Of a stretch of DNA of 33,923 nt, positions 1-33,923 are shown one piece after another (the stretch's first letter is position 1; each line of letters begins with the position of its first letter). The DNA is taken from the IMG/VR virus record IMGVR_UViG_3300009176_000779, positions 1 to 33,923 of that record, one strand, 5' to 3'. Below the pieces are notes generated by a model, which saw nothing but the letters and a program-made list of their open reading frames with translations, made no database searches and had not been told where the DNA came from. This stretch comes from a virus. A program made the translations under genes and the position numbers.

Positions 1-711
1 CTGGCGCGGCGCGAACTGAACCTGCCCGTGCGCGTCCACGTCGGATTGCACACCCGGCGATACGGGCGAGCCTGGGTAACGGTAACCGGGATCGTTGGGG
101 TCGGTATAGCTGGTCGCTGGCGCTGGCGGTTGTCCGCCCCCACCTCCGCGCCCCGTCATCCCCGGTGACGCCGGGCGCGGCGGGCTCATCGACAGAAGCC
201 CGGTCCGAGGGTTGAGCGCGGGCGGCGATGGGGTCTCTTCCCCGTGCGCGGTCACGTCGGAAGCGGCACCCGGTTGCGTGTAGCGCGGGTCCCATGTCGG
301 CTGCGCCGGGGACTGTATCCCGTACGTGGGTGCCGACGCCGCGCTGTCGGACGGCGCGTTGGGGGTGATACTCCGGGAGTAGTCAGGCTCGGACGACGCG
401 CTGTCCGACGGCGTGATGGGGCGGCGTTCGTCCGGCGCGCCGGGCGCGACGGTGGGCGTGGACGAAGGGGTCTGCGTGGGCGCGGTCTGGCCGGGAGCCT
501 TGGTGAAGTCCTGGGTGCCCTCAACCGGGTGAACATTACCGCCCTTGGCGGCGGCGTCGCGCTTTTGCTGCTCTCTTACCTCTCTGGCGTAGTCGTCGAG
601 CAGCGACTGCTGACGCACGCCCTGGTATTCCTTGTACAGGCTGAAGATGTTCTGCGCGCCGCTGAACAGCCCGGTGGAGAACGAACCCAGTTGAAACCCA
701 GGACCAGCCAT
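1..711 (-). CDS. Hypothetical Ala/Pro-rich late protein, 3' end cut by window edge
   Basis: The frame opens with ATG at 711 and runs without a stop for 237 codons to the window edge, so the C-terminus is missing. The first 60 residues (MAGPGFQLGSFSTGLFSGAQ onward) are ordinary and probably helical, with a charged stretch DDYAREVREQQKRD near residues 39-52. After that the protein is low complexity and rich in Pro, Ser, Thr and Gly, including SPGMTGRGGGGGQPPAP. The ATG directly follows the TAG stop of the PAPS-reductase-like gene (712-714), as expected inside this operon. Such disordered proteins next to internal virion genes are often minor structural proteins, but I do not recognise a family. 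A copy of the dispersed 15-bp quasi-palindrome lies at 368-382. Confidence 0.75.
   Translation of the reverse strand, partial: MAGPGFQLGSFSTGLFSGAQNIFSLYKEYQGVRQQSLLDDYAREVREQQKRDAAAKGGNVHPVEGTQDFTKAPGQTAPTQTPSSTPTVAPGAPDERRPITPSDSASSEPDYSRSITPNAPSDSAASAPTYGIQSPAQPTWDPRYTQPGAASDVTAHGEETPSPPALNPRTGLLSMSPPRPASPGMTGRGGGGGQPPAPATSYTDPNDPGYRYPGSPVSPGVQSDVDAHGQVQFAPRQ
368..382. promoter_or_regulatory. Dispersed 15-bp quasi-palindrome, site 1
   Basis: ATACTCCGGGAGTAG: two mismatches to TTA-NNN-C-S-G-NNN-TAA, but the core TACTCC-G-GGAGTA is a perfect palindrome. Inside the truncated late gene. Confidence 0.55.
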
Positions 712-1446
712 CTACGTTATCCCCGCTTCTTGTCGGAGCAGGGCCAGCGACGGTGCCACGGCGTCGATGATGACCTGCAGCCGCGCGTCGTATTGAGCCC
801 ATAGTTCCGGGTGATACTTCTTCAGGTAGGCGGCACGCCCCTCGCCCCACCACGCCGAACACCGGGCGCACTCGGGCGAGTTCGTTACATAATCATATAC
901 ACGCGGGAGCGGAACGTTCCGCTCCCTGAGGTAGGTGAACACATGATCATGGGACCAGTCCAGCAACGGATACCAGAGTTCCACACCGTCGACGATCTCC
1001 CCCGGCTCGGCGGGGAGCCTGGGTATGTCGCAGCGTTTGGTGCCGCGTATCAGAAGTGTGAAGCCGTCGTCGTAGATCCGCTTGAACAGCGGCCACATCA
1101 GGTTCGCGTAACAGCAGTCGTAACGCCCAACCAGTCGGGCCGTCGCTTGCCCGAGATGCTGGCCAACAGGGTGGCTATGGAAAGGGAGCAGGTCTGTCGG
1201 CAGACCATGAGTGGCGATCCATCCTGAAACATCCGTCTCGACGCGAACAAAGTGTGGTGCGAACGCTTCCACGCGCGATACGCTCTCGCGCATCTCGGGC
1301 AACAGATCGCCGGTGTCCAGATGGTATATCGTGATCTCATCGAGATACTCCCGTAGTAACTCCACGACCGCCAGCGAGTCCTTGCCCCCGGAGAACGACA
1401 ACGCGCGCTTGCCGGGCGGGTGTCTCAGCAAGGGCGATAGGTCCAT
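712..1446 (-). CDS. PAPS-reductase-like PP-loop (ATP pyrophosphatase superfamily) protein
   Basis: The protein has 244 aa with the PP-loop SFSGGKDS at residues 17-24, followed by alternating strands and helices with HLDTGD, as in phosphoadenosine-phosphosulfate reductase-family proteins. These bind adenylated substrates; phage members are often poorly characterised and may act in sulfur transfer or nucleic-acid modification rather than sulfate assimilation. Cysteines occur as CC (about 134), in KRCD and in a CxxC (SPECARC) near the C-terminus, which could hold a metal or Fe-S centre. I choose ATG at 1446, which forms a TGATG overlap with the methyltransferase stop. A GTG at 1467 would add seven residues. 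It lies between a methyltransferase and a structural-type gene in the late operon, so virion or late DNA/RNA modification is possible but unproven. Class is clear; substrate is not. Confidence 0.85.
   Translation of the reverse strand: MDLSPLLRHPPGKRALSFSGGKDSLAVVELLREYLDEITIYHLDTGDLLPEMRESVSRVEAFAPHFVRVETDVSGWIATHGLPTDLLPFHSHPVGQHLGQATARLVGRYDCCYANLMWPLFKRIYDDGFTLLIRGTKRCDIPRLPAEPGEIVDGVELWYPLLDWSHDHVFTYLRERNVPLPRVYDYVTNSPECARCSAWWGEGRAAYLKKYHPELWAQYDARLQVIIDAVAPSLALLRQEAGIT
1345..1359. promoter_or_regulatory. Dispersed 15-bp quasi-palindrome, site 2
   Basis: ATACTCCCGTAGTAA, one mismatch; inside the PAPS-reductase-like gene. Confidence 0.6.
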
Positions 1447-2105
1447 CACTTGCGCGTCGCTTTCCACATGACCGGACGTATCCCCCTGAAAATCTGAGCA
1501 TACAAATACTGGTTCGGCATCAGCGAACGGAACACCGCGTCGCTGCCTCGGGGTAACTGGAACGACTCCAGGTCCCAGTCGCCCGCGCGGGCCACGGCGC
1601 GCAGCATGTCGAAGGGGATGAACCGCGCGTTCAGGTGATCCATGGACAACTGATCGTCACCCTCGAAGCGAACGTAATCATAGACGAACAACCTGCCGCC
1701 CGGTCGCACCACCCGCGCCGCCTCGCGCAACACCATGACGAAATCATCAGCATGGCACAGCGAGTACAGGAACATCGCACCGTCGAACTCGGCACGATCA
1801 AAGGGCAGGTCGTGCATGTCGCAGCAGAACGTCGGCATGTCGGGAGGGCACTTGGATAACTGAAACGTGTTGTTGTTCACCAGCCAGAACAACAGGTCGG
1901 GGCGTAGCTCCTTCATCAGCTTGGCGGGTTCGCCGAAGCCGCAGCCGATGTCCACCCACTTGGTGCCCTTGCCGGGGTCCATGAAGTTGAGCAGCGCCGC
2001 GACGTGGGTCTGGTCGGTGTCGTCCAGACGGAACCCCTGCAGCACCCGCAAGCCGGTTTTGTGCGCCTGTTCGGATGCCTCGTTGAGTTTGTTCTGGTCG
2101 ATCAT
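1446..2105 (-). CDS. Class I SAM-dependent methyltransferase
   Basis: The 219-aa protein has the Rossmann-type SAM motif I VDIGCGFGEP at about residues 51-60 (D52, then G54, G56, G58). An acidic-aromatic segment follows (CDMHDLPFDRAEFDGAMF), then the VVRPGGRLFVYDYV strand-loop typical of methyltransferase fold motif post-III. No DPPY/NPPY signature of N6-adenine or N4-cytosine DNA methylases and no PC motif of C5-cytosine methylases is visible. It therefore more resembles UbiE/Methyltransf_11-type small-molecule or protein methyltransferases. It starts with an ATGA overlap to the upstream gene and is translationally coupled to the PAPS-reductase-like gene, suggesting the two may act on the same substrate. 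The substrate cannot be told from sequence. Confidence 0.88.
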   Translation of the reverse strand: MIDQNKLNEASEQAHKTGLRVLQGFRLDDTDQTHVAALLNFMDPGKGTKWVDIGCGFGEPAKLMKELRPDLLFWLVNNNTFQLSKCPPDMPTFCCDMHDLPFDRAEFDGAMFLYSLCHADDFVMVLREAARVVRPGGRLFVYDYVRFEGDDQLSMDHLNARFIPFDMLRAVARAGDWDLESFQLPRGSDAVFRSLMPNQYLYAQIFRGIRPVMWKATRK

Positions 2106-2965
2106 ACCGCGATGGCCGCGACGCCGATGCCCGCGCCGATCAGCGAGCCGACACCCGAGGAGGTGTTCTGCGCGATGGCCGCGTTGGCGTTGAAGCCCGC
2201 CATCTGGTTGCTGAAGCCGGTGTTGGTGGCGTTGATGCCGGTGTTGGTGGCGGTGTTGGCGGCACCCGCCCAGGCGGTGGGGTTGCCCATCATGGACCCG
2301 TACACGTTCGACGTGTTCAGCCCGGCGTTGATGCCCGCCCCGCCTTGTCCGGCGGCACCCGTGCCAGCCCCCGTGGCCCCGCCGTATTCGCTGGTGACCT
2401 GACCGGGGTAGCCGCGCCCCATGTTCGCCGCCTGGGTCTGCAGCCCACGTCCCACCGCTTCGGATTGTAAGCGCGACTGCGTGCCCGCGCTGGCCTGAGC
2501 CGCCGCCTGGGAGATGCGGGCTCCCAGATCCAACGCGCCGTAGCGGGTCTGGCTGGGGTCGATATTGAACCCCTCCAGCGTTTGCAGGGCCGCGTTGCGC
2601 TGACCCGAGAACGCCGAGGCCACGTCCCCCTGCGCCATGGCCGACGCCTGGGCCGCGCGCTCGGGCGAGTTATAGGTCTGCGCTTCGGACGCCAGCCTTT
2701 GTTCAATGGGTTTGTAGGTCGTGTCGTAGAACGCTTTCGACTCGCGCGCGTTGCCCATCTGCTCCCGCTGCGCGTCCATGGACAGGTTGGACGCCTGCAT
2801 CATGTTGTCCATGAACGCCTTGGTCTGCGGGGCCTGATCGGCGTATTGCTGCTTGGCCCAGTCCAGCTGGTCCTTGGACACGCCCGCGTAGATTTTCGCC
2901 GAGTCCACCGACGACTGCGCCATCCCCGAATAGTCGGGTGGCGGTGGGGCGCTGCCCTTGCTCAT
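2102..2965 (-). CDS. Putative internal virion / DNA ejection protein
   Basis: The 287-aa protein begins MSKGSAPPPPDYSGMAQSS, then has a Gln- and Ala-rich, mainly helical middle (about 20-170). Its tail is Gly/Ala/Asn-rich (GATGAGTGAAGQGGAGINAG) and it finishes with a short glycine-hydrophobic segment GVGSLIGAGIGVAAIAV that could insert in a membrane. This composition (Pro-rich start, Ala/Gln helices, hydrophobic glycine C-terminus) matches small internal or ejection proteins encoded beside the tail genes of many short-tailed phages. It overlaps both neighbours by four bases (ATGA), so it is made together with the GNAT and methyltransferase genes. The virion role is an inference from composition and position; no catalytic motif is visible. 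Confidence 0.7.
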   Translation of the reverse strand: MSKGSAPPPPDYSGMAQSSVDSAKIYAGVSKDQLDWAKQQYADQAPQTKAFMDNMMQASNLSMDAQREQMGNARESKAFYDTTYKPIEQRLASEAQTYNSPERAAQASAMAQGDVASAFSGQRNAALQTLEGFNIDPSQTRYGALDLGARISQAAAQASAGTQSRLQSEAVGRGLQTQAANMGRGYPGQVTSEYGGATGAGTGAAGQGGAGINAGLNTSNVYGSMMGNPTAWAGAANTATNTGINATNTGFSNQMAGFNANAAIAQNTSSGVGSLIGAGIGVAAIAV

Positions 2966-3432
2966 GTTGCGTACTCCGACCGGTCCGGCGTGTTACTACG
3001 GTAATACCTCGGCGTCAGGGCCAACCATTTGCACTGGGCTTTCTCCATGGTCAGCACGATCAGGTCCGACCCGTCGGAATAGACGTCGGTGATGCGCGCG
3101 GCGGGGATGAAACCCAGGCGCGTATCCACCGACAGGGCGCGCGTATTGGCCGAACTGACGAGGCCGATGACCTTGCGGCAGCCCAGTTGCACGAACGCGT
3201 AGTGGAACACCATCCACAGGAAGTCCCGCGTCGCCCAGTTATCCTCCGACCCGGCCATGTGCACGGTGATCGACGCGCCCAGGTAGCCGGTGAACACCAC
3301 GCCCCCGGCGATCTTGCCGTCACGATGCAGCGCCACGGTGTGATCGGTCTTCTCGTTGAACACCCCGCCCACGCGCAGCATGACCCACTCGCCGTCATCG
3401 GCGTGGTTGATGAGGATCTGACGCTCGCTCAC
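2962..3432 (-). CDS. GNAT-family N-acetyltransferase-like protein
   Basis: The 156-aa protein starts with GTG at 3432, overlapping the stop of the 67-aa gene. The fold signature is the C-terminal half: a helix YAFVQLGCRKVIGLVSSAN, then ALSVDTRLGF, typical of the final strand-helix of GNAT enzymes where a residue ages from one N to a LGF turn, then a hydrophobic strand (DLIVLTMEK). The strand IAGGVVFTGYLG near residue 41 would form the core sheet. GNAT enzymes transfer acetyl from acetyl-CoA to amines. A full Q/RxxGxG/A acetyl-CoA loop is not obvious, so activity is uncertain. Phage operons frequently carry such a protein between tail and internal virion genes; the target is unknown. A 15-bp dispersed motif lies at its 3' end (2993-3007). 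Confidence 0.75.
   Translation of the reverse strand: MSERQILINHADDGEWVMLRVGGVFNEKTDHTVALHRDGKIAGGVVFTGYLGASITVHMAGSEDNWATRDFLWMVFHYAFVQLGCRKVIGLVSSANTRALSVDTRLGFIPAARITDVYSDGSDLIVLTMEKAQCKWLALTPRYYRSNTPDRSEYAT
2993..3007. promoter_or_regulatory. Dispersed 15-bp quasi-palindrome, site 3
   Basis: TTACTACGGTAATAC, one mismatch; near the 3' end of the GNAT gene. Confidence 0.6.
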
Positions 3433-3632
3433 GGCAGCTTGGCCATGATGTCGGTCGCGCTGATCAGCCCCAGGGTGACCAGATCGTTGAGCGTCACCGC
3501 GCGATCCAAGGGCCCGCCGCGCATCCCGCCGAGAGACTCCACGCCCTGACGTAGTTGCGTGGTGATCATGACCATCGCGTCGAGGTTGGCGATGGGTTGG
3601 TTGATTGGCGGAACGTTACGGTTGACTGACAT
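3429..3632 (-). CDS. Hypothetical 67-aa protein
   Basis: The small protein begins MSVNRNVPPINQPIANLDAM and ends in TDIMAKLP. I take ATG at 3632, which forms a TGATG overlap with the stop of the 755-aa gene; a GTG one codon upstream is also possible. The middle is helical, with a Gly-Gly turn (ESLGGMRGGPLDRAVTLNDLVTLGLI). No domain is recognised. Tight overlaps on both sides show that it belongs to the structural operon. Small proteins at this point of podovirus operons are often minor virion parts or assembly aids, but nothing in the sequence proves this. Confidence 0.7.
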   Translation of the reverse strand: MSVNRNVPPINQPIANLDAMVMITTQLRQGVESLGGMRGGPLDRAVTLNDLVTLGLISATDIMAKLP

Positions 3633-5899
3633 CACACGCCTTTCAGTTCGCGCATCGTCGATGCCAGTTCGACACTATGTATGGGCACCCGCGCGACGAT
3701 CTCGAATTGCCAGTTGAAGGCTTTACGACCGGAGGGAAACCGGAAGATGCACCTTGGTTGCTGCAGCCATTCCTCGTGGACCAGATCCTGCGACGGGCCG
3801 CAGAACAACCGGAAGATCGCGTTGATGCCGGTGGGTAAAACCAAACTGGACATGCCCGCGTCGGGCGGCGGCACCGTGCCCTTGGGCGCGGGATCGGCCA
3901 CTTCCGGATCGAGCGATATCTGGCACGCGCCCAGTGACACGGGGGCGGGGAAGTAGAACTCCCGTGACCGCCACCGGTAAGTCAGCGTGGGCGTGTCCAT
4001 GCTATCCCACAAATACACGACCTGATCGGCCATCATGTAAGTGTTGCCGTTGTAGATATCGTTCCACACGCTGAGCACGCCGACGAAAGGGCTCAGTGAG
4101 CAAATGCCCAGGCGTTGTTCCGTGTAGTCGATGACGAAACCCATGCCGGTGCCGTTGATCGCGAGATACTGCGCGCGGTGGCGAGCGGCGACGAGATGGT
4201 CGCCCCGGAACCGTTTCAACCAGATCTCGCGCGTGAGGTTGCTCAGCGTCTGGTTCTGCGCGCCGTAGTAGTTCAGCGCCACCAACCCGTTGGGCGAGGA
4301 GTAATACACCCCGGCCAGATCGGTGATCATGGAGCCGCGTGATATACATGGCTCGGCGGTCTGGATCTGCGAGAACAGGAACTGGTCGGGCCGGTTGCCC
4401 GCCCCGGAACTGGGGAACCCCGAGGTCAGCACCATCAGCTGTTGCTGCCACACGCCCATGGCGACGATCTGATACAACAGGCTTTGGTCGTATCCGGCGG
4501 GCCACGCGTTGGGCCGGTCCGGCTCGCAAAAGTGCACGGTGTTGCCGCTGAACCCCACCATCATCCCGCCGGACATGGACAGCAGCCCGTCCAGGCCGTC
4601 CACGGGCGGCGCGTAGCTCACGCTCAGCAGCATGTTGTTGTGCACGACCGTCGTGTCGGGGATGCTGTCGTCGTACGTCGTGGTGCCGAAGGGCAGGTCG
4701 ACGACGAAGTAGAACTGCGCCCCCGCCGTGGCGGCGGTCAGCGTTCGATACAGGCGCGTCTTGACCGGCGCTGGATAGACCCTGCCCGCTGGCATGGGTG
4801 GCGCGGTAGTGGGCAGGTTGCTGATGTGCCAAACCGCGTCGCCCGGTCCCGACACCACGTCCGAGGGACCGGACGGCGAACTCTCGGTGCCGTAAGTGTC
4901 GATGAACGTGTAGACGTAGGACCGCTCCACCAAAGGCGGCGCGCCGGACGGCGCGTAGGTTATGTTCAGCGTGCACCCCGTGCCGGGACCGCTGCAGGTC
5001 GTCGCCACCGGGTTGGTCGGCGTGGCGATGTAGCGCGAGGGGGTCAGGCTAACCATGTCGAGCACGCCCATGGTTATGGCGATGACGGCCCCGGTGAGCC
5101 CAGGCCCCGTCAGCGGTTCGTGCGCGAGGTCCACCGGGTTCGTGGAATAGACACCGAACGAGATCACGTTGACCAGCGAGGTGATTTGCCCGCCAGTGAT
5201 CTGACACTGAAGCTGGAGCCGCGTGGGTCCGCCGGTCGTGCCGACGATGGTCTGCAGCCCGTCGGTGCCGCCCGTGCCCGCCGCGATGATGTTCAGGGTG
5301 ACCGCGCGGGTCGTGGTGATGCGGAACTGCAGCGCCGGGGCACCCAGGTAGGTCGTGCCGCCGACGACCGTCAGGTTGGTTCCCGGAACGTAACCGCTTC
5401 CGTTCGCCGCCACGGTGCCCAGGATCGGGTTCAACGTGGGATAGTTACCGCCCGTGTTGTTGACTATCGGTTTGCTGTTCGGATCGGCGGGAAGGAAGCC
5501 CATGCTCCAGTGCGCGTTGGCCCCGGCACCGCCCGCTTTAATACGGTCGTAAGTATTCCACCACGCGCCCGCGTCCGGCGAGCCGGGCGGATTGGTCCAG
5601 AACAGGCGGTGCAGCGTGTCGTTGGCCAGCGGCGACAGGCACACCGAGGAGAACTCGCTGGGCAGCGGCAGCCACACCTCCGGATCGCCGGGGTTGGGGC
5701 CGGGCATACGGTAGGCTTTGCGCACCGGCCAGGGCGCGGTCCCGGCCATGTTGATGAGCGGCTGGGGTTGCGGCAGCCCGTCCAATGGCCCGTGCGCGAG
5801 GTCGGTGTTGGTGGCGCGCGTGGCCATGTTGTCAGGAAGGAGCCGAGGCTCCCGCCTGGGTATCTCGCCGCCGAAGTCCTTTACGGTGAATGCGACCAC
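3632..5899 (-). CDS. Putative tail stopper / stabilization protein (phage virion structural protein)
   Basis: The 755-aa protein starts with GTG at 5899, two codons after the stop of the preceding gene. Its N-terminus has the pattern KDFGGEIPRREPRLLPDNMA followed by RATNTDLAHGPLDGL. This resembles the start of stopper/stabilization-type proteins of short-tailed phages (F-GE-PR-LLP-A-A-N-L-G-L). The rest is beta-rich with many Gly/Thr/Pro turns and a probable fibronectin-like segment (PLVERSYVYTFIDTYGTESSPSGPSDVV, about 325-352). Length is in the range for such proteins. It sits between fibre and internal virion genes, as expected for a tail-tube component. Inference rests on the N-terminal pattern, size and location. 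A 15-bp dispersed motif lies inside at 5538-5552. Confidence 0.72.
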   Translation of the reverse strand: MVAFTVKDFGGEIPRREPRLLPDNMATRATNTDLAHGPLDGLPQPQPLINMAGTAPWPVRKAYRMPGPNPGDPEVWLPLPSEFSSVCLSPLANDTLHRLFWTNPPGSPDAGAWWNTYDRIKAGGAGANAHWSMGFLPADPNSKPIVNNTGGNYPTLNPILGTVAANGSGYVPGTNLTVVGGTTYLGAPALQFRITTTRAVTLNIIAAGTGGTDGLQTIVGTTGGPTRLQLQCQITGGQITSLVNVISFGVYSTNPVDLAHEPLTGPGLTGAVIAITMGVLDMVSLTPSRYIATPTNPVATTCSGPGTGCTLNITYAPSGAPPLVERSYVYTFIDTYGTESSPSGPSDVVSGPGDAVWHISNLPTTAPPMPAGRVYPAPVKTRLYRTLTAATAGAQFYFVVDLPFGTTTYDDSIPDTTVVHNNMLLSVSYAPPVDGLDGLLSMSGGMMVGFSGNTVHFCEPDRPNAWPAGYDQSLLYQIVAMGVWQQQLMVLTSGFPSSGAGNRPDQFLFSQIQTAEPCISRGSMITDLAGVYYSSPNGLVALNYYGAQNQTLSNLTREIWLKRFRGDHLVAARHRAQYLAINGTGMGFVIDYTEQRLGICSLSPFVGVLSVWNDIYNGNTYMMADQVVYLWDSMDTPTLTYRWRSREFYFPAPVSLGACQISLDPEVADPAPKGTVPPPDAGMSSLVLPTGINAIFRLFCGPSQDLVHEEWLQQPRCIFRFPSGRKAFNWQFEIVARVPIHSVELASTMRELKGV
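5538..5552. promoter_or_regulatory. Dispersed 15-bp quasi-palindrome, site 4
   Basis: TTAATACGGTCGTAA, exact to the pattern; inside the stopper-like gene. Confidence 0.7.
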
Positions 5900-5903
5900 C
5901 TGA

Positions 5904-6239
5904 TTACTTCACCCACACCCAACCGGCGACCGGCCCGTTGTACTGCATGGTAACCTTGGTGTTCGCCACCAGCGACGTCGGCGCACCAGCCACGGCCCCG
6001 CCGGACGCGGTTTGCAGGGTCAGCGCGGTCACCGCCGCCGTGGACAGGATGGTCGCCGTCTGCCCCGTCCGGGGGTTCGCCGGTAGCTTGACCGTCAGCG
6101 TGGCGAGCGTGCCAGCCGGAGTCAGGTACAGGCTGGGCATCGACATCGCGATGCTGGCACCCGAGGCCGGTGCCGCCTGCGTCGGCGCGATGGACCCGTC
6201 GGTGAAGAACGTGCCGTTAGATTGAAGGAACGAAGGCAT
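5904..6239 (-). CDS. Small beta-rich virion-type protein
   Basis: The 111-aa protein (MPSFLQSNGTFFTDGSIAPT at its start) ends TMQYNGPVAGWVWVK. It is rich in Thr, Ala and Val in short strands (TLATLTVKLPANPRTGQTATILSTAAVTALTLQ is split by turns), suggesting an all-beta fold. The ATG at 6239 has an AAGGA Shine-Dalgarno 8 bases upstream. The pattern of a short beta domain with an aromatic C-terminus is common for capsid or tail decoration proteins, but no family is recognised with confidence. It is followed, four bases before the next start, by the 755-aa stopper-like gene. Confidence 0.75.
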   Translation of the reverse strand: MPSFLQSNGTFFTDGSIAPTQAAPASGASIAMSMPSLYLTPAGTLATLTVKLPANPRTGQTATILSTAAVTALTLQTASGGAVAGAPTSLVANTKVTMQYNGPVAGWVWVK

Positions 6240-6252
6240 GACGCTTATCCTT

Positions 6253-6459
6253 TCAGCGAGTTTTGCCGGGGAACCCGGTAGCCATGCCCTTGGGCGACTT
6301 CTTCGCCAGGGCTTTCTTCATCGCGATGGGCTGGCCCGGCGAGGTGGGACCGGCGATGGGTTGCTGGGCGAAACTATGCCCCGGCCCGCCCGCCACGGTG
6401 TGCGTGGGCGAGCTTCCGCGTGAACTGGGATTGACGTTCTTCGGCCCGATCTTGCTCAT
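6253..6459 (-). CDS. Hypothetical 68-aa basic Pro/Gly/Ser-rich protein
   Basis: The protein (MSKIGPKNVNPSSRGSSPTH at its start) is disordered, positively charged and ends in KKALAKKSPKGMATGFPGKTR. Its ATG overlaps the stop of fibre 3 by four bases (ATGA). Several similarly small basic proteins occur in this operon (see 19776-20670). They could bind DNA or the inner capsid surface, but there is no recognisable domain. Confidence 0.65.
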   Translation of the reverse strand: MSKIGPKNVNPSSRGSSPTHTVAGGPGHSFAQQPIAGPTSPGQPIAMKKALAKKSPKGMATGFPGKTR

Positions 6460-9227
6460 TTGTGTTTCCTTAGTTGGTGGATCTGCTCCTGCAGTTCTTT
6501 CACCGCGTTGACCAGGGCCGCGATGATGGGTGTCGTCGCCATGGCCAGCGCCGGATCGTCCCCCGCGTCATCCGGGAGGATGAACGAGGTTTCCGTCACC
6601 GCCTCGGGGATGACCTCGCGCAGTTGTTGCGCCGAGAAACCGATCTCCTCACGCTCCTTGAACTGATCGCCGATGCGCCGGAAGCGGATCGGTTTGATCT
6701 TCAGGATCGCCGCCAGTCCCTCGTCGGCCTGGACGATATCGTGTTTGGTGCGTTCGTCGGACAGATCCTGGTAAGCGCCCCGGCCACCCACCCAGTTCAT
6801 GTTGTTGTAGCAGGACGAGTCGGCGTGGCAGATCCATTGCGCGCCGCTGACCTGCGTCCAGATCAGGGTGCCGGTGCTAACGTTCCAGTCCCAGTACCAG
6901 TTGGGCGACATCTGCAGGATGGTGCCGTTCCCGCCCGCGCCCATGGCCATCTGACCGCCCTGGGCGAAAACGGCGGTTCCCGCCGTGAGGACGTTGCGGG
7001 CGTTTATGGAGCCCGACGTGTCCACGGCCATGGTGGTGATGCCGCCCTCGACGATGCGCCACGCGCCGTCACCGCCCCGGCCCATGTAGTAAGCGGGATT
7101 ACCAGCGACGTAGAAGATACCGCTGTTGTTCATCAGGTCGTTACAGGTGACACGAGCACTCGTGTTCACGAAGTTGGTGGCGGTGATACCGGCGCAAGCG
7201 GCGTTGCCGTCCACGTCGAGGGTGCCCGTCGAGTGGATGTAAGCGCCGGTTATCGCCGCCACGACCCAAAGGTTGCTGCTCGCGTCGAGGGTCATCCGCG
7301 CCGGACCAGGGTTGTTGCCGTTGCCGTCGGCGTTGCCGAAGAACAGCGCGTTGCTGGCGTTCCACATACCCACGGCTGAATTGCCCACGTGGTAGGACCC
7401 GATGAAGGCGCTGCCAGTGGACTTGAGCGCCAGGATGTTGGCGTTGCCGTTGATGACGCCGTAGCTGTTAAGAGGGCCGTTGACCTGAAACGAGCCGGTC
7501 ACGGCGGCGTTGCCATTGACCTGGGAATAGCCGTTTAGCGAGATCGTGGGGGCCAGGAGCGTGACCGACGACGAGGCCGCGCCGCTGCGGGTGGCCTGGA
7601 GGAACGCCCCGCCCACGTTGCCCGCGTCGTTGGAGAACTGAAACGTGAGATTGCCGTCGGGGGACATGTAAGCGAGCGCGGTTTTCACGTCCGCGCCGCC
7701 CGTGGGGTTGAACCACTGGTACTGCGGATAGCCGCCGGGTGCCTGCGCGACATACAACTGCGCGGCCACCGTTCCCTGCGCCACCAGATTGCCCGGCCCC
7801 GCCAAAGTCCCGCCCGTGAGCGGCAGGAATTTGCCCGTCGTGGCGTTCGCCATCACGCCCTGGACGAACGCGGTGGTGGCGATGGACGTGTCGTTGTCAC
7901 CCAACAAGGGCGTGGGTGCCCGAGGGTCGCCCGTGAACACCGGGCTCGCCAGCAGCGCGCCGCCCGCGCCCGTCACGTCGATGCCCGCCAGCGTGACCGC
8001 GCCCGTGCGTCCGTTGAAACTCGTCACGCTGGCCGCTGGGAGCGCGGCGATGGAGGACGCGATGGTGGACACGACGAACGCCGTGGTGGCGATGGACGTG
8101 TCGTTGTCTCCCGGCGACGGGGTTGGCGCGCTGGGGCTGCCCGTGAACGTGGGCGAGGCGAGCGGCGCGCCGCCCACGGACGTCACGTCCAGCAGGCTCA
8201 ACAGCACCGCGCCCGTGCGGGTGTTGAAACTTATCACCCCCTCGGCAGCCGCGACGACGGCGCTTGAAACGAACTCCGTGGTGGCCAGCTGCCGGGTGTT
8301 GGTTCCCGGCGGGGCCGTCGGTGCCTGCGGCACGCCCGAGAAGGTGGGGCTGTCCACGGGCGCGCCGCCCACGTCGAGGACGTCGTTCAACTCCATGGTC
8401 ACCGCGCCCGACCGTTCGTTGAACGAGACGACCCCGGCTCCCAACTGACTGTCCACGTATTGCTTCGTGGCGGCTCCCAGCGGATCGACGGGATCGTCGC
8501 TGAGAACGAGCAGTCCGGTCATGGTAGCGCCAGACAGCGGCACGAACGGCGCGGTCACCGACCCCAGCAGCCCGTCCACGTATTGCTTGCTGGCGGCTTC
8601 CAGCGGATCAATCGGGCTGGTGGCCGACAAGGTGAGCGCGCTCTCGCCCATGCTCACGGCCCCGGTGAAGGTGCCACCGGCTTCAGGCATGAACGGACCG
8701 CCGACGAACGACATGCCGTCGACGTAATGTTTCGTCACCGCTTCGGTTGGGTATTTGGGGTCGTGAAACAGATAGAGCGGCCCCTCCATCTTGCCGCCCT
8801 TGAGGGGCAGATACCAGTCCAGCGGGTCTACCCCCGGCCCCACGGGCGGCGTGGGTAGCGGCATGGGCTGTTCCGGCGGCGTGCCCATGACCTGGACGCC
8901 CACCTCGACGGTGATCCGGCGCTGCGAGGTGCCGTCCATGATAAGCTGGACCGTGTAGGCCACGCCGGGCGTGCCGAACTCGGTGAACAGGATGAAGCTC
9001 CGTCCCACGGCGTCCAGCGTCGACGAGAGGAGGATCAGCGGCGTCGGATCGTACGGTGGCGGGCTGTCGGGCGGCGGATAGGGGGCTTCCGACCAGCCCG
9101 ACATGCCCTGGATAACTTCGGCTGAAACGATCTGGGTAATCGTTTCGTTAACGTCCAGCCACCACCCCATGTCCACCACGACACGCGTGATATCGGTAGG
9201 CTCTTTGTCGACGCGGGTGACTAGCAT
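6456..9227 (-). CDS. Tail fibre 3 with C-terminal S74 intramolecular chaperone (923 aa)
   Basis: Residues 1-115 form a beta domain (TRVVVDMGWWLDVNETITQI, then FTEFGTPGVAYTVQLIMDG) of the type that links fibres to phage tails. A Pro-rich linker follows, then fibre repeats built around A(A/S)KQYVD motifs (about 180-280) and three tandem beta modules of about 70 residues with GAVxLxxxDVxxxGGAPLASPxFTG and TTAFV. A long shaft follows. The C-terminus is a peptidase S74 (endosialidase-type) chaperone beginning at the SD-x-R-x-K motif (S823, K828) with the downstream GFSAQQ box. Family knowledge: this domain trimerises the fibre, then cuts itself off at the Ser of that motif. ATG at 9227 has an AAGGAAG site. 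It is one of three S74 fibres in this operon and likely contributes to host recognition. Confidence 0.93.
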   Translation of the reverse strand: MLVTRVDKEPTDITRVVVDMGWWLDVNETITQIVSAEVIQGMSGWSEAPYPPPDSPPPYDPTPLILLSSTLDAVGRSFILFTEFGTPGVAYTVQLIMDGTSQRRITVEVGVQVMGTPPEQPMPLPTPPVGPGVDPLDWYLPLKGGKMEGPLYLFHDPKYPTEAVTKHYVDGMSFVGGPFMPEAGGTFTGAVSMGESALTLSATSPIDPLEAASKQYVDGLLGSVTAPFVPLSGATMTGLLVLSDDPVDPLGAATKQYVDSQLGAGVVSFNERSGAVTMELNDVLDVGGAPVDSPTFSGVPQAPTAPPGTNTRQLATTEFVSSAVVAAAEGVISFNTRTGAVLLSLLDVTSVGGAPLASPTFTGSPSAPTPSPGDNDTSIATTAFVVSTIASSIAALPAASVTSFNGRTGAVTLAGIDVTGAGGALLASPVFTGDPRAPTPLLGDNDTSIATTAFVQGVMANATTGKFLPLTGGTLAGPGNLVAQGTVAAQLYVAQAPGGYPQYQWFNPTGGADVKTALAYMSPDGNLTFQFSNDAGNVGGAFLQATRSGAASSSVTLLAPTISLNGYSQVNGNAAVTGSFQVNGPLNSYGVINGNANILALKSTGSAFIGSYHVGNSAVGMWNASNALFFGNADGNGNNPGPARMTLDASSNLWVVAAITGAYIHSTGTLDVDGNAACAGITATNFVNTSARVTCNDLMNNSGIFYVAGNPAYYMGRGGDGAWRIVEGGITTMAVDTSGSINARNVLTAGTAVFAQGGQMAMGAGGNGTILQMSPNWYWDWNVSTGTLIWTQVSGAQWICHADSSCYNNMNWVGGRGAYQDLSDERTKHDIVQADEGLAAILKIKPIRFRRIGDQFKEREEIGFSAQQLREVIPEAVTETSFILPDDAGDDPALAMATTPIIAALVNAVKELQEQIHQLRKHK
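7850..8450 (-). repeat. Three tandem ~210-bp fibre modules
   Basis: Within fibre 3, a module coding for (V/I)xFNxRTGAVxLxxxDV, GGAPLASPxFTGxPxAPTP and a DTSIATTAFV or similar end repeats three times. The repeat copies share long identical DNA runs such as GTGGTGGCGATGGACGTGTC (near 7871 and 8082 on the plus strand). Tandem modules of this kind can expand or contract by recombination and change shaft length. Confidence 0.75.
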
Positions 9228-9929
9228 CTATTGCTTCCTTCGCCCGTGAGCGAAATAGGGAAACGACCTGCGAGGCGATTGCTGATGAGAATGTAATCGC
9301 TCCGCAATGTCCCGCGCGCGTCCCATGCCCTGTCGGAACCGCGTGCCGTGGTATTGCGCCAGTTGCGGCGTGGACCAGGGTTTGGCGGGCATGGCGTAGA
9401 GCCGCGCCAGGGTTCCATCCAGCATGGTTTCGAACCACGTCGTGAACAATTCCGGTATCGCACCCAGCTTCACCACGTCGAAGCGCAGCGGGCGCAACGC
9501 CACCTGCGCCCAGCCGGACCGCCCGTTGGTGGGTGGCATCGTGTCGTAAAGCACCGCTGGCGGATTGATGGCCCAGTGGGTCAGCCCGTGCACGTACAGC
9601 ACCCACACCACGCCCATGTCGGCGTTGAACGGATTGAAGTCCACCGTGCTGATGCCCGGCCCCATCTCCCAGTAGATTTTACTACGGAAGTAAGTGCTGC
9701 GGATGCAGAACTCCTGGACCGTGTTCCACAACTCCATCTCGATGACCGGCAGGGTGATCGCCGGGAGCATGGTCTGGATGTTGTCGTAGAGCCGTTCGAA
9801 ATCAGACGTCGCGACGAAGCCCCCGCCGCCCGCGTCGGGCGGCGTGACAACCGTGGTCGAGCCTTCAATCGGGCTCAACCCGATGACGAAACGACCGATG
9901 GCTGAACTGTAGGCGAACGACCCCGACAT
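9228..9929 (-). CDS. Putative head-tail connector / adaptor protein (233 aa)
   Basis: The protein begins with a flexible Gly-rich N-terminus (PPDAGGGGFVATSDFERLYD) followed by a helical and beta core (LPVIEMELWNTVQEFCIRST, then YWEMGPGISTVDFNP). The C-terminal part reads YHGTRFRQGMGRARDIAERL and ends in basic residues. The RFRxGMxxAR(D/E)xA helix near the C-terminus recurs in phage adaptor-like proteins. The ATG at 9929 has an AGGAAA site. It lies directly before fibre 3 and may be the ring to which the fibre attaches. I rate the adaptor call as moderate. A 15-bp dispersed motif sits at 9679-9693. Confidence 0.65.
   Translation of the reverse strand: MSGSFAYSSAIGRFVIGLSPIEGSTTVVTPPDAGGGGFVATSDFERLYDNIQTMLPAITLPVIEMELWNTVQEFCIRSTYFRSKIYWEMGPGISTVDFNPFNADMGVVWVLYVHGLTHWAINPPAVLYDTMPPTNGRSGWAQVALRPLRFDVVKLGAIPELFTTWFETMLDGTLARLYAMPAKPWSTPQLAQYHGTRFRQGMGRARDIAERLHSHQQSPRRSFPYFAHGRRKQ
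9679..9693. promoter_or_regulatory. Dispersed 15-bp quasi-palindrome, site 5
   Basis: TTACTACGGAAGTAA, exact; inside the 233-aa connector-like gene. Confidence 0.7.
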
Positions 9930-9949
9930 ATGTTTTTCCTGTCAGGCTG

Positions 9950-10348
9950 TCACGAGTGCGGCGGAACAGTGGGCGGCGGCATGGGCACGTATGGAATGTC
10001 AGCCGGGCCCATGGGACCCCGCGTGATGTCCCACGTCAGGTTGCACGTCGTGCACGACCCGTGCGGCAACGCGCGCAACACCAGGGGCGGCGACGCCGCG
10101 CCGTCACCCGTGTGAACGGGCACGGGCACGGGCGTGGTGACCGGCGTCATGGTGACGGTGATGCGGCAGTCCGGCGGATTGTTCGGGCAGTTGGGCGAAC
10201 GCATCCAGTCCGGCGCGCCGATGATGGGCGGCGGCAGCGCGGTCGTCCCCGGCACCAGCAACGGCACCGCGCCGGGCGGGTCCGGCGGCACGTCGAAGTG
10301 CAGGTCCGGAACCGTGGGCAACGGCGTGGGTCTGGGCAGTTCCGTCAT
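9950..10348 (-). CDS. Hypothetical 132-aa Pro-rich protein with cysteine pairs
   Basis: About a quarter of the residues are Pro (for example LPRPTPLPTVPDLHFDVPPD and MPPPTVPPHS at the end). Two cysteine pairs are visible, NCPNNPPDC near residue 53 and SCTTC near residue 98, which could form disulfides or a metal site. The start overlaps the previous stop (ATGA, 10345-10348). No family recognised; the Pro-rich nature suggests an extended linker-like virion protein. Confidence 0.68.
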   Translation of the reverse strand: MTELPRPTPLPTVPDLHFDVPPDPPGAVPLLVPGTTALPPPIIGAPDWMRSPNCPNNPPDCRITVTMTPVTTPVPVPVHTGDGAASPPLVLRALPHGSCTTCNLTWDITRGPMGPADIPYVPMPPPTVPPHS

Positions 10349-10575
10349 GACTGCGTTTCTTTCATCTGCCGCAACGTCTCCAGGCCATTACCGCCCTGAC
10401 CGGCCTGGGCGTTCACCGCGTCCTGCAACTGACGGTGAATGTCGACGATGGTGGGGTTGATCTCGCGCCACGGCTGCGCGCCCAGCACTTCCAGTACCTG
10501 GTTCCAGCGCCCGATGGGCAGCGTGACCATGGCCATAAGCGCCGTGATGTCTTGTTGTTGCTGTGATCCACTCAT
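10345..10575 (-). CDS. Hypothetical 76-aa helical protein
   Basis: The small Gln-rich helical protein starts MSGSQQQQDITALMAMVTLP and ends LETLRQMKETQS. The Shine-Dalgarno GGGAG seven bases before its ATG is part of a copy of the dispersed 15-bp quasi-palindrome (10580-10594), which also covers the stop codon of the preceding gene. The gene is coupled by ATGA overlap to the next. It could be a tail assembly aid; no domain recognised. Confidence 0.7.
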   Translation of the reverse strand: MSGSQQQQDITALMAMVTLPIGRWNQVLEVLGAQPWREINPTIVDIHRQLQDAVNAQAGQGGNGLETLRQMKETQS

Positions 10576-10579
10576 GTTT

Positions 10580-10594
10580 TTACTCCCGTATTAA
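10580..10594. promoter_or_regulatory. Dispersed 15-bp quasi-palindrome, site 6
   Basis: TTACTCCCGTATTAA, exact; spans a stop codon and supplies the GGGAG Shine-Dalgarno of the minus-strand gene starting at 10575. Confidence 0.75.
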
Positions 10595-10938
10595 AGGTTC
10601 GAACCGTTATCGAGTTGGCTGATCGCGGCTTCAGCCGCCGCCCAGAACGTGTCCCAGTGCGTCGCCAGGGTGTTCACCGCGTATTCATAGTCGGTGCCGT
10701 TCGCGCCCGCCGCGTCCACCTTGGGAACGATGCCGAAGTTGTTCTGCGTGAACGGCGTGTTCATGCTCATGGTAGCCGCTTCGTACTGCGTGCCCGCCAC
10801 GCCCTCGTAACCAGCCGACGCCGTGGCCAGGGCGTCCTTGAGGCGCGCCATGGTGGTGTTCATCTTGAGCATGTTGCTCACGGTCTGGTTGGTCATCGAG
10901 CCGAACGTCGTGTTGTTGGGGATGATAAGCGCGGCCAT
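10591..10938 (-). CDS. Small virion-type protein (115 aa)
   Basis: The protein starts at ATG 10938, overlapping the stop of the giant fibre (TAATG). It reads [20 protein letters not shown] at its start, then helices LKMNTTMARLKDALATASAG and a C-terminal helix THWDTFWAAAEAAISQLDNG. The Ala/Thr/Asn-rich composition fits a small structural or fibre-associated protein. A longer same-frame ORF extends to 11316 but overlaps the fibre S74 domain and lacks a start signal, so I use the internal ATG. Its stop lies inside a 15-bp dispersed motif. Confidence 0.72.
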   Translation of the reverse strand: MAALIIPNNTTFGSMTNQTVSNMLKMNTTMARLKDALATASAGYEGVAGTQYEAATMSMNTPFTQNNFGIVPKVDAAGANGTDYEYAVNTLATHWDTFWAAAEAAISQLDNGSNL

Positions 10939-13900
10939 TAGTGGAGTGTCCTTTGTTCCAGTTGTTCGATGCGGGCGTGCATCGTTTTCATCGCGTTGAC
11001 CATCGCGGCGATGATCGCCGTCGTGCCGTAGCAGAGCATCCCGTCGTCGCCCATGGTGTTGACGGCTTCCGGAATGATCCGCTGGACCTGCTGCGCGCTG
11101 AAACCGATATCCTCGCGCTCGTCTTCCACCATCTTGTCGTGCACGGGACGCAGGCGGCGGAACCGGATCGGCTCCAGGGCGAGCACCGCGTCGAGGCCAT
11201 ACGAGGTGGGAAGGATGTCCACCTTCTGGTTGTCGTCGGACACGTCCTGGTAAGCACCGCGCCCGCCGGTCCAGATGTAGTTGTTGTAGCAACTGCCGTT
11301 GGCGTGGATCATCCACGTCGGACCATAGCTGGCGTTATACCACATCAGCGAGCCGTCCACGGTCTGGAAGTTCCAGTACCATGAAGCCTGGAACTGCATG
11401 ATCTTGCCGCCGCCACCAACGCCAAAAATCATCTGCCCCGCGACAGCGGTCAGCGCGTTATCCGAACTGACATTCGCCGAGTTGACGCTGGTGCGCGCCC
11501 TGAAATCGCCGTTGGCGTTGCACCACATGTTGTTGACGTTGTTCTCGACGAAGTTCCACTGACCGTTGGTGTCGCGGTTCATGTAGTAGGCGTCGTTTCC
11601 GGCGACGCGCATGACACCCGAGTTATTCATGATCTCGTTGACGGTGAGGCGACCGGCGATGCTGGCCCCGCCGGATGACTGGAGCCACGTCCCGAAAACA
11701 CCCGCGTTGGAAACGAGGTTGCTGGAGCGGTCCACGTAGAACCGGCCCGTCACCGCGTTGCCCGCGCCGTCCATGTCGCCAAAGTAGAGCACGCCGTTCG
11801 GCTCCACCCACATGCCGCCCGCGACCGCCCCCGTGGTGTCGTAGACGGTGACGGTGGGGTAGCCGCCGTTGCAACTGATAACGCGCCCGCTGTTGGACCA
11901 GAGTTGCCCCACGCAGTTGAGAAGGCCATCGACGGTCATCGAGTTGTTGGCGCGGGAAACGCTAAAAGACCGGCTTAACCAGTTCCCCGCGTTATCATGT
12001 CGGCTCAGAGTGAAATCCGACCCGGTGCTGGTCCCGCCCTCGGCGGTGGCGTCGCCCACCTGGAGGTTCCAACGTACCGAGTTGCCGGTGTAGCCAATTA
12101 TCTGGTTGGCGGTGGCCCCCGGAGCCTTGGACATGACCAACTGCGCGTAGGTCGTTGCCGAGTTAATCGACACCATGTTCGCCACGGTGAGCGAGCCGGT
12201 CATGTTATCACCCGACAGCGCCACGCTGCGTTGCCACGCCGCCGCCGAGGTCCGCCCGAACGTGCCCGCGCCCACGGGTTCGGCGATGAAACCGTTGGCC
12301 CCGGCTGGGCCGGTGGCACCCGTGGGGCCTATGGGCCCCTGGGGGCCAGTGGCACCCGTGGCACCCGTGGGACCGGCGGGGCCCTGAGGTCCGGCGGGTC
12401 CTGGGGTTCCAGCCCTGGCGTCCACATACTGCTTGGTGGCGGCTTCCAGCGGATTTACAGGGTCTTTGGCCAGCGTGAACGTGTGGTTGTTGCCCATGTA
12501 GGTCGGCGCGACCAGCGCGATCTGCGAGCCGCCCAACCAGAGCGGCTGGTAGGTCGTTACTCCAGTGCCATCGACCCCCTCGATCAGGAAGAAGCCGTTG
12601 TTGGAGTTCATCCGAACACCGTTGGTAGTGCCCCGGAGCATCAACTGGGACACGCCATCCGGGAACGCGATGTCCAGCTGGCCGGTCATGGCGTCGCCGG
12701 TCTTGGCGACGTAGCCGTTTACTCCCGTATTAACTTTCGCATCCACGTATTGCTTGGTCGTGGCGTGCATGGGATCGGTCGGATCGCGCAACAACCAGAC
12801 ATCGCCGGACCGCACGGCGACCCCGCCCGAGTTGACCTCCACCCAGGTCACACCCGCGTTGGATACGAAATTGGTGTTGCCGCCGGAAACGATGTTGATC
12901 GTTCCGCCCGTGACGGAGAAGCCGCCGAAGCCGTCATAAAGCGTGATATGCTGGGACATATCCTGCGGGGAACCGCCCGTTCGCTGGCCGAAGCTGATCC
13001 CGCCCTGAAAATGTCCGCCCTTGTCGCTGATGACCTCATGCCAGAGAAGATCGTAGGTCTGGAACCAGAGCGGGATGCCCCCCGTGTTGGGGTAGCGGCC
13101 CCCGAACATGATCCGGGTGGGCCAATCCGCGTTGGCGGCGCAGCCCGCCAGGATCATCGCGGTGTTGTCGTTCTGGGTCTGCGGCCAGCCGGGGAGCGGC
13201 CCTCCGGGTCCTTGGTTCTGGACGTTGTAGAGCCCGACATACCAGCCCACGATGTCGGTGTTCGGGTTGAAGTACGGACCCGTCGCGGTCATGTTACCCG
13301 GCACGTAGGTCAGCTTGGATGTCATGCTCCAGGCGGCATTCATCCGGCCATATACATTCCAGTCGCTCGGCGCGTCGGTGAGATACCCGCCGCCCGTGAT
13401 CGGCGCGTAGTTGGCGGTCACCCAGCTTTGCATCGCGATGATGCCAGCGTCACCACCGTTCAGCATTATATGGTGGTTACTGTTATCCCACTTGAAGCCA
13501 TACCAGGCGCTGCCAGCGAGACCTTGATAGTGAATGCCAAGGTTGCCGTCGTTGATGATGTTGTGCGTGGTGGTGTCGCCGCCGATGTAGGCATTGTAAC
13601 TGACGCTGATAGACCCGCCGAACGTCGCCGTCGAAGCACCCAGCCGCATCCTCTCGTCGGGTGGCGTCGTGCTGTCGCCCAATGGCGGCATACCAGAAAA
13701 ACACAGGTCGCCCGCGCTGTTGTGGATACCGATACCATTGGCGTCGGAACTATCGAAGATGCCAAGGCCGTTGTTCTGAACACCCCGGATGACCAGTTGC
13801 GACGCGAAGTTGAACGCGCCCCATGGGTTGGTGTAGGCGTTGATCGTGAGCATCCCGCTCATGGTGTCGCCGCCCTTGGCGACGTAGTTGCCGCCTGTCG

Positions 13901-16900
13901 CAGGGGCGAAGCCAGCGGTCACCCAGCTTTTCGGCGCGTATGCGCCCTGGTCGGTGCTATCGACCCAAGGGTGCAGACCGTCAGCCGCCCAGGTGAAGCC
14001 GATGGCGTTCCCGCCGCCTGGAAGGTTGTTGTAGGCGATGGTGCCACCAAGACGCAGCAGCCCGTCGGGTTCCATGGTCAGTAGCCAGCGTAGCATCGTG
14101 TCTTCCGCGCTGGTTTTCTGGAAGAAGCGGAAGCCGCCGTAGGGGTAATAGAGGTTGACGAAATCAGTTTCACCAGCGCCCTGGCTGATGTTGTTGGTGA
14201 TGACGCCGCCCCAGGTGCTTATTCCCGCCGCCGCCGCTGGTGTTGAGTTCCCGCCGAACCGTGTGTTGTTGTAAACGTCGAGAAGACTGCCGGTTATCGT
14301 TACGTTGGCATTGACCGTGACGGCCTTTGAAAAGTTGGTCGTAAGCCAGAACGTCTGCGTCGGATTGTCCGTGCGCGCGTAAAAATCCCAGACCGGGACC
14401 GATGAGACGCCCGCCGCGTTGCTGCTGTATAGCCCAAAGTGGTTGTCCGATCCGATGACGAAATAGACATCGCCGCCACTCGCGTCCTTCAGCGACAGGC
14501 CCGTGTTGTTGGTGATGTTCAACTGACCGGTCATGGTATCGCCGGTCACGTTCACCCAGCGCGCGTCCCCGCCGCCGATATTTATCGTGTTGTTGTCAAC
14601 ATATTGCTTGGTCACGGCCTGGGTGGCATCGGTGATCGCGTCTACGAGGTAGACCCGTCTGAAATTCCCGAAGCCGTTGCGCACATCAAAGTAAATTCCG
14701 GCGTTGTTTATCGGTATCTGACCGGCTGTCACCGTCGGGTAGAAACCAATGCCGTTCCACGATGACAACATCAAATTGTTGATGGTGGAACTGGCGGCGT
14801 CCCCACCCTCCGCTATCTGGTTGTTCAGCCCTCCAAAGCCGATGGCACCGTGCATCACGCCGCCAGCGACTGGCAGATAGTTGCCAACTGTCGACTGCAG
14901 GTATCGGAGCGGGACCGCTTCCATGGCGTTGACGGGATCATGGTCAAGATACAGGCCAACGCCGGAAGCCAAGTTTGCTCCAGCGCCGTTGAACCACATG
15001 GTCAGCATGTTGCCCGAAACGAGGTTCAACGATCCCGATGTGACGCTGAAACCGCCCCATCCATCGAACAGTGAGAGGTGCCGTGACAGGTCTGTCGGAC
15101 CACCCGGTGGGAGGGCATCAGTACCGAAACTCAGCCCGCCGCTCATTTGGTCGCCGGTCACGTTGACCCAGCGCGCGTCTCCCTGCGCCGTCGTGAGGAA
15201 ATTGTTGGTCAGGTATTGCAGTGGCACCGCGTGCAGCGGCGCGGTCGGATCGCGAAACAACGTGGCGTCGCCGCTGGTCAGGCTTAGACCGCCGGTCACT
15301 TGTAAATTCGCCGCGCCAGAAGCGGCGGTCTGGCCGATCAGAACGATACCGGATGCGTCTATCCGCAGCCGCTCCGTGACAGCGTTGGTTCCCAGCCCAA
15401 CCGTGTTGAATGTGATGTAAGCGCCGCGCGCCGCGTCGGTCCACGCCTGGGCGGCCTGCATGGCGATTGTCGCGCCCGTGCCATAGGATGTCGCGCCGAA
15501 ACCCTGACCGCGCAGCATCACGAGTGTCCCGTTGGCCAGCATCGCCGATGGCGCGGAAGCCGATCCCTGCGCGCCGCGACCAGTGAAAAAAGCGGTGCCG
15601 CCCGCGCCACCCGATCCAAACGCATCGAACGTCAGCGATACGTTACTCGCAGCGGACCCCAGGAAGCGGATGAGCGCCCCGCCCCCCGCTCCGATGGATG
15701 GCAACTCGGCTGTATCTGTGACCACGAGCGGCGCACTCGCCGCCGTGACCCTGATCGTCGGAAGCCGAATGCCCGCCGTGCCAGATTGAGCGAGTGTGAT
15801 CGTATCAGCGCCGGTCGCGCCTTGCGTGATCGTGATGGCGTTGTTCGCGCCCGCGCCGATGGTCAGAGCGCCCGACATGGTGTCGCCGGTTACGTTCACC
15901 CAACGATCATCCCCGGCGGCGGGACTGATCGAATTGTCGTAGAGATACTGGAGGGTTTCCTGAACGTCGTCGGTGCCCGCGATGGTCGGCGTGACCGCGA
16001 CCTGCGAGGCGGCGAAGTAAACCAAGCCCAGTTTCAGGTGCACCCAGACCGCGCCGTCACATATGAGCCAGTCATGGAGGACGTAATCCTCCATTGGGAT
16101 GTTGCCCACTGGCGGTCTGCCGTTCTCCACCACGATAACGTAATAACCCTTGATCCCAGGGGTGGGCGCGGGCAGGGGTCCTGGGTTGGGCGTGATGCCC
16201 GACGCCGCCGTGAACTGGGTGGTATCGGTGGTGACATGACACTGGCCGATGAACACCAGTGTTTCAGCCAGCGCCTGGATCTCTTGCTGTAATATGGCGT
16301 CCTTGGCGTCCACGTAGGCTTTGTGGGTGGCGTGCGTCCCCGCCGTCGGGTCGGGCACCGGCAGGTTCAGCGGGCCGGTCATCGTATCGCCCGCGATCTT
16401 CACCGCCAGCGGCGCGAAAATCAGGTTGTCCGTGCCCAGGTGAACGTAGTTGTTGGCGTCGGTGCTGACCGCCGTCGGTCCCGCCGGACCGGTCGAGCCG
16501 GTGGGACCCTGGGCTCCGGTGGCCCCGGTGTCGCCCTTCACGCCGGGCACGCCCTGGATACCCTGGGGACCGGTGGCCCCGTCGGCTCCCGCCGGACCGG
16601 TGGCCCCATCAGCCCCCGCCGGGCCGGTGGCACCCGTGGCACCGTCGGCACCGTCGGCACCGTCCGCGCCGGGCACGCCCTGGATACCCTGGGGGCCGGT
16701 GGCTCCGTCGGCACCGTCCGCGCCGGGCGCGCCCTGAATACCCTGGACACCCTCCGGACCCGGAACACCCATATCGCCCTGGATACCCTGCGGACCCGTG
16801 GCCCCGTCCGCCCCCGCCGGTCCCTGGATACCTTGCGCACCCGTGTCGCCTGGGATGCCTTGCGGACCGGTGTCGCCCTTGACGCCCTGGGGCCCCTCTG

Positions 16901-17390
16901 GACCGGGCACGGTGGAGTCGGCACCCGTGGCCCCGGTGTCGCCCTTCGCGCCGGGCACGCCCTGCGGACCCTGCGGGCCGGTGGCACCCATGGGCCCGGT
17001 ATTGCCCTGGATGCCTGGGATGCCTTGCGGACCGGTGGCCCCCACGGGGCCGGTGTCGCCCTTGTCACCCTTGGGGCCCAGCGGCCCGACGGGCCCCTGC
17101 ACGCCCTGCGCGCCGGTATTGCCCTTGTCGCCCTTGTCGCCCTTGGGGCCTACCGGTCCGGCGGGACCCACCGGCCCCACCACGCCCTGGACGCCTTGCG
17201 GGCCGCGCGGACCCTGCGGACCCACGGGACCCTGGATACCCTGGTCACCCTGGTCACCCTTCTCGCCCGGCGGTCCTTGCGGACCCGGCACCACGTAGTC
17301 GATCAGCACCGGCTCGGCGAGCGCGGTGATTACGTCGACGGAGTGGACCGACGGGGCGACGATGACGTCGATGAACAGGGTGTCGCTCAT
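10938..17390 (-). CDS. Giant collagen-like tail fibre 2 with S74 chaperone (2150 aa)
   Basis: After a 33-residue leader there is a long Gly-X-Y collagen-like region (about residues 34-312, e.g. [20 protein letters not shown]). Then come many beta-rich shaft segments, each introduced by D(P)xxAxxKQYVD and GDxMxGxL motifs. A second short Gly-X-Y block follows at about 1660-1700 (DNA about 12290-12410). The C-terminus is an S74 chaperone with SDDNQK (S2051, K2056) and GFSAQQ. Family knowledge: collagen-like segments form trimeric rods, and the S74 domain folds the trimer and is then released. The start overlaps the previous stop by ATGA (17387-17390). At 6.45 kb it is about a fifth of the window and probably the main receptor-binding fibre. 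A 15-bp motif lies inside at 12719-12733. Confidence 0.93.
12290..12410 (-). repeat. Second collagen-like Gly-X-Y block of fibre 2
   Basis: About 40 codons in Gly-X-Y register ([20 protein letters not shown] and further) sit between the last shaft part and the region before the S74 domain. It may act as a rigid rod or hinge near the tip. Confidence 0.8.
12719..12733. promoter_or_regulatory. Dispersed 15-bp quasi-palindrome, site 7
   Basis: TTACTCCCGTATTAA, identical to site 6, inside the giant fibre gene. Confidence 0.7.
16460..17290 (-). repeat. First collagen-like Gly-X-Y block of fibre 2
   Basis: About 275 codons are almost uninterrupted Gly-X-Y triplets; the DNA is correspondingly repetitive (recurring versions of CCCTGGATACCCTG on the plus strand). 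One interruption is DSTVPGPEG near residue 162. Such tracts change length easily by slippage. Confidence 0.9.
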
Positions 17391-17755
17391 CGCACCGACC
17401 GTAGTGGCGTGGCCACGTTTACGACGGTAGTAACGTCCCCCGTCGTGTTGACTGGCCCGGCCAGCACCGTGATGACGTCACCCGAGGCGTAGGTCACTTG
17501 TAAATCCCACGACGCGGAGCTTGGCAGCTTCGCCGAGTCCGCCGCCGCCAGCACCATGTCGATATGGTTGGGCAACGTGACCGTGCTGGGCATACCGACG
17601 ATCAGCGTGCCGCCGGACCGGTCGCGGATCTCGGCCTTGGTGGTGGCCCCGGTCAGGTCGGTGGGCACCGTCTTGTTCTCGTCCAGCCACAGGCTGAACC
17701 GCCAGCGTCCGGTGTCGCCCCGGTAGAGGTTGAGTGGCAGCCGACCTGGGGTCAT
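17387..17755 (-). CDS. Conserved phage protein of the fibre cluster (122 aa, beta-rich)
   Basis: The start ATG at 17755 overlaps the fibre 1 stop (ATGA). The sequence begins [20 protein letters not shown] and continues with [17 protein letters not shown] and [20 protein letters not shown]. The pattern YRGDTxRWxFxLW, LTGxxxKAxIRDRxGG and WDLQVTYxSGxVxTxLxGxxxxxGDVT recurs in phage proteins encoded beside fibres. The all-beta (Ig- or BppU-like N-terminal) fold is an inference from this pattern. It probably helps attach or fold the adjacent giant fibre. A 15-bp dispersed motif lies near its 3' end (17419-17433). Confidence 0.8.
17419..17433. promoter_or_regulatory. Dispersed 15-bp quasi-palindrome, site 8
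   Basis: TTACGACGGTAGTAA, exact; near the 3' end of the 122-aa gene before the giant fibre. Confidence 0.7.
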
Positions 17756-19398
17756 CGCCCGGCTTTCAGCGCCGCGACCTCGGATGCCAGTGCTTTCATG
17801 CCGTTGACCAGCGCCGCCACGATGGGGTCCAGCATGACGCCCATGGTGGGCTCGTCGCTGTCGATACCGCCCGTGCCGTCCGGTAGCCTGATGCCCACGT
17901 TCCGCACCGACAACGGGAGGACGGACTTCATCTGTTGCGCGGAGAAACCGATCTCGCGACCGGGACTGGCACCGCCCATGTCGATGCGGTCGAACTCGAT
18001 GGGCTCGATGGCGAGGATCTCGTCCAGCCCGCAGGTGGCCGGGTGCGCGTCCCGCTTCGAGCGCATGTCGGAGAGCGGCACGTAGGCTCCGATCCCGCCG
18101 ACCGCGCCGATGGAATTGAAGCACATCGCGTCCCCCGGTCGCATTACCCAGAACGCCACCGCCGGGTTACGGTCGGCGATCCAGGCCATGTTGCCGTTGA
18201 GGACGTCGAACTCCCAGTACCAGTTGCCCTGCATCTGCATGATGCGGCCCAGCCCGGCCTTGCCGAAAACCATTTGCTGGTTGTCCGCGTACAGCGTGCC
18301 TTTGCAGTCGACCTGATTGTTGGAGATGATCGCGCCCGCCGTGAACGCCCTGAGGATCGCCAGATTTCCCCCCGAGTCCATCCGCAGGGTCTCGATGTTG
18401 CCGTTGACCCAGCTGCGCGCCCCGCCGTTGGTTTCCCAACGCTCGTACCAGCCCGCCGTGTGCTGCTGGATCTGGTCGCCGCTGTTGTAAAAAACCCACG
18501 GGCCCATGGCGAGGGCACCCGCCGTGACGGTGCCGTAAATGGTGGCGTTGCCGCCAGCGGCGGCGGTGCCCACGGTCAACCCGGATGTGAAAACGCTGCC
18601 AGCCGCCATCTGCGCTTTGACGTTCAGGTTTCCGCTGCCATCCAGGCCCATCAGGCTGACGCTGCCGCCAACCCAGAAACGCGCGCCGCCGCTGGACTGC
18701 CACGCGTCGTACCAGCCCGTGCGGTAGGTCTGAATATGGTCGCCATTGGTGGGGTTGACCCCGAAGCCCCACTCCCAGCTGTTGTAGGCGTTGATGTAAA
18801 GGGTGCCGCTGTTATACAGCGGCCCGGTCACGACCATATCGCTGCTGACGGTCAACCGCCCGGTCATGGTGTCGCCGGTCTTGGCCACCTTGAGATCGGC
18901 GTATGATTTGGTGGCGGCGTTGTTGGCGGCGACCGGATCGGACGACAGCGTGAGCAGCCCGGTCATCGTGTCGCCCGCGCGGCGCACGGCGGCGTTGGCC
19001 ACGTTGAGCGCGTTGTTGGCCTGATTGGTCGCGTTATCCACGTATTGTTTCGGTGCCGCGTCCAATGCCTGGGATGGGTTCCCCGCCAGGGTGAGCGAAC
19101 TGGTGTGGATGACGGGGCCGGTGAAGGTGCCGCCAGCGGCGGGCATGAACGGCCCGGCGGCGAAAGTCAGCGAGTCCACGTAGCCCTTGTTGACCGCCTC
19201 GTGCGGGTCCACGGGCAGCGCCGACGGCAGGTAAAGCGCACCGGTCATGGTGCCGCCTTCCAGGGACAGGAACGGCCCGCCCGCGAAGGTGGAACTGTCC
19301 GCGTCCATCTTCTTCGCCCACCACTGGTTCCACTCGGCAGCCGGGGGCACGTAGCCAGCGACCCAGTTCGGGCTTGAACCCGTGATCGTACCGCTCAT
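17752..19398 (-). CDS. Tail fibre 1 with C-terminal S74 intramolecular chaperone (548 aa)
   Basis: The N-terminus (NWVAGYVPPAAEWNQWWAKK) is the attachment type seen in many phage fibres (GYxPxAxxWNxxxAxKxD). Shaft repeats with DP-EAxxKxYVD and GDTMTGxL follow at about 30-190. A beta shaft ends in WYWEFDVLNGNMAWI and GAYVPL, then the S74 chaperone at SDMRSK (S443, K448) with GFSAQQ. The start ATG has an AGGGAC site nine bases upstream. It shares the pre-S74 block (WYW-x-W-C-N-G-GAY) with the two larger fibres, indicating paralogy. Being the first of the three, it may be expressed before the giant fibre. Confidence 0.92.
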   Translation of the reverse strand: MSGTITGSSPNWVAGYVPPAAEWNQWWAKKMDADSSTFAGGPFLSLEGGTMTGALYLPSALPVDPHEAVNKGYVDSLTFAAGPFMPAAGGTFTGPVIHTSSLTLAGNPSQALDAAPKQYVDNATNQANNALNVANAAVRRAGDTMTGLLTLSSDPVAANNAATKSYADLKVAKTGDTMTGRLTVSSDMVVTGPLYNSGTLYINAYNSWEWGFGVNPTNGDHIQTYRTGWYDAWQSSGGARFWVGGSVSLMGLDGSGNLNVKAQMAAGSVFTSGLTVGTAAAGGNATIYGTVTAGALAMGPWVFYNSGDQIQQHTAGWYERWETNGGARSWVNGNIETLRMDSGGNLAILRAFTAGAIISNNQVDCKGTLYADNQQMVFGKAGLGRIMQMQGNWYWEFDVLNGNMAWIADRNPAVAFWVMRPGDAMCFNSIGAVGGIGAYVPLSDMRSKRDAHPATCGLDEILAIEPIEFDRIDMGGASPGREIGFSAQQMKSVLPLSVRNVGIRLPDGTGGIDSDEPTMGVMLDPIVAALVNGMKALASEVAALKAGR

Positions 19399-19407
19399 GC
19401 GATGTCC

Positions 19408-19776
19408 CTAGCTTTGGATGGTGAGAAGTTGACTGACCGCCTTGTTCATCATGCTGACGGCGCGCGAGTCGTCGCTGAACGTATCCTCGCGTAGTTCCGC
19501 CCGGCCAACGAGATAATAAACGAAAGCGGAATAAACGCTGGTATCCAGCGGGAACGCGGTGCCCATGTCCTGGGCGGCGGTGTAGAACGCCAGTGGGCGG
19601 CGCAGCCCAATGGGCAGAAACAGGTCAGGACGTTTGGTCCGCACCTCGGCCAACATCGAGTTGATGGCTTCGAACATCTCATCGTCGGTGTACCTCAGGG
19701 CACCCCCGGAGGTGCCGATCTTGTCCTGCAGCATCGTGCGGGCCTCGGCGATCAGGCTGCCCCAGGTGCGGCTCAT
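19408..19776 (-). CDS. Head-tail adaptor-like protein (122 aa)
   Basis: The protein begins MSRTWGSLIAEARTMLQDKI, followed by YTDDEMFEAINSMLAEVRTK, DLFLPIGL, DTSVYSAFVYYLVGRAELRE and RAVSMMNKAVSQLLTIQS. The pattern of a helical bundle with YTDxExxxxINxxLxEVRxxRPDLF, a short beta segment, then YYLVGRAxxxE with a final helix is that of phage adaptor proteins that attach to the portal ring. ATG at 19776 overlaps the preceding stop (TAATG). Position after the capsid genes and before the fibres supports an adaptor role. Confidence 0.75.
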   Translation of the reverse strand: MSRTWGSLIAEARTMLQDKIGTSGGALRYTDDEMFEAINSMLAEVRTKRPDLFLPIGLRRPLAFYTAAQDMGTAFPLDTSVYSAFVYYLVGRAELREDTFSDDSRAVSMMNKAVSQLLTIQS

Positions 19777-20225
19777 TACCGGCCCTTCCTCGGTGGGATC
19801 TTGCCCTTGTTGATCTGGCCCATCGCCGCGTTGCCCAGCTTCTTGACCGCCGATTTGCGGATCACCCACTCGCCTCTTTGCGCGGGTATCAGCCCGTCGT
19901 CCTTGCCGATGGGCTTGCCCGCCACCTGTTTGATCTTGCCGCCGCGCGCGTTACCGCCACCGGCCATGACCGGCACGCCACCCACCACGCCGCGCACATA
20001 GTCATTGCTCGCCGAGGGGAGCTTGGGATTGGAGGTGTTGCTGTCCTTATCAGGCGGTTTGTCTTTGTTGGCCTTCTTCGAAGCGTCTTCCGCCTCGTTA
20101 TATGCCTTGGCCATGCTCATGCCGGAACTGAAACCACTGGAGATGGACTTCCCCAGGCTGTCGGTGCTCAGCACCTGCCCGCCGTAGTCATATCCGCGTA
20201 CGCGCTTACGGACCGGCTTCTTCAT
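19776..20225 (-). CDS. Hypothetical 149-aa basic protein with GxWVIRKSA motif
   Basis: The protein starts MKKPVRKRVRGYDYGGQVLS, then has a charged linker KKANKDKPPDKDSNTSNPKL and ends in KGKIPPRKGR. The segment DDGLIPAQRGEWVIRKSAVKK is the most conserved-looking part: D-LIPA--GE-VI----V--LG occurs in a number of phage virion proteins. Start overlap is TGATG. The strongly basic composition suggests contact with DNA or the inner head surface. Function unknown. Confidence 0.72.
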   Translation of the reverse strand: MKKPVRKRVRGYDYGGQVLSTDSLGKSISSGFSSGMSMAKAYNEAEDASKKANKDKPPDKDSNTSNPKLPSASNDYVRGVVGGVPVMAGGGNARGGKIKQVAGKPIGKDDGLIPAQRGEWVIRKSAVKKLGNAAMGQINKGKIPPRKGR

Positions 20226-20509
20226 CAGCGCCGCCCTTTCTTCACCGGCATGGTTTTACCGACCTTGCCGCCCTTGCGCATACCCAGGCCGGTGGGGTCC
20301 AGCCCGGCGGGTGCCACCGGACCTCCGGGGACCCCAGACGCGCTGGGAGCCCCCGGTCCTCCGGATGCCAGAGTGGGGGGGCCCCCAGACGGCGGCGGTG
20401 GTGGGGCGACATTGGTGGGCAATTTGGGTCCGGCGGATTTCTTCGCGCCAATACCCAAATTGGGTAATTTCGATTTGCCCTTGGATTTACCTACGGCAGG
20501 GGCTCTCAT
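20225..20509 (-). CDS. Hypothetical 94-aa Pro/Gly-rich basic protein
   Basis: The protein has a basic N-terminus (MRAPAVGKSKGKSKLPNLGI), a Pro/Gly middle with PPPPPSGGPP, and the basic C-terminal pattern GLGMRKGGKVGKTMPVKKGRR. A MRKGGK(V/A) segment is frequent in small phage proteins of head modules. Overlaps the next gene by TGATG and the previous by ATGA. No further function can be assigned. Confidence 0.68.
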   Translation of the reverse strand: MRAPAVGKSKGKSKLPNLGIGAKKSAGPKLPTNVAPPPPPSGGPPTLASGGPGAPSASGVPGGPVAPAGLDPTGLGMRKGGKVGKTMPVKKGRR

Positions 20510-20670
20510 TTGCGTTTCCCATACATCTGGCGCTGACCGGCTTTGTCCTGGGCCTTGTCACGCGCGGTGTTCTCGTAGGCTTTTTGGGAGACGCCCATTT
20601 TCTTAGCGCCAGCCTTGTCCTGCGCCTTGTCCTTCTTCGAACCTTCGAAGGGGAACGGTCGTTTTGCCAT
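20506..20670 (-). CDS. Hypothetical 54-aa basic protein with internal duplication
   Basis: A short gene starting at ATG 20670 with a perfect GGAGG Shine-Dalgarno six bases upstream, ending TGA 20506 in an ATGA overlap with the next gene. The protein contains the octapeptide DKAQDKAG twice, as KKDKAQDKAGAKKMG and ARDKAQDKAGQRQMYG. This gives a duplicated helix of about 19 residues with alternating Lys/Asp and Ala. Strong start signal and tight coupling support a real gene. Confidence 0.75.
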   Translation of the reverse strand: MAKRPFPFEGSKKDKAQDKAGAKKMGVSQKAYENTARDKAQDKAGQRQMYGKRK

Positions 20671-20683
20671 GCGAACCTCCGTT

Positions 20684-20705
20684 ACCGCTGGCCGAAGCCA
20701 GCGGT
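20684..20705 (-). terminator. Perfect hairpin with UUCG tetraloop downstream of capsid gene
   Basis: On the minus strand the sequence ACCGCTGGC-TTCG-GCCAGCGGT forms a perfect nine-base-pair stem closed by C(UUCG)G, an unusually stable RNA loop. It starts 17 bases after the major capsid stop. No U-run follows, so it may slow transcription or protect the 3' end of capsid mRNA rather than terminate fully. The next gene's GGAGG site lies just after it. Confidence 0.6.
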
Positions 20706-20720
20706 TTACGACGGGAGTAA
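20706..20720. promoter_or_regulatory. Dispersed 15-bp quasi-palindrome, site 9
   Basis: TTACGACGGGAGTAA, exact; intergenic, directly between the major capsid stop and the UUCG hairpin. Confidence 0.75.
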
Positions 20721-20721
20721 A

Positions 20722-21663
20722 TTAACCCCGAACGGCGTAGAGTTCGGTGATGGCGATGCCGTCCAGGACCTTGGACGCGTAGACCTGCAGGCCCCGCAAG
20801 AGCGTGCTGAACGACCGCTCGGAGCGCATCTGCTCCAGCTTGGTGATCTGGCTCGCGAAAGTCAGACCATGCGGGTGACCGGCGAAGACGCGGAACGCGG
20901 TGGCGGCACCCTCGGCGGCGGTCGGCAGCAGGTTGGACGAGTAGAGGGTGAACCGGTCGATCATGCCCAGGCGACCGTTACGGGTCATGGACACGCCGTC
21001 GCCCGAGATGGACGCGTTGCGCAGATCGCTCTTTTTGATCAGCGCCGCCACCCACGGCGGGATGACCAGCCAACGTCCCGTTTCCGGAATGTTCTGCTCG
21101 TCCAGCACCGTGCCGAGATCCACGATGCTGTCGATGATGTTGAGCGGCGTGATGGCGATGGGCGCGCCGGTCGTGCCGAGGTTGATGTTCAGCGAGATGC
21201 GTCCCGCCGTGGCACCCTTGTTCGCCGCGACGATACCCGCGTCGATGGTGGTGAGCACGTCGGTGTCGATGACGATCTTCATCTGTTCAGCCGCGTCGTC
21301 GGACCACAACGACAGCATGTTGATGTCCGACTGGACCTCCATGATGTCGTCCAGCGCCTCGTTGAAGTACTTCGCCTTGTCGATGGTGAAGTCGACGATG
21401 TTGCTGGACGGGCGGTCGATCAACAGGTCCTGGTTGACCTGATAGTCCCGGATGGTGATCGTCGGTTTGGTGCGGATGTGAACCACGTCGCCCTGGTTCT
21501 TGATCTCGCCTTCGTAGTCCGTGTTGGCGATGGCGCTCAGTACGGTGGCCGAATAAAACTTCTCGATGAGTTTACCCGACCAGATCTCCGGAATGAACGT
21601 GCCATGGTACGCGGGGGTTTGATTGGCCCCGGCGAACGGGGTTGCTGCTACTGTGATGGCCAT
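20722..21663 (-). CDS. Major capsid protein (313 aa)
   Basis: The protein has the hallmarks of a phage major capsid protein of the HK97-fold class: an N-terminal arm (MAITVAATPFAGANQTPAYH), a helix and beta strands with GDVVHIRTKPTITIRDYQVN, then DAAEQMKIVIDTDVL (the spine helix), and a C-terminal segment ending LDGIAITELYAVRG. Size (313 aa) is normal for small icosahedral heads. It follows the scaffold gene in transcription order, as usual. The ATG at 21663 has a strong GAGAGGAG site and the gene is followed by a stable hairpin. Its exact lineage cannot be fixed without a structural comparison. Confidence 0.9.
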   Translation of the reverse strand: MAITVAATPFAGANQTPAYHGTFIPEIWSGKLIEKFYSATVLSAIANTDYEGEIKNQGDVVHIRTKPTITIRDYQVNQDLLIDRPSSNIVDFTIDKAKYFNEALDDIMEVQSDINMLSLWSDDAAEQMKIVIDTDVLTTIDAGIVAANKGATAGRISLNINLGTTGAPIAITPLNIIDSIVDLGTVLDEQNIPETGRWLVIPPWVAALIKKSDLRNASISGDGVSMTRNGRLGMIDRFTLYSSNLLPTAAEGAATAFRVFAGHPHGLTFASQITKLEQMRSERSFSTLLRGLQVYASKVLDGIAITELYAVRG

Positions 21664-21693
21664 GGAAGGCCGCTCCTCTCACATATGGGGATG

Positions 21694-22719
21694 TCATGAC
21701 TGACGGAAGCGCCCTTCGAGTGGAGCCAGAATGATATCGCGCTCCAGACGTTCAGCTTCCGCTTCACGTCCGGCCCAATAGCCACGCTGCTTTTGTCGAT
21801 AGAACGCGTTGACGTCCGCCGTCGTCCAGATGCGTGCCTCGGGAGCGCCGGGCGCTGGTGACGAGACACTACGGCCCCGTCCAGGCACCGCCAGATCGGC
21901 GAGGGGTAGCCGTTCCGCCTGATCGGTCTGGAACGTCTGTGTCCCTGGCTGCTGGCCAACCACGGTCTGCTCGTTCTTGTACGCACGGAAGAACGCGATG
22001 GTCCTGGCGGCATCGCCTGAATTGTAAGCGTTGTCAATAAGTGTTTTACGCGTTTGCCCGCTGAACATGTCTGGTTGGTTCAGCCATGCCACGAAATTCG
22101 GATCGACGTTGATCCGTTCCCAGTCCGGCATGGCCTGAGTCAGCGCCATGTCCACGCGCTGTTGCGTCGTGTACGTCGCCAGTTGCTGGTTGTTCCCCTC
22201 CACCGCCAGCAGACGGCGTTCATAATCTTGTAAAATGGGTGCGTATTTCGCGTCCGCCCAACGCTGCGATGCCTCGATCAGGTCCTGGCCATAAGCCTCG
22301 ATATCTTCCTGGGGAACTTCGCGCGTGGGCGGTGGCAGCGGGCGCGTGCGCGGCGTGCTCTCGAACGTGTCCTCGGCCCGGCGCGGCTGGTTCATCTGCG
22401 CCACCATGGTCTGCAACGAGTGCAGCTGGCCGCGCAGTTCGGGCACCTCGGAATTGTACTTGCCCTGCAGCGTGTTATAACGCTGCTCCCAGTCGTTGAC
22501 GGGCTGGGGCTGGGGCTGGGGTTGTGGTTGGGGCTGATCACCCAGGTCCAGCTGTTGCTGAACCGGCTCCTCGCCGCCCTCGCCATTTACGACGGGAGTA
22601 TCACCCTCGGGCACGTTGGCCACGCCCGCCTCACGCGCGAGTTCATCCGCGCGGGCGGATGCGCGGCGAACCGCTTCGGGAAGATACGGCTGATGCGTGA
22701 TGGTGTTGGACTCAGACAT
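21694..22719 (-). CDS. Scaffolding protein (341 aa)
   Basis: The protein is acidic, Gln- and Glu-rich and helical. Its N-terminus begins MSESNTITHQPYLPEAVRRA, followed by a Pro-Gln repeat (QPQPQPQPQPQ, about residues 62-73). A coiled region follows (WEQRYNTLQGKYNSEVPELR, then HSLQTMVAQMN), and the C-terminus has the helix YWAGREAEAERLERDIILAP. Phage scaffolds have this composition and a helical C-terminal end that binds the coat protein. It lies immediately upstream (in transcription) of the capsid gene, which supports the call. ATG at 22719 overlaps the previous stop by eight bases. A 15-bp motif lies inside at 22587-22601. Confidence 0.88.
   Translation of the reverse strand: MSESNTITHQPYLPEAVRRASARADELAREAGVANVPEGDTPVVNGEGGEEPVQQQLDLGDQPQPQPQPQPQPVNDWEQRYNTLQGKYNSEVPELRGQLHSLQTMVAQMNQPRRAEDTFESTPRTRPLPPPTREVPQEDIEAYGQDLIEASQRWADAKYAPILQDYERRLLAVEGNNQQLATYTTQQRVDMALTQAMPDWERINVDPNFVAWLNQPDMFSGQTRKTLIDNAYNSGDAARTIAFFRAYKNEQTVVGQQPGTQTFQTDQAERLPLADLAVPGRGRSVSSPAPGAPEARIWTTADVNAFYRQKQRGYWAGREAEAERLERDIILAPLEGRFRQS
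22500..22535 (-). repeat. Short tandem Pro-Gln coding repeat
   Basis: A six-base unit coding CAG-CCC or similar repeats about six times (plus strand GGCTGG units) in the scaffold gene; it may vary in length. Confidence 0.7.
22587..22601. promoter_or_regulatory. Dispersed 15-bp quasi-palindrome, site 10
   Basis: TTACGACGGGAGTAT, one mismatch and nearly identical to site 9; inside the scaffold gene. Confidence 0.65.
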
Positions 22720-22990
22720 TGGCCATTGCTCCCTTCACGCCCTTCGGTGGGGCCATCTTCACCTGACTCATGTGCAGATCCGCGTGCGCGGCGTGGATCG
22801 CCTGCCACATGTGATAGAAACCCCGCGCATAGGCGGTCTTGTCGACGCGCGTGGTCACGTCGGCGTCGCACGACGCGAGCACCATGTTCTGCGCGAACGC
22901 GCCCAGATGGGCCACGAGGTTCTCGAAATGAGAATTACCGCGCAGTTCCTTGATCGCCGAAATCGCGTCGTTGCCTAAATTCACACTCAC
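22712..22990 (-). CDS. Hypothetical 92-aa head-module protein
   Basis: The protein starts with GTG at 22990 (alternative GTG at 22984). The GGGAG Shine-Dalgarno six bases upstream lies inside the dispersed 15-bp motif (22994-23008). The sequence is helical: DAISAIKELRGNSHFENLVA, then HLGAFAQNMVLASC, YARGFYHMWQAIHAAHADLH and a basic tail KMAPPKGVKGAMANV. Proteins of this size and helix pattern are often encoded next to scaffolds in short-tailed phages, but no function is recognised. Confidence 0.75.
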   Translation of the reverse strand: MSVNLGNDAISAIKELRGNSHFENLVAHLGAFAQNMVLASCDADVTTRVDKTAYARGFYHMWQAIHAAHADLHMSQVKMAPPKGVKGAMANV

Positions 22991-22993
22991 AGT

Positions 22994-23008
22994 TCACTCC
23001 CGGAGTAA
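22994..23008. promoter_or_regulatory. Dispersed 15-bp quasi-palindrome, site 11
   Basis: TCACTCCCGGAGTAA, one mismatch; in a 19-bp gap, supplying GGGAG for the minus-strand GTG start at 22990. Confidence 0.65.
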
Positions 23009-23009
23009 A

Positions 23010-23330
23010 TCAGAACGCATTTTTCATACTGTAGTCGGTGCTGCTCGGGCCCGGCTGGCCCTTACGGCCCGGCCCAAGCCCGCCGACGGGCCGGGTGATG
23101 CCGCCTTTGACGCCCTGCATCCGCGACATCACGCCGCCCTTTTTCCCGTAATGGCCCATGGAACGATCCAATGGGTCACCCGTGGTCAGGGTGTTTTTCA
23201 TTCCCGTGTGGGGCGTGCCCAGTTGCTGATGTTTGGCGTTTTTGCCACCACCGACGTGGACCGTACCCCCGCCGCCACCGCCGCCACCAAACAGCATCCC
23301 ACCGACGCCCGATGGAAATCCGGCTGCCAT
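23010..23330 (-). CDS. Hypothetical 106-aa Gly-rich protein
   Basis: The N-terminus contains an eight-Gly run (MLFGGGGGGGGTVHVGGG). The rest is basic and Gly-rich with YGKKGGVMSRMQGVKGGITR and ends SSTDYSMKNAF. The ATG at 23330 has a perfect GGAGG site seven bases upstream, which itself covers the end of the preceding Acb2-like gene. No domain recognised; composition resembles other small head-module proteins of this operon (19776-20670). Confidence 0.72.
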   Translation of the reverse strand: MAAGFPSGVGGMLFGGGGGGGGTVHVGGGKNAKHQQLGTPHTGMKNTLTTGDPLDRSMGHYGKKGGVMSRMQGVKGGITRPVGGLGPGRKGQPGPSSTDYSMKNAF

Positions 23331-23333
23331 TGC

Positions 23334-23534
23334 TCATACCTCCGGTGGTTGGTACAGCCGTGCCCGCACGGCTGCGTCCTTGGCTTCGAGTAGTTTGCGC
23401 AGCGCCACGCTACGCTCTGGATTGCGCGGGAGATTGGCGACCAGTTCGCGCGCCAGTTGACCGAACGGCGCGCTGACCTTGGCCAGATGTTCCGGCAGAT
23501 GCTCGTAGGCGAAGAACTGCAGGATGTCGGACAC
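23334..23534 (-). CDS. Acb2/Tad1-type hairpin protein, copy 1 (66 aa)
   Basis: The 66-aa protein (GTG start at 23534) reads FFAYEHLPEHLAKVSAPFGQ, LARELVANLPRNPERSVALR and KLLEAKDAAVRARL. This gives the family pattern of F-A-Y--LP near the N-terminus, a first helix, a PxxPERSxALRKLLEAKDAAVRA second helix. Family knowledge: related Acb2 proteins are small helical oligomers that bind cyclic di- and trinucleotides and block CBASS; other members have no tested function. Here it lies in the head operon between two small genes, an unusual place for an early defence antagonist. Homology at family level is fairly secure from the pattern; nucleotide binding is inference. Confidence 0.72.
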   Translation of the reverse strand: MSDILQFFAYEHLPEHLAKVSAPFGQLARELVANLPRNPERSVALRKLLEAKDAAVRARLYQPPEV

Positions 23535-23535
23535 G

Positions 23536-23724
23536 TCAGGTCCCGCAGATGCCGTAGGTGGAAGCGGGCTTCTTCTCCGGGTTCCAGTCCGTGCGGCGGA
23601 TCGACTTACCCTTCGGGTAGTGGCGCGACGATCCGGTGGGACCCGAGTTCTCGCCGCTCGATCCGCCGCCGGATGCTTTCATCGACGACCCCGAGGAGGT
23701 GCTCTCGACTTTGTTCTCAGACAT
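23536..23724 (-). CDS. Hypothetical 62-aa Ser/Gly-rich protein
   Basis: ATG at 23724, with an AGGAG site seven bases upstream, overlaps the portal stop by eight bases. The first half is Ser/Gly-rich (STSSGSSMKASGGGSSGENS), the second basic, ending KKPASTYGICGT. A much longer reading frame in the same phase exists upstream, but it lies within the portal gene and lacks a start signal. No family recognised. Confidence 0.68.
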   Translation of the reverse strand: MSENKVESTSSGSSMKASGGGSSGENSGPTGSSRHYPKGKSIRRTDWNPEKKPASTYGICGT

Positions 23725-25957
23725 GCTGTGCTCCTGTTCCCTGGCTAAACGAGTTGAACGACGGTGGCCGGGCCGGACCCGGCTGACGCGACTGGCCTCC
23801 CTGGGCCTGACTCCCGGCTGACGGTCCGGACGGCCCCCCTGGCGGTCCCTGAGGGCCGGGCGGACCGGCTTTGGGCTCCTCGCCGGGTTTCTCCTGCTCC
23901 TGCCCCGGCGGACCGGGCGCGTGCTCGCCATTGGCCTGGGCGTGCGCCTGAACGGCCATGCCCGCCGCCTGGAGCCGCTTCTGGGCGTCCATCTGCGCCT
24001 GGAGTGTCTGATCGTCGGGCACGATGTCGTCCGGCAGCCCCATGCCCTCCGAGATCGCGCGCAGCAGCCGGGCACGCCCGATCTCGCCGATGATGGGCCC
24101 GTCGATGGGATTGGCGGTGATCTGCAGGAACTGAAGCTGGCGCTGGCGCTCGGTCTCTTTTTGCGCCGAAACCTTGCTGCCCAGCACCTGGATCTGCTCC
24201 TCGCCCGTGAGGAGGTCCGAGGTATCGGTCAGCATGATCATCTCATAGAGCGCCTCGATCAGCGGCTCCAGGATGTTGGTGTCGACGTTGGCCGCGACCG
24301 TCTGCAACACCTTCGCGGCGTTGTTCATCAACATGCCCAGGCCGGACGCCGTGCGCCCGGCACCTCCGGAGAGGCTTTCGCCGGTCAGATACCGGGGGAT
24401 GGCCGACTGTTCGTCCGCCATCACGTTCATCGCGTTGATGACGCCGAGTAATTCCTGGGTGTTCGACGTTGGTTGGAAAAACGTAACCGGCTCGCGCTGG
24501 TTACCCAGCGGATCGCCCTGCACATGCCAGCGTTTCCACGGATATAGCTCGTCGCCGTTCTCGGTGGGGCTGATCATCTCGTCGTTGACGATGACCTGGG
24601 GCCCCGACGAGATGCTCAGGTTGTTCACCAGTGCCCGGTACGCGGCGTTGGCGACCTCCTGGATGTCCTCCAGGATATCCGGCAGGGAGTGCCCGGCGAC
24701 GGTGCCCGGCACCTTCTCGAAACTGGTGAGGAAGAACGGATGACGCTGACGCGGGGAGGGGTTGATCTGGGTCTTGATGGTCCAACGGCCCACGACCCAG
24801 GACTGGATCATGTATTCGCGGTCCGGATCGGGAACGAGCTTCGGACTTACGCCCTCATCGAGCAGCGTCTGGCCCTGTACATTGCCGTGAAACTCGATGC
24901 CCTCGATGTACTGGGACCGGTTCAGGGATGGGTCTTCCCGCCCCTCGTTGATGGCCTGTTCAGGATCAGGCGCGTCCAGCCACTCACGTAGCCCGTGCGC
25001 GTAATCGGTGAGCGCGTTGCGCACCGCCGCCTCATCATAGCCCGGCACGCCCAGCAAATCGTTCAGATCCGCGCGTGTGTATCTCACACGTTGGATTATC
25101 GCCGCGTCGGACAGCGCCGAAGCGCCGGGGGACCAGTAAATATCGAACGGATTGACCCGTTCCCAGAACATCACCGGCTTGTTCTGAATACTTGGGCGTT
25201 TGTTCACCCAGGACAGCCGGGGCACCATGCGCACCACGGGACCCTTGAGGACGGCGTAGGGGAACAGGGGCAGATCCTGTAGAAATTCTCCCATGGCTTC
25301 GTAAAAACCGCCCGCCGAGAGGATGTCGTCCATCTTATCGGCGGCGGCGGTGGCCTGGGTCATGGCATTGCGACGGGCTGCCTGTTGCGCCGCGTGCAAC
25401 AACCCCACGTAACGCATGTGAACCTGATTTTCCTCGACCGGTTGCCCGGCCATTTGCATGGTCTGGACCTCGGTGGCGATCAACTGGAGGATACTGGTGC
25501 GTATTTCCGGCGGTATGGGCGGGTCGGCCACGGGCCTGAGCGACCAGGGGCGCTCCGGACCCATGTAAACGTCCCGGAGCAACGCTGTCGCCCCCCTGCT
25601 CTTGTTGGCGACGATGCGGGAATAGACCTCGGAGCCGCCGAACGCCTGGATCTGGGATAACTTACTGGCGTCGTACTTGCCCTCGAACATCCTTTGTGCC
25701 CGAAGGAGCCGCTCGTTGAGCGGATTATTGCCCTGGTTGCGGTGGTTGCGGAAAACAAACCACTGTTGCCTGATCCAGGACCCCAGATCCGGCGTCTCCA
25801 GACGTTTCGAACCGTTTACTTTGCGGGAATTTGCCTCCTGGTCGCGCCGATCCAGCTGCGAGGGGGAGATAACGCGCAGGAACCCGCCGTTGTCACCCGC
25901 TGAGCGGGCCTGGGCGGGGTAAGAACTGGACGACAGACCGGCCTGGGCCACTGGCAA
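23717..25957 (-). CDS. Portal protein (746 aa) with collagen-like C-terminal tail
   Basis: The protein has the length and domain pattern of portals of short-tailed phages: an N-terminal region (SWIRQQWFVFRNHRNQGNNP), a wing with WERVNPFDIYWSPGAS, a stem/crown with LPDILEDIQEVANAAYRALV and NLSISSGPQVIVND, then IPRYLTGESLSGGAGRTASG and the helix NNAAKVLQTVAANVDTNILE. The last 75 residues (from about 672) are Pro/Gly-rich in part in Gly-X-Y register ([16 protein letters not shown]), odd for a portal. The start is TTG at 25957 with an AGGGGG site eight bases upstream. It is the first gene of the leftward late operon and faces the terminase genes divergently. Confidence 0.9.
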   Translation of the reverse strand: MPVAQAGLSSSSYPAQARSAGDNGGFLRVISPSQLDRRDQEANSRKVNGSKRLETPDLGSWIRQQWFVFRNHRNQGNNPLNERLLRAQRMFEGKYDASKLSQIQAFGGSEVYSRIVANKSRGATALLRDVYMGPERPWSLRPVADPPIPPEIRTSILQLIATEVQTMQMAGQPVEENQVHMRYVGLLHAAQQAARRNAMTQATAAADKMDDILSAGGFYEAMGEFLQDLPLFPYAVLKGPVVRMVPRLSWVNKRPSIQNKPVMFWERVNPFDIYWSPGASALSDAAIIQRVRYTRADLNDLLGVPGYDEAAVRNALTDYAHGLREWLDAPDPEQAINEGREDPSLNRSQYIEGIEFHGNVQGQTLLDEGVSPKLVPDPDREYMIQSWVVGRWTIKTQINPSPRQRHPFFLTSFEKVPGTVAGHSLPDILEDIQEVANAAYRALVNNLSISSGPQVIVNDEMISPTENGDELYPWKRWHVQGDPLGNQREPVTFFQPTSNTQELLGVINAMNVMADEQSAIPRYLTGESLSGGAGRTASGLGMLMNNAAKVLQTVAANVDTNILEPLIEALYEMIMLTDTSDLLTGEEQIQVLGSKVSAQKETERQRQLQFLQITANPIDGPIIGEIGRARLLRAISEGMGLPDDIVPDDQTLQAQMDAQKRLQAAGMAVQAHAQANGEHAPGPPGQEQEKPGEEPKAGPPGPQGPPGGPSGPSAGSQAQGGQSRQPGPARPPSFNSFSQGTGAQHV

Positions 25958-26046
25958 TGGGTTTGCCCCCTCGTGTTATTTTCCATTAGCGTATAAATCC
26001 CCGGTATGACAACCACATAGGGTGCGTGACCCTGTTGGAGACCACA
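25958..26046. promoter_or_regulatory. Divergent intergenic region between portal and small terminase
   Basis: Eighty-nine AT-richer bases separate the two divergent operons, so promoters in both directions are expected here. A weak minus-strand candidate is TTGTCA (26012-26007), an 18-base spacer and TAATGG (25988-25983). On the plus strand TATAAAT at 25992-25998 could be a -10 box, but no fitting -35 is seen. Neither is strong, which suggests a phage-encoded activator or alternative factor. Confidence 0.35.
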
Positions 26047-26751
26047 ATGGATAGTGAGGACGGTCCGTTCAACGCCTGGGTCAGGAGCGAAAAACCCCTG
26101 ATTGTATCTGAAACACCTGTTGAAATGACGGTGAGCACGGGCCCCGGTCCGGATCTGGACCTTACTCCCGTAGTAACCGAGCCGGACGACGAGGAACGGG
26201 CCGACCAGGAAGTGATAAATGGGGTTGTCGACGCCACGGCGGTCCTGGATCAGGTGCCCTCGTTCACTCCCCAGGTGCTTTACGCGTTCTGCACCGACGT
26301 GGCCCAGAACGTGGACACGTATGCGACCATCGCGATCCGCTATGGCTTCACCGACGTGGCCCAGATGGCGGATTTCCTGCGTGACCAGCACGTCATAAGG
26401 CGCAGGATCAAGGAATACCGGGCGATCTGGGAGAGCGACGAGAACGTCCAGGAGCGGATCAAAAAGCTATCCGGCCATGCCGTGCTGGCCGCGCTCCCCA
26501 CCACGGCGCGGATCATGCTGGACCCGAACCAGCCCGCGCAAACCCGGCTGGATGCCGTCAAGCAGCACTCCATCATGGCCGGGTCCCAGGCAACGGGTAA
26601 CGGCGCGGCTGCTCAGGGCTCGGGCGGGCCCCAGGCGGCGAAGTTCTCCATCCAGATCATGTTCGCCAATTCGGGCAAGACCGAAACGTTCACCACCATC
26701 AAGGCCGAACCCGTCGAGCCCGACGGGCGTGATATCGTCATCCCACCATAG
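26047..26751 (+). CDS. terS: Small terminase subunit (TerS)
   Basis: The 234-aa protein starts at ATG 26047 with a TTGGAG site six bases upstream; an in-frame GTG at 26026 is less likely. After an acidic Pro-rich N-terminus (about 1-70) it has a helical core with YAFCTDVAQNVDTYATIAIR, YGFTDVAQMADFLRDQHVIR and RRIKEYRAIWESDENVQERI, a helix-turn-helix-like DNA-binding region. ARIMLDPNQPAQTRLDAVKQ follows and a beta C-terminus (FSIQIMFANSGKTETFTTIK). This arrangement is usual for phage small terminases, which recognise the packaging site and form rings. It opens the rightward packaging block. A 15-bp dispersed motif lies at 26162-26176. Confidence 0.82.
   Translation: MDSEDGPFNAWVRSEKPLIVSETPVEMTVSTGPGPDLDLTPVVTEPDDEERADQEVINGVVDATAVLDQVPSFTPQVLYAFCTDVAQNVDTYATIAIRYGFTDVAQMADFLRDQHVIRRRIKEYRAIWESDENVQERIKKLSGHAVLAALPTTARIMLDPNQPAQTRLDAVKQHSIMAGSQATGNGAAAQGSGGPQAAKFSIQIMFANSGKTETFTTIKAEPVEPDGRDIVIPP
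26162..26176. promoter_or_regulatory. Dispersed 15-bp quasi-palindrome, site 12
   Basis: TTACTCCCGTAGTAA, exact; inside the disordered N-terminal part of the small terminase gene. Confidence 0.7.
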
Positions 26752-26763
26752 GAGTGAAACGAC

Positions 26764-26988
26764 ATGCCGACATTACACGACAGCACGTTCGCGTACCTGA
26801 AACCGACCGACGCGCAACTGGAGGCGATGGAGCACGCGCGCACGGTTTTCCGTGCCACCGTCGAGGACCTGGACGCCCTGCTGCCCGCCGGACCGGATAA
26901 GACTTACGTGCTGCGCCAGTTACGCGACTGCGCCATGTGGGCGAACGTCGCGATCACACGCAACCTCGACGGGAGCCCACGCACATGA
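26764..26988 (+). CDS. Acb2/Tad1-type hairpin protein, copy 2 (74 aa)
   Basis: The protein has the classic family pattern: F9-A-Y11-x-x-P-T-x-x-Q (FAYLKPTDAQLEAMEHARTV), then FRATVEDLDALLPAGPDKTY, VLRQLRDCAMWANVAITRN. The end motif MWANxAIxRN is highly typical. Family knowledge: phage Acb2 proteins with this fold sequester cyclic oligonucleotide signals of CBASS and related systems; an N-terminal Tyr takes part in binding. ATG has a GGAG site eight bases upstream, and the gene overlaps the next by four bases. Copy 1 lies at 23334-23534 with quite different sequence, so they are old paralogs or separate acquisitions. Fold call is strong; ligand is inference. Confidence 0.78.
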   Translation: MPTLHDSTFAYLKPTDAQLEAMEHARTVFRATVEDLDALLPAGPDKTYVLRQLRDCAMWANVAITRNLDGSPRT

Positions 26989-27155
26989 GCCCGCTGATGC
27001 TGATCCTGGTCGTCCTGGTCATCCTCCTCGTGCTGGGAGGAGGTTACGGCTACAGATCGGGTTTCGCCGGGGGCCCGTATTATGGTTATGGTTTCGGTAT
27101 CGGCGGGGTGCTTCTCCTCGTCCTGCTCATATTGCTGCTCACCGGACGTTTATAA
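26985..27155 (+). CDS. Small two-helix membrane protein (56 aa)
   Basis: ATG at 26985 overlaps the stop of the Acb2-like gene (ATGA), below the size usually listed. The sequence has a hydrophobic helix at residues 4-18 (LMLILVVLVILLVLG), a Gly/Tyr hinge (GGGYGYRSGFAGGPYYGYGF) and a second hydrophobic helix at about 41-53, ending TGRL. This pattern resembles DUF3309-type small proteins found in bacteria and phages. A holin-like function is possible but there is no endolysin nearby and no charged C-terminus, so I leave it open. Confidence 0.78.
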   Translation: MSPLMLILVVLVILLVLGGGYGYRSGFAGGPYYGYGFGIGGVLLLVLLILLLTGRL

Positions 27156-27165
27156 CGGGGATGCC

Positions 27166-27444
27166 ATGGCCCGTAACCGCGAACGGGGGGCGATGCGTGG
27201 TAGTTACGCCCTCGACCCATTCCTGATGGCCCGCGTATGCCGCCGTCAGGCGGCTGAGATCCGTGTCGAGGCGGCGGCGGGACACGGGCGCATCGCGCTG
27301 CGCCGACCGCTGGGCGAGCCCCAACGGTATATATCGCTGGACGAAGCCGCCGCCAGCCTGGACGAACAGGCGGCGCGCTGGGAACTCGAAGCGCAGGGCG
27401 GTCCCAGGAACATGCGCGACCGCACCGAGATCGGACTGGATTGA
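27166..27444 (+). CDS. Hypothetical 92-aa basic helical protein
   Basis: The protein (MARNRERGAMRGSYALDPFL at its start) continues LMARVCRRQAAEIRVEAAAG, RPLGEPQRYISLDEAAASLD and EQAARWELEAQGGPRNMRDR. The two Ala/Arg/Glu helices could form a coiled coil. I use ATG at 27166; the preceding GGGG is a modest Shine-Dalgarno. No family recognised; it sits in the packaging block between a membrane protein and the HNH gene. Confidence 0.7.
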   Translation: MARNRERGAMRGSYALDPFLMARVCRRQAAEIRVEAAAGHGRIALRRPLGEPQRYISLDEAAASLDEQAARWELEAQGGPRNMRDRTEIGLD

Positions 27445-27475
27445 CTTACCAAATTCCTCATGCCAACAATACGTC

Positions 27476-28033
27476 ATGAAACCGCTTCACACCTCTTTTA
27501 GCTGCCCCCGTTGTAGCATCGTTTTCCAGGTCCATCGGAACAATCTGGCGAAGAAGAAAACGCCGTATTGTAAGAGTTGCGCAACAGCTTTACGCAATAC
27601 CGCCAACGCCAAACACGGTCTGGAGAAGCACCCGCTGTACCAAACCTGGGTCAACATGATCCAACGCATCGACCGCCCTGGGGCCAACAAGAAGAACCAC
27701 GGTTACGCGGGCCTGGACATGGACCCGAAGTGGCGCGACGTGACCAATTTCGTCGGCTGGGGCGTGCTGTCGGGCTGGGAAAAGGGGCTAAGTATCGAAC
27801 GAAAAGACAATAAACGGGGTTACTGGCCCGATAATTGCCGCTGGATACCGAAGCAGCATCAGGCCAGGAACCGGCGGGACAACAGCATGAGCCTGGAACT
27901 GGCCAAGGAGATCCAACTTCGCGTGGCCCGAGGTGAGACCCGCTACCGAGTGGCCAAGGACGTCGCCACGGAGACCGGCATCCCGCTTAGTACCGTCGTA
28001 AAAGTCGCCTACGGCTACAACTGGAGCCCCTGA
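27476..28033 (+). CDS. HNH-type endonuclease with N-terminal zinc knuckle and C-terminal HTH-like region
   Basis: I choose ATG at 27476 (185 aa), after a long upstream frame that lies inside another gene. Residues C10, C13, C32 and C35 form a probable zinc site. The nuclease core runs about 54-132 with LYQTWVNMIQR, NHGYAGLDMDPKWRD, FVGWG, then SIERKDNKRGYWPDNCRW (106-123) and QARNRR, as in phage HNH/AP2-like endonucleases. Residues 140-180 look like a helix-turn-helix (YRVAKDVATETGIPLSTVVK). Family knowledge: such genes are free-standing homing endonucleases, or act with terminase in packaging. It lies between small genes and large terminase. A 15-bp motif lies at 27987-28001. Confidence 0.85.
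   Translation: MKPLHTSFSCPRCSIVFQVHRNNLAKKKTPYCKSCATALRNTANAKHGLEKHPLYQTWVNMIQRIDRPGANKKNHGYAGLDMDPKWRDVTNFVGWGVLSGWEKGLSIERKDNKRGYWPDNCRWIPKQHQARNRRDNSMSLELAKEIQLRVARGETRYRVAKDVATETGIPLSTVVKVAYGYNWSP
27987..28001. promoter_or_regulatory. Dispersed 15-bp quasi-palindrome, site 13
   Basis: TTAGTACCGTCGTAA, exact; near the 3' end of the HNH gene, 34 bases before the large terminase start. Confidence 0.65.
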
Positions 28034-28034
28034 C

Positions 28035-29507
28035 ATGGCCACTCTTAACCACGCGACGCTGGACCTGCCGCCTGCGTATAACATTTCTGAAGATCCGTCT
28101 CAATTAATATACATTCCACCACCTACGGTTGAAAAGTTCATGATGGACGACCATTTGGTGCGGTTCATCGTAGGCCCTGTCGGAAGTGGCAAGTCGATGG
28201 GCTGCATCATGGAACTGTTACGCCGGGCGCGGATGCAGAAGCCCGACGGCAACGGAAGACGCTCCACCCGTTTCGCCCTTATCCGTAATACGATGCAGCA
28301 ACTGCGCACCACTGTACTCAACGACGTAATGCAGTACCTAAATCCGATGATCCGGTATTTCGTCACCGACTCTACTATCCAGATACGCGCCGACCTCGAG
28401 GACGGCACGTCGGTGCACTCCGACTGGGTGCTCATACCCCTGGACACCAAGGAGGACGTGCGCAGGCTGCTCTCGATGCAGCTGACCGGCGCGTGGGTGA
28501 ACGAGATCCGCGAGGTGCCCTACGATATCGTCTCCGCGCTGATGGAGCGACTGGGGAGATTTCCTTCCAAGATCAACGGCGGACCGACATGGTTCGGACT
28601 CATAGCCGACAGCAACCCGTGGGACGTCGACTCCCCCTATCACGAAGCTCTCGTGCTTAATCCGGATGTGAAATGGGTTTTGTACCACCAGCCCTCGGGG
28701 TTATCGCCCCAGGCCGAGAACCTGGAGAACCTGCCGCCGGGTTATTACGAGAACGCGATGTCCGGCTCGTCGGAAGAACGTATCGCTACCCAAATAAGAT
28801 CCGAGTGGGGCACGTCCAACGCGGGTCAGGCGGTGTTCCGACGCTCGTTCGACGCCAACACCCACGTCGTGGACATGGAAGCGGTGGTCAACCCGATGCG
28901 GCCCATCCTGATCGCGATGGATTTCGGGCGCACGCCCTGCGCCCTGCTGGGGCAGGTGGACAGTTACGGACGATACCTGATTTTCGAGGAGATGGTCACC
29001 GACGACATGGGGCTGCACCAGATGGTGGCGGAACGGTTGCGACCGAGGCTGATGCAGGAGCCCTACAACGGCAAGCGATCCTACGTGGTGGCCGACCCGG
29101 CGGGCGCGCAGAAGTCACAACATACAGAGGAAACGGCGTTCGACGTATTACGGAGCGCCGGGTTTTTAGCATACCCAGGGCTTACCAACGACATCCCGCC
29201 GAGGTTGCTGGCGGTGGAAAAGCTCCTCAGGCAGACAATAATGGGTCAGCCCGCCCTCCAGATATCGCGGATGGGCTGTCCCGTGCTGATCAGGGCGCTG
29301 GCATCCCAGTACCACTACCGCCGCCGACGCGATGGCCACCTCGACGACAAACCGGAGAAGAACAACCATCCGTATTCCGATGTAGCCGATGCGTTGCAAT
29401 ACGGTTGCCTTTCGGTTCAGGCGGATCTCACGGGCAAGGCGATGCGGTCGATGGTATCGCGGGTGACATCCACCAAACCAAAGATAAGCTCTGGAGGTTG
29501 GACGTGA
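28035..29507 (+). CDS. terL: Large terminase subunit (TerL)
   Basis: The 490-aa protein has the Walker A motif GPVGSGKS (47-54) and a Walker B-like strand ending WVNEIRE (catalytic Glu about 157), then a coupling region with IADSNPWD. The C-terminal nuclease has acidic residues in LIAMDFGRT (D296), YVVADPAG (D354) and HPYSDVADALQYG (D449, D452). This is the usual ATPase plus nuclease order of phage packaging motors. The start follows the HNH stop by one base, and the end overlaps the next gene by four bases (GTGA). The motor docks on the portal and packages DNA into the head. Confidence 0.93.
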   Translation: MATLNHATLDLPPAYNISEDPSQLIYIPPPTVEKFMMDDHLVRFIVGPVGSGKSMGCIMELLRRARMQKPDGNGRRSTRFALIRNTMQQLRTTVLNDVMQYLNPMIRYFVTDSTIQIRADLEDGTSVHSDWVLIPLDTKEDVRRLLSMQLTGAWVNEIREVPYDIVSALMERLGRFPSKINGGPTWFGLIADSNPWDVDSPYHEALVLNPDVKWVLYHQPSGLSPQAENLENLPPGYYENAMSGSSEERIATQIRSEWGTSNAGQAVFRRSFDANTHVVDMEAVVNPMRPILIAMDFGRTPCALLGQVDSYGRYLIFEEMVTDDMGLHQMVAERLRPRLMQEPYNGKRSYVVADPAGAQKSQHTEETAFDVLRSAGFLAYPGLTNDIPPRLLAVEKLLRQTIMGQPALQISRMGCPVLIRALASQYHYRRRRDGHLDDKPEKNNHPYSDVADALQYGCLSVQADLTGKAMRSMVSRVTSTKPKISSGGWT

Positions 29508-29728
29508 GTGACCAGTTCATCGTGCACAGGCTGCGCGCCAAACCAGTGGAATACAGCGTGGCCATCCGTCACTTCGTCGCCGACGGCGAGTGGATGATGG
29601 GCGTGACGGTCGTCGACGTGGATATCGAGGATGGCGAGCAAGCCCGCCGGGTCGCCGACGACCTGCGCCGGGCGGCGAACATGATCGAGGATGGCCTCAC
29701 GGACGAGCCTGAGGGCACGACGCCATAA
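29504..29728 (+). CDS. Hypothetical 74-aa protein
   Basis: The gene begins with GTG at 29504, overlapping the TerL stop, with a GGAGG site eight bases upstream. The sequence (MSDQFIVHRLRAKPVEYSVA at its start) continues RHFVADGEWMMGVTVVDVDI, EDGEQARRVADDLRRAANMI and EDGLTDEPEGTTP. One beta hairpin and one helix are predicted by eye. The 3' end overlaps the convergent gene at 29697-29891 by 32 bases. No family recognised. Confidence 0.72.
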   Translation: MSDQFIVHRLRAKPVEYSVAIRHFVADGEWMMGVTVVDVDIEDGEQARRVADDLRRAANMIEDGLTDEPEGTTP

Positions 29729-29891
29729 GCTGGTCCATGACGCGCATGGTGTGTTTGGCGCGGGCATCGACGAACCAGAACAGCGCGCCCAGGACGAGGG
29801 CGTTTATTACCACGAGCGTCAGGAATTGCGGGCCCAGCTTTAGGCTGAGCCCGCGAAAACTGACGTTGGCGTCGTTAGGTTCGGGCGGCAC
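29697..29891 (-). CDS. Small single-pass membrane protein (64 aa)
   Basis: The protein (GTG start at 29891) begins MPPEPNDANVSFRGLSLKLG. It has one hydrophobic helix at about 22-41 (QFLTLVVINALVLGALFWFV), then a basic, helical C-terminus (DARAKHTMRVMDQLMASCPQ). The shape fits an accessory membrane protein, spanin-like or holin-like, but no lysozyme or endolysin is in the window. It overlaps the Ig-protein stop by 17 bases, so it is cotranscribed with it. Confidence 0.65.
   Translation of the reverse strand: MPPEPNDANVSFRGLSLKLGPQFLTLVVINALVLGALFWFVDARAKHTMRVMDQLMASCPQARP
29827..29855. other. Possible hairpin downstream of the packaging block
   Basis: The sequence GCGGGCCCAGC-TTTAG-GCTGAGCCCGC can fold with six outer and three inner pairs, interrupted by a two-base mismatch. 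It lies about 100 bases after the end of the rightward block, inside the convergent membrane gene. There is no U-run, so a terminator role is only possible. Confidence 0.25.
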
Positions 29892-30480
29892 GGACGGCTG
29901 TTGGGTCGGTGACCACCACCCCGTTGCTGGGCGGTGCCTGGGTGGCTCCGCTGCCGTTGCTGGCCGTCACCACGCAGGTGAACGTGGTGCCGACGTCCTC
30001 GGTCAGCACGGTGTAGTTGTTCGACGCGCCGCCGACGACGAACGCCCCGTCACGATGCCAGTCGTAGGTGTACTGGGTCGGCTCGCCCTCCCAGTTGCCC
30101 ATGGTGCACGTGAGCAAGGGACCTTCCTGCCACATGGCGGGGACGTCCCTGACGACCGGGGGCGGGGGTGGTGCCGTCAGCACCTCGTAGTCCTTGAGTT
30201 CAGTCACAGCCGCCGCCAGCACCGACAGTTCGTCCGGGGAGAACACCGTCACATGGGTCTCGACCACGAACTGTAGCTGGTCGCTGGTGGGCGAGAGGAC
30301 CGTGGGATGCGTGGTGGGTGGCTCGCCCTCATGCGCCTCAACCTTATCACCGCCGGTCAGGACGGTGGGTTTGTTCGCGCGCGGATCATGGGTCCCGGTC
30401 GCTCCGGGTTTTTGTTCCGCTTTCTTATCGTCTTTCTTGTCGTCTTTGTCGTCACGCTTGTCGTCGGGTTTGTGAGCCAT
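29875..30480 (-). CDS. Ig-like domain protein, putative capsid decoration protein (201 aa)
   Basis: The N-terminus is an extreme charged repeat (DDKRDDKDDKKDDKK, residues 6-20). A middle domain has VVETHVTVFSPDELSVLAAA (72-91), and after a Pro run (PPPPP) follows an Ig-like domain at about 112-191. That domain has C124 and C169, W141 and the Y-x-C pattern around TTFTCVVTASNGSG. Ig-like domains on phage heads (Hoc-type) help bind host or mucosal surfaces. ATG at 30480 with an AGGAGG site has its own strong promoter, unlike other structural genes. The family of the full protein is not certain; the Ig fold is. Confidence 0.75.
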   Translation of the reverse strand: MAHKPDDKRDDKDDKKDDKKAEQKPGATGTHDPRANKPTVLTGGDKVEAHEGEPPTTHPTVLSPTSDQLQFVVETHVTVFSPDELSVLAAAVTELKDYEVLTAPPPPPVVRDVPAMWQEGPLLTCTMGNWEGEPTQYTYDWHRDGAFVVGGASNNYTVLTEDVGTTFTCVVTASNGSGATQAPPSNGVVVTDPTAVRAART

Positions 30481-30524
30481 GGAGACCTCCTGTTAGTAAC
30501 GGGCGCGTATCGACTACGCCCGCT

Positions 30525-30552
30525 ACTATACAGCAGGTTCCTAAAAGTACAA
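30525..30552 (-). promoter_or_regulatory. Sigma70-type promoter for the Ig-domain gene
   Basis: On the minus strand TTGTAC (30552-30547), a 16-base spacer and TATAGT (30530-30525) form a good -35/-10 pair about 45 bases upstream of the ATG at 30480. The expected leader can form a small stem (GGGC...GCCC, 30501-30521) before the AGGAGG site. It is the clearest classic promoter in the window. Confidence 0.7.
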
Positions 30553-30563
30553 GTGTCTTACAT

Positions 30564-30803
30564 TTAGTAAATCGGCGGTTCGTGCGCCCTTAGTTCGACG
30601 GCGGCGGCGAACAGCATGTCGAGGTCGTACTTGTCCAGAACGGATGCGTTACGCGAAGCGAACAGCGTGAGTTTGGTGCTGAGCAGCACTGGTCGAGGTT
30701 TGTAGCGTTCCGGATTTTCGTTGGTCGTGGCCAGATGAATAGCTGGGTTGTCTGTTGCCTGTCTCAGGCGAGAGTCGATGTAACCTTCGATTGAGCGTCC
30801 CAT
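30564..30803 (-). CDS. Hypothetical 79-aa protein
   Basis: I use ATG at 30803 with an AGGGG site seven bases upstream. The frame is open much further upstream, to 30998, but there it enters an AT-rich non-coding-like region. The sequence is MGRSIEGYIDSRLRQATDNP, then RYKPRPVLLSTKLTLFASRN and LDKYDLDMLFAAAVELRAHE. No family recognised. Its stop lies upstream of the Ig-gene promoter, so the two have separate control. Confidence 0.65.
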   Translation of the reverse strand: MGRSIEGYIDSRLRQATDNPAIHLATTNENPERYKPRPVLLSTKLTLFASRNASVLDKYDLDMLFAAAVELRAHEPPIY

Positions 30804-30876
30804 GCGCAGGCCCCTGTGCAGAGTTGACGATCTCGCCGGTAGCCTAATCCTGGGCCCGGCGCAAGTAGATCTGTTT

Positions 30877-30894
30877 ATGTCTGGAACCAGACAT
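30877..30894. promoter_or_regulatory. 18-bp perfect palindrome, operator-like
   Basis: The sequence ATGTCTGG-AA-CCAGACAT has perfect eight-base arms around a two-base centre. Such a site in an intergenic AT-rich region is characteristic of a dimeric repressor operator. It lies 74 bases before the leftward 79-aa gene and does not resemble the dispersed 15-bp motif. Confidence 0.6.
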
Positions 30895-30986
30895 TTCATA
30901 AAGCCGACTTTCGCACGCATGGAAAATGTAATGATGTTTTCAAAATATGCCCTGGATTTTAATTTGTCGTTACAGTTGCAGATATT

Positions 30987-31037
30987 AACGAATTTCAAAA
31001 GACACAGGCGTCATAAACAGCAACGAATTTCAAAAGA
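30987..31037. repeat. Two direct copies of a 16-bp AT-rich sequence
   Basis: AACGAATTTCAAAAGA occurs at 30987-31002 and again at 31022-31037, 35 bases apart, followed by ACAG or TGCAG. Two copies could be binding sites for a replication or regulatory protein; with only two, iteron status is open. Confidence 0.7.
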
Positions 31038-31630
31038 TGCAGTCATGTAGGGCAAGAGTACCTAAAGGGCGGCGGGCCCGGGGGCCCCCCTTGGACAGAT
31101 GGGGGGTGGGGTCGGGCCGACCGTATTAAATCGTCAGCCACCTATACGGAAGCCGACTCTGCTTCGCCTGGCCTACCTGATCATTGACAATTGAATATGG
31201 TTACGTGTGCGGCGGTAGCGCGCCGAGCCGAATACGTAACAACCCGGTGCCGTTACCTAGGAAAACGGCTGAAGCAAAAGCATTACCTTCAACGGCGGCC
31301 GTAGCACTGGCACGTGTGGGAGAAATCGCACGGGTCCGGGTGATGCCAGTTGAGCCTTGGTGAGAGATTGCCTTGGAGTGCGCTGGATATGCGTTGGTTA
31401 ACGCGGTGAGCATGAAGGGAAAGCTGGGGAGACTGTGGCGCAATCGTCAATCAGTCTAACGCGGTGCGATCTAACGGTGGTCGCATGGAGCGTTGATCCT
31501 CTGGCTTGCTTGCGCTGGCAAATCGGAAACATGATCAAAACAAACACAACCGACCCTAGAACATACAGCCGCGTCATTGGTGTGACAGTCTTTGTCTCGC
31601 CGATGGCGCGGCTCGTTGTGTTTCCTCTGG

Positions 31631-31650
31631 CAATCACAAGCCTGTGATTG
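31631..31650 (+). promoter_or_regulatory. Inverted repeat upstream of first small gene
   Basis: CAATCACA-AGCC-TGTGATTG has perfect eight-base arms and a four-base loop, followed by the T-rich GATTGTTATT. It ends five bases before a 15-bp dispersed motif and 24 bases before ATG 31675. It could be an operator or an attenuator in the leader of the array. Confidence 0.6.
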
Positions 31651-31655
31651 GATTG

Positions 31656-31670
31656 TTATTCCCGGAGTAA
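31656..31670. promoter_or_regulatory. Dispersed 15-bp quasi-palindrome, site 14
   Basis: TTATTCCCGGAGTAA, exact; contains the GGAG Shine-Dalgarno of the gene at 31675. Confidence 0.75.
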
Positions 31671-31674
31671 ACCA

Positions 31675-31935
31675 ATGCTGATTAACACTGTGAACCTGAA
31701 CACCAAAAGCGACCGCATCGGTAGCGTCGCACCGCGCGGTGCTCGCGTGGTCAAGGTCGACGGTCGCGTGATCGTAATCAAGCGACTCAAGACAAAGCAC
31801 GCTCTGAACTCCGACACGTGGAGGCTCAAGGGCGGCATGATGGGCGGCTCTGGCGGCTCGTGCCGCGCCGTGACAGGCGGCAACGGTCTGGGTGTCGTGC
31901 CATCGGCTTTCGTCAACCATATCCGCGAGACCTGA
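31675..31935 (+). CDS. Hypothetical 86-aa protein, first gene of the right array
   Basis: ATG at 31675 follows a GGAG site embedded in the 15-bp dispersed motif (31656-31670), spacing seven bases. The protein starts MLINTVNLNTKSDRIGSVAP, continues with basic beta-rich KVDGRVIVIKRLKTK and a Gly-rich GGMMGGSGGS loop, and ends FVNHIRET. No family recognised. Its TGA stop is the first three bases of a hairpin module that recurs after the gene at 32162-32371. Confidence 0.7.
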   Translation: MLINTVNLNTKSDRIGSVAPRGARVVKVDGRVIVIKRLKTKHALNSDTWRLKGGMMGGSGGSCRAVTGGNGLGVVPSAFVNHIRET

Positions 31936-31989
31936 TCGTTGCTCTTACGGATACCCGCGCACCGCGCGGGTATCAGCAAGCGCACCGCT
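31933..31989 (+). other. Stop-codon hairpin module A
   Basis: It starts at the TGA of the preceding gene and has the 18 bases TGATCGTTGCTCTTACGG, then an 11-bp hairpin GATACCCGCGC-ACC-GCGCGGGTATC (31950-31974), and the 16 bases CAGCAAGCGCACCGCT. Module B has identical flanks around a different stem. The combination suggests a designed RNA element rather than a terminator, as it has no U-run. Confidence 0.75.
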
Positions 31990-31994
31990 TGGAA

Positions 31995-32009
31995 CTAATA
32001 CCGGAGTAA
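31995..32009. promoter_or_regulatory. Dispersed 15-bp quasi-palindrome, site 15
   Basis: CTAATACCGGAGTAA, one mismatch; contains the GGAG of the gene at 32012. Confidence 0.7.
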
Positions 32010-32011
32010 TC

Positions 32012-32158
32012 ATGACACTTCCAACAATCCTCGGTCTCACGGCAATCGTCGCGCCGCTGTGCTGGCCGCGTTGCACCTATCGCAAGGTGGGCGGGCTTCG
32101 CTTCATCCGCGTTGGCCGCTTCGGCGCGTCCTTCTTTATCTCCAACAAAGGAAACTGA
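32012..32158 (+). CDS. Small conserved-type phage protein (48 aa)
   Basis: ATG at 32012 follows GGAG of a 15-bp motif copy (31995-32009) by five bases. The protein begins MTLPTILGLTAIVAPLCWPR and ends with RKVGGLRFIRVGRFGASFFI and SNKGN. The C-terminal pattern LRFIRxGRFGxSFxxS occurs in small phage proteins of unknown function. Single N-terminal hydrophobic stretch (residues 4-18), possibly membrane associated. Confidence 0.7.
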   Translation: MTLPTILGLTAIVAPLCWPRCTYRKVGGLRFIRVGRFGASFFISNKGN

Positions 32159-32161
32159 CAC

Positions 32162-32371
32162 ATGGATTGGAACGTTTACCTCGCTAACTTCCACGGTTAC
32201 GCGAACGACAACACGATTGATGACGCGCCGCTATCGTTCCTGATTGATACTACCGTATTAAACGATAGCAGGCTATCGCCGGATCAGGACGACTATGATC
32301 CGGCGGACATGGAACTCGATGACGATGACATGGACGTGGATGTCGTCGAGTACTTCCAACGCTACTTCTGA
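32162..32371 (+). CDS. Hypothetical 69-aa acidic protein
   Basis: The ATG at 32162 lies three bases after the previous stop, with AAAGGAAAC upstream. The protein has a neutral start (MDWNVYLANFHGYANDNTID) and a very acidic C-terminus (DQDDYDPADMELDDDDMDVD), ending YFQRYF. DNA mimicry would fit such acidity (as in some phage anti-restriction or inhibitor proteins), but this is speculation. A 15-bp motif copy lies within (32247-32261), and its stop begins module B. Confidence 0.72.
   Translation: MDWNVYLANFHGYANDNTIDDAPLSFLIDTTVLNDSRLSPDQDDYDPADMELDDDDMDVDVVEYFQRYF
32247..32261. promoter_or_regulatory. Dispersed 15-bp quasi-palindrome, site 16
   Basis: ATACTACCGTATTAA, one mismatch; inside the acidic 69-aa gene. 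Confidence 0.6.
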
Positions 32372-32426
32372 TCGTTGCTCTTACGGTTACGCATGGCGGA
32401 CCATGCGTAGCAGCAAGCGCACCGCT
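32369..32426 (+). other. Stop-codon hairpin module B
   Basis: It shares the 18-base TGATCGTTGCTCTTACGG (starting at the TGA stop) and 16-base CAGCAAGCGCACCGCT flanks with module A. The stem is different: GTTACGCATGG-CGGA-CCATGCGTAGC (11 pairs, one G-U). Different stem sequence with conserved flanks and pairing suggests selection for the structure. Confidence 0.75.
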
Positions 32427-32465
32427 CGCGACGGACCGCGCCGATACCCAACGGAAAGGGACGCC

Positions 32466-32521
32466 ATGCGATTATGAACGCCCGCTTGAAGCCGTGCCAG
32501 TGTAGCCGTGGCACGGCTTAG
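32466..32521 (+). CDS. Candidate leader mini-ORFs MRL and MNARLKPCQCSRGTA
   Basis: After a GGAAAGGG site, ATG CGA TTA TGA codes three residues and overlaps by ATGA the ATG at 32474 of a 15-codon frame. The latter ends TAG at 32519-32521. The second frame contains a perfect 11-bp hairpin (32489-32519: AAGCCGTGCCA and TGGCACGGCTT). Coupled mini-frames over a hairpin look like a translational attenuator. Low to moderate confidence. Confidence 0.3.
32489..32519 (+). other. 11-bp perfect hairpin in the leader region
   Basis: AAGCCGTGCCA and TGGCACGGCTT pair around a nine-base loop (GTGTAGCCG). A second hairpin CGGCGGG...CCCGCCG follows at 32536-32558. Together with modules A-C they form a chain of hairpins in this 260-bp gap. 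Confidence 0.65.
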
Positions 32522-32565
32522 GGCCTGAGTGCTACCGGCGGGATTAGCTACCCCGCCGCTCGTGC

Positions 32566-32604
32566 AAGCCCGCGCACCGCGCGGGTTTACATGAGCGCAC
32601 CGCT
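32566..32604 (+). other. Partial hairpin module C
   Basis: It shares with module A the 17-base core CCCGCGCACCGCGCGGG, a ten-pair stem, and ends with AGCGCACCGCT of both A and B. The 5' flank with the stop codon is missing. It lies 27 bases before the ATG at 32632. Confidence 0.65.
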
Positions 32605-32631
32605 CAGAACTCCAACGGGAGACAGCATCGA

Positions 32632-32805
32632 ATGAACCATGTGCACGCCGAGGTTATCGCGATCATCGAAGCATACCTTGATGGTGTGTATAGCCGCCGC
32701 GATGTGGCTATGCGCCTGGATATTTACCACCATTACACGGTCAACGCGATTGACCGCATCCTACGTCAGCCGCGCAAGCAACTCATGTTGTTTCGCGGCT
32801 ACTGA
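32632..32805 (+). CDS. Hypothetical 57-aa protein
   Basis: ATG at 32632 with a GGGAG site ten bases upstream. The sequence MNHVHAEVIAIIEAYLDGVY, SRRDVAMRLDIYHHYTVNAI and DRILRQPRKQLMLFRGY is predicted helical. YLDGVYSRRDVAMRLDIYHH could be a helix-turn-helix. A small DNA-binding regulator is possible, but there is no family match by eye. It is shorter than common size cut-offs. Confidence 0.68.
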   Translation: MNHVHAEVIAIIEAYLDGVYSRRDVAMRLDIYHHYTVNAIDRILRQPRKQLMLFRGY

Positions 32806-32820
32806 TACCGTCCCAAACCT

Positions 32821-32835
32821 TTAATACCGGAGTAA
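32821..32835. promoter_or_regulatory. Dispersed 15-bp quasi-palindrome, site 17
   Basis: TTAATACCGGAGTAA, exact; contains the GGAG of the 314-aa gene at 32842. Confidence 0.75.
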
Positions 32836-32841
32836 CACAAC

Positions 32842-33786
32842 ATGGCTAAAATCGTCGAAGTCGTTTCCGCTCGCGTCGAAGACATCGCGGCTCGTATCCG
32901 CGCCGCGTGTGTCGCGCTGTCCGAGCCGATGGATCGCTACTTCGAAGCGGAGGACGCCAAGAACCTCGCATCGGGTGATGGCAATAACACGCGGCTGTCA
33001 GTCATCACGGACATCGCGGCCATGTCGCACGCGGAGTCCTGGACGTACGGCGAAGTGGCGCAAGCCTGCGAACGCGCCGCGAAAATGGGCAACGCGCAAG
33101 GCGCGGAACGGTCGCGCACGGAAAAGAGCGTGGGAGTGTTCATCTCCGAGATGAAAACCTTCGCGAGCCCGAAAGTGCGAGGCTACCTGCCCGACCTTCG
33201 CGAGGTTTGTGAGAGTGTGTGGGCCGACGAAACTGAATTGCTCGCATCGGTCGACCGCGAGGACCGCGAGAGCATCGAAACCCCGGTTCGCAAGTGGCAA
33301 AGCAGGTTCTACCACCTGCTCATGAACGTGGCTCGCGCCGTGAAGGACGGCAAGCTGGACGGCAACCTGACCAAGCAGGGCCTGATCGCCTACGCGGTGG
33401 CGAACGATCCGGACCACAACGCCGTCAAGGTGGCCGCGCGGCTCAAGACCATCCTCGAAAAGATCGACGCCTTCCATGCGGACTTCGGCATGGAGGAACT
33501 CCAAACGGCGGCGGACTACCTGCGGACCATCACCACCGAGGAACTGCTGGCCGCGCGCCAGACCCTGCTTGCCTCTCAGGCGGCGCTTACGCCGCCGCCG
33601 GTAGTGGAAGCCCCGGCGGCTCCCGCGCCCGCTCCCGCCCCTGTCCAGGCGGCGGCATCGGATGACGCCGAGGTTGCCTCGGGCGTGCTGGACTACGATG
33701 AGTTCGACGCCATCCTGAGCGACGCGACAGCGCGCAACGCGCGACTGGTGGAGCGTCAGGTGGTGGCCGCCCTGCTGGTGGCCTGA
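32842..33786 (+). CDS. Hypothetical 314-aa helical protein
   Basis: ATG at 32842 lies nine bases after GGAG of a 15-bp motif copy (32821-32835). The protein begins MAKIVEVVSARVEDIAARIR and is mostly charged helices: EDAKNLASGDGNN, EVAQACERAAKMGNAQGAER, WQSRFYHLLMNVARAVKDGK and LKTILEKIDAFHADFGMEEL. A Pro/Ala hinge (about 252-273, with APAPAPAPVQAA) leads to an acidic C-terminal end. No catalytic motif is visible. The largest gene of the right array; perhaps an early or host-takeover protein. Function unknown. Confidence 0.82.
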   Translation: MAKIVEVVSARVEDIAARIRAACVALSEPMDRYFEAEDAKNLASGDGNNTRLSVITDIAAMSHAESWTYGEVAQACERAAKMGNAQGAERSRTEKSVGVFISEMKTFASPKVRGYLPDLREVCESVWADETELLASVDREDRESIETPVRKWQSRFYHLLMNVARAVKDGKLDGNLTKQGLIAYAVANDPDHNAVKVAARLKTILEKIDAFHADFGMEELQTAADYLRTITTEELLAARQTLLASQAALTPPPVVEAPAAPAPAPAPVQAAASDDAEVASGVLDYDEFDAILSDATARNARLVERQVVAALLVA

Positions 33787-33923
33787 GTTTAATACGGTAG
33801 TATGGGAAAGCAGTAGCAGGGGGTACCAACCCCCTGCTCGCTTGCTCTAACGCGCCGGTTAGTGGCGACGCGCTAGACAAAGCGAGTGAATATGTAGAGC
33901 CGAGGCCGGATAAACGAATGATC
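33787..33923 (+). other. Right-end intergenic region with tandem hairpins
   Basis: It contains a 15-bp motif copy (33789-33803) right after the stop, a perfect ten-pair hairpin AGCAGGGGGT-ACCA-ACCCCCTGCT (33815-33838), and a second long hairpin (33837-33886) with outer CTCGCTT/AAGCGAG and inner TCTAACGCG/CGCGCTAGA (one A-C mismatch). An ATG at 33918 may open the next gene, without a clear Shine-Dalgarno at normal spacing. The first hairpin could end the array transcript, though a U-run is missing. Confidence 0.55.
33789..33803. promoter_or_regulatory. Dispersed 15-bp quasi-palindrome, site 18
   Basis: TTAATACGGTAGTAT, one mismatch; two bases after the stop of the 314-aa gene and before the terminal hairpins. 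Confidence 0.65.

Follow-up and report, generated by a model that had tools for sequence, protein, structure and literature searches.

Conserved two-turn hairpins between small genes of an uncultured phage clade as candidate RNase III-type processing signals

Gene neighbourhood and related contigs

The virus record analysed here (IMGVR_UViG_3300009176_000779; 33,923 bases, hereafter called the window) codes for a large terminase subunit (28035-29507), a portal protein that matches the SU10 family, and long tail fibres with S74 chaperone domains, one of which carries collagen repeats. The plus strand of the window also carries a series of small genes that encode proteins of 86 amino acids (aa) (31675-31935), 48 aa (beginning MTLPTILG; 32012-32158) and 69 aa (acidic, with the C-terminus EYFQRYF; 32162-32371), followed by a 314-aa gene (32842-33786) that serves as the anchor of the region. 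The stop codons of the 86-aa and 69-aa genes each precede a copy of a structured element, which we call element A. The first copy (W1) lies upstream of the 48-aa gene.

Five contigs in IMG/VR contain a close relative of the 314-aa gene adjoining such modules. One of these spans 64,310 bases and has a terminase that is 97% identical to that of the window. Since the terminase and the neighbouring region lie at opposite ends, this contig probably represents a complete, circularly permuted genome. Homologues of the 48-aa gene are present in contigs L038, L039 and L040, and those of the 69-aa gene in L038, L040 and L104, while the L039 homologue of the latter has a different end. The 86-aa gene shares the C-terminal motif TWRLKGGMMGG with genes of 82-128 aa in L039, L040 and L104. 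Neither the 314-aa nor the 86-aa gene has a match in annotated phages, and the 86-aa gene likewise has none in plasmids; a genome scan with the 314-aa alignment returned nothing beyond a weak, partial match to a Verrucomicrobiaceae MAG. In the stretches read of two cultured terminase relatives, Rhizobium phage RHph_TM3_14A and Pseudomonas phage Rollin, no similar succession of elements was seen.

Several additional features were encountered in this neighbourhood. Upstream of the small genes is a stretch of approximately 600 bases (31060-31660) without a clear gene, which contains G/C runs and a hairpin of 21 bp (31567-31613) and has no Rfam match. A perfect 17-base inverted repeat, ATACTACCGTATTAAAC / GTTTAATACGGTAGTAT, has one arm inside the 69-aa gene (32247-32263) and the other after the 314-aa gene (33787-33803). 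A hairpin, GCCGGATCAGGACGACTATGATCCGGC, lies in the coding part of the 69-aa gene (32276-32302), and is found also in L038, L040, L104 and partly in L039. Several genes are preceded by related TTTAATACCGGAGTAAC leaders. Downstream of the second copy of element A (W2) is a mini-ORF that is conserved, spans 3-4 codons and has a good Shine-Dalgarno sequence (window 32466-32477, L038 ~4038, L040 ~6015, L104 ~14228), which is possibly a minigene or a leader peptide. Its peptides read MRL, MRLA, MRLC and VRIA, each followed by a stop, and an AGCCCG hairpin comes after the mini-ORF in L038 and L104. Finally, just 5ʹ of the first small gene of L038 (3259-3329, plus strand) is a hammerhead ribozyme-like sequence, absent from the other relatives, that has the core CUGAUGAG...CGAAA with GUC at the cleavage position and scores 28.7 bits against Rfam Hammerhead_3, for which the gathering score is 48.5.

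Architecture of element A

The two modules span 31933-31989 and 32369-32426. Each was originally predicted to begin and end with identical sequences of 18 and 16 bases that surround unrelated 11-pair stems, and these repeats are indeed exact: the 18-base TGATCGTTGCTCTTACGG occurs at 31933-31950 and 32369-32386, and the 16-base CAGCAAGCGCACCGCT at 31974-31989 and 32411-32426. The longer repeat is found nowhere else in the window even when three mismatches are permitted (expected 0.00; never in shuffles). However, the repeats are not flanks separate from the hairpin, as had been proposed. The 5ʹ and 3ʹ repeats pair with each other, and therefore element A is one long irregular hairpin. It is free of bulges, comprises approximately 50 bases, and has about 24 positions per side, equivalent to two A-form turns.

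From its base upwards, element A consists of a lower helix of ten positions with interruptions, an ACG/AGC internal loop that is invariant and has a C-G pair in its middle, an 11-bp upper stem and a loop of 3-4 nucleotides. In the window, the lower helix reads CG-U-UGC-U-CUU / AAG-C-GCA-C-CG, with U.C mismatches. W1 (31937-31987, plus strand; 75.0 bits) is preceded by the TGA stop at 31933-31935, pairs 31937-31946 with 31978-31987 in the lower helix, and has its upper stem at 31950-31974 with the loop ACC. W2 (32373-32424, plus strand; 80.1 bits), which follows the TGA stop at 32369-32371, has the same architecture with its upper stem at 32386-32411 and the loop CGGA. The two upper stems, although each of 11 bp, are unrelated in sequence and carry loops of three and four nucleotides, and the stem of W2 includes one G-U pair.

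Searches with Rfam gave no match at the gathering score in the window, and a relaxed threshold produced only chance-level matches away from the elements. A self-cleaving ribozyme was rejected because no Rfam match covers the elements. Stop-codon read-through as the purpose of the modules was set aside as well, since the W2 hairpin itself contains a TAG in frame. Searches of the literature revealed no account of comparable hairpins, which is weak evidence given partial coverage.

Conservation and covariation in related contigs

Each of the five related contigs spanning the region has homologues of element A: one copy each in L038, L039 and L104 and two each in L040 and L041. Every copy has exactly 11 pairs in its upper stem, and all have a four-nucleotide loop except W1, where the loop has three. 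In the window (W2), L038, L040, L041 and L104, the element comes after a gene whose product ends in FQRY(F/DR) and is separated from the 314-aa gene by an untranslated block. L039 lacks this block; there, the preceding gene ends differently, and the element is directly 5ʹ of the 314-aa gene. Element A lies between small genes on one strand, and the genes around it presumably share one early transcript. The stop codon is located inside the 5ʹ arm or just ahead of it in variable register; the element does not as a rule start at the stop codon, as the modules of the window had suggested, given that the stop is deeper in the 5ʹ arm in L104 and L040.

An alignment (A3) was built of six distinct sequences, taken from the window and its related contigs, in which the lower helix is formed by columns 7-16 with 49-58. 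In this alignment, 91.6% of 131 cells are paired, compared with only 25-43% when the structure is slid along the sequences. Two-sided compensatory changes occur at 10 of the 22 pairs of a structure drawn from these same six sequences, themselves a small set, a number matched by none of 500 shuffles, which ignore kinship. Changes of this kind affect the lower helix at columns 9/56 (UA, AU) and 14/51 (CG, AU), and the U.C mismatch at 13/52 becomes a G-C pair in two sequences. UUACG and AGCAA are present in all six sequences, while the apical loop is not conserved. Folded in isolation, five of the six sequences adopt the common structure as their minimum free energy (MFE) fold, and L039 deviates from it in a single outer pair. 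When more flanking sequence is included, the lower helix of W1 and L039 is predicted to give way to a small 3ʹ hairpin, CAAGCG..CGCUUG. A competing lower helix, TTGCT/AGCAA, was discarded as the principal fold: in the lower part only 78.6% of the cells are paired and no two-sided changes occur, and the fold is 3-11 kcal/mol worse.

These data support selection on element A for RNA structure. The original prediction had proposed such selection from two modules, and had named further copies with compensatory changes at other gene ends as what would support it; the five related contigs carry such copies, whose stems are different yet paired.

Variant B and other hairpins of the region

A second hairpin type, variant B, has the outer helix of element A (CG-U-UGC-U / C-GCA-C-CG) but the centre UUCG/UGAG rather than CUUACG/AGCAAG, with 11 positions above it, including one mismatch in the copy labelled L040B. 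It is found at L040 5228-5275, L038 4192-4290, L104 14386-14485 and L040 6145-6210, and its apical part is long in L038 and L104. Two-sided changes were observed at nine of the 11 upper positions, on a manual registration of the arms and with a single orthologous site accounting for three of the four copies. A third, partial copy of the modules had been predicted at 32566-32604. This segment does share CCCGCGCACCGCGCGGGT with the first module and AGCGCACCGCT with both, but it belongs to variant B, with which element A has the lower half in common. The corresponding hairpin (W3; 32557-32597, plus strand) is a shortened variant B counterpart formed by CGCTCGTG/CATGAGCG, with a C.A mismatch, a 10-bp upper stem and the loop ACC, and the homologous position is present in L038, L040 and L104.

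A scan of the window for symmetric two-turn hairpins returned ten (shuffle mean 2.9, maximum 7), six of which fall within 31567-33887, or about 7% of the window. One (31567-31613, plus strand) occupies the untranslated region 5ʹ of the first small gene and has 21 of 22 positions paired. Another, hairpin C (CTCGCTTGCTCTAACG.../...CTAGACAAAGCGAG; 33837-33886, plus strand), lies downstream of the 314-aa gene, is preceded by a 10-bp hairpin at 33815-33838, and is conserved in L038, L039 and L040.

Leader hairpins that sequester a Shine-Dalgarno sequence were located at L039:1620-1676, L040:4959-5005, L104:13546-13591, L105:5696-5742 and L107:4398-4443. In these, a helix of 9-10 bp that includes one compensatory change from G-C to A-U buries the Shine-Dalgarno sequence of a small gene with a paired probability near 1. 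They resemble element A in their two-turn length and in standing before a small gene, but element A encloses no Shine-Dalgarno sequence in its own duplex.

Possible functions of element A

On balance, we lean towards the view that element A is an RNase III-type processing signal in the small-gene transcript that serves to separate the small genes. The geometry, position and multiplicity of the hairpins are like those of the sites in phage T7, which makes processing of this type the best explanation. The small-gene transcript would fold at each element into a bulge-free, irregular two-turn duplex, a length that suits double-stranded RNA binding by RNase III. The host enzyme would cut at or near the central internal loop, parting the upstream from the downstream mRNA and leaving the stable 11-bp hairpin near the new 3ʹ end. 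Transcription through the region, cleavage, the enzyme involved and an effect on stability or translation are thus what we infer under this proposal. Element A may also be an mRNA-stabilising cap; a site cut by RNase III would leave such a hairpin anyway. Two observations weigh against processing. The sequence of the lower half is conserved beyond what RNase III alone should need, though T7 sites share sequence too, and the lower helix of W1 and L039 is predicted to be lost in longer context.

The conserved lower half would also be explained if element A remains uncut and is bound by a phage or host protein that stabilises the mRNA on its 3ʹ side or represses translation. The internal loop and lower helix would then form the recognition site, and the 11-bp stem would be a one-turn spacer or cap. 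The invariant CUUACG-type centre beneath a variable apical loop and the exact identity of W1 and W2 over 18 and 16 bases are in keeping with such binding. We nevertheless consider it unlikely, as no candidate protein was found, the lower helix shows compensated variation of its own (9/56, 14/51), and the centre of variant B is not the same. It is similarly doubtful, if conceivable, that these hairpins constitute a novel family of phage RNAs whose conserved lower half is read by a dedicated protein or nuclease, whose one-turn upper stem of 11 bp acts only as a ruler, and whose members are acquired alongside new small genes as portable cassettes that separate genes.

An improbable third option is translational coupling, whereby the 5ʹ-arm segment GUUGCUC pairs with the next Shine-Dalgarno sequence (GGAGUAAC/U) until a ribosome at the stop codon covers the arm and frees it. 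The octamer CGTTGCTC is the very strand that sequesters CGGGAGYAAC in the leader hairpins of L039 and L104, and a Shine-Dalgarno sequence of this kind follows W1 and the L040a copy. However, when W1, L039 and L040a are folded with more surrounding sequence, the Shine-Dalgarno sequence is partly paired but has other partners in the MFE structure. Moreover, the copies at the main position (W2, L038, L040b, L104) have no such sequence close by, and the 5ʹ arm can be changed (GUUAAGA in L104).

The distribution of copies bears on whether element A is a mobile palindromic repeat, REP/MITE-like or attC-like, that inserts at gene ends. W1 occupies a site where only 1-4 bases separate the genes in L038, L039, L040 and L104, and the extra L040 element accompanies an extra 72-aa gene, both of which favour insertion. 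From these two cases, copies seem to have been gained with or between genes. However, the 64-kb relative has a single element A and the window two, extra copies are confined to the window (W1) and L040/L041, and the main copy keeps the same place with respect to the 314-aa gene throughout the relatives. There are one to three copies per record, all within one 2-kb region, and the 64-kb relative and the window contain none dispersed at unrelated positions as REP, MITE or attC-like repeats would be. An IMG/VR 15-mer scan and three pattern scans revealed no convincing element outside the clade (in the last scan, among the matches listed), and compensatory changes together with G-U pairs indicate an RNA. 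REP and attC-like palindromes do share with element A the constant feet, the variable paired stem and the location at gene ends, but element A differs in its few copies, single region, conserved main position and symmetric two-turn duplex. The mobile intergenic element first suggested is thus weak as stated, given the fixed main position and the single copy in a probably complete genome, and we judge it quite improbable. Transcription termination at gene ends is very improbable, for although stable hairpins directly follow stop codons, no copy is succeeded by a U tract and a terminator scan finds no terminator at the modules.

Comparison with RNase III sites of phage T7

The early RNA of T7, a host polymerase product of approximately 7,000 nucleotides, is cut by host RNase III at five sites (PMC4858673). 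We folded the early intergenic regions of T7 for comparison. As the T7 record does not annotate these sites, the positions used (R0.3, R0.5, R1, R1.1, R1.3) are the expected ones, placed with the help of the folds. There, the folds show an upper stem of 9-13 bp capped by a loop of 3-5 nucleotides; beneath it come a small internal loop or a mismatch at the centre and then a lower stem with interruptions. The stop codon of gene 0.4 (TGA, 1431-1433) is in the 5ʹ arm of the R0.5 hairpin.

The T7-site motif AAGGUC..GGCCUUUAUGAU is not present in the element A sequences, and the model of element A (R1) has no match in T7. By these tests, element A does not appear homologous to the T7 sites, though both could still work in the same way. 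A search of the 64-kb relative for a T7-type RNA polymerase, with T7 as the positive control, found none. An RNase III domain was not found in the phage records either (eight control genomes were positive), and therefore the host enzyme would act, as it does in T7.

If cleavage is confirmed, RNase III partitioning of mRNA in the style of T7 would extend to a distant clade in which a T7-type polymerase was not found, by means of an element whose upper stem drifts freely at fixed length. Such sites would also help to place transcript ends in uncultured phages. With their naturally occurring compensated variants, the hairpins would furthermore help to establish which features of a hairpin are read by RNase III or a different double-stranded RNA-binding protein.

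Like element A, the T7 sites occur several to a small-gene region and are intergenic. In both, the upper stem measures about one turn, the central internal loop is small and the lower stem is interrupted; a stop codon lies within the 5ʹ arm or beside it, and the sites of one phage have sequence in common. All six element A sequences form a two-turn duplex with about one turn above the central internal loop (24 positions per side, the internal loop being 11 bp below the apical loop). The two systems differ in which part is conserved. In T7 it is the upper stem (AAGGUC..GGCCUU, then UUUAUGAU), whereas in element A it is the lower half and the internal loop, beneath an upper stem that is free in sequence but fixed at 11 bp.
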